From NCBI GenBank assembly GCA_944376745.1, contig CALWDR010000173.1, positions 1 through 44,340 of the forward strand: a stretch of 44,340 nucleotides of DNA. Reading direction: 5' to 3'. Each line of letters starts with the position of its first letter. The first letter of the stretch is position 1. The DNA comes from an uncultured Lachnospiraceae bacterium (lineage in GTDB: Bacteria; Bacillota; Clostridia; Lachnospirales; Lachnospiraceae). Under the pieces are notes generated by a model. That model searched no databases and was not told the DNA's origin. It was given only the letters and a program-made list of their open reading frames with translations. Of the stretch, positions 1 through 44,340 are shown one piece after another. Both the position numbers and the translations under genes were made by a program.

Positions 1-76
1 TCATAGACAAAATCAGTGTCAATGGGGGATTTATCCCGGCGAAGCCCTTGCCATTGACATTGATTGCGGGCTATGA
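1..76. other. Branched inverted-repeat element at left edge
   Basis: Bases 11-25 pair with 51-65 in a 15-bp stem with a single G-T pair. Inside it sit two small hairpins: GGGAT/ATCCC (26-37) and GGC/GCC with a GAA loop (38-46). Outside it TCATAG (1-6) pairs with CTATGA (71-76). This gives a three-way junction that could fold as RNA or as a cruciform. It precedes the first small gene and may extend left of the window. It could be the end of a structured RNA, an intron remnant, a recombination site or a terminator; I cannot tell which. Confidence 0.5.
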
Positions 77-181
77 TAGCTGAATTTAATTTGACGTGTG
101 AGCTGTCAAACAAAATGCCGATCAACACCAGCCCGGAGGGTGATTAGTTGTCCATAGTATGGAACGAAAGGAGAAAACGGA

Positions 182-436
182 ATGGAGAAGAAACAGGAAA
201 AACCAAGACAGCCACGATATAGGATCATAGCCCATTATTCCAATGGGGACACGAAGGAAGAAAACCGCTTCTGTTCAAGAGCCGATCTCGCTTTAAGTGT
301 TTCCGTATATGAGCAGATCTTTTGGAGTGGAAAGCCGCTTCCATTTTATGAGCCGGCAGTGGTTATCATGACAGGCTTTGAAGTCTGGATTGGTAAAAAA
401 TTGGCAAAAAGAGAAGGGCATGAAGTGAAACTATAG
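182..436 (+). CDS. Small hypothetical protein, immunity region
   Basis: This gene encodes 84 residues I do not recognise. The start is well supported by AAAGGAG eight bases upstream of the ATG. The protein is basic at its N-terminus, has no membrane segment and no cysteine motif, and carries aromatic residues in its second half. It ends 18 bases before the Cro/CI-type gene on the same strand, so the two are probably co-transcribed. An interrupted palindrome (TCCATA, G, TATGGA at 151-163) just upstream could be an operator. Function unknown. Confidence 0.6.
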   Translation: MEKKQEKPRQPRYRIIAHYSNGDTKEENRFCSRADLALSVSVYEQIFWSGKPLPFYEPAVVIMTGFEVWIGKKLAKREGHEVKL

Positions 437-454
437 GAAGGAGGCAGGAGCCCC

Positions 455-676
455 ATGAGAAGGAATCTGAAGGAGGCCCGCCAGGCTGCCGGGATGACAC
501 AGCAGCAGATGGCGGACAAGCTGGGAATCAGCGAAAGATATTATAAACAGATTGAAGCAGGGCAGAGAACGGGAGATTTTACTTTGTGGGACATGATGGA
601 GGAACTATTGGGTATCCATCAGAGGAAACTCCGTGAGATTTCAGAAAGTCATCACGACAAAGTAAATAATCAGTAG
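455..676 (+). CDS. HTH XRE-family regulator (Cro/CI-like)
   Basis: A 73-residue DNA-binding protein, almost all of which is one XRE helix-turn-helix: residues about 5-60 run from an LKEAR start through the MTQQQMADKLGIS recognition unit to a YYKQIEAG segment. There is no C-terminal dimerisation or cleavage domain, so it resembles Cro-type or ArpU-like small regulators. A GGAGG site lies ahead of the ATG. Its last 98 bases overlap the end of the convergent repressor gene, an arrangement that would make transcription of one interfere with the other. Confidence 0.8.
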   Translation: MRRNLKEARQAAGMTQQQMADKLGISERYYKQIEAGQRTGDFTLWDMMEELLGIHQRKLREISESHHDKVNNQ

Positions 677-842
677 GAACATCTAAAATGTCGGCTATGC
701 TTACCAGCATAGTCAGGGAAGGAAAACGGTCACTGCTCTCGTACATCCGGTAGGAGCGAAGGGCAATTTGTAATTCAGAAGCCATTTGTTGAGCAGTAAA
801 GCCCTTTTCTTTTCGAGTTTGATTTAGTCTTTGTCCAAACAT
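579..842 (-). CDS. HTH XRE-family phage repressor (CI-like)
   Basis: An 87-residue protein with an N-terminal XRE helix-turn-helix (residues about 5-60, containing FTAQQMASELQIALRSY and the DVPTDYLL end typical of this family) and a short proline-rich tail. It is transcribed away from the early genes, with AGGAGG just ahead of its ATG. It lies beside the promoter/operator at 864-923, so it is the best candidate for the repressor binding there. It lacks a peptidase domain, so RecA-stimulated self-cleavage is unlikely. Its 3' end overlaps the convergent 455-676 gene. Confidence 0.8.
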   Translation of the reverse strand: MFGQRLNQTRKEKGFTAQQMASELQIALRSYRMYESSDRFPSLTMLVSIADILDVPTDYLLCRDDFLKSHGVSSDGYPIVPPSCPTK

Positions 843-863
843 AAAAACCTCCTAAACTTTATA

Positions 864-892
864 TTGACAGTGAACATATTGTACACTATAAT
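864..892 (+). promoter_or_regulatory. Early promoter with operator in its spacer
   Basis: TTGACA (864-869) and TATAAT (887-892) are perfect -35 and -10 boxes with exactly 17 bases between them. The spacer itself is an operator, GTGAACA-TAT-TGTACAC (870-886), a near-perfect inverted repeat. Repressor bound there would cover the polymerase site. The promoter reads into the early gene at 943. Confidence 0.85.
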
Positions 893-906
893 AGAGAAAA
901 ACAATA

Positions 907-923
907 GTGAACAGATTGTTCAC
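907..923. promoter_or_regulatory. Second operator copy (perfect palindrome)
   Basis: GTGAACA-GAT-TGTTCAC is a perfect 7+3+7 inverted repeat lying about 15 bases beyond the -10 box, centred 37 bases from the operator in the promoter spacer. The two copies suggest cooperative binding by one of the flanking XRE proteins. It ends just ahead of the AAGGAGG ribosome site (927-933) of the first early gene. Confidence 0.8.
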
Positions 924-942
924 TACAAGGAGGTAAACCAAA

Positions 943-1206
943 ATGCTCTATCAAAAAGTAAACGAAATGGAACAGGAAAACATCTGGCTAAAGAAGCGGG
1001 TCCAGCAATTAGAGGAAATGCTTCGAGAAGAACCCTCACAGAAGCCGTACCACTGCCGGGAATGCAGGCATTTTATACAGCATTACATCCGAATGGGATA
1101 TGACTACCACATGGTCTATGACGGTCATTGTGGAGCGGGGCGGAGAACGAGGAAAACGGTAGCGGAAGGGAAGACCTGCCGGTACTTTGAACCAGTCAGA
1201 AGATGA
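943..1206 (+). CDS. Small coiled-coil / cysteine-rich early protein
   Basis: An 87-residue protein, the first gene after the early promoter, with AAGGAGG ten bases before its ATG. Residues about 3-30 form a charged heptad-like coiled coil. The C-terminal half holds four cysteines (CRECRHF around residue 38, then HCGAGR and CRYFEP) that probably bind zinc. Proteins of this shape are common first early genes in Clostridia phages, but their role is not known to me. It overlaps the next upstream reading by only a few bases and begins a tight operon. Confidence 0.7.
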   Translation: MLYQKVNEMEQENIWLKKRVQQLEEMLREEPSQKPYHCRECRHFIQHYIRMGYDYHMVYDGHCGAGRRTRKTVAEGKTCRYFEPVRR

Positions 1207-1229
1207 TAAGAACGAAAGGAGGCATCAAC

Positions 1230-1412
1230 ATGCTGATCACCGAGGACAGAGCCTGCGGAATGGAGCAGGCAAAGGAAGCCGAGCGCATGGCGGCGGCTCT
1301 GAAAGGAGCGCCGAAGGACAAGGAGATCCTCCTTGTGACCATGGCAAACGTGTTTATTTCCGGCCTGGAGGCCGGGGCAAAGCTGACCAGGCAGACACCC
1401 CGGGAGGTCTAA
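1230..1412 (+). CDS. Small hypothetical early protein
   Basis: A 60-residue protein not recognised. I start it at the ATG at 1230 because AAAGGAGG lies just ahead; an in-frame ATG at 1203 has no ribosome site and would overlap the previous gene. The protein is alanine- and glutamate-rich, probably helical (an AKEAERMAAALKGAP segment), with a hydrophobic VTMANVFISGL stretch, and ends in a short basic tail. It sits in the early operon between a zinc-ribbon-like gene and another small ORF. Function unknown. Confidence 0.6.
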   Translation: MLITEDRACGMEQAKEAERMAAALKGAPKDKEILLVTMANVFISGLEAGAKLTRQTPREV

Positions 1413-1450
1413 GGGGCTCCCGGGAACCCCATAAGAAAGAAGGTGCAGAA

Positions 1451-1594
1451 ATGAAGGATCAGGAAATCAAAGTGGAGGTGACTTATACGGATGGATATGA
1501 AAAGAGGTTCACGGAAGCCTGCCTGCGGCAGCTTAAGAAGCGGCAGGAGCGGGCTGAAAGTGAAGCAGAGATTGCGAAGAGAAAGACGGCATAG
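1451..1594 (+). CDS. Very small hypothetical protein
   Basis: A 47-residue ORF starting at 1451 behind AGAAGG. It begins with a beta-like stretch (IKVEVTYTDGY) and continues as a strongly charged helix rich in Arg, Lys and Glu. It overlaps the start of the cell-wall hydrolase gene by a few dozen bases in another frame. The protein-like composition and ribosome site favour a real gene, but its small size keeps confidence moderate. Function unknown. Confidence 0.5.
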   Translation: MKDQEIKVEVTYTDGYEKRFTEACLRQLKKRQERAESEAEIAKRKTA

Positions 1595-2300
1595 ACGATT
1601 GGAGGCAGCCAAGAACACGGCGCAGGAGGTGTTGTTACCAGCGGCACTGTTGATAGCGCTTGGGCTGGCCTTCATTTATGCCATTTTCATGACCCAGGAG
1701 CCCCCGGAAACGGAGCTGGAAGCCATGCCACAGGGAATCTTCCATTTAGAGGATTACCTGACGGAAAAGGCCGCATATGAAGCCGCTGAGAAGGAGGAAG
1801 CGGAGCGCCTGCTGTCAATGGTGCAGGCCGCCCGGGAACGCTACCAGGTACAGCAGGAAGAAACCTGGGCGGAGTACATAAGCCAGGCGGCGGAACAGGA
1901 AGCTCCGGAGCCGGAGGCCGGCGGCAGCATAAGCAGTGAGGATGCCGACATCCTCATGAAGATGGCCATGGCAGAGGCGGAGGGCGAGGACACAGAGGGC
2001 AAGGCCCTGGTCATGCTCGTGATTTTGAACAGGATGAAAGCAGACGGCTTCCCGGACAGCGCATATACAGTAATCAGTCAGGAAGATGCTTTCACAAGCT
2101 ACATCAATGGCCGCTATGCTGCGGCGGAACCGGACGAGGACTGCCGGGCGGCATTGAATCTTATAGAGAGTGGGTGGGACGAAAGCCAGGGAGCGCTGTA
2201 CTTTGAGCGCACCAGCAGCAGATCCACCTGGCACAGCCGGAACCTTAAGAAGCTATTCGTTCATGGCAACCACACCTTTTACACGGAGGGCGATCTATGA
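1560..2300 (+). CDS. Membrane-anchored SleB-like cell-wall hydrolase
   Basis: This protein has a basic N-terminus, one membrane segment (VLLPAALLIALGLAFIYAIF), a glutamate-rich coiled linker, and a C-terminal SleB/Hydrolase_2 domain. The domain is recognised by AMAEAEGEDTEGKALV with its catalytic glutamate region, the VILNRM helix, a GALYFE segment and a final GNHTFY. SleB enzymes are lytic transglycosylases cutting cortex or wall peptidoglycan. The anchor suggests it works outside the membrane. The start is uncertain: GTG at 1560 has GGAG ahead and little overlap, while ATG at 1491 follows GGAGGTGA but overlaps the previous gene by over 100 bases. An early position is unusual for a lysis enzyme. 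Confidence 0.75.
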   Translation: MKQRLRRERRHRRLEAAKNTAQEVLLPAALLIALGLAFIYAIFMTQEPPETELEAMPQGIFHLEDYLTEKAAYEAAEKEEAERLLSMVQAARERYQVQQEETWAEYISQAAEQEAPEPEAGGSISSEDADILMKMAMAEAEGEDTEGKALVMLVILNRMKADGFPDSAYTVISQEDAFTSYINGRYAAAEPDEDCRAALNLIESGWDESQGALYFERTSSRSTWHSRNLKKLFVHGNHTFYTEGDL

Positions 2301-2689
2301 AGATGGCACTTATTGATAACACCATTAAGATAATTGAGGCCGACGTCACCCAGGCCGCCATCATCAAGTCGTGGAATCGGATGAAGTTCTCCCGGGCCAA
2401 GCAGATGTACGAGGCCCCGGTGAGCGCGGAACTGCTCAACAAGCTGGCCACGCTGGTGCGGCTGCCGGCGCCCATCGAGGCGGTACGACGGAACATGAAC
2501 GCTGTGCAGAAGGCTGTTGACCGGGAGCGGGTACGGGCCGACCCGAAGCCCCTGTATGCATACCCGGTCAAAAAAAGCCTCTACCAACATCAGATCAGGG
2601 CGGCAAACATGGCCCTGCTGACGTTCGGGCTGATAGACCCAGAGGAGGAAACGGATGGATTACAAGGAGTACAAAAACAGGATATTTGA
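2297..2689 (+). CDS. Detached N-terminal part of SNF2-type helicase
   Basis: This 130-residue product matches the N-terminal domain of phage DEAD/DEAH SNF2-type helicases: a KSWNRMKFSRA region, a leucine-rich middle, then the SLYQHQIRAANMALLTFG segment that normally sits just before the Walker A motif. Here the frame runs into a stop at 2689, while the rest of the helicase begins 2.7 kb downstream (5379-6787), after three other genes. It overlaps the next gene by 35 bases. It may fold and act in trans with the downstream part, or be a relic. The fragment assignment is from memory of the family's pattern. Confidence 0.65.
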   Translation: MKMALIDNTIKIIEADVTQAAIIKSWNRMKFSRAKQMYEAPVSAELLNKLATLVRLPAPIEAVRRNMNAVQKAVDRERVRADPKPLYAYPVKKSLYQHQIRAANMALLTFGLIDPEEETDGLQGVQKQDI

Positions 2690-4046
2690 ACGCCTGAATT
2701 CGGCGGCAGATGATTTTTTCACGATAGGCTTCTACCTTCGGAAGATCCACGAAGGGGAGCTCTATAAAGAGGATGGATATAAAAATATATGGGATTTTGC
2801 CAAAAGCGAGTATGGATTGAGTATCAGCAGCGCCAGCCGTTTTATGGCGATCAACTCCCGGTTCTCCCTGGACGGGGCCGGGGAGGTTATGCAGCAAAAG
2901 TTTGTCGGCATGGGTGTCAGCAAGCTTCAGGAAATGTTAAGCCTCCCGGATGAGGATCTGGAAAAGGTCACCCGGGAGACAACGGTAAAGGAAATCCGGG
3001 AAATGAAGGCTGCCAGGATAACCGAGCCGGATCCGGAACCACTGTCAGCTCTTGGATTTCCGAAAACCGTAAGACCGGAAGGTTCTTTGTTAGATACGCC
3101 TGGGTGCGGCGGGGGGAAATATTCCTGTTTCCTCTGTTCCAGGGAATGCGAGATACGTCAGGAGCCTAGAACCTGCCGCACTGCGCCAATGAGCAATCGC
3201 TTCCCGTGTACTGTCGTCAACAATGATGTTGTTAAGCGGCGGATGGGGTACAGTCTCTACCGCGACCAATGCCAGATTTTGCATCCGGAGCTTGCTCCGG
3301 TCACTGAAGGGGATAACGAGCCGGATCCATGCTGCCTGAACTGCCCCGCAGATATAAGGAGGTGCTGTGTCTGCTGTTGCGACGTCGCAAAACAGCAGAT
3401 GGCGGACGAGAAAAAGCAGAAGGCAGCGGAAGAACGGCAGAAGGAAAGGCGGATAGAGGAACAAAGGGAATACCCATCAGATCCCCTGCTCCGGAAAGCG
3501 TATGATAAGTTGGGGATTGATATCAACGACAATATTACCGCGAAAAATCTGAAAGAAGCGTACAGGGATAGAGTATGCATGCACAAGGGTTTCCACTGCC
3601 AGGGCAGCGCCCGGGGGCTGAGGATCAACAACTGCAAGGAGCTCACATGGGTACAGGTCGCAAAGGAATTTCTGCGCATTCAGGAGAATATTCGCCCGGC
3701 CACCTACGTGGTACCGCAAAAGGAACCGGAGCATCAGGACATTATCGACGCCGAGTTTGTGGAAGTCGAGGATGTCAAGAAGACAGAGGCGGCACCGGAG
3801 CCAGCGCCGGAACCTGAGAAGACGATTACGGTGATCCAAGAGCCGGAAAAGCCGGAACCAGAAACGTCCCCTGAGAAACCTTCAGGGGAAACGGAGGAAT
3901 ACGGATACGAGGATGTCCGGAAAGTCCTTGATATGTACGAAGCGGACCTCCAGAAATATATGGATGGAGGCGCACCGGTAACGGTGATCCGCACACACCA
4001 GATTGTTGTGGATGCCTTAAGGCTCCTGCTCATTAAACTGTTTTAA
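2655..4046 (+). CDS. HTH and cysteine-cluster phage protein, unknown role
   Basis: A 463-residue protein with GGAGGA ahead of its ATG. Residues about 15-75 resemble the DUF3102/ParB-like region of phage regulators (FYLRKIHEGELYK, then a helix-turn-helix-like LSISSASRFMAINSRFS). Residues about 150-250 hold roughly twenty cysteines in clusters (including CCVCCCD), probably binding several zinc ions. A charged coiled coil follows, then a proline/glutamate-rich linker and a short helical C-terminus. It may bind DNA in replication or partition, but I cannot name it. It is the first gene of the cassette separating the helicase pieces, and it contains one copy of the 14-bp palindrome. Confidence 0.6.
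   Translation: MDYKEYKNRIFERLNSAADDFFTIGFYLRKIHEGELYKEDGYKNIWDFAKSEYGLSISSASRFMAINSRFSLDGAGEVMQQKFVGMGVSKLQEMLSLPDEDLEKVTRETTVKEIREMKAARITEPDPEPLSALGFPKTVRPEGSLLDTPGCGGGKYSCFLCSRECEIRQEPRTCRTAPMSNRFPCTVVNNDVVKRRMGYSLYRDQCQILHPELAPVTEGDNEPDPCCLNCPADIRRCCVCCCDVAKQQMADEKKQKAAEERQKERRIEEQREYPSDPLLRKAYDKLGIDINDNITAKNLKEAYRDRVCMHKGFHCQGSARGLRINNCKELTWVQVAKEFLRIQENIRPATYVVPQKEPEHQDIIDAEFVEVEDVKKTEAAPEPAPEPEKTITVIQEPEKPEPETSPEKPSGETEEYGYEDVRKVLDMYEADLQKYMDGGAPVTVIRTHQIVVDALRLLLIKLF
3377..3390. repeat. 14-bp palindrome TTGCGACGTCGCAA, copy 1
   Basis: A perfect 14-base palindrome inside the cysteine-rich gene, here encoding Cys-Asp-Val-Ala-Lys. Flanking CTGCTG and CAGCAG lengthen the symmetry almost to 28 bases. 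The same 14-mer recurs at 20537 and 42895. Confidence 0.7.
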
Positions 4047-4066
4047 CGGTTAAAGGCGGGGCGGCT

Positions 4067-4708
4067 ATGAGGCAGTATACAAAAATGTCTCCGCTGACGG
4101 AGGACGAACGGGATTTTGCGGAAAAGAACCATGCGGCTGTGCTCTGGTTTATTAAGTCCTATGAGTTGGATTTTGATGATTACTATGACGTTGCCGTGAT
4201 GGGATACCTGAAGGCGGTCAAGAAGTGGTTTGAACGCCCGGATATCCACCGGTACAGCTTTTTAAAAATCGCAAAAAACTGTATGCGCAGCTATGTCGGA
4301 TGTGAGCAGCGCAAGCGGGCCCGGGAGATCCCGACCATGAGCCTTGATGAGGTTGTTCCGGGAACGGATGGCCTGACCTATGCGGATACCATCACATGCG
4401 ATAATTTGATTTTTACAGATTGGAGGAATGGGAAGGAAATGCAGATCAGATATAATGTGCAGCTTCCGGAGAAGCCTAACCATAGGGTATGCGCGAAGAG
4501 CGACGAGAGGATTGCCATTGAAGCATTTCTTATCGGGAAGATGCGGAATATGTGTTTTGAGTATGAGACAGTCATTGAGGCAAAGAAAAAGCTGTCCTCC
4601 ATCAGAAGCACGAGAAGAAACAAGGGTGAGGAGGATATTTATGACGCCTGGCGGAAGGATAACTGCATTTATATAGAGCGCTTGCCGCTTAAGAAAGAAA
4701 GGGGATGA
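4067..4708 (+). CDS. Phage sigma-factor-like protein
   Basis: A 213-residue protein whose N-terminal 90 residues follow sigma-70 region 2: a YDVAVMGYLKAVKKWF segment (the region 2.1-2.2 core) then HRYSFLKIAKNCMRSYV. An SLDEVV segment next resembles the linker of sigma factors. The C-terminal half is not a clear region 4, so it may be a divergent or partial sigma factor, or an unrelated protein borrowing the fold. It starts 20 bases after the upstream gene and overlaps the HNH gene by four bases (ATGA), suggesting translational coupling. It may redirect host polymerase, but no matching phage promoters were identified. Confidence 0.6.
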   Translation: MRQYTKMSPLTEDERDFAEKNHAAVLWFIKSYELDFDDYYDVAVMGYLKAVKKWFERPDIHRYSFLKIAKNCMRSYVGCEQRKRAREIPTMSLDEVVPGTDGLTYADTITCDNLIFTDWRNGKEMQIRYNVQLPEKPNHRVCAKSDERIAIEAFLIGKMRNMCFEYETVIEAKKKLSSIRSTRRNKGEEDIYDAWRKDNCIYIERLPLKKERG

Positions 4709-5388
4709 TGGACTTGATGATAAAATGCGCAGTTTGTGGGAAGGAATTTCACGCAAAACCGTCAGCCGTCAAAAACGGGAAAAAGTATTGCAGCAAGGAA
4801 TGTTACGATAAATTTCAGTTCAAGGGCGAAATCAAAGCATGTGCGACATGCGGAAAGGAAATAAGGGTGGCTCCATCGAACATCCGGGAAAGGAATTTCT
4901 GCTCGAATGAGTGCCGTCTGGTTTGGTTAAGTAAATATGTGACCGAGGAAATAAACGTGAAAGGGCATGCGGCTGGAGTAGGTAAAGCGGGGCATAGTGC
5001 TGGGCATAAAGCTCCACACCTAACAGAATACAATAGAACAAAAAATCCTATGAATCAACCAGATTCGGAACAGCGGCGAGAATGCTATAAGAAAACCCCG
5101 GAGGAACTTCACCAAATAAGAGTGGGAGCAGCGTTAAAGAAAAACGGTGGAAGGTATAAGAAAGATACCTACAAAAAAATTGGAAACAGGCATGAACATA
5201 GAGTTGTTGCCGAAGCAAAACTTGGTCGCAGGCTTCAGCCCGGTGAGGTGGTCCATCACATTGACGGGAATAAGCGCAATAATAATCCGGAAAACTTGAT
5301 GGTATTTGCAAACCAAGCCTTACATTCACAATGGCATGCGAAACACGACAATTATTTGCATAAAGGAGGTGGTGCCAAATGTCAATAA
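4705..5388 (+). CDS. HNH endonuclease with zinc fingers
   Basis: A 227-residue homing-type endonuclease. The N-terminus has two CxxC...CSxEC zinc units (CAVCGKEF to YCSKEC, and CATCGKEI to FCSNEC). A basic linker follows, then an HNH_3 nuclease domain at residues about 165-215 with HRVVAEAKLGR, VVHHIDGNKRNNNPENL and a final H-rich segment. It probably nicks or cuts DNA at a specific site. The gene lies exactly between the split pieces of the helicase, where a homing enzyme would be expected, and its stop overlaps the start of the downstream helicase leader by ten bases. ATG at 4708 or 4717 could also be the start. Confidence 0.85.
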   Translation: MMDLMIKCAVCGKEFHAKPSAVKNGKKYCSKECYDKFQFKGEIKACATCGKEIRVAPSNIRERNFCSNECRLVWLSKYVTEEINVKGHAAGVGKAGHSAGHKAPHLTEYNRTKNPMNQPDSEQRRECYKKTPEELHQIRVGAALKKNGGRYKKDTYKKIGNRHEHRVVAEAKLGRRLQPGEVVHHIDGNKRNNNPENLMVFANQALHSQWHAKHDNYLHKGGGAKCQ

Positions 5389-5444
5389 GAGAAAACAACA
5401 CAGGGAAAAAAGCCGGTAAGGGCTTCGGTTTTCTCTTTGAATGA
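5379..5444 (+). CDS. Short leader ORF holding the helicase pre-Walker segment
   Basis: A 21-codon reading frame with AAAGGAGGT ahead of its ATG. Its last residues, GKGFGFLFE, are the residues that normally lead into the helicase Walker A motif (expected continuation MGCGKT). A TGA at 5442-5444 stops it there. That TGA overlaps the ATG at 5441 (ATGA), so ribosomes could reinitiate on the large helicase frame. It is best read as the true beginning of the downstream helicase piece, interrupted by the insertions described at 5442-5478. Confidence 0.55.
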   Translation: MSIRENNTGKKAGKGFGFLFE

Positions 5445-6787
5445 CGCCCCATAGAAATGGGGTGCGGTTGAAAACCGGAAAAACATTAACAGCAATAGCA
5501 ACGACAGGCGCAGCCTATAACATGGGAGCCATAGAAAGGGTTCTTATTATCGCTCCGACTTCAGTAGTAGCTGTATGGCCAAAAGAACTCCAGGAATTCG
5601 CTGATTTCCGCTACACCTGCCGGACCCTCCTGGGGGATAAGGACATGCGGATCCGCCAGATAGATGACCTCCTAAAATTTCCATTCCAGGCTCTGAAGGT
5701 GGCAGTGATCAATTATGAGTCCACATGGCGGGACGGTCTGTTTGAGAAGCTCCAGGAGTTTGACGCCGATATGATCATCTGCGACGAAAGCCAGCGGATC
5801 AAGACTCATGACGCGGCGCAGAGCAAGGCAGTCCATAAGCTCGGGGATCAGGCGAGGTATAAGCTGATCCTCTCCGGGACGCCGGTACAGAATAACGCGA
5901 TTGACATTTTCAGTCAATACCGATTTCTGGATCCCTCCATCTTCGGGGACAACTTCTACCAGTTCCGGAACCGCTATGCCATCATGGGCGGCTTTAATAA
6001 AAAACAGGTGGTCGGGTATAAGGACCTAGACGGGCTGATCCGAAAGGAGCACTCCATTGCTTTCCGGATCACCAAGGAGGAGGCGATTGACCTACCGGAG
6101 CAGACCTTTGAGACACGGCACATTGCCATGGACAGCAAGGAGCGGGCGCTGTATGACCGGCTCCGGCGGGACAGCTATGCAGAGCTGGACGGCGGCGGAC
6201 AGATTACGGCGACCACCGTGCTAACGAAGCTTCTCCGTCTCCAGCAGCTAACTGGTGGATTTCTGGTCAAGGATGATGCTACCAGGCCGGAACTGGTGAG
6301 CAGGTCCAAACTGGATGCCCTGGCGGACATCATTCAGGATTACGTGGTCGGGGCCGGGAAAAAGTTGGTTATCTTCGCACGGTTCCTCCCGGAGGTGAAG
6401 GCCATCATCGACCTGGCAAAAAAGGAACTGCCTGCAGGAAAGAAAGCCGTGGCCATCTACGGGGAAATCAAAAAGGAAGAACGTGGGCCCATCGTAAAGC
6501 AGTTCCAGGAGGACAAGGACACAGTGCTGTTTATCGGCCAGATTGACACTGCCGGCACGGGGATCACGCTGACGGCTGCCGATACCTGCGTGTATTACAG
6601 TAAAAATTTTAACTACGCAACCTACAGCCAGAGTTTGTCCAGAATCCACCGAATCGGTCAGCGGAACATATGCACCTATATCGATCTGGTAGTGGAAAAG
6701 ACTGTGGATGAGATCATAAGCAAAGCCCTGGCAAAAAAAGAGGATATTGCAAAGACGGTTGTGGATAACTGGAGGGATTTTTTCTGA
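5441..6787 (+). CDS. SNF2-type DEAD/DEAH helicase, C-terminal portion
   Basis: A 448-residue helicase motor. It shows GKTLTAIATTGA (end of Walker A), IICDESQRIK (motif II), LILSGTPVQN (motif III), a GTGITLTAAD segment (motif V) and SLSRIHRIGQ (motif VI), all typical of SNF2-like ATPases. The residues before GKT read RLKT rather than the expected EMGCG, because of two short insertions, so the ATP-binding loop is altered if translation starts at 5441. There is no ribosome site at 5441; coupling to the leader ORF is the likely route. It probably acts in phage DNA replication or recombination if functional. It overlaps the HAD gene by one base. Confidence 0.8.
   Translation: MTPHRNGVRLKTGKTLTAIATTGAAYNMGAIERVLIIAPTSVVAVWPKELQEFADFRYTCRTLLGDKDMRIRQIDDLLKFPFQALKVAVINYESTWRDGLFEKLQEFDADMIICDESQRIKTHDAAQSKAVHKLGDQARYKLILSGTPVQNNAIDIFSQYRFLDPSIFGDNFYQFRNRYAIMGGFNKKQVVGYKDLDGLIRKEHSIAFRITKEEAIDLPEQTFETRHIAMDSKERALYDRLRRDSYAELDGGGQITATTVLTKLLRLQQLTGGFLVKDDATRPELVSRSKLDALADIIQDYVVGAGKKLVIFARFLPEVKAIIDLAKKELPAGKKAVAIYGEIKKEERGPIVKQFQEDKDTVLFIGQIDTAGTGITLTAADTCVYYSKNFNYATYSQSLSRIHRIGQRNICTYIDLVVEKTVDEIISKALAKKEDIAKTVVDNWRDFF
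5442..5478 (+). other. Two stop-bearing hairpin insertions in Walker A codons
   Basis: After GAA (5439-5441) comes TGA, then an 8-bp hairpin CGCCCCAT (5445-5452), loop AGAA, ATGGGGTG (5457-5464). The normal codons ATG GGG TGC GGT follow at 5457-5468, then another TGA (5469-5471) and a second hairpin CGGTT/AACCG (5465-5477). The codon before each stop recurs after each gap: GAA at 5454 and GGA at 5477. Removing both gaps (15 and 11 bases) restores the family's FLFEMGCGKT motif and the reading frame. Confidence 0.65.
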
Positions 6788-7167
6788 TGACGAGGATAGC
6801 AGCAGTAATAAATAAGGTGATAGCCGTGGATTTTGACGGCGTGCTGTGCGGCCCCGCACAGTTTCCGGAAATCGGGGCTCCAAACACGGAGCTGATTGAA
6901 AAACTGCTAAGTACGAGGGAACATGGCTGCAAGCTTATCCTGTGGACCTGTAGGCATGGGCATGATCTGGAACGTGCGGTGCAGTGGTGCAGTCGGCAGG
7001 GGCTGGAATTTGACGCGGTTAATGAAAATTTGCCGGAACTGGTTGAGCGATACGGCGAGAGTAGAAAGGTGGGCGCCGATATCTATATTGATGATAAGGC
7101 GGTATCTCCGGTCCCTTTTTCAGACATGCCGTTCTACCTTCTGCCACAGGTATGGCAGTCGAAGTAA
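6787..7167 (+). CDS. HAD-like phosphatase/hydrolase
   Basis: A 126-residue small HAD-superfamily protein. Motif I is DFDGVL (residues about 15-20, nucleophile and acid aspartates), motif II is the T of WTCRHG (about 57), and motif III/IV is IYIDDKA (about 101). It is shorter than most HAD enzymes and lacks a clear cap domain, like the phage hydrolases often annotated as polynucleotide 3'-phosphatase or nucleotidase. Its start overlaps the helicase stop by one base, and it sits in the replication block, so a role in nucleotide or DNA-end processing is plausible. The substrate cannot be deduced. Confidence 0.8.
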   Translation: MTRIAAVINKVIAVDFDGVLCGPAQFPEIGAPNTELIEKLLSTREHGCKLILWTCRHGHDLERAVQWCSRQGLEFDAVNENLPELVERYGESRKVGADIYIDDKAVSPVPFSDMPFYLLPQVWQSK

Positions 7168-7186
7168 TGGAAGGTGGTGATGGAAA

Positions 7187-7396
7187 ATGCTGAAAAAAAT
7201 TGTGCTATGTCCATGCTGTAATCGCCCGGAATACTGGAAAGCAATGCGGTGGAGAGGCGGCCAGCAGCGCTGCAGGGACTGCTACAAGGAGGACTATGAG
7301 AGGGAATTCGGGAAACCTTACGCATGGGACGACCTGGACGGGCCACGCCCGACTATGGAGGAATATAACAAACAAGAGGAAGGAGAAAAACCATGA
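7187..7396 (+). CDS. Small zinc-ribbon protein
   Basis: A 69-residue protein with two CxxC pairs (CPCCN near residue 8 and CRDCYK near residue 30) forming a probable zinc ribbon, followed by an acidic, tyrosine-containing C-terminus. GGTGG lies ahead of its ATG. The gene overlaps the next by four bases (ATGA), so the two are probably coupled. Such proteins are frequent in phage replication operons and may bind nucleic acid or protein partners. I do not recognise a specific family. Confidence 0.65.
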   Translation: MLKKIVLCPCCNRPEYWKAMRWRGGQQRCRDCYKEDYEREFGKPYAWDDLDGPRPTMEEYNKQEEGEKP

Positions 7397-7842
7397 TGTT
7401 ACTTGATATGGTACGGGAGTACAACGAGCTCTTGGCCCGCAAAGACGAGCTGGCGGATGCCACAAAAGAAAACAATAAGGCGATTGAGGACAAGAAGCAG
7501 GAGATCGCACAGCAGATGATTGACGACGACTGCCCGCGGATAAGTTGTGACGGTTACAGTTTCAGCCTTTCAGAAAAGACCTTGTACAACAAAAAATCCG
7601 AGGAGGTCCTAGCAGCTGAAGGTCTGAATTTTCTGGATGTGCTCCGGGAGCAAGGAATGGGGGATATCATCGTTGAGACGGTCAATTCTAAGACCCTGCA
7701 GTCTACTCTGAAAGCCTACGTAGACGAGCACGGAGCCCTGTCGGAGGAACTGGCGGAAGTGATCAACTGTCACGATACCTTTGAGATTACCCGCCGCAAA
7801 GAGACCAACAAAGCAATCAAAAAAGCGAAAGGAGATAAATAG
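7393..7842 (+). CDS. Conserved coiled-coil phage protein (replication block)
   Basis: A 149-residue protein. The N-terminal 45 residues form a long charged helix (residues about 8-42) typical of coiled coils, followed by a beta-containing core (ISCDGYSFSLSEKTLY) and a basic lysine-rich tail. The layout resembles Gam-like nuclease inhibitors and Gp157-type proteins that sit just before ssDNA-binding genes, but I see no decisive motif. It lies between the zinc ribbon and a helical acidic protein in an uninterrupted operon. A role in recombination or replication is inferred from context only. Confidence 0.6.
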   Translation: MMLLDMVREYNELLARKDELADATKENNKAIEDKKQEIAQQMIDDDCPRISCDGYSFSLSEKTLYNKKSEEVLAAEGLNFLDVLREQGMGDIIVETVNSKTLQSTLKAYVDEHGALSEELAEVINCHDTFEITRRKETNKAIKKAKGDK

Positions 7843-7843
7843 C

Positions 7844-8317
7844 ATGTACGAACAGATGGAATTTGATGTCACGCTGGACAGTGAACGGGAGCTGAAGGAA
7901 AATGTCAATCTTGCGGTATCCTTCGCTTGCCGGCAGCTTCAGAATTCTGAACCGGTCCCAGTGGCGAGCCGGTACGAGGGGTATGGCATTATGGCGGAAT
8001 CCTTTTCCGCGTTGCAGGTAGCCCTGAAAAAAGTGCAGGATGACATGAAATTATTCCTCAGAATACTTCCGGCGGATGACAGCCGGGCGGTGGAAGCGAG
8101 TAACAGCTTGTACAATTCGACTATTGAGGTGGCCTATGAGGCCATACGGATGGCGTCCCAAGCCAACCGGGTGATGACCGACATCTACAGGCATTGCGAT
8201 TCGGAAACCACTCCCCTGGAGGATTACCTGGACAGTCTGAACCGGGAGCAGGAGGAATTTGAAGAAGCCGAAGAGGCGGAAGAAAATGAGAAAACGGAGG
8301 AAGAACAAGATGGTTAA
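7844..8317 (+). CDS. Helical protein with acidic tail, unknown
   Basis: A 157-residue protein, mainly helical, with a very acidic C-terminal tail (about 25 residues rich in Glu). The start at 7844 is chosen because AAAGGAGA lies ahead; an upstream in-frame ATG would sit inside the previous gene. Acidic tails of this type are seen on phage DNA mimics and on proteins that bind SSB partners, but there is no specific match. Its 3' end overlaps the next gene by eight bases. Confidence 0.6.
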   Translation: MYEQMEFDVTLDSERELKENVNLAVSFACRQLQNSEPVPVASRYEGYGIMAESFSALQVALKKVQDDMKLFLRILPADDSRAVEASNSLYNSTIEVAYEAIRMASQANRVMTDIYRHCDSETTPLEDYLDSLNREQEEFEEAEEAEENEKTEEEQDG

Positions 8318-8591
8318 AGTAACCATAGAGAAGGATGGGAGGATTATTCATGAAAAGGAAGCGGAAGCGGTATTTGGCGGATTTATTGAACCTTCAACGG
8401 CTTTTCTTGTTGGAGAGATGGATTTAGTAGATTCATGTTTCGAAATAGCGTCATCCTCCGCTTTAGTGTTAAAAAATCTCATAAAAAATTATGAAGTTGA
8501 GGAATTACAGAGAACTGTTTTGATAGAAAGCTATATTGCAATGTTTAAAGAAATAGTAAACGGAGAAACGGAGGAAAGAGACAATGGTTAA
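8310..8591 (+). CDS. Hypothetical protein, tandem paralogue 1
   Basis: A 93-residue protein starting at 8310, with GGAGGA upstream. It begins with two beta strands around a DGR turn (MVKVTIEKDGRIIHEKEAEA), then AVFGGF, and continues as helices. The next gene encodes a related protein with the same opening (MVKIILEQDGKIIKEAEA) and AVFGG, so the pair arose by tandem duplication. Function unknown; a GEMDL versus GEVSL segment and a helical end are also shared. The gene overlaps the next by eight bases. Confidence 0.65.
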   Translation: MVKVTIEKDGRIIHEKEAEAVFGGFIEPSTAFLVGEMDLVDSCFEIASSSALVLKNLIKNYEVEELQRTVLIESYIAMFKEIVNGETEERDNG

Positions 8592-8928
8592 GATTATACT
8601 GGAACAGGATGGAAAGATCATCAAGGAAGCGGAAGCAAAAGCAGTATTCGGAGGGATTTTCAATTATATAAAGGATACGCATAATGATTGCGCCGCAACG
8701 ATGGCTTTTGCTGTTGGGGAAGTCAGTTTAAGAGATACCATATGTGGACTGGCTGTATCAGCGGCGAACATATTGAGTGAAATGATAGGTATCCACACAA
8801 AGAGTGAGATAGAGAAAGTCGTTCTCGAAGAATATTTTCATGATATTTTCCGGCGCGAGCTCCGCGGGAACGGGATCTCTGTATCAGGCGATAAACTCGT
8901 AAAAGCTGAGAAGATTAAGGAGGACTAA
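8584..8928 (+). CDS. Hypothetical protein, tandem paralogue 2
   Basis: A 114-residue protein paralogous to the preceding gene: the first 24 residues align position by position, including the DGK turn and AVFGG. This copy has an insertion of about ten residues after AVFGG and a longer basic C-terminus. GGAGG lies ahead of the start, and its end is five bases from the ssDNA-binding-like gene. The family is unknown to me. Keeping two diverged copies side by side suggests a hetero-oligomer or distinct targets. Confidence 0.65.
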   Translation: MVKIILEQDGKIIKEAEAKAVFGGIFNYIKDTHNDCAATMAFAVGEVSLRDTICGLAVSAANILSEMIGIHTKSEIEKVVLEEYFHDIFRRELRGNGISVSGDKLVKAEKIKED

Positions 8929-8932
8929 GAAC

Positions 8933-9775
8933 ATGGCAAAACAGGAATTAATGACAATGGAAAATTTTCATCTGGTAACCGGCTACGAAGGCATGGATGA
9001 TGATCTGAAAGAAGAACTCATGGACGCCATGGAGGACATGGATGAAGAGAAAGGAATCGTCTGCCGCCAGATCAAGGTACCCAGCGGCGGCGGGAAGGCC
9101 TTCGAGGTTGAAGGGGATGACCCGGACGATCCGGAGGTCATGAAAGAGATTGAAGCGGTGATCTTGTTCACCCACCGGATGAACAGTTACTGGGAGGGAG
9201 AATTTGGCTCCGAGGACAACAAACTCCCGGTGTGCAGCTCCTATGATGCCAAGAAAGGCATTGTCCTTGACACTGGGGAGATCCGGGACTGCGAGACTTG
9301 CTCGCTGAACCAGTATGGGGAGGATGGAACCGGGAAACCCTGCAAGAACATCCGCCGGGTGTACATGATGCTTTCCGGCAGGTCAGAATTATACCTTTTA
9401 AGCGTGCCGCCCACATCTATCAAGGATGTCAATAAGCAGCTTGCGCGGATCATGGGCAGCAACAAGGTTCCTTATACCCGGATGGTGGTCAAGTTTTCTT
9501 TGGAAAAGGCCAAAAACAAGGGTGGCATTGAATACAGCAAAGTGGTGGTAAATAAGTGCGGCATGCTCCCGGAAGCCTATTTTCAGACAACCGCCGCCCT
9601 CCGGAAAGAATTGAAGGAGAAGTACATGGAGGTTGCGATCACAGCTGACGATTACAATACTGCAGAGAAACCTACCGAGGACAGTTTTGTGGAAGTCAAT
9701 ACTGCAGAGAAGCCCACCGAGGACGGTTTTGTGGAGGTGCCGGAAAACGCCGAAGACGAATTGCCGTTTGCTTAA
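8933..9775 (+). CDS. Putative phage ssDNA-binding protein
   Basis: A 280-residue protein. Residues about 40-200 resemble a family of phage proteins found next to primases, marked by a cysteine segment (CETCSLNQYG with a later CKN, likely zinc) and a PPTS-containing strand. The C-terminus is acidic and ends in DELPFA, close to the DDDIPF tip by which SSB proteins recruit partners. I therefore infer ssDNA binding, though no OB-fold motif can be proven by eye. A 14-residue unit rich in Glu and Val is repeated in tandem at about 242-269. The gene precedes the primase-helicase. Confidence 0.6.
   Translation: MAKQELMTMENFHLVTGYEGMDDDLKEELMDAMEDMDEEKGIVCRQIKVPSGGGKAFEVEGDDPDDPEVMKEIEAVILFTHRMNSYWEGEFGSEDNKLPVCSSYDAKKGIVLDTGEIRDCETCSLNQYGEDGTGKPCKNIRRVYMMLSGRSELYLLSVPPTSIKDVNKQLARIMGSNKVPYTRMVVKFSLEKAKNKGGIEYSKVVVNKCGMLPEAYFQTTAALRKELKEKYMEVAITADDYNTAEKPTEDSFVEVNTAEKPTEDGFVEVPENAEDELPFA
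9656..9739 (+). repeat. Two tandem 42-bp units in ssDNA-binding-like gene
   Basis: Units 9656-9697 and 9698-9739 differ at only a few bases and encode NTAEKPTEDSFVEV then NTAEKPTEDGFVEV. They lengthen the flexible acidic tail just ahead of the SSB-like tip. Confidence 0.85.
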
Positions 9776-9791
9776 ACGAAAATGCATAAAG

Positions 9792-9812
9792 GGGGAGGGG
9801 ATATCCCTCCCC
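9792..9812 (+). other. G/C hairpin between SSB-like gene and primase
   Basis: GGGGAGGG pairs with CCCTCCCC around a five-base centre (with one further G-T pair). There is no T-tract after it, so it is more likely a pause, attenuator or mRNA-stability hairpin than a full terminator. The primase start follows 30 bases later. Confidence 0.5.
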
Positions 9813-9841
9813 AGGACTGCACGATAGGAGGTTAGGCGAAC

Positions 9842-12547
9842 ATGAACACAGCGGCAGAAGTCGATCTGGACCGGCTGGTGGATTACCGGCGGGAATATAG
9901 CAGCGTCATAAAAAAAGCAAAGATCACAGGAGACCAGCTGACCGGACTCTGCCCCTTCCATGATGACCGGAATAACAGCTTTTCCGCAAACCTCACAACG
10001 GGACAGTGGCATTGCTTTGCGGAGGATCGCGGGGGTAATTTTCTGCAGTTTTACGCGGACCTGCATGGGATAGATACCAAGGAGGCCTATAAGCTCATCC
10101 TGGACCAATATGGTATCAGCACAGAGCAGCAGGATAAGGAGCAGCAGCAGAAAAAGAGCTACAGCTTGGCGGAATATGCCCTGGAAAAGAGACTCCCGGA
10201 AGACTGGCTGGCGAAGGAATGCCATCTTGCAACCGTAAAAGAACGGAACACCGGCGTATCCTTCCTTAAGATCCCTTACCTGGATGAGGAGGGGCGGGAG
10301 GTGACCTTCCGGAAGCGGTATGCCAAGAAGGATTTCCGCTGGAAGTATGGTTCATCTGGAAAAATCATCCTGTATGGGGAATGGAGGCTCCCACGGATCC
10401 GGGAGGTGGGTTATGCAGTCATTGTGGAGGGGGAGAGCGATTCGCAATCCTTGTGGCTCATGGGTATCGCCGCCCTGGGGGTGGCCGGTGCGTCTATGTT
10501 TAAGCCCCACCAGGCAGCATTGCTCCAGGATCTGAAGCTATATATCCATCAGGAGCCGGACGGAGGCGGAGAAACGTTTTTTAGAAAGATCGTCTCCGGC
10601 CTGCGGGAGGGCGGCTTTATTGGCGAGGTATACCGATGGAGCTGCAGTAAGGTAAAAGGGTGCAAGGACCCCTCGGACGTCTACATAAAGCTCGGGAAGG
10701 ATGAGGCAGCGGTCAAGATAATGCAGCTTATCAAGGGCGCGGAAAAGGTTGACCTGGATGAGCCGGAGGAGATCCCTGAAGCGGTCAAGGGTGCCCCGGT
10801 GAACCTCCGGCAGCCGGAAGGATGGATATATTCGGATAAGGGTATCAGCCACATTGATGAAAAGCGCTATACCCCGACAATGGTATGCCGGACGCCCATC
10901 ATACTGACCCAGCGACTTAAGAGCCTGGAAACCGGCGAGGAGAAAATCGAAATTGCCTTTAAGAGAGATGGAACATGGCACAAAGCCATCTATCCGCGCT
11001 CTACCATTTTCACGGCCAGGGGGATCACGGTCCTGGCTGACTTGGGATGTACCATCACCAGCGAGAATGCCAAACAGGTGGTGCGGTTCCTGTCTGCCTT
11101 GGAGGCTGAGAATATCGACATCATAACACGGGCGGAATCGGCTGCCACCTTTGGATGGAAGCCGGGGAAGCGGTTCATTCCGGGCCGGGAGCAGGGCATT
11201 GTCCTGGATATCGACCCGAGCCAGAGCAGCATGGCCCTTGCTTACTCCCAGGCCGGGGAAATGGAGAAATGGGTGGAAAACATGCGCCCCCACCGGGAGA
11301 GGGACAAATTTCGGTTCATCTTTGCGGCCAGCTTCGCGGCACCTCTTCTCCGGATTATCCGGCAGCGGAATTTTATTGTATATAACTGGGGAGGTTCAAA
11401 AGGCGGAAAAACAGCGGCTCTTAAGGCGGCGCTGTCAGCCTGGGGAGATCCGGACAGGCTCATGGTCAACTTTAACGCCACCCAGGTAGGTCTGGAGCGG
11501 ACGGCAAGCTTTTTCTGCGACCTGCCGTTGGGGATTGATGAGCGCCAGCTCGCCGGGAAAAACCAGGACCGCACGGACAGCATGGTGTACATGATCGGAG
11601 CCGGAACCGGGAGACTCCGGGGCGGAAAAACTGGAGGTATACAGACCCTGTACCAGTGGCGCACGATTGCCATTGGCACAGGCGAGGAGCCGTTATCCAC
11701 GGAAACCACAAAAACAGGGGTGAGCACAAGAATCATAGAAATATATGGAGGTCCTTTTGACGATGAGCGGCAGGCGTCCCTCATGCACCAGCAGGCAGCA
11801 ACAGACTTCGGATGGGCCGGCCCGCAGTTTATTGACCGGATCATCGGTATTGAGGAACAACAGATCTGCGAAAGATACGAAGAAATGCTGAAGTATATTT
11901 CCGATGTTGCAAACGGAAAGAGCAGCAGTCATGTGGCTGGAATAGCTGCGGTGGCGTTGGCCGACGCTATGATTGATACCTGGTTCTTTTCAGACTCACC
12001 TCAACAAAATGACAAGCTGGAAATCTATGATTCCTCCTGGGAGCGGGCCAAGCAGATGGCAGTGGCTATCTTACAGGAGCAGCTTAACACAGATACTGGA
12101 GACGTGAATGAGAACGCCGTCCAATTTGTGGTTGACTGGGTACTGGGGAACCGGAACTACTTTGGCGAAAAAGCAATCGGGACTTGTTTAGGCACGTTTG
12201 GGCAATACGGCAATGTAGTCTACATATTTCCGTCAGCACTGAATCAGGCGCTCACCCGGGAAGGTTACAGTCCACGAAAAACCCTGAAATATATGGCTGA
12301 TAAGGGACTAATAACATCACGAGATCGAACAGATCATAAAGGGAAAACTTACCAGATACTGAAAAAATTTGATGGACGGAATACAAGGTTTATAGAATTT
12401 TATATCGGAAAGCTGGCTGAAAAGGAAGATGAGCTGGATTATGATGACGAAGACGATGCGGCGACAAAGGAACCGAAATATAAGCAAGAGAGTTTTATGA
12501 ATAATCAATTTATGTCCGTTCCAGAGGATATGGAACTCCCGTTTTAG
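9842..12547 (+). CDS. Primase-helicase (CHC2, TOPRIM, DUF927)
   Basis: A 901-residue replication protein. Residues 37-58 hold a primase-type zinc site (CPFH then WHC, with the fourth ligand replaced), about 195-200 a TOPRIM-like VIVEGESD, and about 420-640 a DUF927 superfamily helicase. The Walker A motif is GSKGGKTAA near residue 520, and GIDERQ about 560 is the likely Walker B region. The C-terminal 150 residues include a winged-helix-like segment and an acidic tail ending in MELPF, like an SSB tip. This is the usual prophage replicative primase-helicase of Clostridia. The start is supported by AGGAGG. It immediately precedes the putative origin. Confidence 0.88.
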   Translation: MNTAAEVDLDRLVDYRREYSSVIKKAKITGDQLTGLCPFHDDRNNSFSANLTTGQWHCFAEDRGGNFLQFYADLHGIDTKEAYKLILDQYGISTEQQDKEQQQKKSYSLAEYALEKRLPEDWLAKECHLATVKERNTGVSFLKIPYLDEEGREVTFRKRYAKKDFRWKYGSSGKIILYGEWRLPRIREVGYAVIVEGESDSQSLWLMGIAALGVAGASMFKPHQAALLQDLKLYIHQEPDGGGETFFRKIVSGLREGGFIGEVYRWSCSKVKGCKDPSDVYIKLGKDEAAVKIMQLIKGAEKVDLDEPEEIPEAVKGAPVNLRQPEGWIYSDKGISHIDEKRYTPTMVCRTPIILTQRLKSLETGEEKIEIAFKRDGTWHKAIYPRSTIFTARGITVLADLGCTITSENAKQVVRFLSALEAENIDIITRAESAATFGWKPGKRFIPGREQGIVLDIDPSQSSMALAYSQAGEMEKWVENMRPHRERDKFRFIFAASFAAPLLRIIRQRNFIVYNWGGSKGGKTAALKAALSAWGDPDRLMVNFNATQVGLERTASFFCDLPLGIDERQLAGKNQDRTDSMVYMIGAGTGRLRGGKTGGIQTLYQWRTIAIGTGEEPLSTETTKTGVSTRIIEIYGGPFDDERQASLMHQQAATDFGWAGPQFIDRIIGIEEQQICERYEEMLKYISDVANGKSSSHVAGIAAVALADAMIDTWFFSDSPQQNDKLEIYDSSWERAKQMAVAILQEQLNTDTGDVNENAVQFVVDWVLGNRNYFGEKAIGTCLGTFGQYGNVVYIFPSALNQALTREGYSPRKTLKYMADKGLITSRDRTDHKGKTYQILKKFDGRNTRFIEFYIGKLAEKEDELDYDDEDDAATKEPKYKQESFMNNQFMSVPEDMELPF

Positions 12548-12569
12548 ATATAGTTAGCACGGCGATAGA

Positions 12570-12587
12570 GTAACACCAATAACACCT
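12570..12587 (+). repeat. 18-bp iteron, copy 1
   Basis: GTAACACCAATAACACCT, identical to 12657-12674. Each copy contains two overlapping octamer-type units, TAACACC, nine bases apart. Confidence 0.8.
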
Positions 12588-12656
12588 AAAAAGATAAAGG
12601 TGTTACCTTTGGTGTTACCACAAAAAGCCAGTAACAATGCGGGCTTGAGAGCTATG

Positions 12657-12674
12657 GTAACACCAATAACACCT
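12657..12674 (+). repeat. 18-bp iteron, copy 2
   Basis: The same 18 bases as 12570-12587, 87 bases downstream on the same strand. Opposite-strand units GGTGTTAC at 12599 and 12611 lie between the two copies. Confidence 0.8.
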
Positions 12675-12705
12675 TTTTTACAGATATACACTATATATAG
12701 CTGTT

Positions 12706-12746
12706 TTTTACATACGATACATGAAAACCATGCATCGTATGTAAAA
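12706..12746. other. 41-bp hairpin inside the putative origin
   Basis: A 13-bp arm TTTTACATACGAT (12706-12718) pairs with ATCGTATGTAAAA (12734-12746). One mismatch follows, then four more pairs (CATG with CATG) around an AAAAC loop. It lies between the two iteron clusters and could be a cruciform, a primer-synthesis hairpin or, less likely given its AT-rich stem, a terminator. Confidence 0.65.
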
Positions 12747-12832
12747 TATTTAATTATTTTGATGTATATTTTGGAAAAAGGTGTTACCGGGGAAAATAGC
12801 TCCGCAAGCCGCCATAAAATAAAGGATTTTGA

Positions 12833-12865
12833 GGTAACACCTAAGAAAATCAAAAAGGTGTTACC
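12833..12865 (+). promoter_or_regulatory. Perfect stem of iteron units ahead of 12880 gene
   Basis: GGTAACACCT (12833-12842) pairs fully with AGGTGTTACC (12856-12865) over a 13-base loop. It ends ten bases before the ribosome site of the next gene, so binding there could couple origin activity with expression of that gene. Confidence 0.6.
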
Positions 12866-12879
12866 TTCGGAGGAATCAT

Positions 12880-13443
12880 ATGGCAAATAAATGGATTGAA
12901 CTCACCGAAAAGGCCGAAAGACTGCGGAAAAACAGGGAGAGCATCCCCCTTGAAACGCTCCGTACAAAATATAGAAAATCCTTTGCTAAACTAAATTCTG
13001 AAATCCAGCAGCTTTTACAGGAGTTTTTGCATAGCCTGCTCTTTGGCGGATTGAGGTTCGACAGGGAAGAAAAAGCGCAATTTTTGTCCTGTTTTCAAAA
13101 AATGGAGCGCATTATGAAGGAGGAACGGAGCGCCGGAACCTTCCAGGAGATCTCCCGGGCCATGTACCAGGAATACAACCCGGAGAAGGCCTTGGGTGTT
13201 GCGGCGGCGAAAATCTATCCGCGGGTCATCCTGGAAGCCTATGCGCCATACTGGCTTGCACACTGTGTCCGGAGAGAGGATGGTATCTGGAATGACCTCA
13301 TCAATATGCACTGGGATGAACCGACAAGGCTGTGGGTGTCAGATAAAGGGGAGGCCTGCATAATGTTCCCGCCGGAAGAGAGGGAGATCAGAAAGGAGAT
13401 GATGGAATATGGCAATCAAAAAAATAGTGTCAGCAAAAAGTAA
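12880..13443 (+). CDS. Conserved hypothetical protein, replication block
   Basis: A 187-residue protein starting behind CGGAGGA. The N-terminal half is charged and helical (an ERLRKNRESIP segment), and the C-terminal half contains aromatic residues (YAPYWLAHCV, DEPTRLWVSD). No family was recognised. It directly follows the putative origin and might be an origin- or helicase-associated factor, but that is only positional inference. Its end overlaps the following zinc-ribbon gene by 35 bases. Confidence 0.6.
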   Translation: MANKWIELTEKAERLRKNRESIPLETLRTKYRKSFAKLNSEIQQLLQEFLHSLLFGGLRFDREEKAQFLSCFQKMERIMKEERSAGTFQEISRAMYQEYNPEKALGVAAAKIYPRVILEAYAPYWLAHCVRREDGIWNDLINMHWDEPTRLWVSDKGEACIMFPPEEREIRKEMMEYGNQKNSVSKK

Positions 13444-13612
13444 GGACGCGCACCGCTGCATCCGGTGCAAGAAAGGGAGGCTTGGCCGCCTCCATGACGG
13501 CGGAGCAGCCAAGTGCCCGGTATGCGGGTGTGTCCACCTTATCAGGATGACGGATAACGGCAACATAGTTTTAACGGACATGGATTACCAAAAATACTTT
13601 GAAGGGAGATGA
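13409..13612 (+). CDS. Small zinc-ribbon protein
   Basis: A 67-residue basic protein with CIRC and CPVCGC, a four-cysteine zinc ribbon at residues about 17-42, flanked by strands. GGAG precedes the start. It is the last gene of the left operon, followed by a strong hairpin that separates it from the minus-strand hicBA genes. Ribbons of this kind in phages often bind nucleic acid; no specific function is evident. Confidence 0.65.
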   Translation: MAIKKIVSAKSKDAHRCIRCKKGRLGRLHDGGAAKCPVCGCVHLIRMTDNGNIVLTDMDYQKYFEGR

Positions 13613-13635
13613 GAGCCATGGCAAGAAAAGCATAA

Positions 13636-13669
13636 CCCGCCGCCAGCTGGAAATACGACTGGCGGCGGG
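13636..13669. terminator. Bidirectional terminator-like hairpin
   Basis: CCCGCCGCCAG (13636-13646) pairs perfectly with CTGGCGGCGGG (13659-13669) over a 12-base loop. It lies between two convergent transcription units (the left operon and hicAB). There is no T-run on the plus strand; the minus strand continues with a T-rich stretch, so it should work best for hicAB. Confidence 0.7.
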
Positions 13670-13682
13670 CATGAAAGGAGAA

Positions 13683-14069
13683 TCACGAAAGAACAGTTAA
13701 AAGGGCATCCTGGAGCACTTTGGAGCAGTTGATCCCGCGCTCATCCGCAAGGGTGGCCATCCATGATGGCAGGGATACATTTTTTCTGACAGCTTTGGTA
13801 TCTGTCAAACTCCGGTATTTAATGGTATCTGCCCGGATAATGGTGAGGGTGTCAGCAGGGCCGTGTGGGATACTTCCCTGCGGCGTAGGAGCTGCCGGCT
13901 GGATGCCTTCGTCTTCCAGGCCAACGAGGCACAGGTTTAGAGCATCAGTGATCAGGTCGATTGCTTCGGCCAGGGTCTTCCCGGTGGTGATGCACCCATC
14001 AATATCCGGAACCTTAGCGTAAAAAGTTCCGTTATCCTCAGTGATCACTGCTGTATAAGTGTAAAGCAT
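13683..14069 (-). CDS. hicB: HicB-family antitoxin
   Basis: A 128-residue antitoxin. The N-terminal 55 residues have the HicB partial RNase H-like fold (YTAVITEDNGTFYAKVPDIDGC, then TLAEAIDLITDAL), and the C-terminal 45 residues resemble a DNA-binding arm (ADERGINCSKVLQDAL). The start at 14069 follows AAAAGGAGG. It neutralises the HicA toxin encoded just upstream and should repress the shared promoter. The toxin-first order is the usual one for this pair. It lies in an operon opposite to its neighbours. Confidence 0.85.
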   Translation of the reverse strand: MLYTYTAVITEDNGTFYAKVPDIDGCITTGKTLAEAIDLITDALNLCLVGLEDEGIQPAAPTPQGSIPHGPADTLTIIRADTIKYRSLTDTKAVRKNVSLPSWMATLADERGINCSKVLQDALLTVLS

Positions 14070-14106
14070 GTTACAACCTCCTTTTGGTAATGTGCGGACC
14101 AGGGCC

Positions 14107-14310
14107 TCAGCCCCGGTCACGGTCTTTTTGGTTTTTTATGCCAGCTTCTTTGAAAATGTATTTCATGTCATTCTCATTGAAGTCGTGACGCTTGACTGGG
14201 ATTGTTTTCCCGGTCTCCGGGTTGTAGTACAAGTCGTGGTTTGCACCGTGGCGCTTGAACTGATAACCGTTTGCTTCGAGTGTTTTGACTGTAATCTTTC
14301 GTGGACTCAT
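14107..14310 (-). CDS. hicA: HicA-family mRNA interferase toxin
   Basis: A 67-residue toxin of the HicA/YcfA family. The double-stranded-RNA-binding-like fold shows TLEANGYQFKRHGANHDLYY, with the catalytic histidine in GANHDLY, then GKTIPVKRHDFNE. The family cleaves mRNA and tmRNA until neutralised by HicB. GGAG precedes its start, 22 bases inside a promoter region. It probably stabilises the prophage or excludes other phages. Confidence 0.88.
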   Translation of the reverse strand: MSPRKITVKTLEANGYQFKRHGANHDLYYNPETGKTIPVKRHDFNENDMKYIFKEAGIKNQKDRDRG

Positions 14311-14332
14311 TGTTTGCTCCTTTCTTGATTAT

Positions 14333-14361
14333 ATTATACACAACTTTGTGTATAATGTCAA
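14333..14361 (-). promoter_or_regulatory. hicAB promoter with overlapping operator
   Basis: On the minus strand TTGACA (plus 14356-14361) and TATAAT (plus 14333-14338) stand 17 bases apart, a perfect promoter. A 24-bp palindrome, ATTATACACAA (14333-14343) and TTGTGTATAAT (14346-14356) with a 2-bp centre, fills the spacer and -10 box, as expected for HicB self-repression. Two further TACACAA units at 14370 and 14380 are ten bases apart and may be extra half-sites. Confidence 0.85.
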
Positions 14362-14413
14362 GAGGAAATACACAAAAATACACAATAATTTTTAACGCAA
14401 AGGAGAGAAGAAA

Positions 14414-15172
14414 ATGGATAAGGAAAAAAACATTAAGAGATTTGAGAAACTTATGAATGCAGTCAAAAGGCCAGGAATCGAAAACCTTATGAATTACATT
14501 CGGAAAAGTGATTTTTACACAGCTCCAGCCAGCACCCGGTTTCATTTAAGCTGTGAGGGCGGCCTGCTGCAGCACAGTTTGAATGTGTATGACGCGCTCC
14601 GCGGGCACGGAGCACCGGTATATCCTCCGGACGAGATCAAATTTGACGGTCTCCTGTATACAGTGGCACATAAGACAGTGACCCGGGTTTCGGATGAGAC
14701 CGCAATCATCGTAACCCTTCTGCATGATTTATGCAAGACGAATTTTTATACGACCGAATGGCGGAACCAGAAGGTGTACAAGCCTACTGGGAGTAAGCGG
14801 GATAATGGTGGCCGGTTTGACTGGGAGCAGGTACCGGTTTATGCCGTCAATGATAAAAATCCTTACGGCCACGGTGAGAAGAGCGTAATGATGATTGAAG
14901 AGTTCACGGTATTGACTATGGAAGAGCGGTATGCCATCCGGTGGCATATGGGAATGAGTGACTGCACATACTCACAGATTCAGGCATTTAACCAGGCTTG
15001 TGAGAAGTTCCCTCTGGTTTTCCTGCTGCACACGGCGGACCAGGAAGCCAGCCATTACATGGAGGATACACAGGACAACCGGGAAGCATTCCGGAAAGCC
15101 GCATGGGACGCCGGGGAATCAGCGGGAGAATACGCCGACCAGCCGGTGTTTATGGATGCGGTATCTGTTTAG
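14414..15172 (+). CDS. HD-domain phosphohydrolase
   Basis: A 252-residue metal-dependent hydrolase of the HD superfamily. The signature residues run in order: H in GLLQHSLNVY (about 54), HD in LLHDLCK (about 104), H in IRWHMG (about 175) and the final HTADQEASH (about 208). Such phage proteins are thought to act on nucleotides or cyclic nucleotides, possibly to alter pools or defeat signalling, but the substrate is unknown. GGAG lies ahead of the start. It is the first plus-strand gene after the hicAB operon and opens a small operon with the next gene. Confidence 0.8.
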   Translation: MDKEKNIKRFEKLMNAVKRPGIENLMNYIRKSDFYTAPASTRFHLSCEGGLLQHSLNVYDALRGHGAPVYPPDEIKFDGLLYTVAHKTVTRVSDETAIIVTLLHDLCKTNFYTTEWRNQKVYKPTGSKRDNGGRFDWEQVPVYAVNDKNPYGHGEKSVMMIEEFTVLTMEERYAIRWHMGMSDCTYSQIQAFNQACEKFPLVFLLHTADQEASHYMEDTQDNREAFRKAAWDAGESAGEYADQPVFMDAVSV

Positions 15173-15186
15173 AAGGAGGAATCAGA

Positions 15187-15426
15187 ATGAAGAAAAGTGA
15201 TATCAAATGTTCGGAGTGCGATTTTTGTAAGGAATTCAGACCATGGAACAATACGAGAAGCAATTTTTACTGTGAACATCCGAACCAGGATTATATCAAT
15301 AAGTATTTCAAAGAACACAAAATCAGGAGTTCGGAGGGATTCCTGGGGTATGGGAAAGCGTGGTCGCATGATGTTCCTTTAAAAACTTCTCCGGAGTGGT
15401 GCCCGAAAAAAGCGGAATTAAATTGA
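15187..15426 (+). CDS. Small cysteine-rich protein
   Basis: A 79-residue protein whose start at 15187 is supported by GAAGGAGG. Cysteines at CSECDFC (about 8-14), YCEH (about 33) and WCPK (near the end) suggest a bound zinc. The remainder is charged. It overlaps no neighbour and lies in the operon of the HD hydrolase and the methylase. Function unknown. Confidence 0.6.
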   Translation: MKKSDIKCSECDFCKEFRPWNNTRSNFYCEHPNQDYINKYFKEHKIRSSEGFLGYGKAWSHDVPLKTSPEWCPKKAELN

Positions 15427-15450
15427 CGGTTTCAAGGAGGCACCGGAAGA

Positions 15451-16110
15451 ATGGAATATAAGAAAGAGATTATCAAACGGATAAATAATTTGTCCGGTAG
15501 CAGGAGCCCATACGAAGTATTTTGTGACTGGATAAAATGTTGTGCCTTGTCTATACAGAATAGCTGTTTTTTGTTTTGGCACGATGCCGTCTGGAAAGCG
15601 CGGGAAGAACAGTACATGGAAACCATAAAGTATTATGGTGAGAATAGTGGGGTGTTTGCGGAAATGACCGGATTGCTTTGTATGGCACTGGAGGCGGAAA
15701 TGGAGGATGTTCTGGGAGAAATCTATATGGAAGCTGGATTGGGAAATAAAAATACCGGGCAGTTTTTTACGCCATTTCATGTAAGCAAGATGTCTGCAAG
15801 GCTGTTATTGCCTGATAAGAACGATAACGGGAAAATTAGGCTCAATGAGCCTTCATGCGGAGCTGGCGGGATGGTCATAGCGGCGGCATTACTCCTTAAG
15901 GAGAGAGGCGTAAATTATCAGCGTATGCTTGATGTTGTGGCGCAGGATTTGGACTGGAAGGCGGTGTATATGTGTTATGTGCAGCTTTCGTATCTGGGAA
16001 TCAAGGCGGTTGTTGTACAGGGAGATACACTTTCTGAGCCATATACTCCGGGAAAAACGAGACCAGAATGTGTCTTTTATACGCCGAAGTGGATGGGGGG
16101 TTTGCTATGA
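15451..16110 (+). CDS. Short N6-adenine DNA methylase (HsdM-like)
   Basis: A 219-residue protein related to type I HsdM and phage adenine methylases. It shows GQFFTPFHV (about 103), the SAM-binding EPSCGAGGM (motif I, about 133) and the following QDLDWKAVYMCY. The NPPY/NPPF catalytic motif is absent: the protein ends soon after at TPKWMGG. This short form recurs in prophages of Clostridia, so it may be a functional divergent enzyme rather than a truncation. It may protect phage DNA or modify its regulation. GGAGG precedes the ATG. Confidence 0.7.
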   Translation: MEYKKEIIKRINNLSGSRSPYEVFCDWIKCCALSIQNSCFLFWHDAVWKAREEQYMETIKYYGENSGVFAEMTGLLCMALEAEMEDVLGEIYMEAGLGNKNTGQFFTPFHVSKMSARLLLPDKNDNGKIRLNEPSCGAGGMVIAAALLLKERGVNYQRMLDVVAQDLDWKAVYMCYVQLSYLGIKAVVVQGDTLSEPYTPGKTRPECVFYTPKWMGGLL

Positions 16111-16194
16111 ATGTGACAGATGAAAGAGAAAATCTAATAAACGATATATGTATGACACTTAAAGTTTAGGCCGGCTGGCTAGAAAGGAAGAACT

Positions 16195-16377
16195 ATGACA
16201 GTAGAAACTTTAGAAAATTTTTTAAAGACAGTAAAAGATAAAAAGAAAACGGTGTACTTTTATGGCACAGATGACAATCCGTTTGATGACGGAATAGGGA
16301 TTGATAATGTATATGAGGTTTCGCAGGACGCCGGAAACACTGGTATATTCGAGGGAGTGTATCTTAAGGGAAATTAA
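16195..16377 (+). CDS. Small hypothetical protein
   Basis: A 60-residue protein behind GGAAAG. The first half is lysine-rich and helical (TLENFLKTVKDKKK), followed by a beta segment with an aspartate-rich turn (GTDDNPFDDG). No family was recognised. It ends 16 bases before the next small gene. Between the methylase and this gene there is only a 19-codon possible ORF at 16107-16166 that overlaps the methylase stop. Confidence 0.5.
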   Translation: MTVETLENFLKTVKDKKKTVYFYGTDDNPFDDGIGIDNVYEVSQDAGNTGIFEGVYLKGN

Positions 16378-16393
16378 TTTTTCGGAGGGAAAT

Positions 16394-16564
16394 ATGTCAG
16401 AATTAAAAGAAAAATATGAGGAAATAACGAACAGGTTAGAAAATGCCGCTGACCTAAAAATGAGCAGAGAAATAAGGGAAAGTCAAGCATACAATGAAGG
16501 CTATAAGCAGGCTTGTGAGGATTTTTTTAAAGAACTTAGACGTATGAATAGTGAACTAAACTAA
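16394..16564 (+). CDS. Small helical protein
   Basis: A 56-residue strongly charged, probably coiled-coil protein (ELKEKYEEITNRLENAADL). The start at 16394 follows CGGAGGG. It is the last gene before a terminator-like hairpin and the recombinase gene. Function unknown; it could oligomerise or act as a small regulator. Confidence 0.5.
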   Translation: MSELKEKYEEITNRLENAADLKMSREIRESQAYNEGYKQACEDFFKELRRMNSELN

Positions 16565-16594
16565 CCTTTAATTAATAAGTAACTGTAAAAGATA

Positions 16595-16636
16595 AAAGAG
16601 GATAGACGCTTGGGGAAGCTGTTCTCTATCCTCTTT
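16595..16636 (+). terminator. Terminator-like hairpin before recombinase
   Basis: AAAGAGGATAGA (16595-16606) pairs with TCTATCCTCTTT (16625-16636). A smaller GCTT/AAGC stem lies within the loop. It has A's before and T's after, so it can act in either direction. It separates the early operon from the recombinase module. Confidence 0.6.
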
Positions 16637-16696
16637 ACCGGTGGATATATTCTATCATATTTCCACCAGATGCACAAGGAGAAGGAGGAAAATATT

Positions 16697-17737
16697 ATGA
16701 TGTCAGCAAAGGAAGCATTGAAAAATGAAATACTGGTGGAAATGAAGAATGTATTGAATGCAAATGACATGACCATTTTAGAGCATGTGCTTGTCAAAAA
16801 ATTGAGCCGCGTGGAAGTGGTGGAGGTGGAAACGCTTCCGGCCACGGTGCAGGATAGCAACCTGTATATATTAGACCTGTTTGATGTCCGGAAGGCACCT
16901 AAGATTTCTGCGCGATCCGCGGAGCAGTATAAGAGATCAATCCAAAATCTCATTGCATACACCGGTAAGCAGCTTACATTGATCAACAGCATGGATGTTG
17001 ACGATTACATCAACATGTATGCGACACGGATAAATATTTTCGGCAGGAAAAATTCTCCGACCACAGTTAATAATGAGCTCCGCTTTATCAGTGCCTTCTT
17101 TGCCTGGATGAGAAAGGAGCACTTCATCTTAGCCAATCCTTGCGATAGCGTGGAGCAGCGGAAAACGGTTGTCAAACCCATAGAGCATTTGACCGCTCAG
17201 GAAATGGACAAGCTTCGTTCTGCCTGCAAAACTACCAGAGACCGGGCGCTTCTGGAATTCCTCCGGTGTACGGCCATGCGGAAGGGTGAGGTGCCGAATG
17301 TTCGCATAAGTGATATTGCCTGGGGTAATGACATAGGTGTGATATCCATTTTCGGACACAAAAATCAGACATACAGGACAGTTTGCTTGGACGAGCTGGC
17401 AGAGCTGTGGGTCCGGGAGTATATCCACGAGAAAGGTGAAACGGAATACAGCAGTGCATATCTCTTCACTCATGTGAGGGACAAGGAACGGTTGGAAGAA
17501 ACGGGGATCTATGCCGCCGTGAAAGCTATCGCCGCAAGGTCAGGTGTTAAGAAAAATGTATACCCGCATATTTTCCGGAAGACGACGGCCACGAATATTG
17601 TTAAGCGCGGAGGAAGTGATGAACTTGCAGGCGAGTACCTTGGGCATACTCCCCAGGGAGTTACCGGGCGGCATTATACATACAAGGGCAACGACCATGT
17701 GGTTGAGATATTTAAAAAATTTGTGGCGGCAGTATAA
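16697..17737 (+). CDS. Tyrosine recombinase (integrase or invertase)
   Basis: A 346-residue phage-integrase family enzyme. A SAM-like N-terminal core-binding domain (about 60-150) precedes the catalytic domain. The catalytic set is visible: R in TAMRKGE, the HIFRKT box (HxxR), H in YLGHT, and the tyrosine in RHYTY near the C-terminus; a GHKNQTYR strand probably carries the lysine. The start at 16697 follows GAAGGAGG; an earlier in-frame ATG at 16610 lies inside the hairpin. It cuts and rejoins DNA at specific sites. Its location mid-genome, without attachment site or excisionase nearby, makes it unclear whether it integrates the phage or drives tail-fibre inversion. Confidence 0.85.
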   Translation: MMSAKEALKNEILVEMKNVLNANDMTILEHVLVKKLSRVEVVEVETLPATVQDSNLYILDLFDVRKAPKISARSAEQYKRSIQNLIAYTGKQLTLINSMDVDDYINMYATRINIFGRKNSPTTVNNELRFISAFFAWMRKEHFILANPCDSVEQRKTVVKPIEHLTAQEMDKLRSACKTTRDRALLEFLRCTAMRKGEVPNVRISDIAWGNDIGVISIFGHKNQTYRTVCLDELAELWVREYIHEKGETEYSSAYLFTHVRDKERLEETGIYAAVKAIAARSGVKKNVYPHIFRKTTATNIVKRGGSDELAGEYLGHTPQGVTGRHYTYKGNDHVVEIFKKFVAAV

Positions 17738-17746
17738 GGAGGCAGC

Positions 17747-18187
17747 ATGATAGACTTTGAAAAGTTCAGCACAAAAGAAGAAATTATTGATTACTTAAAA
17801 TCCAGACAGGACCTGCTCTGTGATACGACGGCCCGGGCAGAAAAATATCTCCGGGACCATCTACCAAAAGAAAGTTATTACCAGGATAAGATCATTAAAC
17901 ATATCCGGAATCTGGTCCCGTCAGCCTTCGTATGGAAGGCAGCAGCAAGCTATTATTCCCGGCAGGGCATACCAGACGTATGCGCCATCATCTATGGACA
18001 GTTTTATGGGTTCGAGGTCAAGCGGCCCTTTATCGGCGTCCTGAGCGCGATCCAGGAGCAGACCATAAAACAGATCCAGGCGGCTGGCGGCAGGGCATAT
18101 GTTGTGACGTATCCGGCAGAGGTCACAAGGATATTGTCGGCAGAAACAGATTGGCAGGGAGGGCAGCCAGATGGAGACAAGCAGTGA
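17747..18187 (+). CDS. VRR-NUC domain nuclease
   Basis: A 146-residue protein with a VRR-NUC fold (PD-(D/E)XK-type nuclease). The core motifs are GIPDVCAII (about 76, metal-binding aspartate), GFEVKRP (about 90, E-x-K) and the helix IQEQTIKQIQAAGG. VRR-NUC proteins cut branched or flap DNA in recombination and repair; in phages they may process packaging or replication intermediates. The gene starts nine bases after the recombinase and overlaps the next gene by 17 bases. Confidence 0.85.
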   Translation: MIDFEKFSTKEEIIDYLKSRQDLLCDTTARAEKYLRDHLPKESYYQDKIIKHIRNLVPSAFVWKAAASYYSRQGIPDVCAIIYGQFYGFEVKRPFIGVLSAIQEQTIKQIQAAGGRAYVVTYPAEVTRILSAETDWQGGQPDGDKQ

Positions 18188-18674
18188 AAAAGAGTTATTG
18201 AAAGATTATCTCAATCAATATTACAGGGCAAAAATCAGACGGGAACAGCTGGAGAAGCGGCTGATAAATGTACGGGTTGAGATGGCACACCCCATTCAGG
18301 GGGTGAACTATGCCCCGACTCCGCACAGCAACACAAACAATACTAATTATGGACCAGCGGAGGCGCTGGTCATGCTTGGCACGGAGATTGAAGAACTGAT
18401 TTGTCAGCAGCAGAAGGTGATAACCCGGATGATGATGAACGTTATGCATGTCATGAATTATCTGGATGTTGATTCCACGGAGCGGGCCATCATGGAGTAC
18501 CGTCACATTGATTGCTTGTCATGGAAGACCATCTATAGAAAGATGAACCTCACAAGGACGCCATGCTTCAGCTATTATAACAACGGCCTCCATCTGCTCC
18601 TTGCCGTGGAAGACGTGAGGAATATTCTGGAGGAGTATTCCCGGCGTCACGATATCTTGAAAGAGAGGAACTAA
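18171..18674 (+). CDS. DUF1492 / ArpU-type late transcription regulator
   Basis: A 167-residue protein of the DUF1492/RinA/ArpU kind: a coiled, charged N-terminal half and a sigma-region-4-like helix-turn-helix at residues about 105-145 (STERAIMEYRHIDCLSWKTIYRKMNLTR). In related prophages this gene sits just before the terminase and activates late (head-tail-lysis) transcription. It does the same here positionally: a terminator and non-coding region follow, then terminase. It overlaps the VRR-NUC gene. Confidence 0.78.
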   Translation: METSSEKELLKDYLNQYYRAKIRREQLEKRLINVRVEMAHPIQGVNYAPTPHSNTNNTNYGPAEALVMLGTEIEELICQQQKVITRMMMNVMHVMNYLDVDSTERAIMEYRHIDCLSWKTIYRKMNLTRTPCFSYYNNGLHLLLAVEDVRNILEEYSRRHDILKERN

Positions 18675-18797
18675 AAGGATAAAAGAGGAATCAAAAGGAA
18701 TAAAAAGGATATTTAAGGACATCAACTTTATGTTATGGTTATCCTGTGAAAAGAGACAACAAGAACTCTTACCTTTCCGTTATCCCCTTTTCTCCTT

Positions 18798-18827
18798 TGG
18801 AGCGTCATTCGTTTGAGTGGCGCTCCA
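18798..18827 (+). terminator. Terminator-like hairpin after DUF1492 gene
   Basis: A 13-base arm TGGAGCGTCATTC (18798-18810) pairs with GAGTGGCGCTCCA (18815-18827) over the loop GTTT, allowing two G-T pairs. Only a short T-rich run follows. It probably ends the recombinase-regulator operon; a late promoter may lie just beyond. Confidence 0.65.
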
Positions 18828-19018
18828 ATTATGTTTCACGATTCAGGGGAGGCATGGGCGAGGTGGCCAGGATGGCGTAGGTACTTCCCAGGGGTACCCC
18901 CGTATGCGGGCGCGAATCGAGCCCAAAATCTGACCGGATTTGAAAATTTTGAAATTTAGCTCTTCGTTACGCAGCCCCCTGAATCCAAGGGGGCCCGGGA
19001 CGCCAGAAGGAGGTCCAG
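18828..19018. other. Non-coding region before terminase (possible cos/pac)
   Basis: The whole gap 18675-19018 holds no gene. Its first part has AAAAGGAT-type repeats, then the terminator. The second half has a 10-bp palindrome GGGGTACCCC at 18891, a GC-rich stretch, an AT-rich block (about 18940-18960) and a hairpin GCCCCCT (18974-18980) with AGGGGGC (18988-18994). It ends at the ribosome site of the small terminase. Phages with a lambda GpA-type terminase place their cos or pac site here. That use is inferred from position. Confidence 0.45.
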
Positions 19019-19621
19019 ATGGAAACTGAAAATGATCAAGGCATATATTATCGGACCGAAGTGATCGCACAGCTCTTTGGGGTCAGCGTCCGGAGAGTGC
19101 AGCAGCTTACCCAAGAGGGCATCATATCCACCACCAAAGTTTTAGAGGATGGAAAGTCGGTCCGGCGATACGATTTGGTTCCGACAATCCAGCATTATAT
19201 CAGATACCTGTCGGAAAAAGCTTATGGCAGGCAAGGCCGGACGGATAAGGAAATCGAACTCCGGGAACAGAAAATGCAGGCTGACATCGCTCTGAAGGAA
19301 AGCCAGGGCGAGCTGCACCGATTAAAAACCGAGATAGCCGCAGGGAAGTACATCTCCGTGGAGGAGGTCAAACTGGACTATGCCAGGTTTTTTATTGTAT
19401 TCAAAAAATTCGCACTATCGTTGCCATCCCGTGTCAGCAACATGCTCGCAGGGATGATGGAGCCGGCAGAGGCAAGGAGGATGGAAAAAGACATTGCTGG
19501 AGAGGTCAACCGTCTGCTTAGCGCATTCGTGGTAGCCGGGATTGTAGGACCAGAGGATGTGATGAAGAAACGTGGAAATTCAAAGAAAACGGATTCAGAT
19601 CCGCAGATACCAGGTAACTGA
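19019..19621 (+). CDS. Terminase small subunit (Nu1-like)
   Basis: A 200-residue DNA-recognition subunit. The N-terminal 50 residues form a winged/MerR-like helix-turn-helix (RTEVIAQLFGVSVRRVQQL), followed by a charged coiled coil (about 85-110) that in the lambda family mediates assembly, and a helical C-terminus. It binds the packaging site and delivers DNA to the large subunit. AAGGAGG lies ahead of the start. Its last 50 bases overlap the start of the large subunit in another frame. Confidence 0.85.
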   Translation: METENDQGIYYRTEVIAQLFGVSVRRVQQLTQEGIISTTKVLEDGKSVRRYDLVPTIQHYIRYLSEKAYGRQGRTDKEIELREQKMQADIALKESQGELHRLKTEIAAGKYISVEEVKLDYARFFIVFKKFALSLPSRVSNMLAGMMEPAEARRMEKDIAGEVNRLLSAFVVAGIVGPEDVMKKRGNSKKTDSDPQIPGN

Positions 19622-21413
19622 ATATCAGAAGGAGGCGCTGCGCCATCTTCAGCCGCCGGAGGATCTAAGCGTTTCGGAGTGGGCCGAGAAGTACCGGGTG
19701 CTGGATTCTAAAACATCCGCTATGCCCGGGCCGTGGAGAAATGACAAAACGCCGTATCTGAAGGAAATCATGGACGAGCTCAATAATTACGAGACGGAGG
19801 AGATCATCTTTTGCAAATGCACCCAGGTCGGGGGAACCGAAGCCCTGCAGAATATGCTCGGCTATGTGATTCAGCAGGACCCGGCGCCGGCCATGGTAGT
19901 TTACCCCACGGACAAACTCGCGGAGAGTATCAGCGAAAACCGTATCCGGCCAATGATCAATGCCAGCAGGATCCTGAAAGACCTGTACAACAAGAACGAA
20001 TCCTCGAAGCTGGAGCTCCAATTTGATGGCATGTATCTGACGCTGGCAGGAAGTAACTCGCCTGCGTCGCTGGCCAGCAAAGCTATTAAGTACCTGTTTC
20101 TGGACGAGGTGGACAAATATCCCGGTGCAAGCCGTAAGGAGGCCGATCCCATCAGCCTGGCCCGGGAACGGACCAAGACCTTTCAGAATCGAAAAATTTA
20201 TATGACCAGCACCCCGACCATTAAGACCAATCACATCTGGAAGGCAGTGGAAGGAGCAGACGTTGAAAAGCATTACTTTGTCCCCTGCCCGCATTGCGGG
20301 GAATATATCGAACTGATATTCAAACAACTCCGCTGGCCGGATGACCAGGGGCTGACCAATGCTGACCGGGCGGATATGGCCGTGTACATCTGCCAGGAGT
20401 GCGGGTGCATTATCACGGATCAGCATAAGGATAACATGCTTCGCTACGGAGAGTGGCGGGCCGTGCGGTCCAATACCAACAGCAAGAAAAAAGTAGCATA
20501 TTGTATCAGCACACTGTACTCCCCGTTCGTTCGTTTTTGCGACGTCGCAAAGGAATTTCTGGACAGCCTGGGAGATCCGGAGCGGCAGCAAAATTTCCGG
20601 AATTCCTGGCTTGGGGAACCATGGGAAGACACCAAACTTGTCACCAACGCAAACGTTGTGATGGAGCGCAGGACGGATGTTCCGGAATTCGTTGTTCCGA
20701 ATTGGGCAAAAATGTTGACTGCCGGAGTGGACGTGCAGGAGACAAGCCTCTACTGGACGATAAGGGCCTGGGGGCCGTACATCACCAGCCAGAACATTGC
20801 TCATGGCCAGATCCTAAATATTTACGAACTGGAAAATATCATGAACCTCCAGTATGAGCGGGAAGACGGCGAGGTAATGATCGTCGAGTTGTGCCTGATT
20901 GACTCCGGTTTTGACACCGATAATATATACAATTTCTGTGTGGATAATTCGGACTGGGCCCTTCCCTCAAAGGGCAGCAGCCATCGCATGGACTCTCATT
21001 TCAGGATTTCTACGATCAACAAGGTTGGCAGCCGGGCTTATGGCACGAATCTGGTGATTGTGGATGGAGACCGGTATAAGGATATGATTGCGGCCCGGAT
21101 GACCAAAAAGAACGGTAGAGGATCTTGGATGGTATACGAGGGTTGCGATATGGAGTATGCCGAGCAGGTGACTGCCGAGCAGAAGGTGAACGAGAAATCA
21201 GGTGGCCGGATTGTACAGCGGTGGAAGAAAAAGCGGACGAATATTGATAACCACTATCTGGACGCCGAGGTATATGCTATGGCGGCGGCGGACATCCGGG
21301 GGCTTAGATATATGCACCTGGATGAGATTGAGGAAACTAAAAAATTGCATACGCAGAAAAAGGCGGAGCCACAGGAAGATGCATGGATAAAGGCAGATGA
21401 ATCGTGGATTTAA
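19572..21413 (+). CDS. Terminase large subunit (lambda GpA family)
   Basis: A 613-residue packaging motor and nuclease. It matches GpA: a PPEDLSVSEWAEKYR opening, a Walker A-like CKCTQVGGTEA (about 81), Walker B LFLDEVDKYP (about 178), coupling motif MTSTPT, a zinc pair CPHCGEY and CQECGC (about 238-276), and a nuclease acidic motif TAGVDVQE (about 383). It cuts and pumps DNA into the prohead. The start is a GTG at 19572 with only a weak ribosome site, inside the small-subunit gene, so coupling is likely. One copy of the 14-bp palindrome lies within. Confidence 0.93.
   Translation: MEIQRKRIQIRRYQVTEYQKEALRHLQPPEDLSVSEWAEKYRVLDSKTSAMPGPWRNDKTPYLKEIMDELNNYETEEIIFCKCTQVGGTEALQNMLGYVIQQDPAPAMVVYPTDKLAESISENRIRPMINASRILKDLYNKNESSKLELQFDGMYLTLAGSNSPASLASKAIKYLFLDEVDKYPGASRKEADPISLARERTKTFQNRKIYMTSTPTIKTNHIWKAVEGADVEKHYFVPCPHCGEYIELIFKQLRWPDDQGLTNADRADMAVYICQECGCIITDQHKDNMLRYGEWRAVRSNTNSKKKVAYCISTLYSPFVRFCDVAKEFLDSLGDPERQQNFRNSWLGEPWEDTKLVTNANVVMERRTDVPEFVVPNWAKMLTAGVDVQETSLYWTIRAWGPYITSQNIAHGQILNIYELENIMNLQYEREDGEVMIVELCLIDSGFDTDNIYNFCVDNSDWALPSKGSSHRMDSHFRISTINKVGSRAYGTNLVIVDGDRYKDMIAARMTKKNGRGSWMVYEGCDMEYAEQVTAEQKVNEKSGGRIVQRWKKKRTNIDNHYLDAEVYAMAAADIRGLRYMHLDEIEETKKLHTQKKAEPQEDAWIKADESWI
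20537..20550. repeat. 14-bp palindrome TTGCGACGTCGCAA, copy 2
   Basis: Same 14-mer as at 3377 and 42895, here extended to 16 bases with T before and A after. It encodes Cys-Asp-Val-Ala-Lys in terminase, the same residues and frame as copy 1 in an unrelated gene. Confidence 0.7.
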
Positions 21414-21425
21414 GGAGGTATTGGA

Positions 21426-21650
21426 ATGGCAGAGAGGATAAAGGCGGAGGAAATGCTGGCTGAAGTGGAAAACGCGATCATGGCTATCGCTGTTACTGGA
21501 CAGTCGTATAGGATAGGTTCCCGGCAGCTTACCCGGGCGGATCTGAAAACCCTATATGAAATGAAAACCGATTTGATGGCTCAGGTGGCGGCGCAGAACA
21601 GCAGCCGCCTTTTTGACGATACTTACGTGGCCCTTTTTGACCGGAGGTGA
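21426..21650 (+). CDS. GpW-like head-tail connector
   Basis: A 74-residue protein between terminase and portal, behind AAGGAGG. It has the GpW/DUF6148-type pattern: an N-terminal helix (AEEMLAEVENAI), a SYRIGSRQLTRADL beta-helix segment and a C-terminal helix ending in basic residues. In lambda, GpW joins the packaged head to the tail and stabilises DNA. The location fits. Size is normal for the family. Confidence 0.75.
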   Translation: MAERIKAEEMLAEVENAIMAIAVTGQSYRIGSRQLTRADLKTLYEMKTDLMAQVAAQNSSRLFDDTYVALFDRR

Positions 21651-21654
21651 GGCA

Positions 21655-23181
21655 ATGAAATGGCTAGAAAACATCATAACCGCAATATCTCCGGAGCGGG
21701 GAGCGAAAAGGGAAGCCTGGCGGCAGTACCGGGAAAATATGCGGAATTATGACGCTGGCAGTTATGAGCGTCTAAACGCAGGCTGGCGGGCTGTCAATGA
21801 TTCTGCTGAATATACGGACCGGAACAGCCGAGACGCCGTAAGGGCCCGGGCAAGGGATCTGGAACGGAATTCCGATCTCATGAACTCCGTCATAGGTGCT
21901 TTCAAAAGGAATATTTATGGCGGCGGCTACGCGCTGCAGCCGAAAACCGGGAATGATGGCTTGAATGACACCCTTAAGGACCTGTGGGTCCGGTGGTGTA
22001 AGAAGGAGAACTGTGACGTCACCGGAACGCAGTCCTTTGACCAGATCATGCGGATGTGCATTGAGCGAAAAAAAGTGGACGGCGGGGTCCTTATCGTGAA
22101 ACGGTATACCGACCAGGGTTTTATTCCGTTCCAGCTTCAGGTTTTTGAGGTCGATGAGCTTTATGATGCGTGGATGACAACCCATGGAAATGGGAATAAG
22201 GTTGTCGGCGGCATTGAGTACAATGCTTACAACCGCCCGGTTGGGTACTGGATTAAGCAGTATGACATTGATGGCGTGTCTCTCGATCCGGTCTACATAG
22301 AGGCAAAAGACGTGATTTTTTACTTTTCCAAAAAGCGTCCCTCGCAGATCCGGGAGATGTCGGATATGAGCCAGACCATCACCAGAATTCGGGATACCAA
22401 CGAATTTTTGGTAGCTGTGGCCGTGAAGCAGCGGATTGAGGCGTGCCTTTCCGTTTTTATCAAAAGAGAGTATCCGCCAAGCGGGCTCGGGAGAAACGGG
22501 AACAGTGCACTGGACCCTGCCCGCACCAGCTATGATGGAAAAACAATAACGCCGGGCATGATCCGGGAGCTGAACATGGGGGATGGTGTTGAAGTGGTGA
22601 ATCCTTCCGGTCAGGCCACGGACGCTGCCAGTTTTGTGAAACTGCTCCAACGCATGGTCGGAGCCGGGCAGGGCTTAAGCTATGAGGCTACCAGCCGGGA
22701 CATGAGCCAGACCAATTATTCCTCCGCCAGGCAAGGAAGCATAGAAGATGAATTGACCTATCAGGAGGACGTGGAACTGCTGATGGATGTCATGGACGAG
22801 ATTTACGAAGCGTTTGTCACATCTTGTTATCTGGCCAAGCTGATCAATCCGAGAAACTTTTTGGTATCCAAAGAAAAGTATCTGGCGCACACTTGGGTGA
22901 AGGCTCCAAAGAAATGGATTGATCCTTATAAGGAAGCCATGGCCAACAAGATAGCCCTGAACACGGGACAGAAGAGTTACAAGCAGATCTGTGCCGAAAA
23001 TGGCAGGGATTACAAAGAGCAGATTGATGAGATCGCGGAGGTACTCGAATACGCCCGGGATAAGGGCATAGAGATGGGAGGTGTTATTTTTGGACAGGAC
23101 AATTATCCATACCCGGAGGCGGATTCCCTTGATGACGAGGGAAACAGCTCCGGAGGAACCGCAAACCAGAGCAAAGCCTAA
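21655..23181 (+). CDS. Portal protein (lambda GpB family)
   Basis: A 508-residue portal protein, the dodecameric ring through which DNA enters the head. It begins at 21655 behind CGGAGGTG; a longer in-frame ATG is inside the previous gene. It shows the Phage_portal_2 (lambda GpB-type) pattern: SYERLNAGWRAVND, an ARARDLERNSDLMNS segment, RKKVDGGVLI and QVFEVDEL. The C-terminus overlaps the protease gene by 50 bases. Confidence 0.9.
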   Translation: MKWLENIITAISPERGAKREAWRQYRENMRNYDAGSYERLNAGWRAVNDSAEYTDRNSRDAVRARARDLERNSDLMNSVIGAFKRNIYGGGYALQPKTGNDGLNDTLKDLWVRWCKKENCDVTGTQSFDQIMRMCIERKKVDGGVLIVKRYTDQGFIPFQLQVFEVDELYDAWMTTHGNGNKVVGGIEYNAYNRPVGYWIKQYDIDGVSLDPVYIEAKDVIFYFSKKRPSQIREMSDMSQTITRIRDTNEFLVAVAVKQRIEACLSVFIKREYPPSGLGRNGNSALDPARTSYDGKTITPGMIRELNMGDGVEVVNPSGQATDAASFVKLLQRMVGAGQGLSYEATSRDMSQTNYSSARQGSIEDELTYQEDVELLMDVMDEIYEAFVTSCYLAKLINPRNFLVSKEKYLAHTWVKAPKKWIDPYKEAMANKIALNTGQKSYKQICAENGRDYKEQIDEIAEVLEYARDKGIEMGGVIFGQDNYPYPEADSLDDEGNSSGGTANQSKA

Positions 23182-23767
23182 AGCGGGCGATTCCATCACC
23201 CGGGAATTTAGGGTGGGAGGTATCCGGGCCATGGAAGGGGAAGGGAACGAACGTAGATTCGTTTTAAGCTTCTCCAGCGAGGAACCTTATGCCAGGTGGT
23301 GGGGAACAGAGATCCTAGACCACAGTGTCGGCGCGGTTGATCTGAACCGGCTCAATGACATAGGGTGCCTGCTGTATAACCACAACCGGGACAAGGTCAT
23401 AGGAAAAATCCTACGGGCCTGGATAGAGAATGAACGCGGGCAGGCGGAGGTCGAATTTGACCAGGACGTCGAATCTGAGGTCATTTACCAGAAAGTGGCA
23501 AGTGGGACGCTTAAGGGCGTTTCTGTCGGCTACATGGTAGACAGTTGGGAGGAAGTAATGCCGGGAAAACAGTCGGCTGATGGCCGGTTTACAGGGCCGG
23601 TTGATATTGCAAGGAAATGGACACCTTATGAAATCTCCGTGGTAAGCGTTCCGGCGGACCCGACTGTGGGCGTCGGGAGGGAAATGGCGGACATGCATAA
23701 GGACACCAGGACACTCGACTATTACGCCCGGCAGCTTCAGGTAAACGCAAATTACTTTTTGAATTAG
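23132..23767 (+). CDS. HK97-type prohead protease
   Basis: A 211-residue phage serine protease. The core shows RRFVLSFSSEEPYARWWG, an LLYNHNRDKVIGKI segment (the H of the triad), VASGTLKGVSVGY (containing the serine) and KWTPYEISVVSVPADPTVGVGR. It removes scaffold or capsid N-terminal domains during head maturation, consistent with the coiled-coil N-terminus of the capsid gene next door. The start at 23132 follows GGAGG about 13 bases upstream and overlaps the portal end; a GTG/ATG further inside is possible. Confidence 0.88.
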   Translation: MTRETAPEEPQTRAKPKAGDSITREFRVGGIRAMEGEGNERRFVLSFSSEEPYARWWGTEILDHSVGAVDLNRLNDIGCLLYNHNRDKVIGKILRAWIENERGQAEVEFDQDVESEVIYQKVASGTLKGVSVGYMVDSWEEVMPGKQSADGRFTGPVDIARKWTPYEISVVSVPADPTVGVGREMADMHKDTRTLDYYARQLQVNANYFLN

Positions 23768-23781
23768 GAGGAAACAAGAAA

Positions 23782-25323
23782 ATGAACAAAAAGCAGCTTA
23801 GACAGCAGAAAATTGCCCGGCAGCAGGAACTTCTGAACGCCGCAAAAGCGGCAAAGAGGGACCTGAATGAAGCCGAGCGAGCAGAGTACGATGCCCTTCA
23901 GAGGGAGATTGAAAACTTGAACACGGAGATCGAAGCTGGGGAAAGACAGGCGGCTTCAGACCCAGCGGAAGCACCTGCCGCGACTCCCGGGAATGCGTCC
24001 GAGGGCGGAGACGCCCAGCAGCGCGCCATCGAAGGTGAGAGGACCCGCATAGCCGACATCACCAGTCTGTGCCGGGAATTTGGCATGGAGGACCAGTTTG
24101 CCGGCTTTATCAGCAACGGTAGCACCGTGGACCAGGTGCGGAGCGCAGTCATCCAGCACCTGCGTGGAACTGGTGCGCCCCTAAACCAGAGGGCACACGT
24201 AACCAATGACGAAGGGGATAAGTTCCGCAGGGCCGCCTCTGATGCCCTGATGATGCGGAGCGGTCTGAATCCGGAGCATGTGGAGGATGGTGCCAGGGAG
24301 CTTCGCTCCATGAGCCTGCGGGATTTCGCGATTGAGTGCTTATCCCGTGAGGGCCACGGGACCGGGGAACTCATCCGTATGAGCTCGGATGACCTGTACA
24401 CTGAGCTGCTCCGGACTTTTTACAATCCATCCGCAGCGTTCCCGGCCATCATGGATTCCACCATCCGCAAGAGTATCGTGGAACTGTACAACATGGTGCC
24501 CACCACGTTCCAGGCATGGACCCAGAAGGGATCCTTGAACGACTTTAAGGAGACCAGCGACCACGAGTACGTTATCGGCGGCGTCGGCGAGTTCCTGAAG
24601 GTTCCCGAGAATGGTGAGATCAAGGCGGACCTTCCCAGGACGGAACTGCTGCCGACCCGGAAACTGGAAACCTACGGGAAACAGTTCTCCATGACCCGGC
24701 AGGCGTTTATCAACGATGATATCGGGTTCCTGACCAAGGTTCCAGGCCTGTACGCTACCAAAGCCAAGCAGACCATTGACAAGCAGTGCTACCGTCTGCT
24801 GTACGATAATGGAAAGATCTTTGACGGCAAGGCCCTGTTCCATGCAGACCATAACAACCTGATCAAGACTGGCAGCAAGCCGACCCAGGTATCCATCCAG
24901 GAGATCATCTTGCAGATGCAAAAGCAGACGGATCAGTTTGGAGAGGCTATCTACATCACGCCTCAGTATCTCATCGTTCCTGTAGGTTACGAATTTGACC
25001 TGGCTGTGATCTTCAATTCTGCTCAGGTTACCGGATCTTCCAACAACGATTACAACCCGCTGCACAACTATCCGCTGACGGTTGTTCAGACCCCTGTGCT
25101 TAACGCATTGGCTGGGACAAATGCCTGCCCGTGGTTTATGGTTGCGAACCATTTGAGCGCCCGCGGCATCCAGGTGGATTACCTCAATGGACAGGAGACC
25201 CCGACCGTGCGGCGGATGGAGGCACCCGGCGTCCTTGGGTTTACCTGGGACGTGTACCTTGACTGGGGTATTTCGGTCCGTGATTTCCGCGGAATCGCGA
25301 AGAACCCCGGCGCAGTAGTGTAA
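23782..25323 (+). CDS. Major capsid protein with N-terminal scaffold domain
   Basis: A 513-residue head protein. Residues 1-60 form a charged coiled coil like the HK97 delta domain and are probably cleaved by the protease encoded just upstream. A variable linker (about 60-80) precedes an HK97-fold body with the TRKLETYGKQFSMTRQAFINDD segment typical of the Mu/P2-type group. AGGAGG lies ahead. It assembles the icosahedral shell. The family assignment rests on pattern and order. Confidence 0.88.
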   Translation: MNKKQLRQQKIARQQELLNAAKAAKRDLNEAERAEYDALQREIENLNTEIEAGERQAASDPAEAPAATPGNASEGGDAQQRAIEGERTRIADITSLCREFGMEDQFAGFISNGSTVDQVRSAVIQHLRGTGAPLNQRAHVTNDEGDKFRRAASDALMMRSGLNPEHVEDGARELRSMSLRDFAIECLSREGHGTGELIRMSSDDLYTELLRTFYNPSAAFPAIMDSTIRKSIVELYNMVPTTFQAWTQKGSLNDFKETSDHEYVIGGVGEFLKVPENGEIKADLPRTELLPTRKLETYGKQFSMTRQAFINDDIGFLTKVPGLYATKAKQTIDKQCYRLLYDNGKIFDGKALFHADHNNLIKTGSKPTQVSIQEIILQMQKQTDQFGEAIYITPQYLIVPVGYEFDLAVIFNSAQVTGSSNNDYNPLHNYPLTVVQTPVLNALAGTNACPWFMVANHLSARGIQVDYLNGQETPTVRRMEAPGVLGFTWDVYLDWGISVRDFRGIAKNPGAVV

Positions 25324-25338
25324 AAGGAGGAGAAACTG

Positions 25339-25689
25339 ATGAAAGCAAAATACTGGCAGAGAGGCGAGAGCCTCGATTATTTGAACAACACAGAAGACAC
25401 CATTGAAGCCACTACGGTGGTTGCCCTTGGCAACCTGGTGGGCGTTGTCGGCACGGATATTCCCGCCGGAGAAATGGGCAGCGTTATCATTGCCGGCGTT
25501 TTTGAGATGGAGAAAACCGGCACCGAAGCGATCACGCAGGGAGCGCAGGTTTATTTTGACGGCGCGGGGATCACCGGTGCCGCAGATGACGGTGCTTCCA
25601 GCGGGGCCGTAGCCTACACACCGGCAGGCTACGCGGCCCAGGCGGCGGATGCAGATGACACGACCATCCTGGTGAAATTGCTGGGATAA
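25339..25689 (+). CDS. Capsid decoration protein (DUF2190)
   Basis: A 116-residue, all-beta protein matching DUF2190: ALGNLVGVVGTDIPAGEMGS, a VFEMEKTG turn, and GAQVYFDGAGITG. DUF2190 proteins trimerise on the outside of the shell and stabilise it. It directly follows the capsid gene with AAAGGAGG ahead. The hairpin at 25699 follows. Confidence 0.85.
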   Translation: MKAKYWQRGESLDYLNNTEDTIEATTVVALGNLVGVVGTDIPAGEMGSVIIAGVFEMEKTGTEAITQGAQVYFDGAGITGAADDGASSGAVAYTPAGYAAQAADADDTTILVKLLG

Positions 25690-25698
25690 TGGCATGTA

Positions 25699-25726
25699 TG
25701 GCATGGCGGCTCCGGCTGCCATGCCA
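25699..25726 (+). other. Hairpin between head and head-tail completion genes
   Basis: A 12-bp arm TGGCATGGCGGC pairs with GCTGCCATGCCA over a TCCG tetraloop, with one G-T pair. No T-run follows, so it is more likely a processing or stability hairpin, which could help keep capsid and decoration protein levels above those of the following genes. Confidence 0.55.
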
Positions 25727-25744
25727 CGGTAAAGGCGGTGTGAA

Positions 25745-26074
25745 ATGACATTCAAAGAACAGATTGCGCTGGACAACAAGAGGGTATTCCTGAACCTTTT
25801 AGAGTTTGCAGATATCCATCTCATTGGCGGGAAGAAAATGCCGTGTGTCATTGACAACAATGAGCTGATTGAGAGGGAAAAAAGATACCAGAATGGTGTG
25901 TACGGCGATGGGGTGTACGTGAAGCAGCTTCTCGTCTATGTCAAGGCGGAGGATTTTGGAGCGCTTCCGGCTATTGGCAGGAGCCTCACGGTGGACAAAA
26001 AAAGCTATCTGGTGACTGACGCAATCGACGAGGATGGCATTTACTCAATTACCCTGGAGGCGAACAGGACATGA
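25745..26074 (+). CDS. Head-tail joining protein
   Basis: A 109-residue mostly beta protein with no strong named motif. It has a short helical start, then LLVYVKAEDFGALPAIG and VDKKSYLVTDAIDEDGIYSITLEA, the pattern of phage head-completion and GpFII-like adaptors. Its place between capsid decoration and the minor tail protein supports that role. The end overlaps the next gene by four bases (ATGA). Confidence 0.65.
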   Translation: MTFKEQIALDNKRVFLNLLEFADIHLIGGKKMPCVIDNNELIEREKRYQNGVYGDGVYVKQLLVYVKAEDFGALPAIGRSLTVDKKSYLVTDAIDEDGIYSITLEANRT

Positions 26075-26688
26075 TACATTTCCAAGTTGAGATGGACGAC
26101 CTCACGCGGATAGAATCTGCGCTGGGGATGGCTAAGGACAAGTCAAAAATGGTACTTCGGAGCGCCATCAACAATACTGCGAAGCAGTCGGTAACAAAAC
26201 TCGTGGACAAGGCCACCAGCATGTATCACACCAAAAAAAAGACGGTACGGCAGACCCTTACCACGAAAAAAGCGACGACAGGTAACCTGGTAGCAGTCAT
26301 CCGCTCGTCCGGCCCATCGAATGAGCTGTATGATTTCCGGGTATCTCCTCGGACGTATAATCCCAAGCATCGGCCCCGCCGGGGGCATACCGGGAACGTC
26401 CGGAGAGACAGGAAGCCTGGAAGGCTGGTTATGCTTCCGGGAACCTCTGGGGATCAGTATAAGGCATTTGTGATCCGTTATAAAAACGGTCATGTCACTG
26501 TCGCCCAGCGTGTCCCCGGGAAACGTATGAAGTCAGACCCGAGCAGGGAGGCGGTAAAAACCTTGCAATCGCTGTCTGTCCCTGCCATGCTCGGGGGTGA
26601 GAAGGGTGTTTACAGGGAATTGGAGCCGCAGATCAATGACATGCTGCAGAGAAATATCCAGGCGCAGATAAAGCAGTATCTGAAGTAG
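26071..26688 (+). CDS. Minor tail protein, GpZ-like
   Basis: A 205-residue basic protein of the prophage minor tail protein Z type (lambda GpZ): an LRSAINNTAKQSVTKLVDK helix, a GNLVAVIRSSG strand and a charged PRTYNPKHRPRRG loop, ending in a helical QINDMLQRNIQAQIK. GpZ completes the head-proximal end of the tail. It is coupled to the previous gene by ATGA. Confidence 0.7.
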   Translation: MIHFQVEMDDLTRIESALGMAKDKSKMVLRSAINNTAKQSVTKLVDKATSMYHTKKKTVRQTLTTKKATTGNLVAVIRSSGPSNELYDFRVSPRTYNPKHRPRRGHTGNVRRDRKPGRLVMLPGTSGDQYKAFVIRYKNGHVTVAQRVPGKRMKSDPSREAVKTLQSLSVPAMLGGEKGVYRELEPQINDMLQRNIQAQIKQYLK

Positions 26689-26697
26689 GAGGGAGCC

Positions 26698-27165
26698 ATG
26701 ACACCACTTATATTGCAGGATAATCTTGCGGAGGAGATCAGTCGCATTCTGGACGGCTGCCTTTATAAGACACCGGCGGGGGAGCGTATCCCTATCCATG
26801 TGTTTAAGCAGGCGCTGCCAGTAAACGAAGCGGATGATGATGCCGATCCGGTGCCTTACATTATTGTCCGTCTCCAGAATGGCGAGGATAAGGGCACAGG
26901 CGATAGCACAAACACCGTGAGCCTGGTTGTTGTCATCGGTGTATGGGATGACAGCTCAGATTCCCAGGGATACCGGGATGTGATGAACATTATCCAAAAA
27001 ATATATGAAAGGTTCCACAAAGACCCGATTTTAAATGGTATTGCCGCTTACAGCGGAGAATTTGACTGGGCGTTAAATGAGGATGATTACTATCCTTATT
27101 TTTTTGGTGCTTGCAGCCTGAAATTCCATATCGCGGCGATCAGAAGGGAGGATAGATATACATGA
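26698..27165 (+). CDS. Tail completion / terminator protein
   Basis: A 155-residue protein behind GGAGG. It has an alpha-beta pattern with a beta hairpin PVPYIIVRLQNGEDKG, a VVVIGVWDDSSDSQGYRDVMNI segment and aromatic-rich end, as in tail terminator proteins that cap the tube and set its length. Its place between GpZ-like and sheath genes fits. The end overlaps the next gene by four bases (ATGA). Confidence 0.65.
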   Translation: MTPLILQDNLAEEISRILDGCLYKTPAGERIPIHVFKQALPVNEADDDADPVPYIIVRLQNGEDKGTGDSTNTVSLVVVIGVWDDSSDSQGYRDVMNIIQKIYERFHKDPILNGIAAYSGEFDWALNEDDYYPYFFGACSLKFHIAAIRREDRYT

Positions 27166-27554
27166 GCGACATGAACGCAAAAGAGAACATGGTGGCGGAG
27201 ACGCAGGTTCAGACGCAGGCCAAGGCTGCCGAAGCCTCTGCCAAGACAGCGGAAGATGCCTCAAAGATAGCCAGAACTACAGTGAAGCCGGCCACCAAGA
27301 TTGAGCCTGCCGGAAAAAAGAAAACGCAGGAAAATGTGATGTATTTAGGCCCGACCATTGCCGGAAAGGTAAAGCAGGGGACTATCTTTAAGGGCGGCAT
27401 TCTGCCGGCGACGGTACAGGAATGCGTGGCGCAGTTCCCAGCAATGACGAAGCTGTTCGTTCCGGTTTCAAAGCTCCCGGAGGCAACGAAGGCTTTAAAC
27501 AAAAAACAAGGTGTCCTGGCGGCTATTTACGCCCAGACAGCCAGTAAATTTTAA
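27162..27554 (+). CDS. Conserved hypothetical, tail region
   Basis: A 130-residue protein with an unusual N-terminal 45 residues rich in Ala, Lys and Thr (probably a flexible or coiled arm) and a compact C-terminal half (YLGPTIAGKVKQGTIFKGG). It lies between the tail terminator and sheath genes, where contractile prophages of Clostridia carry a small conserved gene of unknown role. No specific family. It is coupled to the preceding gene by ATGA and ends 14 bases before the sheath gene. Confidence 0.6.
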   Translation: MSDMNAKENMVAETQVQTQAKAAEASAKTAEDASKIARTTVKPATKIEPAGKKKTQENVMYLGPTIAGKVKQGTIFKGGILPATVQECVAQFPAMTKLFVPVSKLPEATKALNKKQGVLAAIYAQTASKF

Positions 27555-27568
27555 AGGAGGACAAACAC

Positions 27569-29008
27569 ATGGCATATATGCATGGAGTGCGGATTCAAGA
27601 GAATCCCACAAGCGTTTCCACCCCTGTCACCTATGAGGGCGGTGTCCCGGTCATTTTCGGAACCGCGCCCGTTAATCTGGCGGCAGACCCGGCAAACGCG
27701 GTAAACAAATTGTTCCTGTGCCGGACCTTTGCAGAGGCGAAGGCGGCGGTTGGTTATTCCGAGGACTATGGCAGCTATACGCTGTGCCAGGCCATGGATG
27801 CCTTTTTCAAGGTATTCGGCGTTGGTCCTGTGGTGCTCTGCAATGTGCTTGACCCGGCAACCCACAAAAAGACCTACAGCGAGACTCTGGACGTGGTAGA
27901 CGGGCAGGCCATTTCTGCCACTCTGGGGGTGCTGCTGGACGGGCTGACAGTTCAGGCCGATTCCGCCGACCTGGCGTTGGATACGGACTACACAGTGGAG
28001 TTTAACGAGGCCGGCTATCTTGTCCTTACTGTCATCAAGGAGGCTGTTACGTCCGTCACCTTAAGCGGCAATATGCTGGACCCTACGACGGTCACGGCTG
28101 CGGAGGTTATCGGTTCCTATGATTCCGAGACCGGGGCAGAGACCGGATTCGAGTTGGTGCGGAAGGTATACCCGACCTTCGGTATATATCCCGGCCTGTT
28201 CTTGGCTCCCGGGTGGACACAGGACCCTGCCGTGGCGCTGGCTCTTGCGGCGAAATGTACAGACATCAACGGCATGTTTAAGAGCGAGTGCATTGTGGAT
28301 ATTGACTGCTCCGCCGATGGGGCGACCAAGTACACCGACGTCCCGGCAGCCAAAGAGGACATGGGGCTCACGAGTGAGCATGCCATCCTTCTGTGGCCCA
28401 TGGTCCAGTATAATGGCAAGATCATGGCATATTCCGCCATGTATGCCGCCATGGTCTGTTATGAGGACTACAACAACGATTCCGTTCCCAACTTGTCCCC
28501 CTCTAACCGCCTGCTGAACATAAGCGCCACGGTGCTGGCAGACGGCACCGAAGTCAATCTTGACACGGTGCAGGGCAATGAGCTTAATGCGGTGGGCGTG
28601 GTGACTGCGGTAAACCTCAATGGATTTAAGGCCTGGGGTAACAATACCGCGGCCTACCCTGGAGTCACGGACCCCAAGGATCGGTGGATCTGCTGCCGGA
28701 GGTTCTTTTCCTGGTGGGGGAACAGTTTCATAACCACCTACATGGAAAAGGTAGACAGCCCGGCCAACTACCGGCTGATCGAGTCCATCGTTGATTCGGA
28801 AAACGTCCGCGGTAACAGCCTTGTATCTCAGGGCAAGTGTGCCGGAATCCGGATGGTCTATAACCAGGAGGAGAACACGATTGAGAATGTCCTTAACGGC
28901 AAGATCGTTTTCCATCAGTACCTGGCGCCGTATACGCCGGCGGAGGACATTCTCAACATCCTGGAATTTGACCCATCTATGCTCGAAGCAGCTTTAGGAG
29001 GTGAATAG
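27569..29008 (+). CDS. Contractile tail sheath protein
   Basis: A 479-residue sheath subunit (P2 FI / Mu L type). It opens with HGVRIQENPTS and VTYEGGVPVIFGTAPVN, has GVGPVVLCNVLDP, and ends in the conserved C-terminal domain with a WICCRRFFSWWGNS segment. A long beta-rich insertion (about 110-200) probably faces outward. Sheath subunits wrap the tube and contract to drive it into the cell. The tube gene follows directly. AAAGGAGG is ahead of the start. Confidence 0.92.
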   Translation: MAYMHGVRIQENPTSVSTPVTYEGGVPVIFGTAPVNLAADPANAVNKLFLCRTFAEAKAAVGYSEDYGSYTLCQAMDAFFKVFGVGPVVLCNVLDPATHKKTYSETLDVVDGQAISATLGVLLDGLTVQADSADLALDTDYTVEFNEAGYLVLTVIKEAVTSVTLSGNMLDPTTVTAAEVIGSYDSETGAETGFELVRKVYPTFGIYPGLFLAPGWTQDPAVALALAAKCTDINGMFKSECIVDIDCSADGATKYTDVPAAKEDMGLTSEHAILLWPMVQYNGKIMAYSAMYAAMVCYEDYNNDSVPNLSPSNRLLNISATVLADGTEVNLDTVQGNELNAVGVVTAVNLNGFKAWGNNTAAYPGVTDPKDRWICCRRFFSWWGNSFITTYMEKVDSPANYRLIESIVDSENVRGNSLVSQGKCAGIRMVYNQEENTIENVLNGKIVFHQYLAPYTPAEDILNILEFDPSMLEAALGGE

Positions 29009-29009
29009 A

Positions 29010-29537
29010 ATGAGTAGCGTAAACAATGTACCAGAGGTTATCAACAATTACAATGTGTATAACAGAGGAAATCGACTCATTGGTGTATCTGGAGCTGTGG
29101 CATTGCCAAGTTTCGATGGTATTACCGAGGAGGTTAGCGGAGCTGGCGTCCTTGGCACCTATGAGACCGCAATCCCTGGAATGTATTCCTCAATAGTTCA
29201 GGAGGTTCCCTTCCGCATTCTGGATGAGGATGCTTTTTCCCTGATGAACCCCAACGATCCTGTGGATTTGACGTTCCGCTCTGCTGTACAGTCTACGAAC
29301 AAAAATACCATGGCGCTCGGGATGCGTAGTATCCGCATTGTAGAGAGAGGCAGGCTTAAAAGTTTCTCGCCCGGATCCTTGGAGCAGGGGAAACAGATGG
29401 GAGCAACCTTGACGTTGGAAGTGCTTTATTTTCTGATTGAGATAGACGGCAAGACCATGCTGGAACTTGACAAACTGAATTCCGTGTTTGTCGTGAATGG
29501 AAAGGATCTTCTGGAGAAAGTGAGGGCATATAGCTGA
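29010..29537 (+). CDS. Major tail tube protein
   Basis: A 175-residue tube protein (P2 FII type): NNVPEVINNYNVYNRGNRLIG at the N-terminus, then beta strands such as LTLEVLYFLIEIDG. The tube is the channel for DNA ejection. I start at ATG 29010, which has TAGGAGGTG properly spaced; a GTG at 29001 is too close to that site and overlaps the sheath stop. One-base overlap with the chaperone gene. Confidence 0.88.
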   Translation: MSSVNNVPEVINNYNVYNRGNRLIGVSGAVALPSFDGITEEVSGAGVLGTYETAIPGMYSSIVQEVPFRILDEDAFSLMNPNDPVDLTFRSAVQSTNKNTMALGMRSIRIVERGRLKSFSPGSLEQGKQMGATLTLEVLYFLIEIDGKTMLELDKLNSVFVVNGKDLLEKVRAYS

Positions 29538-29941
29538 TGTATGAGAACAACAATCTGGACGAACTGGCCAGAAAAGTGGAGCAGCAGGCGTTGAACGAGA
29601 CAGGGAACGCTTTGCAGGCACCGGCGCAGAAGCCGGAAACCGAGGTGGAAGAGAGCCTGGTCATCAAGTTTAACAAGCCGTATCTTTTCGAAGGCAGGAC
29701 TTATGACGGGATAGATCTCTCCGGGATGGAGGAGATGACTGCTGCGGATATGATTGCTGTCAGCAAGCTCGTTTCAAGGTCCTCCGGTGTTGATGTGATT
29801 CCGGAGGTGTCTCTGGAATATGCCTGTCACTTCGCCGCCCGGGCGGCGAACCAGCCCGTGGAATTTTTCCTTTATCTCCCGCCCAGGGAGGTCATGAAGG
29901 TCAAAAACCGCGTGATGGGTTTTTTATTCGGGTCGGATTAA
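29537..29941 (+). CDS. Tail assembly chaperone (P2 gpE-like)
   Basis: A 134-residue protein corresponding to gpE of P2: a disordered N-terminus, then the FNKPYLFEGRTYDGIDLSGMEEMTAADMIAV segment typical of phage tail assembly chaperones. It binds the tape measure and guides tube polymerisation. It starts with ATG overlapping the tube stop. The 3' end contains a TTTTTTA slippery site that yields a longer form (29537-30129). Confidence 0.85.
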   Translation: MYENNNLDELARKVEQQALNETGNALQAPAQKPETEVEESLVIKFNKPYLFEGRTYDGIDLSGMEEMTAADMIAVSKLVSRSSGVDVIPEVSLEYACHFAARAANQPVEFFLYLPPREVMKVKNRVMGFLFGSD

Positions 29942-30129
29942 GACCGTCCGACGTGCCAAAGTTACGGAAAATCATCATACAGTTGTCCATGACGCTGCAG
30001 ACAGGGATTGATTATCTATCGTCCCTGTCTGTTTTAGAATTACTCGAAACGATCAAGGAGGTGGCAGAGGTTGTCAACGACAGGAAGAGAATATCAGCTC
30101 GCAATAAGGATCGCAGGGGTCGTAGATAA
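29537..30129 (+). CDS. Frameshifted long tail chaperone (gpE+E'-like)
   Basis: A -1 shift on the heptamer T TTT TTA (29920-29926), in the exact codon phase for simultaneous slippage, joins the first 130 residues of the chaperone to 67 more residues read to TAA at 30127-30129. The added part is basic and helical (RPSDVPKLRKIIIQLSM, then LLETIKEVAEVVNDRKR). P2 gpE/E' and lambda gpG/GT use the same strategy, with the extended form made in minority. The extension overlaps the start of the tape measure gene. Confidence 0.75.
29920..29926 (+). promoter_or_regulatory. Ribosomal -1 frameshift site TTTTTTA
   Basis: The heptamer lies across GGT TTT TTA in the chaperone frame, the X XXY YYZ arrangement required. 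The zero-frame stop follows 15 bases later. No obvious strong hairpin was checked downstream. Confidence 0.7.
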
Positions 30130-33100
30130 GACTTTCAACACCAGTCTCACCTCTGCCAGATCAAAGCTGTCGGCGTTTGACAGCAATGTAAAAAAAATTG
30201 ATTCCAGTTTTACGTCTCTGGACAGAGGTTTTGATAAAGCGATAAGCGCCGGCGAGAAGTGTTTTTCCGTGATTGCTACCGCCGCCGGCGTTGCGGCCAC
30301 TGCAATAGGCGGCGCGGCAGTGGCCGCGGTCAATGTCGGCTCGGAATTCGAGTCAGCTTTTGCCGGCGTCCAGAAAACCGTGGACGCGACCCAGGAGGAG
30401 TATGCGGACCTCCGGCAGAGTATTCTGGATATGTCTAGAGAAATGCCTTCCAGTGCGTCCGAAATTGCCGCGGTAATGGAATCCGCCGGCCAGCTTGGAA
30501 TTGCCAAGGAAAACCTGGAGGACTTTACCCGCGTTATGATCAACATGGGGGTGTCCACGAACCTGTCGGCGGATGAGGCCGCTACAGCGCTGGCAAAGTT
30601 TTCCAATATCACCGGGATGGACCCGGCAAACTATGAACGTCTCGGCTCTGTCATTGTTGATCTGGGAAACAATTTTGCCACAACGGAAGCCGATATTGTG
30701 GAGATGGCAACGCGCCTGGCTTCCTCCGGAGATCTCGTTGGGCTTTCAGAGGCCCAGATCATGGCGCTGTCCACTGCAATGAGCTCGGTGGGAATTGAGG
30801 CAGAAGCCGGCGGATCATCCATGAGCAAGCTGTTAAAGGATATGCAGGTGGCGGTGGAACTGGGCGGGGATACTCTGCAGCAGTATGCTTCCGTGGCCAA
30901 CATGAGCGGAGAAGCATTTAGGCAGGCCTTCCAGGAGGATGCGGTTGTTGCGCTGTCTGCATTTCTGGACGGCCTGAATGACACAGAGCGGAACGGAAAG
31001 TCCGCCATCGCAATTCTGAACGAAATGGGACTGACAGAAGTCCGTTTATCAAATATGGTTCTTGCCCTATCAAACGCGGAAGGCGTTATGAGTGGCGCTA
31101 TCGAGACTGCGAACACTGCATGGGACGAGAATACTGCCCTTGCCATTGAGGCAGGCAAAAGGTATGAGACCTTTGAGAGCCAGATACAGATCCTGAAAAA
31201 CGGTTTTTCAGAGCTTGGTATTGCCGCTTATGACGAGATGCGGGAACCGCTCGCGGATGTTATCTCGTTTTTCACAGACAAGCTACACGGATTTACAGAT
31301 TACATGGGTGGAGCTGACGGGTTTAGCAAATGGATGGAGAACCTCAGCGCGGAGCTACCCACTTTGCAGCGGAAAGTCAAAAACGCATGGGGAGTAGTAT
31401 CCCCGTTTTTTGATGGGCTGCTGGAGGTTGGGAAGTGGTGTCTGAAGAATCCGGAGGCCATTGTATCCGTGATTACCGGGATCGGGACTGCGCTTGCGGC
31501 TTATAAGATAGCGTCCACGGTGTCCCACATTGTAAGCTCTGTCACGGCGTTGGCATCCAGCCCTGTCACGGGACCGATCCTGGCTATCGTATCCGCTATC
31601 GGTCTGGTGATGGGTGCCTATACGGCTTACAAGCAGTATGAGCAGAGCCTGGTGGATGACAGCCTGGCCGAGCACTTCGGGGACATCGCCCTGTCCATGG
31701 AGGACATCCAGCAGGTGGCGGAGTACATTGTGAGCTCCGACAGCCTGGGGAAAGTAAAAGAAGCGCTGGCGGCTTATGAGGACCTGGACGGATTTGCCGC
31801 GGTGATGGACGAGGCGGTTTCAGACATCAATAAGATGAACTGGAAAGTATCCATCGGTATGGAACTGACAGAGGAGGAGCAGGAGGCGTATAAGAGCGCT
31901 ATTGCGGAATATGCGGAAAATGCCCAGGAATACGCACAGCAGTCGCAGTATGCCGTGTCTCTCAATCTCTCGGTTGGTCTGTCGGATAATGACCTGGAAA
32001 GCCAAAATGTTGTGGATAAGGTCAACCAATTTTACCAGGATAAATACGACGAGTTGAGCAGCCTTGGAACGCAGCTCAACGAGGCGGTAACGACAGCGTT
32101 TAACGATGGCCTGCTTGACATTGAGGAAACCCAGGTGATCGCCGAAATACAGGCCCAGATGGCAGAGATTGAAAGATCCCTTGCTACAGGGGAACTTGAT
32201 GCACAGCTTTCCATCCTGGGGATGGAATATGCCGGAGGCGGGAGCCTTACCGCAGACTCCTTCCAAAACCTGCAGGAGGAAATCGCCAAGCAGGTGGACG
32301 CGGCAACGGAAGCATACAAGGAATCTTATGCCAAGAATTATGCTTCCATTCAGGCCACCTGGGAGGAAGGGGGATACCTGTCCGAAGCAGAGTATGAGAG
32401 TGCCTTGCAAGGTATACAGGAAGAATTCCTTGCAAACATTGGCGAGGCCCAAGCCAAAGCTATCAACTTCCAGATGGAAACCATTATGGATCAGTATGCC
32501 GGGGAACTGGATCCGGCGGTAGAGAATTACCTTCAGGCTGTCCAGGATACCCTTGGCAGCTACATGGAAAACGGGGAAGCTGACTGGCTTGACCGTCCCG
32601 TGATACTGTGGCAGGCAATGATAGACGAATTATCTGCAAATGATCTGGACAAGACCACCAGGCAGGCCATATCACAGCTTTTGGAGGCAATGGAGCCGTC
32701 CATGGAAGAGATGGAGCAGCTCAAACAGCAGTATGAGGCAATGGGGCAGGAGGTTCCTGAAGCCATTGCAAGCGGGCTGTCAGAGTATGCCTTACTGGAT
32801 GCACTGGCAAATCAGGATTACGCTGCCATCAGCTATGTTGTTGGAGAGCAGATAGCAGCGGGAGACTATGAGGGATTTTACAGCGACATCATAAATCAGC
32901 TCCAGAACATGGACGTCTACGGCCAGGAGGGCTATGTGCCGGATGGCGTAAAGTCGGCCATCGGCACAAGCATCGATGAGACATACTCCTATACCCAGGA
33001 GACCATTGATGCTTACTATTCTAACGGATTCACTACAGAGGCGGATCTGGACGTCAATATTAATCCAAGGATCAATATGCCAAATTCGTACTCCTCTGCG

Positions 33101-33490
33101 CTGACCGGGAAACTGGGCGGGGCAATTTCCGGGGCAATGAAGGGCATGACGATTGACAGGAACGCAGACGGCGGGATCATCCGCAATACGGAGTTGTCCT
33201 GGCTTGCGGAGGAGGGACCGGAGTCGGTCATCCCGCTGGACGGGAGCCGGAACGCCATATCTCTCTGGGAGCAGACCGGGCGGCTGCTGGGAATGGACAG
33301 TGTGCTTGATGGGATATCCCTTGAAGGGGCCGGGAATACGGCAACAATAGAGTACAAGCCCACCCTGCAGTTTTACGGCGGGACCCCGAGCCGGGATGAT
33401 CTGGTGGAAGCCATGGAGATATCCCAGGAAAAATTTGAGAGCATGCTGGACCAATGTCTTAAGAAACGGAGCCGGTTTGGTTTCCAGTAA
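30071..33490 (+). CDS. Tail tape measure protein
   Basis: A 1139-residue protein, the longest in the window, which sets tail length and helps DNA cross the membrane. The N-terminus carries the TP901-type tape measure core (residues about 90-300: FAGVQKTVDATQEEYADLR, then MSREMPSSASEIAAVMESAG), two glycine/alanine-rich hydrophobic segments (about 62-85 and 495-520), and long coiled-coil helices. It starts with TTG at 30071 after AAGGAGGTGG, inside the chaperone extension. The C-terminal region binds the baseplate. Confidence 0.92.
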   Translation: MSTTGREYQLAIRIAGVVDKTFNTSLTSARSKLSAFDSNVKKIDSSFTSLDRGFDKAISAGEKCFSVIATAAGVAATAIGGAAVAAVNVGSEFESAFAGVQKTVDATQEEYADLRQSILDMSREMPSSASEIAAVMESAGQLGIAKENLEDFTRVMINMGVSTNLSADEAATALAKFSNITGMDPANYERLGSVIVDLGNNFATTEADIVEMATRLASSGDLVGLSEAQIMALSTAMSSVGIEAEAGGSSMSKLLKDMQVAVELGGDTLQQYASVANMSGEAFRQAFQEDAVVALSAFLDGLNDTERNGKSAIAILNEMGLTEVRLSNMVLALSNAEGVMSGAIETANTAWDENTALAIEAGKRYETFESQIQILKNGFSELGIAAYDEMREPLADVISFFTDKLHGFTDYMGGADGFSKWMENLSAELPTLQRKVKNAWGVVSPFFDGLLEVGKWCLKNPEAIVSVITGIGTALAAYKIASTVSHIVSSVTALASSPVTGPILAIVSAIGLVMGAYTAYKQYEQSLVDDSLAEHFGDIALSMEDIQQVAEYIVSSDSLGKVKEALAAYEDLDGFAAVMDEAVSDINKMNWKVSIGMELTEEEQEAYKSAIAEYAENAQEYAQQSQYAVSLNLSVGLSDNDLESQNVVDKVNQFYQDKYDELSSLGTQLNEAVTTAFNDGLLDIEETQVIAEIQAQMAEIERSLATGELDAQLSILGMEYAGGGSLTADSFQNLQEEIAKQVDAATEAYKESYAKNYASIQATWEEGGYLSEAEYESALQGIQEEFLANIGEAQAKAINFQMETIMDQYAGELDPAVENYLQAVQDTLGSYMENGEADWLDRPVILWQAMIDELSANDLDKTTRQAISQLLEAMEPSMEEMEQLKQQYEAMGQEVPEAIASGLSEYALLDALANQDYAAISYVVGEQIAAGDYEGFYSDIINQLQNMDVYGQEGYVPDGVKSAIGTSIDETYSYTQETIDAYYSNGFTTEADLDVNINPRINMPNSYSSALTGKLGGAISGAMKGMTIDRNADGGIIRNTELSWLAEEGPESVIPLDGSRNAISLWEQTGRLLGMDSVLDGISLEGAGNTATIEYKPTLQFYGGTPSRDDLVEAMEISQEKFESMLDQCLKKRSRFGFQ

Positions 33491-33502
33491 GGAGGATATA
33501 GT

Positions 33503-33703
33503 ATGGTAGCAGTATATAAGACCATATCCGGGGATACATGGGATGGCATAGCCCGGGAGGTATACGGAAGTGAATCCCATGTATCTTTCTTGATGTCAAA
33601 TAACCAGCAGCTACTGGACTATTTTATTTTCCCAGCGGGTGTAACACTTATCATAGAGGATTTACCGGAGGAAACCAGTACCCTTCCGGATTGGAGGTCA
33701 TAG
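33503..33703 (+). CDS. Tail protein X (LysM-like)
   Basis: A 66-residue protein of the P2 GpX family, essentially one LysM-type fold (TISGDTWDGIAREVYG). It probably helps place the hub on the tube. It starts behind AAGGAGG right after the tape measure and ends two bases before the GpD gene. Confidence 0.85.
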   Translation: MVAVYKTISGDTWDGIAREVYGSESHVSFLMSNNQQLLDYFIFPAGVTLIIEDLPEETSTLPDWRS

Positions 33704-33704
33704 C

Positions 33705-35210
33705 ATGGCATTACCGCATCAGGTCAAGCTAAATATTGATTATGACGGGACCATCAAGGAGACGGTTGTGGAAACCTCTTCCGGTTCCGGAAGTTACACG
33801 GTAGTTCCGGGAGATACGCTGTGGGCCTTGTCCAAAAAATATTACGGCAGCGGCAAGGAGTATATGAGGATCTATAACGCCAATGCAGACGTGATAGAGG
33901 CGGCGGCCCGTTCCCACGGCAGGAGCAGTTCTGACAACGGACACTGGATTTATCCGGGGACTGTGCTCACGATTCCCGGAGCAGGCGTGGAATCCTCAAC
34001 TGTAACCACGAGGGTTTCAGGGACATCAAACCCGGCCCTGGGAGCTAAGATCGCGGAGCAGGCAACCAGTTTTTCCTACACCGACATGGCAAGTGGGGAA
34101 TCGGACAGCATATCTATCACGCTGCATGATATCGGTAAGGAGTGGATGGGAAACTCCATGCCGCGGCGCGGGGCCTCCCTGGGTGCGAAGATTGAGCTTA
34201 TTAACTGGAACACAGAGGAATACACGGAAAACTTTGATTGTGGAACCTTTGTGCTGGATGATCTCTCTTTTTCTGGCCGACCTTTAAGCTGCACTTTGGG
34301 CGGGGTAAGCGTGCCGGCTATGGATGATTTTAAGTCCCTGAAACGGACCCGCACCTGGGAGCAGACCACTATACAGGAGATTGCGTCCCAGGTGTGTGTG
34401 TCTGCGGGCGTGGAACTGTATTACGAGGCGGACACCATCCAGATTGCTGAGATCGAGCAGAATAAGCAGACGGACAGCGCGTTTCTGTACGCCCTCTGCG
34501 AGAAGTACGGTCTGGCCATGAAGGTCTACAACAGCAAGATCGTCATTTTTGACATCGTGAAATACGAGGAAAAGGCTGCAGTCCTCACCCTGAACGAGAG
34601 CGGCATGCTCTCCTGGTCCTACAATACCACCATCGAGGGTACCTATACCGGGGTGACCCTGGATTACACAGACCCGGACAGCGATGAGACCATCAGCGTG
34701 AACATGGGCTCATCCGGAAGGATGTACTCCATCAACTCCCAGGCGTCCAGCCGCTACGATGCGGAGCTGCAGGCAGCAGCGAAGGTCAACGAGGCGAACC
34801 GGGCCATAGAGACCATGGAGGTTTCCATCCGGGCCGATATTAGGATAGTTGCAAGCTGTTGTATCCAGATTTCCGGGCTCGGGAACTTGGACGGGAAGTA
34901 TTACGTTGATAAGGTGCGGCACAGCATCGGGAGTGGTTACAAAATGCAGCTTACGCTACATAAGGTACAGGCGCCCATTAAGGTTACGGTGCCGGCGGTA
35001 TCGCCTTCCAGCGGGAATTACACGGTGGTCCCCGGGGATACCCTGTGGGCCCTCGCAAAGCGGTATTATGGCAGCGGCGCAAAATACAGCATTATCTACA
35101 ACGTCAACGCAGATGTAATAGAATCGACGGCCCGGGCCCACGGAAAGAGCAGCTCCGACAATGGTCACTGGATCTACCCAGGCACAGTGCTTACGATTCC
35201 GGAGGGATAA
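33705..35210 (+). CDS. Baseplate hub GpD with two LysM domains
   Basis: A 501-residue P2 GpD / Mu gp44-type hub protein. The central 300 residues hold the baseplate hub fold. LysM domains lie at both ends (about 27-88 and 441-501): each begins YTVVPGDTLWAL and ends GHWIYPGTVLTIP, nearly identical. LysM binds peptidoglycan, so the hub may touch the cell wall during injection. In P2 GpD also relates to late control. The gene follows GpX by two bases. Confidence 0.88.
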   Translation: MALPHQVKLNIDYDGTIKETVVETSSGSGSYTVVPGDTLWALSKKYYGSGKEYMRIYNANADVIEAAARSHGRSSSDNGHWIYPGTVLTIPGAGVESSTVTTRVSGTSNPALGAKIAEQATSFSYTDMASGESDSISITLHDIGKEWMGNSMPRRGASLGAKIELINWNTEEYTENFDCGTFVLDDLSFSGRPLSCTLGGVSVPAMDDFKSLKRTRTWEQTTIQEIASQVCVSAGVELYYEADTIQIAEIEQNKQTDSAFLYALCEKYGLAMKVYNSKIVIFDIVKYEEKAAVLTLNESGMLSWSYNTTIEGTYTGVTLDYTDPDSDETISVNMGSSGRMYSINSQASSRYDAELQAAAKVNEANRAIETMEVSIRADIRIVASCCIQISGLGNLDGKYYVDKVRHSIGSGYKMQLTLHKVQAPIKVTVPAVSPSSGNYTVVPGDTLWALAKRYYGSGAKYSIIYNVNADVIESTARAHGKSSSDNGHWIYPGTVLTIPEG

Positions 35211-35213
35211 TCT

Positions 35214-35717
35214 ATGTATACGAGGATTGGAAAAGTAACGAATGTATATCCGTCTGTCGGTAAGGTCAAGGTGCTGTATGAGGACGAAAACAATGCTTCC
35301 CTACCGCTCTCCATGCTGACAATGAATGGGGAGTATTCCATGCCCCGGGAAGGTGACCGGGTGGTCACGATCCACATGGAGAACGGCAGCAGTAAGGGCT
35401 TTGTTTTGGGGACTTATTATGGAGGCGCGACACAGCCCAAAGCTGATTCCGGGTACCGGAAGGACCTGGAGGGCGGCGCCTATGTGCTGTGCCAGGGCGG
35501 CGTCTATCAGCTTGCGGCCTCTAGGGTTGTCTTATCAGCTAGTAATGCGGAGGCGGAGCTGGCCCTGGGCGATGAGACCGTAATCAAGGCAGATAGCGTG
35601 ACGGTTCAGGCGGACGACATCACACTGGAATGTGCCTATGGCACGGTGACCGTAGAGGAGCTGCTGAAGCGCCTGGAGCGCATGGAGGACAGCCTGGGCC
35701 TGCAGCATACGATTTAA
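35214..35717 (+). CDS. Baseplate spike protein (GpV-like)
   Basis: A 167-residue central spike protein of the GpV/gp45 type: an OB-fold N-terminus (RIGKVTNVYPSVGKVKVLYED) with a GDRVVTIHMENGSSKGFVLGTYY stretch, then a repetitive beta segment with a helical C-terminus. It forms the membrane-piercing tip. It begins behind a GGAGG that lies inside the hub stop region. Confidence 0.85.
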   Translation: MYTRIGKVTNVYPSVGKVKVLYEDENNASLPLSMLTMNGEYSMPREGDRVVTIHMENGSSKGFVLGTYYGGATQPKADSGYRKDLEGGAYVLCQGGVYQLAASRVVLSASNAEAELALGDETVIKADSVTVQADDITLECAYGTVTVEELLKRLERMEDSLGLQHTI

Positions 35718-35729
35718 GGAGGTCATGGA

Positions 35730-36128
35730 ATGGCACAGATAGGGAATCTAGGGAGTCTGATCGTCTTTGAAGTAAGCGGGGACAAGGTATTGACTTTTAA
35801 TGGCATGTCCCAGACCGTAAAAGGCCGATGGACCACCCATGCCGTCATAGGCAATAAGCCCAGATCGGAATTTTTAGGGGCGGATCAGAGGAGCTTAAGC
35901 CTCAATATCCTGCTGACTGTCAACCATGGTGTGAAGCCAAGGACCATTATCGAGAAAATCGAGCAGGCCGTTGAGACCGGGACGCCATACACATTTGTTG
36001 TCGGCGGGAGAAAGGTCGGCGCCAATCAATGGGTGATCACCAGCATGAGTGAGACGTGGGGCGAGATCATCCTGGATGGGCGCCTGGTTCAGGCAAACCT
36101 GGCGCTGACGCTTACGGAATACCTATAA
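35730..36128 (+). CDS. Tail protein GpU
   Basis: A 132-residue GpU-family protein (P2 GpU / Mu-like). Features include LIVFEVSGDKVLTFNG, RSEFLGADQRSLSLNI, and a C-terminal ending LALTLTEYL. In P2 GpU is required for tail assembly. AAGGAGG is ahead of the ATG. Between spike and GpW-like genes, as in the P2 order. Confidence 0.85.
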   Translation: MAQIGNLGSLIVFEVSGDKVLTFNGMSQTVKGRWTTHAVIGNKPRSEFLGADQRSLSLNILLTVNHGVKPRTIIEKIEQAVETGTPYTFVVGGRKVGANQWVITSMSETWGEIILDGRLVQANLALTLTEYL

Positions 36129-36139
36129 GGAGGACAGTC

Positions 36140-36445
36140 ATGGAATCTTACATAGAACTGGAAGGCAGCGGCTTATCTGCAGAGGAATTTTCCGACATCA
36201 AGCAGTGCTTGGAGACCCTGCTATCCATACGCGCCGGCAGCCAGCCTATGGACAGGAACCTGGGCATAGATTATGACAGTATCGTTGGATATCCGTTGGA
36301 TGTGGCCAAGAACATGCTGTCTCTGGAGATCATAGAGAAAGTCGGCATTTATGAGCCAAGGGTCGAGGTGACATCCGTGGAGTTTGAGGGAAGCACTGAC
36401 GGCCAGCTCCGGCCCCATATACATTTTATGAAAGCGGAGGGATAG
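36140..36445 (+). CDS. Baseplate wedge GpW (gp25-like)
   Basis: A 101-residue GpW/gp25-type wedge protein: IKQCLETLLSIRAGSQPMDRNLGIDYD followed by a GYPLDVAKNMLSLEIIEKVG segment and a beta-strand end. T4 gp25 homologues polymerise around the hub and connect sheath to baseplate. Start at 36140 follows AAGGAGG. One base separates it from GpJ. Confidence 0.87.
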   Translation: MESYIELEGSGLSAEEFSDIKQCLETLLSIRAGSQPMDRNLGIDYDSIVGYPLDVAKNMLSLEIIEKVGIYEPRVEVTSVEFEGSTDGQLRPHIHFMKAEG

Positions 36446-36446
36446 C

Positions 36447-37592
36447 ATGCAAAATATCGCGGAGAATTTTCCGGACATCAGTTTTATCGATAATACCACC
36501 GTCGATGAAGTCATGACGCAGATGATCAATGACTACCAGGAGAAATATAAGGAAATCACCGGGAAGGAAGTATCCCTCGCCCAGGCGGACCCCTACCGGC
36601 TGATCATGTACGCCTGTACCATTCAGATCTACCAGGCCATGCAGTATGCGGATTATGCCGGGAAGATGAGCTTTTTGAAATATGCTGCCGGGGATTATCT
36701 GGATAACCTTGCGGCACTGCGGGGGATCAGCCGGATTGAGGCAGCAGCCGCATCCACAGTGCTGCAGTTTACCATCGACGCGCCCATCGCCTCGGTGGTA
36801 TCCATCCCGGCTGGATGCCGGGTGACCAACGGGAATGACGTCTACTTTGCCACGGACGAGTATGCGGAGATCAAGGCGGGGGAAACGTCGGTAACCGTTT
36901 CGGCCACATGCACGGAACCTGGGTCCCTGGGAAATGAATTTGCCCCGGGGGAACTGAATGTGGTAGTAAATACGCTGCCGTATGTTGTTACGGTCACCAA
37001 TACGGTCATGACCTACGGCGGCGCGGATCGGGAGGACGATGACAGCCTGCGGGACCGGATCTATAACGTGGCGGATTCCTATTCTGTTGCGGGGCCGTCC
37101 GGGGCATACGAATATTATACCAAGAGCGTTGACCCGTCCATCAGCGATGTGATTGTGCAGTCCCCCACCCCGGGGGAGGTTGAGATTTACTTTATCTGTG
37201 ACGGCGGGGAGCTGCCCGGGGAGGCGCTGATTGCGGAGGTGCAGAACTTCTTGGAGGACGAGAACGTGCGGCCCCTGACAGATCACGTTACTGTCCAGGC
37301 TCCAGCAACGCAGGAGTACAATATTGATCTTACCTATTACATCCCGGCCAGCAGCAAGGCATCTGTGGAGACCATTCAGGAAAATGTCAACACGGCGATT
37401 AATATTTATAATGCCTGGCAGACGGAGAAAATCGGCAGGGATCTAAACCCCTCTTACCTCATCCAGAAGGTCATGGAGGCGGGAGCCAAGCGGGTGAATG
37501 TCACAAGCCCAGTTTTTACGGTCCTGGGAGGGACCACGCTGGCCAAGACGGGAACCATCAACGTGGTGTATGGAGGGCTGGAGGATGATTAG
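36447..37592 (+). CDS. Baseplate protein GpJ
   Basis: A 381-residue baseplate J-like protein: a helical N-terminus (YRLIMYACTIQIYQAMQYAD) with GDYLDNLAALRGISR, then repeated beta modules (VSIPAGCRVTNGNDVYFATD) that resemble Ig-like spacers. It builds the baseplate arms. GCGGAGGG precedes the start. It overlaps GpI by eight bases. Confidence 0.9.
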   Translation: MQNIAENFPDISFIDNTTVDEVMTQMINDYQEKYKEITGKEVSLAQADPYRLIMYACTIQIYQAMQYADYAGKMSFLKYAAGDYLDNLAALRGISRIEAAAASTVLQFTIDAPIASVVSIPAGCRVTNGNDVYFATDEYAEIKAGETSVTVSATCTEPGSLGNEFAPGELNVVVNTLPYVVTVTNTVMTYGGADREDDDSLRDRIYNVADSYSVAGPSGAYEYYTKSVDPSISDVIVQSPTPGEVEIYFICDGGELPGEALIAEVQNFLEDENVRPLTDHVTVQAPATQEYNIDLTYYIPASSKASVETIQENVNTAINIYNAWQTEKIGRDLNPSYLIQKVMEAGAKRVNVTSPVFTVLGGTTLAKTGTINVVYGGLEDD

Positions 37593-38136
37593 GCTATATG
37601 ACAGCGATATTGTGGATATCCTTCCGGAGACACTGGCCAGCCGGCCCAACGTGATAGCTCTGGGCTATGCATTGCATAAGGCCATGCAGCGTCTGATCGG
37701 ATACTGCCAGAATATCAGTGTTTTTTCGGTGATTGATTCAGCTCCGGACAACGTGCTGGACCTTCTGGCCTTGGAGCTCAACACACAATATTACGAGGAC
37801 ACCTTGGACATTGAGGTCAAACGGCAGCTTATCAAAAATACCCTTGTCTGGTACATGAGTGCCGGGACATCTGCGGCGGTGGCGGAGCTGGTGCAAACTG
37901 TTTTCGGGGAGGGCGAGGTCCAGGAGTGGTTCCAGTACGGTGGTGACCCTTACACCTTCAGGATTCAGACAAGCGCAATCCTGACTCCGGAGATCAACGA
38001 GTTTTTTAACCGCATGATCGAGCGGGTTAAAAACACACGCAGCCACCTGGAATCCATTGGAATTGTCCGCAGGACCGAGCAGGAGATCCACGCCGGCACA
38101 GCTTACAGAGGATACAGCAGGAACACTATCACATAG
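37585..38136 (+). CDS. Tail protein GpI
   Basis: A 183-residue P2 GpI-type protein. The start at 37585 follows GGAGG. It shows LPETLASRPNVIALGYALHKAMQRLI, an LDLLALELNTQYYEDTLDIEVKR segment and a typical YRGYSRNTIT end. GpI attaches fibres to the baseplate, consistent with the fibre genes that follow. Overlaps GpJ by eight bases. Confidence 0.88.
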   Translation: MIRLYDSDIVDILPETLASRPNVIALGYALHKAMQRLIGYCQNISVFSVIDSAPDNVLDLLALELNTQYYEDTLDIEVKRQLIKNTLVWYMSAGTSAAVAELVQTVFGEGEVQEWFQYGGDPYTFRIQTSAILTPEINEFFNRMIERVKNTRSHLESIGIVRRTEQEIHAGTAYRGYSRNTIT

Positions 38137-38149
38137 GAGGTTATGAGAA

Positions 38150-38962
38150 ATGGCATATTTTAACAAATCGGTTATGACCTCAGCTGGCCTGAATCTGCTA
38201 TCAAGGGCTTTTGCCGGTGAGATCACGTTGGAATTTGTCAAACTGGCTGCCGGTTCCGGAACCTACACGGATTCCGAGAAGCTGCCGGAAGCGTTGAGGG
38301 AGGCAACAGGCCTGAAAGCACAGAAGCAGCAAAGTACCTTTTCTGGGAAGAGTGTTATCAATAGCAACACTATTGCCCTGAAATCGCTGTTGAGCAATGA
38401 ACAGCTTACGGAGGGGTATTACATCACAGAGATCGGGTTATACGCCAAGGCGGCAGGCGCGGACGACGGCACGGCAATCTTGTACTCCATTGCGGTTGCA
38501 GAGATCGCGGACTACATGCCGGAGTACAACGGTAGCAGCCCGGCGCAGATCATTCAAGAATACTATGCCACTGTCAATGACAGCGCACAGATTACTATCA
38601 GTGTTCAGGGTGCTGTGGCGCTGGCCGAGGATATCCTTACTATCTTGGCGCTGTTGGGCAACACAGACATATCGCATATCCGGAGCGGCACCGTGACAGG
38701 GATATTATCAGAGCTGGGCCGAGTGCTGATAGGCACGGATGGGACCCAGATGGATATCAATGACACCCTGTTTGTGATTGACGCGGGGCCGCCCTTTGAG
38801 GCCGCAGCATACACCAATGTGGTATTTGACAGCGATGCGGCTTATGTCACAGATACAGAGACCATGGAGGCTCAGTCCGAGGATGGTCTGATTGCGGGCA
38901 AATTGGCAGTGTCGGAGGATGCCACCGAGGACGCTGTCTTTTTAGCAAATATAAATAAATAA
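38150..38962 (+). CDS. Tail fibre, collar-type N-terminal domain
   Basis: A 270-residue protein with the tail-collar fibre N-terminal domain (DUF3751-like): NKSVMTSAGLNLLSRAFAGE, TLEFVKLAAGSGTY, and a GYYITEIGLYAKA strand. It should attach the fibre to GpI. The second half is beta-rich and lacks the receptor-binding tip; the next fibre genes probably supply extensions. AGGAGG lies ahead of the start. Confidence 0.8.
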   Translation: MAYFNKSVMTSAGLNLLSRAFAGEITLEFVKLAAGSGTYTDSEKLPEALREATGLKAQKQQSTFSGKSVINSNTIALKSLLSNEQLTEGYYITEIGLYAKAAGADDGTAILYSIAVAEIADYMPEYNGSSPAQIIQEYYATVNDSAQITISVQGAVALAEDILTILALLGNTDISHIRSGTVTGILSELGRVLIGTDGTQMDINDTLFVIDAGPPFEAAAYTNVVFDSDAAYVTDTETMEAQSEDGLIAGKLAVSEDATEDAVFLANINK

Positions 38963-38987
38963 CACACAAAGAAAGGAAGAAAGAACA

Positions 38988-39848
38988 ATGGCAAAAGAAA
39001 GAGTATCAATGTATCGCAACGTCGGAACAGAGCAGACACCCATATGGGAGATCTGGTTTGCTAAAACGGTGGCAGACGCCGTCATGATGAGTGATAATGA
39101 CGGGGAAAATGTCAACATTAAACAGTATGTTGACCAGAAGATTGCGGACCTCATTGGTAGCGCACCAGAGACCTACGACACCCTGAAGGAGATTGCGGAT
39201 TACATCGCCGCCCACGAAGAGGTGGCTGAAGCGCTCAACCAGGCAATCACAAACAAGGCGGACAAGGACCATACTCACAGTGAGGCCACTCAGTCCACAG
39301 CTGGGTTTATGAGCGCTAATGACAAGAACAAGCTGGACGGATTGCAGAATTACACCCACCCGTCCTATACGCCACAGGCATCGGGGATGTACAAAGTGAC
39401 CGTTGATGAAACTGGTCATGTTTCTGGTGCCACGGCTGTAACCAAGGAGGACATCACGGGTCTTGGTATCCCCGGGCAGGATACTACTTACAGCCAGATG
39501 ACCGGCGCGAGTGCGGAGGCCCCCGGCACGGCTGGTCTGGTTCCGGCGCCGGCGGCAGGTGACCAGGGCAAGTTTTTGACTGGCGCAGGAACCTGGGCAA
39601 CTCCGCAGCAGGCTACCGTGGACGGCGAGCTAAGCGCAACCAGCGAGAACGCCGTACAGAACAAGGTTGTTTACGCAGCTCTGGAAAACAAGGTGGACAA
39701 AGAGGACGGAAAGGGTCTTTCCAGCAACGACTACACCACCGAGGAAAAGGAAAAGCTGGCCGGTATCGCAGCGGGAGCGACACAGGTAATTTTTGCGTCT
39801 ACCTTGCCTGAGACTGCGCCCGCCGGAACGGTGTGTTTCTTGATTTAA
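38988..39848 (+). CDS. Tail fibre protein (short shaft)
   Basis: A 286-residue fibre protein. It begins with MYRNVGTEQTPIWEIWFAKT, followed by DQKIADLIGSAPETYDTLKEIADYI (a repeat also present in the next gene), a KADKDHTHSEATQSTAGF shaft motif, and a SATSENAVQNKVVYAALENKV triple-helix repeat common in bacterial and phage fibres. No tip domain is obvious. AAGGAAG precedes the start. Confidence 0.78.
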   Translation: MAKERVSMYRNVGTEQTPIWEIWFAKTVADAVMMSDNDGENVNIKQYVDQKIADLIGSAPETYDTLKEIADYIAAHEEVAEALNQAITNKADKDHTHSEATQSTAGFMSANDKNKLDGLQNYTHPSYTPQASGMYKVTVDETGHVSGATAVTKEDITGLGIPGQDTTYSQMTGASAEAPGTAGLVPAPAAGDQGKFLTGAGTWATPQQATVDGELSATSENAVQNKVVYAALENKVDKEDGKGLSSNDYTTEEKEKLAGIAAGATQVIFASTLPETAPAGTVCFLI

Positions 39849-39860
39849 GACAAATATTCT

Positions 39861-39882
39861 CCCTGGCCCCTCTGGGCCAGGG
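39861..39882 (+). other. Strong hairpin between two fibre genes
   Basis: CCCTGGCCC (39861-39869) pairs perfectly with GGGCCAGGG (39874-39882) over CTCT. No T-run. It ends 12 bases before the next fibre start and may pause or stabilise the mRNA. Confidence 0.55.
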
Positions 39883-39894
39883 GCGAAGGGAGAG

Positions 39895-40905
39895 ATGATA
39901 AGAATGGCTATAACACGGAAAATCAAACACATGAATGCGGATGGGACGATTGTTGAGGTGGATATTGGCGCTCTGGCCCAGAATGTCATGCAGGATGCCA
40001 ACCATCGGTTTGTGAGTGACACGGAAAAGGCGGCGTGGAACGGGGCTTATGAGCAGGCCACCGGGTACACCGATCAGAAGATTGCGGCCCTTATCAATGG
40101 GGCACCGTCAACGCTGGACACCCTAAAAGAGATTGCCGATGCCATGGCCGAGAATGAGGAGGTAGTGGATGCTCTCGAAGCGGCAATGGGGACCAAGGCG
40201 AATCAATCTGAACTGGACACGCATACCGGGAATAATACGGTACACATCACGGCCACAGAGCGGCAGAGTTGGAATTCCAAGCAGACGACCACTGGAAATA
40301 CTGCAAATAATACTGTTACATTTACGAGCGGTGATGCCACCAACCCGACTGCCTGGACAGATGTGGCGTTGTTGACCAGCGGGGAGAAGCATAGTAGTCT
40401 CTTTGCAAAAATCTCCACGATGTTTAAAAATGTCCGGTATCTGTACAAGCTACTTGGAACTGGGAGCATTCCGGCGGCGCTTGGAACCGATATCATCGCT
40501 GCCTTGAATAAACTAAACACGAATTTGAATGGTAAAGCTCCCGCATCTCATACTCACGCATGGGGGGCAATCACCGGTAAGCCCTCCACATTTACGCCGT
40601 CGTCTCATACACATGATGATCGCTATTATACGGAATCCGAGGTCAATACACGGATTAACAATGTGAAAATCAAACGGAAAACCGTTACAAAATCAATTAA
40701 CGGCGACTATGTTACGTTTTCTAGGGCGGAAACTGGAATTCCAGAAGCAGCTTATATCCTAGATATTAACATCATGCGTTCGGAGACATATGGCTATCAT
40801 TTTGTAATTGGACATGGAACGGACAGTGGCGGAACAACTTTTGCATATTTAGATGGCGCTGTGTCTGCTAACGTTCAATTCCATATTCATTATGCAATTA
40901 TATAG
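39895..40905 (+). CDS. Variable tail fibre, current tip expressed
   Basis: A 336-residue fibre. The N-terminal half shares SDTEKAAWNGAYEQATGYTDQKIAALINGAPSTLDTLKEIADAM-type repeats (only a short stretch quoted by type here) with the previous gene, then shaft repeats and HTHAWGAITGKPS. At codons for Asn-Thr-Asn-Leu (40517 on) lies recombination site A; residues after it (about 208 on) form the exchangeable tip, ending at TAG 40903. Three silent tips lie downstream. The tip should bind the host receptor. GGGAGAG ahead favours 39895 over ATG 39904. Confidence 0.82.
   Translation: MIRMAITRKIKHMNADGTIVEVDIGALAQNVMQDANHRFVSDTEKAAWNGAYEQATGYTDQKIAALINGAPSTLDTLKEIADAMAENEEVVDALEAAMGTKANQSELDTHTGNNTVHITATERQSWNSKQTTTGNTANNTVTFTSGDATNPTAWTDVALLTSGEKHSSLFAKISTMFKNVRYLYKLLGTGSIPAALGTDIIAALNKLNTNLNGKAPASHTHAWGAITGKPSTFTPSSHTHDDRYYTESEVNTRINNVKIKRKTVTKSINGDYVTFSRAETGIPEAAYILDINIMRSETYGYHFVIGHGTDSGGTTFAYLDGAVSANVQFHIHYAII
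40512..40532 (+). repeat. Inversion site A (in fibre gene)
   Basis: Contains CTAAACACGAATTTGAATGG and shares 21 bases with site B in opposite orientation. The core AACACGAATTT (40516-40526) is also at C and D. It lies in frame over Asn-Thr-Asn-Leu. Confidence 0.85.
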
Positions 40906-40912
40906 CCCTTTA
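40902..40912. repeat. Seam motif ATAGCCCTTTA, copy 1
   Basis: Eleven bases joining the ends of tips 1 and 2. The same motif joins tips 3 and 4 at 43519. It supplies the minus-strand stop codon TAA at each seam (and TAG for tip 1 on the plus strand). Confidence 0.75.
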
Positions 40913-41240
40913 CTCGTCCATTACATAAAATATGGCGACGCTTATTCCCTGCGTCATGCCACCTGTATAGATGGAGCCGTCAGCCAATTTCCGTGCATTA
41001 AAACGCACATAATTCGTACTACTATTAACTGATGTGGAAGTTATAATAACTGTAGCCGCACCTATAAATTGACCAATGGCTCCGTATACTGTGCAGCCAG
41101 ACGGCGTATGGGTGGGATACTCGTACCAACCATTTGCATTAAAGTTAATTTCGTCAGCCGGAATATTTGTGAATTTAACTCGAAAATTTCCGCTGACAAG
41201 GCCGGTAATTTGTGGCTGCTTGCCATTCAAATTCGTGTTT
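40910..41240 (-). CDS. Silent tail-fibre tip cassette 2
   Basis: Open frame on the minus strand that begins in site B with the Asn-Thr-Asn-Leu codons and continues as about 105 residues (GKQPQITGLVSGNFRVKFTNI) to TAA at 40910. There is no start codon with ribosome site, so it is expressed only if inversion A-B joins it to the fibre gene in frame. It is about 80 percent identical by eye to cassette 3 in the other orientation. Tip 1 in use is different. Stops meet those of tip 1 at a shared seam motif. Confidence 0.8.
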
Positions 41241-41243
41241 AGT
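41223..41243 (-). repeat. Inversion site B
   Basis: Reverse complement of site A over 21 bases (core AAATTCGTGTTT at 41229-41240 on the plus strand). Recombination with A inverts about 730 bases and swaps tips 1 and 2. Confidence 0.85.
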
Positions 41244-41265
41244 ACACAATGTAACCCGTAAACAA

Positions 41266-41289
41266 TGGCTTAAGAAAATACTTAAGCCA
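41266..41289. other. Hairpin between site B and lysis genes
   Basis: TGGCTTAAG (41266-41274) and CTTAAGCCA (41281-41289) form a perfect 9-bp stem with an AAAATA loop. No T-run on the plus strand; T-rich on the minus strand after the stem. It could stop transcription entering from either side. Confidence 0.55.
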
Positions 41290-41324
41290 CCACCCAAAAT
41301 AATCATAATGCCAGGAGGAGCAGG

Positions 41325-41696
41325 ATGATAGATGCATTTTTAGCACATGTACAAGCGTATTGGCTCGATTGGCTTTTTGCGGCTATTACAGCCATTATCG
41401 GCCTGGGATACCGAAATCTCTTGAAAAGGCTGAAACAGGAGCAACAGAAAAATGAGGCTATCGCGAATGGCGTACAGTCACTGCTCCGGGAAAGTATTGT
41501 CAGTAATTATAACAAATATTCTGACCGCGGATACTGTCCAATTTATGCAAAGGAATCTATAAAAAAGGTTTACACATCGTATCACAATTTGGACGGGAAT
41601 GATGTGGCAACGGAACTATACCACAAGATTCTGGCAATGCCAGAGGAGAAAGGAGAATACCATGAAGAACAAAGAGTATTGGCTCAAATGGATTAA
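41325..41696 (+). CDS. Small membrane protein, holin-associated
   Basis: A 123-residue protein with one N-terminal membrane segment (about 14-31, LDWLFAAITAIIGLGYR) and a charged, mostly helical cytoplasmic part (KRLKQEQQKNEAIANGVQSLLRESI), resembling XhlA-type or accessory holin proteins of Clostridia phages. It lies just before the holin and overlaps it. AGGAGGAG is ahead of the start. Confidence 0.7.
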   Translation: MIDAFLAHVQAYWLDWLFAAITAIIGLGYRNLLKRLKQEQQKNEAIANGVQSLLRESIVSNYNKYSDRGYCPIYAKESIKKVYTSYHNLDGNDVATELYHKILAMPEEKGEYHEEQRVLAQMD

Positions 41697-41916
41697 GAAG
41701 GCCGGCGTCCGGGCAATCAAGACCGTGGCACAGACGGCAATCGCGACCATAGGGACATCCATGGTCATGAGTGAGGTTAATTGGGCAGTAGTTGGATCTG
41801 CAAGCTTGCTGGCAGGGATACTGTCTCTTCTGACGAGCCTTAAAGGTCTGCCAGAAGTAGAATCAGCGGCAACAGGAACATCAGGAATCACAGCAGAAAA
41901 AGAAAGCGAGGAATGA
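41662..41916 (+). CDS. Holin (r1t-type)
   Basis: An 84-residue protein starting at 41662 behind AGAAAGGAG. It has an amphipathic basic N-terminus, a first hydrophobic stretch (TVAQTAIATIGTSMVMS) and a second (VVGSASLLAGILSLLTSLKG), with a charged, flexible C-terminus, as in r1t-type phage holins. It makes the lesion that releases the endolysin. The following gene begins four bases before its stop. Confidence 0.8.
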   Translation: MKNKEYWLKWIKKAGVRAIKTVAQTAIATIGTSMVMSEVNWAVVGSASLLAGILSLLTSLKGLPEVESAATGTSGITAEKESEE

Positions 41917-43058
41917 ATACGATGAGAACTATTGCAGAAAGTAATCAGAGAGCAAAAGACATGTGCGCTAATGGATATCGCTATCTGTATGGCGGTAAAG
42001 GGCAGGACTACACAACGGGCCTGGTAAACAGCTTACATAGTATGTACCCGTCTCATGTCCCTCTGGAGGAGGCGCTGAAAGACGCTGACAAGGGTTACAA
42101 GGCGATTGATTGCTCTGGATTTTTGTGCGACGTGTTGGGAATTGGGAACATGGGATCTGCACAGATCCGGAGCACAGCAGTTAAGCGTCTGTCGGTTTCC
42201 AAAGCCAACGCCAGGGAGGGCATGGCGATCTGGAAATCAGGTCATGTGGCTTATGTTGGGGAGGGACTGAAAATCTATGAGGCCTCCAGCACTAAGACGG
42301 ACATGCGTGTGTCCAGCTGGGAGGAGCGAGCAGGAGCTTTTACAGAGCTTCTGATTGTTAAGGGGTCCGCATTGGCCGAGAGCGATGATCCGGCGAAGGG
42401 AGCGAATCCGTATCCGATCCCGACCCGCACGATTAAGTATGTCGCTGGTAATACCATGAAAGGCGACGATGTGCGCTGGGTGCAGTTGGAACTTGTGGAG
42501 GCCGGGTACAATATCGAGATTGACGGCAGTTTCGGCCCTGCCTCTAATGAGGCCCTGCTGGCATTCCAGGCAAGCTGCAAGATCTCCGTGGATGGCAAGT
42601 GCGGCCCGGATACCAGGCAGCATCTGATTGCCAACGGCCCGGTAGGAATGGCGGTGGTCAACCCCTATCCTATGCCGACCCGAACTATTTATTATGTGCC
42701 CGGGGGAACCATGAAGGGTGATGACGTCCGCTGGGTGCAGTTTGCACTTGTGCAATCCGGAGCCTCCATTGAGATTGATGGGAGTTTCGGCCCGGCATCG
42801 AACAAGGCATTGCTGGCATATCAGGAGGCCAACGGCCTGGAAGTGGATGGGCGTTGCGGCCCGGCCACCCGTCAGAGCCTGCAGGACAACAGTGTTGCGA
42901 CGTCGCAAACGTACACCGTACAGGGAGGGGATACCCTCTGGGGCATCGCTGAATCCCTGCTGGGAAACGGCAGTCGGTACGGGGAGATCATGGCTTTGTC
43001 CGGCATCAGCAGCACGGATATCGTAGTGGGCCAGGTGCTCACGGTTCCAGCAGCATAA
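41913..43058 (+). CDS. Endolysin: NlpC/P60, two PG-binding, LysM
   Basis: A 381-residue modular lysin. Residues about 10-150 form an NlpC/P60-type peptidase with the catalytic cysteine in DCSGFLC (about 67) and histidine in GHVAYV (about 110). Two PG_binding_1 repeats follow (about 168-246 and 250-325), each with MKGDDVRWVQ and EIDGSFGPASN. A LysM domain ends the protein (YTVQGGDTLWGIAESLLG). There is no signal peptide, as expected for holin-dependent release. The gene overlaps the holin by four bases. One 14-bp palindrome lies between the second repeat and the LysM domain. Confidence 0.9.
   Translation: MNTMRTIAESNQRAKDMCANGYRYLYGGKGQDYTTGLVNSLHSMYPSHVPLEEALKDADKGYKAIDCSGFLCDVLGIGNMGSAQIRSTAVKRLSVSKANAREGMAIWKSGHVAYVGEGLKIYEASSTKTDMRVSSWEERAGAFTELLIVKGSALAESDDPAKGANPYPIPTRTIKYVAGNTMKGDDVRWVQLELVEAGYNIEIDGSFGPASNEALLAFQASCKISVDGKCGPDTRQHLIANGPVGMAVVNPYPMPTRTIYYVPGGTMKGDDVRWVQFALVQSGASIEIDGSFGPASNKALLAYQEANGLEVDGRCGPATRQSLQDNSVATSQTYTVQGGDTLWGIAESLLGNGSRYGEIMALSGISSTDIVVGQVLTVPAA
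42895..42908. repeat. 14-bp palindrome TTGCGACGTCGCAA, copy 3
   Basis: Same 14-mer as 3377 and 20537, here in a different codon frame (encoding Val-Ala-Thr-Ser-Gln) in the linker of the endolysin. Conservation of DNA rather than protein is therefore implied. Confidence 0.7.
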
Positions 43059-43073
43059 GGTTTGATATGACAA

Positions 43074-43100
43074 AGCCCCGGCATAATGCCGGGGCTGTTT
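43074..43100 (+). terminator. Terminator after endolysin, copy 1
   Basis: AGCCCCGGC (43074-43082) pairs with GCCGGGGCT (43088-43096) over ATAAT, followed by GTTT. A rho-independent terminator 15 bases after the endolysin stop. Confidence 0.82.
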
Positions 43101-43149
43101 CAATTACTCTGGAAGCTCAGAAGGGAATTGAAGACAACTAAGAGCCAGA

Positions 43150-43183
43150 TGGCCCCGGTTACTCTCCGGGGCCACACTTTTTT
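43150..43183 (+). terminator. Terminator after endolysin, copy 2
   Basis: TGGCCCCGG (43150-43158) pairs with CCGGGGCCA (43166-43174) over a 7-base loop, then six T's at 43178-43183. This strong terminator insulates the silent cassette 3 from lysis transcription and ends just before inversion site C. Confidence 0.88.
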
Positions 43184-43187
43184 GAAC

Positions 43188-43199
43188 AAACACGAATTT
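43188..43199 (+). repeat. Inversion site C
   Basis: AAACACGAATTT in the same orientation as site A, directly after a terminator. The Asn-Thr-Asn-Leu codons then run into tip 3. Pairs with D (inverted) or B (inverted); with A it is direct, so recombination A-C would delete the lysis genes rather than invert. Confidence 0.8.
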
Positions 43200-43518
43200 A
43201 GCCGGTAAACAGCCACAGATTACCGGATTGGTCAGCGGGAATTTTCGAGTAAAGTTCACAAATATTCCAGCTGACGAAATAAATTTTAATGCGGATGGTT
43301 GGTATGAATATCCTGCACATGTTCCAGCTGGTTGTACAATATATGGGGCTATCGGTCACTTCATCGGCGCAACTTCAATTGTCATAAGTTCCACATCGGT
43401 TAATGCCAGTAGCGGCGTAGTGCGTTTCAATGCAAGGAAGTTGGCTGACGGTTCCGTTTTTACCGGCGGTATGATGTACGGGATAAGCGTAGCCATATTT
43501 TACTTGATGAACGATTAA
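43189..43518 (+). CDS. Silent tail-fibre tip cassette 3
   Basis: Open frame from site C (Asn-Thr-Asn-Leu) for about 109 residues to TAA at 43516, with GKQPQITGLVSGNFRVKFTNI as in cassette 2 and about 80 percent identity over the tip. No start codon with ribosome site, and a terminator immediately upstream, so it is silent here. It would be expressed only after recombination brings it to site A. Confidence 0.8.
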   Translation, partial: NTNLAGKQPQITGLVSGNFRVKFTNIPADEINFNADGWYEYPAHVPAGCTIYGAIGHFIGATSIVISSTSVNASSGVVRFNARKLADGSVFTGGMMYGISVAIFYLMND

Positions 43519-43529
43519 ATAGCCCTTTA
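43519..43529. repeat. Seam motif ATAGCCCTTTA, copy 2
   Basis: The same 11 bases as at 40902, joining the ends of tips 3 and 4. The minus-strand stop of cassette 4 is within it. Confidence 0.75.
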
Positions 43530-43820
43530 AGCCAACCTACATGTAAATTTAATAACAAATAATTGGCCAGCATGTTGATTTCCAAAAAAGTCGGCATAAT
43601 AAGAACTGTTTTTCTCTATGCTGAAGCCATTTTTGTTTTTATTGATAGTCCAACCTGATGCGTCAGCTACAGCCGATCCGCCAAATTCATTTATGGCAGA
43701 AATGGAGATATTATATTTATCAGCGTTTTGGAGTGGAATTGTCTGACTGCCAACCCAGTTACCTGTCACGCCAAACAAAACGGTTGTATTCGTAGCGCCA
43801 GTCGGAAATAAATTCGTGTT
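43527..43820 (-). CDS. Silent tail-fibre tip cassette 4
   Basis: Minus-strand open frame that begins in site D with Asn-Thr-Asn-Leu, continues through PTGATNTTVLFGVTGNWVGS and a beta-rich FFGNQHAGQLFVIKF end, to TAA at 43527. Not related in sequence to cassettes 2 and 3, and no ribosome site. Expressed only if inversion places it after site A. It resembles other short receptor-binding tips in size (about 97 residues). Confidence 0.75.
   Translation of the reverse strand, partial: NTNLFPTGATNTTVLFGVTGNWVGSQTIPLQNADKYNISISAINEFGGSAVADASGWTINKNKNGFSIEKNSSYYADFFGNQHAGQLFVIKFTCRLA
43810..43820 (-). repeat. Inversion site D
   Basis: Core AACACGAATTT on the minus strand (AAATTCGTGTT on plus); the base before the core is T rather than A, unlike the other three sites. 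The same bases include the stop codon of the 43819-44109 gene. Confidence 0.78.
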
Positions 43821-44109
43821 ATCTTAGATAGTCACTGAAATAAAACCCTGCCAGCAAAGCCTCGCCCTCCGTGTCCCGCAGGGCGGAGTACACACGATGA
43901 TCCCGCTCGTCAATGTACTCCAGGGGGAGCTGCTCAAAATCTATGTTTGCGTCCGGCCTGATCGGACGGTAGACGCAGGTTTTATACTTTATCTTTTTCC
44001 GCTTCCGTGTACGGATGGCCGCGACAACATAGTCTTTATATCTGACAACCTTCCCGGTGCCCTGCAGGTCGTATCGCAGCCGCAAGGCCGCCATTGTTAT
44101 TGTTTCCAT
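43819..44109 (-). CDS. Unrecognised 96-residue protein next to inversion region
   Basis: Minus-strand gene behind AAGGAAGG. The protein is basic in its middle (RTRKRKKIKYK) and has no membrane segment or cysteine cluster. Its TAA stop (43819-43821) overlaps site D, so the gene ends exactly where the invertible region begins. A repressor-like half-operator (44131-44141) lies in its upstream region. It could be a fibre assembly factor, a regulator of inversion, or host DNA; I do not recognise it. Confidence 0.6.
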   Translation of the reverse strand: METITMAALRLRYDLQGTGKVVRYKDYVVAAIRTRKRKKIKYKTCVYRPIRPDANIDFEQLPLEYIDERDHRVYSALRDTEGEALLAGFYFSDYLR

Positions 44110-44130
44110 ACTCTACGCCTTCCTTATTTT

Positions 44131-44141
44131 ATATGTTCACT
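44131..44141. promoter_or_regulatory. Half-operator match upstream of 44109 gene
   Basis: On the minus strand AGTGAACATAT is identical to the first 11 bases of the operator in the left early promoter, and is followed by TAAAAT, a possible -10 box. The second half-site does not match. It suggests repressor control of the right-end gene, but could be chance. Confidence 0.4.
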
Positions 44142-44149
44142 TTTTTGTA

Positions 44150-44340
44150 ATGATACGGAAGAGGATCTTGCCCAGTGAGGAAACGTTGCTGGACGGTGGC
44201 GCCCTGCTGATCATGGATATCCTGGTGGAGCTTGCGGACGGCTCTCTGGCCAATGTGGAGGTGCAGAAGGTGCCTTATCTCTTTCCGGGGGAGCGGATGA
44301 GCTGTTATTCCTCGGACTTGGTGCTGCGCCAGTACAGCCG
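44150..44340 (+). CDS. PD-(D/E)XK nuclease family transposase, partial
   Basis: An open frame running off the right edge. Its readable part, including ILPSEET, LLIMDILVELADGS, ANVEVQKVPYLFPGER and the SCYSSDLVLRQYS end, matches the core of the PD-(D/E)XK nuclease/Rpn-type transposase proteins common in Lachnospiraceae, with the E-x-Q-K metal site. The normal first 80 or so residues are missing: upstream DNA is unrelated and there is no ribosome site. It is either the start-less stump of a host gene split by the prophage or a decayed copy. Confidence 0.65.
   Translation, partial: MIRKRILPSEETLLDGGALLIMDILVELADGSLANVEVQKVPYLFPGERMSCYSSDLVLRQYS

Follow-up and report, generated by a model that had tools for sequence, protein, structure and literature searches.

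How a phage helicase gene might still encode an intact enzyme when the codons of its ATP-binding Walker A motif are twice interrupted by a stop codon and a short stretch of extra sequence is the question raised by this locus. The window, by which we mean the whole stretch of DNA that was analysed, is an entire 44-kb contig from a Clostridia genome assembly. Its phage genes encode a GpA-type terminase, a lambda-type portal, baseplate J, a P2-I tail protein, an integrase and a DUF927 primase-like protein, and no phage tRNA that could help decoding was found in the window. The affected gene encodes an SNF2 helicase and is itself split. The N-terminal piece (LYQHQIRAANMALLTFG; 2297-2689, + strand) was identified by tblastn against the N-part ORFs of relatives (identity of at most 75%, E 6e-57), and the C-part lies at 5379-6787. 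N-part and C-part are encoded by distinct genes that have unrelated genes in between, as is also the case in many relatives, so the splitting is older than the window allele; in L090 and L145 the N-part is fused to KGFGLLFEMGCGKT and the helicase parts form one gene. Just upstream of the C-part, an ORF of 227 aa (4705-5388, + strand) encodes an HNH homing endonuclease (Pfam HNH_3, E 5e-13; PHROG HNH families) and stops 53 nt short of the last base of the first take-off codon, described below. Both this HNH gene and the helicase split were missed by the initial annotation.

The start of the C-part ORF, MSIRENNTGKKAGKGFGFLFE (5379-5441, + strand), has a ribosome-binding site, AAAGGAGGTGGTG, upstream, and its KGFGxLFE peptide is conserved in close relatives. 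The peptide closes with GAA (Glu, 5439-5441, + strand), the first putative take-off codon, which is followed by TGA (5442-5444), CGCCCCATA and a GAA landing codon (5454-5456); together these 15 nt form the first gap (TGACGCCCCATAGAA; 5442-5456, + strand). The coding sequence then continues as ATG GGG TGC (5457-5465) and GGT (5466-5468), giving MGCG (5457-5468, + strand), with GGT as second take-off codon. The second gap (TGAAAACCGGA; 5469-5479, + strand) is 11 nt long and consists of TGA (5469-5471), AAACC and the landing codon GGA (5477-5479), beyond which AAA ACA follows. At both gaps TGA comes directly after the take-off codon, and the take-off and landing pairs are GAA-GAA and GGT-GGA. An 8-bp hairpin with one G-U pair, CGCCCCAU-AGAA-AUGGGGUG (5445-5464, + strand; fold z -2.29), holds the first landing GAA inside its loop. 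The remainder of the gene, from the Walker A lysine to the stop (5480-6787, + strand), matches Pfam SNF2-rel_dom (8e-30) and Helicase_C. This stop-plus-hairpin layout at 5439-5479 is letter for letter what the initial annotation had described, and removal of 15 and 11 nt does restore FLFEMGCGKT, as it had claimed. Since intact relatives read KGFGxLFEMGCGKT, the predicted joined product equals the family consensus. Simple ORF finding places the helicase at 5441-6787, and its product would then be MTPHRNGVRLKTGKT, with a defective Walker A.

Relatives were gathered by helicase-anchored searches plus pattern scans. The initial annotation had suggested comparing the site in close relatives, and that comparison found the same motif interrupted by many different gaps: 52 distinct loci were interrupted, with more than 40 different gaps of 4-44 nt that are not all independent events, and 114 were intact, both counts including manually added loci of the distant clade. 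The intact sequence is KGFG(L/F)LFEMGCGKT. Every gap lies within one small group of Walker A codons and follows either E, MG or MGCG, three positions in all; interruption of the same codons in 52 distinct loci excludes chance. With slashes marking the limits of the gap, examples are GAA/TGAA/ATG (L010), GAG/TAGCGCCTAACTCGAG/ATG (L011), GGT/TAGGC/AAG (L009, L065, L112, L118, L153 and L172), GGC/TGATAGGGT/TGC (L054), CAA/TGACCAA/GGA (L162), GGT/TGAGGA/AAA (L167), GGT/TGACCCGGT/ACA (L303, about 49% identity) and a 44-nt gap running from GGT to GGT (L015). Two gaps per gene were seen in the window, L091 and L150. In the distant-clade loci L304, L315, L317, L407 and L413, the TGA stop, the 8-nt length and the AGC/AGT landing are kept and the two middle bases vary. 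A search of open-licence papers found no published report of this interrupted-helicase family.

The gaps share a grammar, which was scored on 37 distinct gaps (15 at the Glu site and 22 at the Gly site), each positioned to restore the consensus protein. Pattern scans need a stop-like codon or preset landing letters, and the loci that they contributed are therefore biased towards stops; one such set does not enter the landing statistics, and a second figure that omits the remaining ones is also given. Thirty-three of the 37 gaps begin with a stop (TAG 18, TGA 14, TAA 1), or 31/35 after dropping two gaps found only through stop-containing patterns. The other four begin with CCA, AGA or, twice, GAA, and count against the mobile bypass cassette proposed below. 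Landing codons follow the take-off site, with GAR landings in 9/15 Glu-site and 0/22 Gly-site gaps (p 4e-5) and GGN landings in 15/22 Gly-site and 1/15 Glu-site gaps (p 2e-4). Take-off and landing codons are synonymous or identical in 24/37. Landings are often synonymous without being identical (GGT-GGC, GGT-GGA, GAA-GAG), and a simple tandem duplication was rejected as the origin of the matched codons for this reason. Also counted against are the non-synonymous landings at six of 15 Glu-site gaps (GTT twice, GTA, GAC, GAT, GGG) and the non-matching ones at seven of 22 Gly-site gaps (AGC/AGT, GAC or CGC, mostly AGC/AGT). The Glu-site gaps TAGTT, TAGTA and TAGCCGTT of L046, L050, L080, L102 and L137 resemble TAGAA and TAGCCGAA with AA replaced, and their GTT/GTA landings do not match Glu. 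Tandem stops (TGATAG) occur inside two gaps. In the 23 gaps that are 7 nt or longer, C comes directly after the stop 19 times (p 1e-8); a stop followed by C is a weak termination context.

RNA structure varies among the alleles. In L015, where GGU-UGA and the landing GGU are separated over 44 nt, a 16-bp hairpin spans take-off codon and stop (z -4.8). The take-off stem-loop of the window is moderate (z -2.3), those of L091 and L150 are similar but weaker, and L011 has none. Most gaps are without a hairpin, which was counted against the cassette, and those of 4-5 nt are too short to form one, so structure is no general requirement. A group I intron, self-splicing or other RNA element was rejected, as there was no Rfam match at gathering score (a sub-threshold snoRNA match had E 0.67) and gaps are as short as 4 nt.

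Interrupted alleles are strongly associated with homing endonucleases. An intact endonuclease gene was located just upstream of 22/52 interrupted and 1/114 intact alleles (p 3e-12). Among close relatives, searched with queries trimmed of the upstream neighbour gene, an HNH ORF with its end 35-57 nt upstream of the last LFE base is present in 16/39 interrupted and 0/98 intact alleles, and four further interrupted alleles retain HNH C-terminal remnants. A scan with HNH alignment A2 returned mostly unrelated HNH loci. In about half of the interrupted alleles no endonuclease can be recognised nearby today, which counts against the cassette. HNH subtype, assigned by eye, tracks gap position (8/9 vs 0/8, p 4e-4): the C-terminal motif HW..AKE goes with the Glu site in 8/8 cases and HPEESG with the Gly site in 8/9. 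Beside the gapped allele GAA TAGAA ATG, L187:9633-10376 encodes a GIY-YIG/NUMOD3 endonuclease, not HNH, and appears to represent a second endonuclease family in the same niche. L302 (G677:C47), which alone among the intact Walker A alleles has an HNH gene beside it, was also counted against the cassette; its conserved Glu codon has become GAT (Asp), and resistance here was perhaps acquired via substitution rather than a gap.

Close pairs of occupied and empty alleles are otherwise near-identical, with the HNH gene and the gap as the difference. L192 and L076, for example, are 97-100% identical on both sides and differ by the HNH gene, the 5' peptide (71% identity) and the gap, at which the divergence ends. 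The same co-conversion pattern, divergence local to the gap and near-identity beyond, was found in L005/L109, L046/L040, L137/L130, L192/L076 and L020/L017, and donor-like synonymous differences are limited to the surroundings of the gap. In counts that rest on FastTree topology, interrupted status requires 27 changes on the tree, at least 21 of them on supported branches, and endonuclease and gap occurred together in about 8/8 informative independent sister pairs (median p 0.008). Shuffled labels give only slightly more changes than the real ones, so that the lifetime of some alleles may be brief; this was counted against the cassette. Taken from sequence comparison, the evidence indicates that putative bypass gaps beside homing endonucleases arose independently dozens of times, in many phages of gut Clostridia.

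Judged by dN/dS, the interrupted helicase genes are under strong purifying selection. Between gap-sharing alleles the ratio was 0.015 (L112-L153), 0.045 (L112-L118) and 0.053 (L054-L058), and for the window and L005 it was 0.027 with dS close to saturation. Frame breaks elsewhere in the helicase gene were absent from all tree loci except L172, an isolate genome with a break near residue 132; in another isolate genome, L171, the helicase has an internal deletion. These values of 0.015-0.05 and the otherwise open frames argue against the gaps being endonuclease repair scars that inactivate the helicase, leaving pseudogenes or tolerated losses. Such scars would fit the position of the gaps at a presumed cleavage site beside endonuclease genes, the quasi-palindromic nature of some and the close intact relatives of many interrupted alleles, but a stop-first layout with a matching landing codon is not expected from random scars, and the truly decaying copy L316, with plain nonsense and an altered Walker A (EMWCGKS), looks different. 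We therefore regard this explanation as very unlikely. The initial annotation had considered quasi-palindrome insertions that leave a damaged enzyme; the insertions may partly explain the origin of some gaps, as ATGGGG recurs in reverse complement within the window gap, but the damaged enzyme does not account for the gene's continued selection. The annotation's other concern, a sequencing or assembly error, would be natural where many sources are metagenome assemblies and has been largely refuted: identical alleles recur across different assemblies and genera (L005-L008; L137 and L180), and gaps are present in assemblies that are unrelated to one another, among them a single-contig genome (L304, G734), which makes such an error scarcely credible.

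Termination followed by re-initiation at a nearby AUG, which would yield a helicase starting from MGCGKT at Glu sites or from the ATG at 5441 in the window, is also unlikely, if less so than repair scars. An in-frame AUG does lie right after the gap in most Glu-site alleles, the window has an ATGA overlap, and non-matching landings such as GAA TAGTT ATG would be accounted for. However, from the last stop up to the lysine of Walker A, the 3' frame of nearly all Gly-site alleles contains no ATG, GTG or TTG (a single TTG in L005 would not give GCGKT), so no Walker A could be made there or in double-gap alleles, and the window product MTPHRNGVRLKTGKT would lose GCGKT. The upstream GFGxLFE peptide is moreover conserved at the protein level with synonymous changes, and landing codons track the take-off codon. 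The MGCGKT AUG does follow soon after the gap in most of the six non-synonymous Glu-site cases, so re-initiation may serve some Glu-site alleles with non-matching landings. Other forms of recoding were also weighed, as 4-nt gaps, GAA UGA A AUG and GAA UGA C AUG among them, look like sites of +1 frameshifting at UGA C. Gap lengths, up to 44 nt and with tandem stops included, fall in every mod-3 class (17/11/9 among the 37 gaps), which excludes plain readthrough or one direction of +1/-1 frameshifting, and either process would add extra residues to Walker A; we give such recoding slightly less weight than repair scars.

Very probably, then, the window carries at this site an allele of an endonuclease-plus-bypass cassette that is mobile and recurs in Clostridia phages, with a gap that ribosomes are predicted to hop. 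Translational bypassing, as read from the window in the initial annotation, gains support from dozens of gaps of the same grammar at one site, from purifying selection, from the lack of an alternative start in most Gly-site alleles and from the linked endonuclease. Two elements would make up the cassette: a homing endonuclease gene that stands on its own, generally of HNH and in one case of GIY-YIG type, immediately ahead of the C-part of the split SNF2 helicase, and, a little further downstream, a short non-coding gap or a pair of them within the Walker A codons. We infer that the endonuclease recognizes the Walker A sequence and that the gap probably marks and destroys this target, so that the carrier is protected. 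The ribosome may pause at a stop that terminates poorly and in most cases has C after it; peptidyl-tRNA-Glu or -Gly would then detach, the mRNA would slide, and the tRNA would re-pair at a landing codon that is synonymous or near-cognate, after which translation would resume with GCGKT intact. Endonuclease-linked gaps would thus abolish cleavage of an invariant motif, and selection may keep only those gaps that ribosomes can hop. On the wider scale, a widespread arms race among Clostridia phages is likely, in which homing endonucleases attacking Walker A would be blocked by dozens of independently evolved, bypassed micro-gaps, with stop-hops of 4-16 nt needing minimal signals and allowing functional enzyme levels. 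On this reading, ORF callers misannotate gapped helicases as truncated genes.

Phage T4 gene 60 has so far been the main bacterial-virus case of efficient bypassing, and a review of the subject remarks that counterparts have long been presumed and that few stand up. As with T4 gene 60 and mobA, an HNH homing endonuclease is linked to a split DNA-metabolism gene, and the T4 gap is regarded as a protection against that endonuclease (PMC5009743). In both, a non-coding gap comes right after a Gly take-off codon, with a stop first and a matching landing; the gene 60 record reads GGA/TAGCC...GGA, with C after the stop as in most longer helicase gaps, and a take-off hairpin is shared with L015. Unlike gene 60, the helicase gaps sit in an SNF2 helicase, are mostly 4-16 nt, use Glu as well as Gly take-offs and are sometimes two per gene, and there is large allele diversity instead of one allele. 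The helicase alleles are without the 46-aa leader with its KKYK signal: in the window, no T4-like nascent-peptide signal was found about 30 residues before take-off, and the leader is only 21 aa. The helicase gaps are for this reason classed as working like the gene 60 system and not as members of it. The family offers dozens of natural replicates in which gap length, stop, take-off and landing vary, with intact sister alleles too, so that both the idea of endonuclease protection and the rules by which ribosomes take off and land become testable.

Synthetic stop-hops (PMC5009743) are similar in being short hops over a stop between matched codons, as in GGT TGA GGA of L167, but the helicase gaps are natural, at a conserved motif and linked to a mobile element. 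The byp elements of Magnusiomyces capitatus mitochondria are likewise many short inserts in coding sequence, apparently bypassed and with imperfectly matched landings (PMC5009743); there the A-site codon is an unused sense codon and many genes are affected, whereas the helicase gaps have stops (33/37) and one motif. Intronless homing by free-standing HNH or GIY-YIG endonucleases provides the same arrangement of an endonuclease beside its putative target, occupied and empty alleles and co-conversion tracts (PMC2988022). Here too the endonuclease ORF adjoins its putative target and empty alleles are without the endonuclease, but resistance would come with a bypassed gap within the coding sequence.
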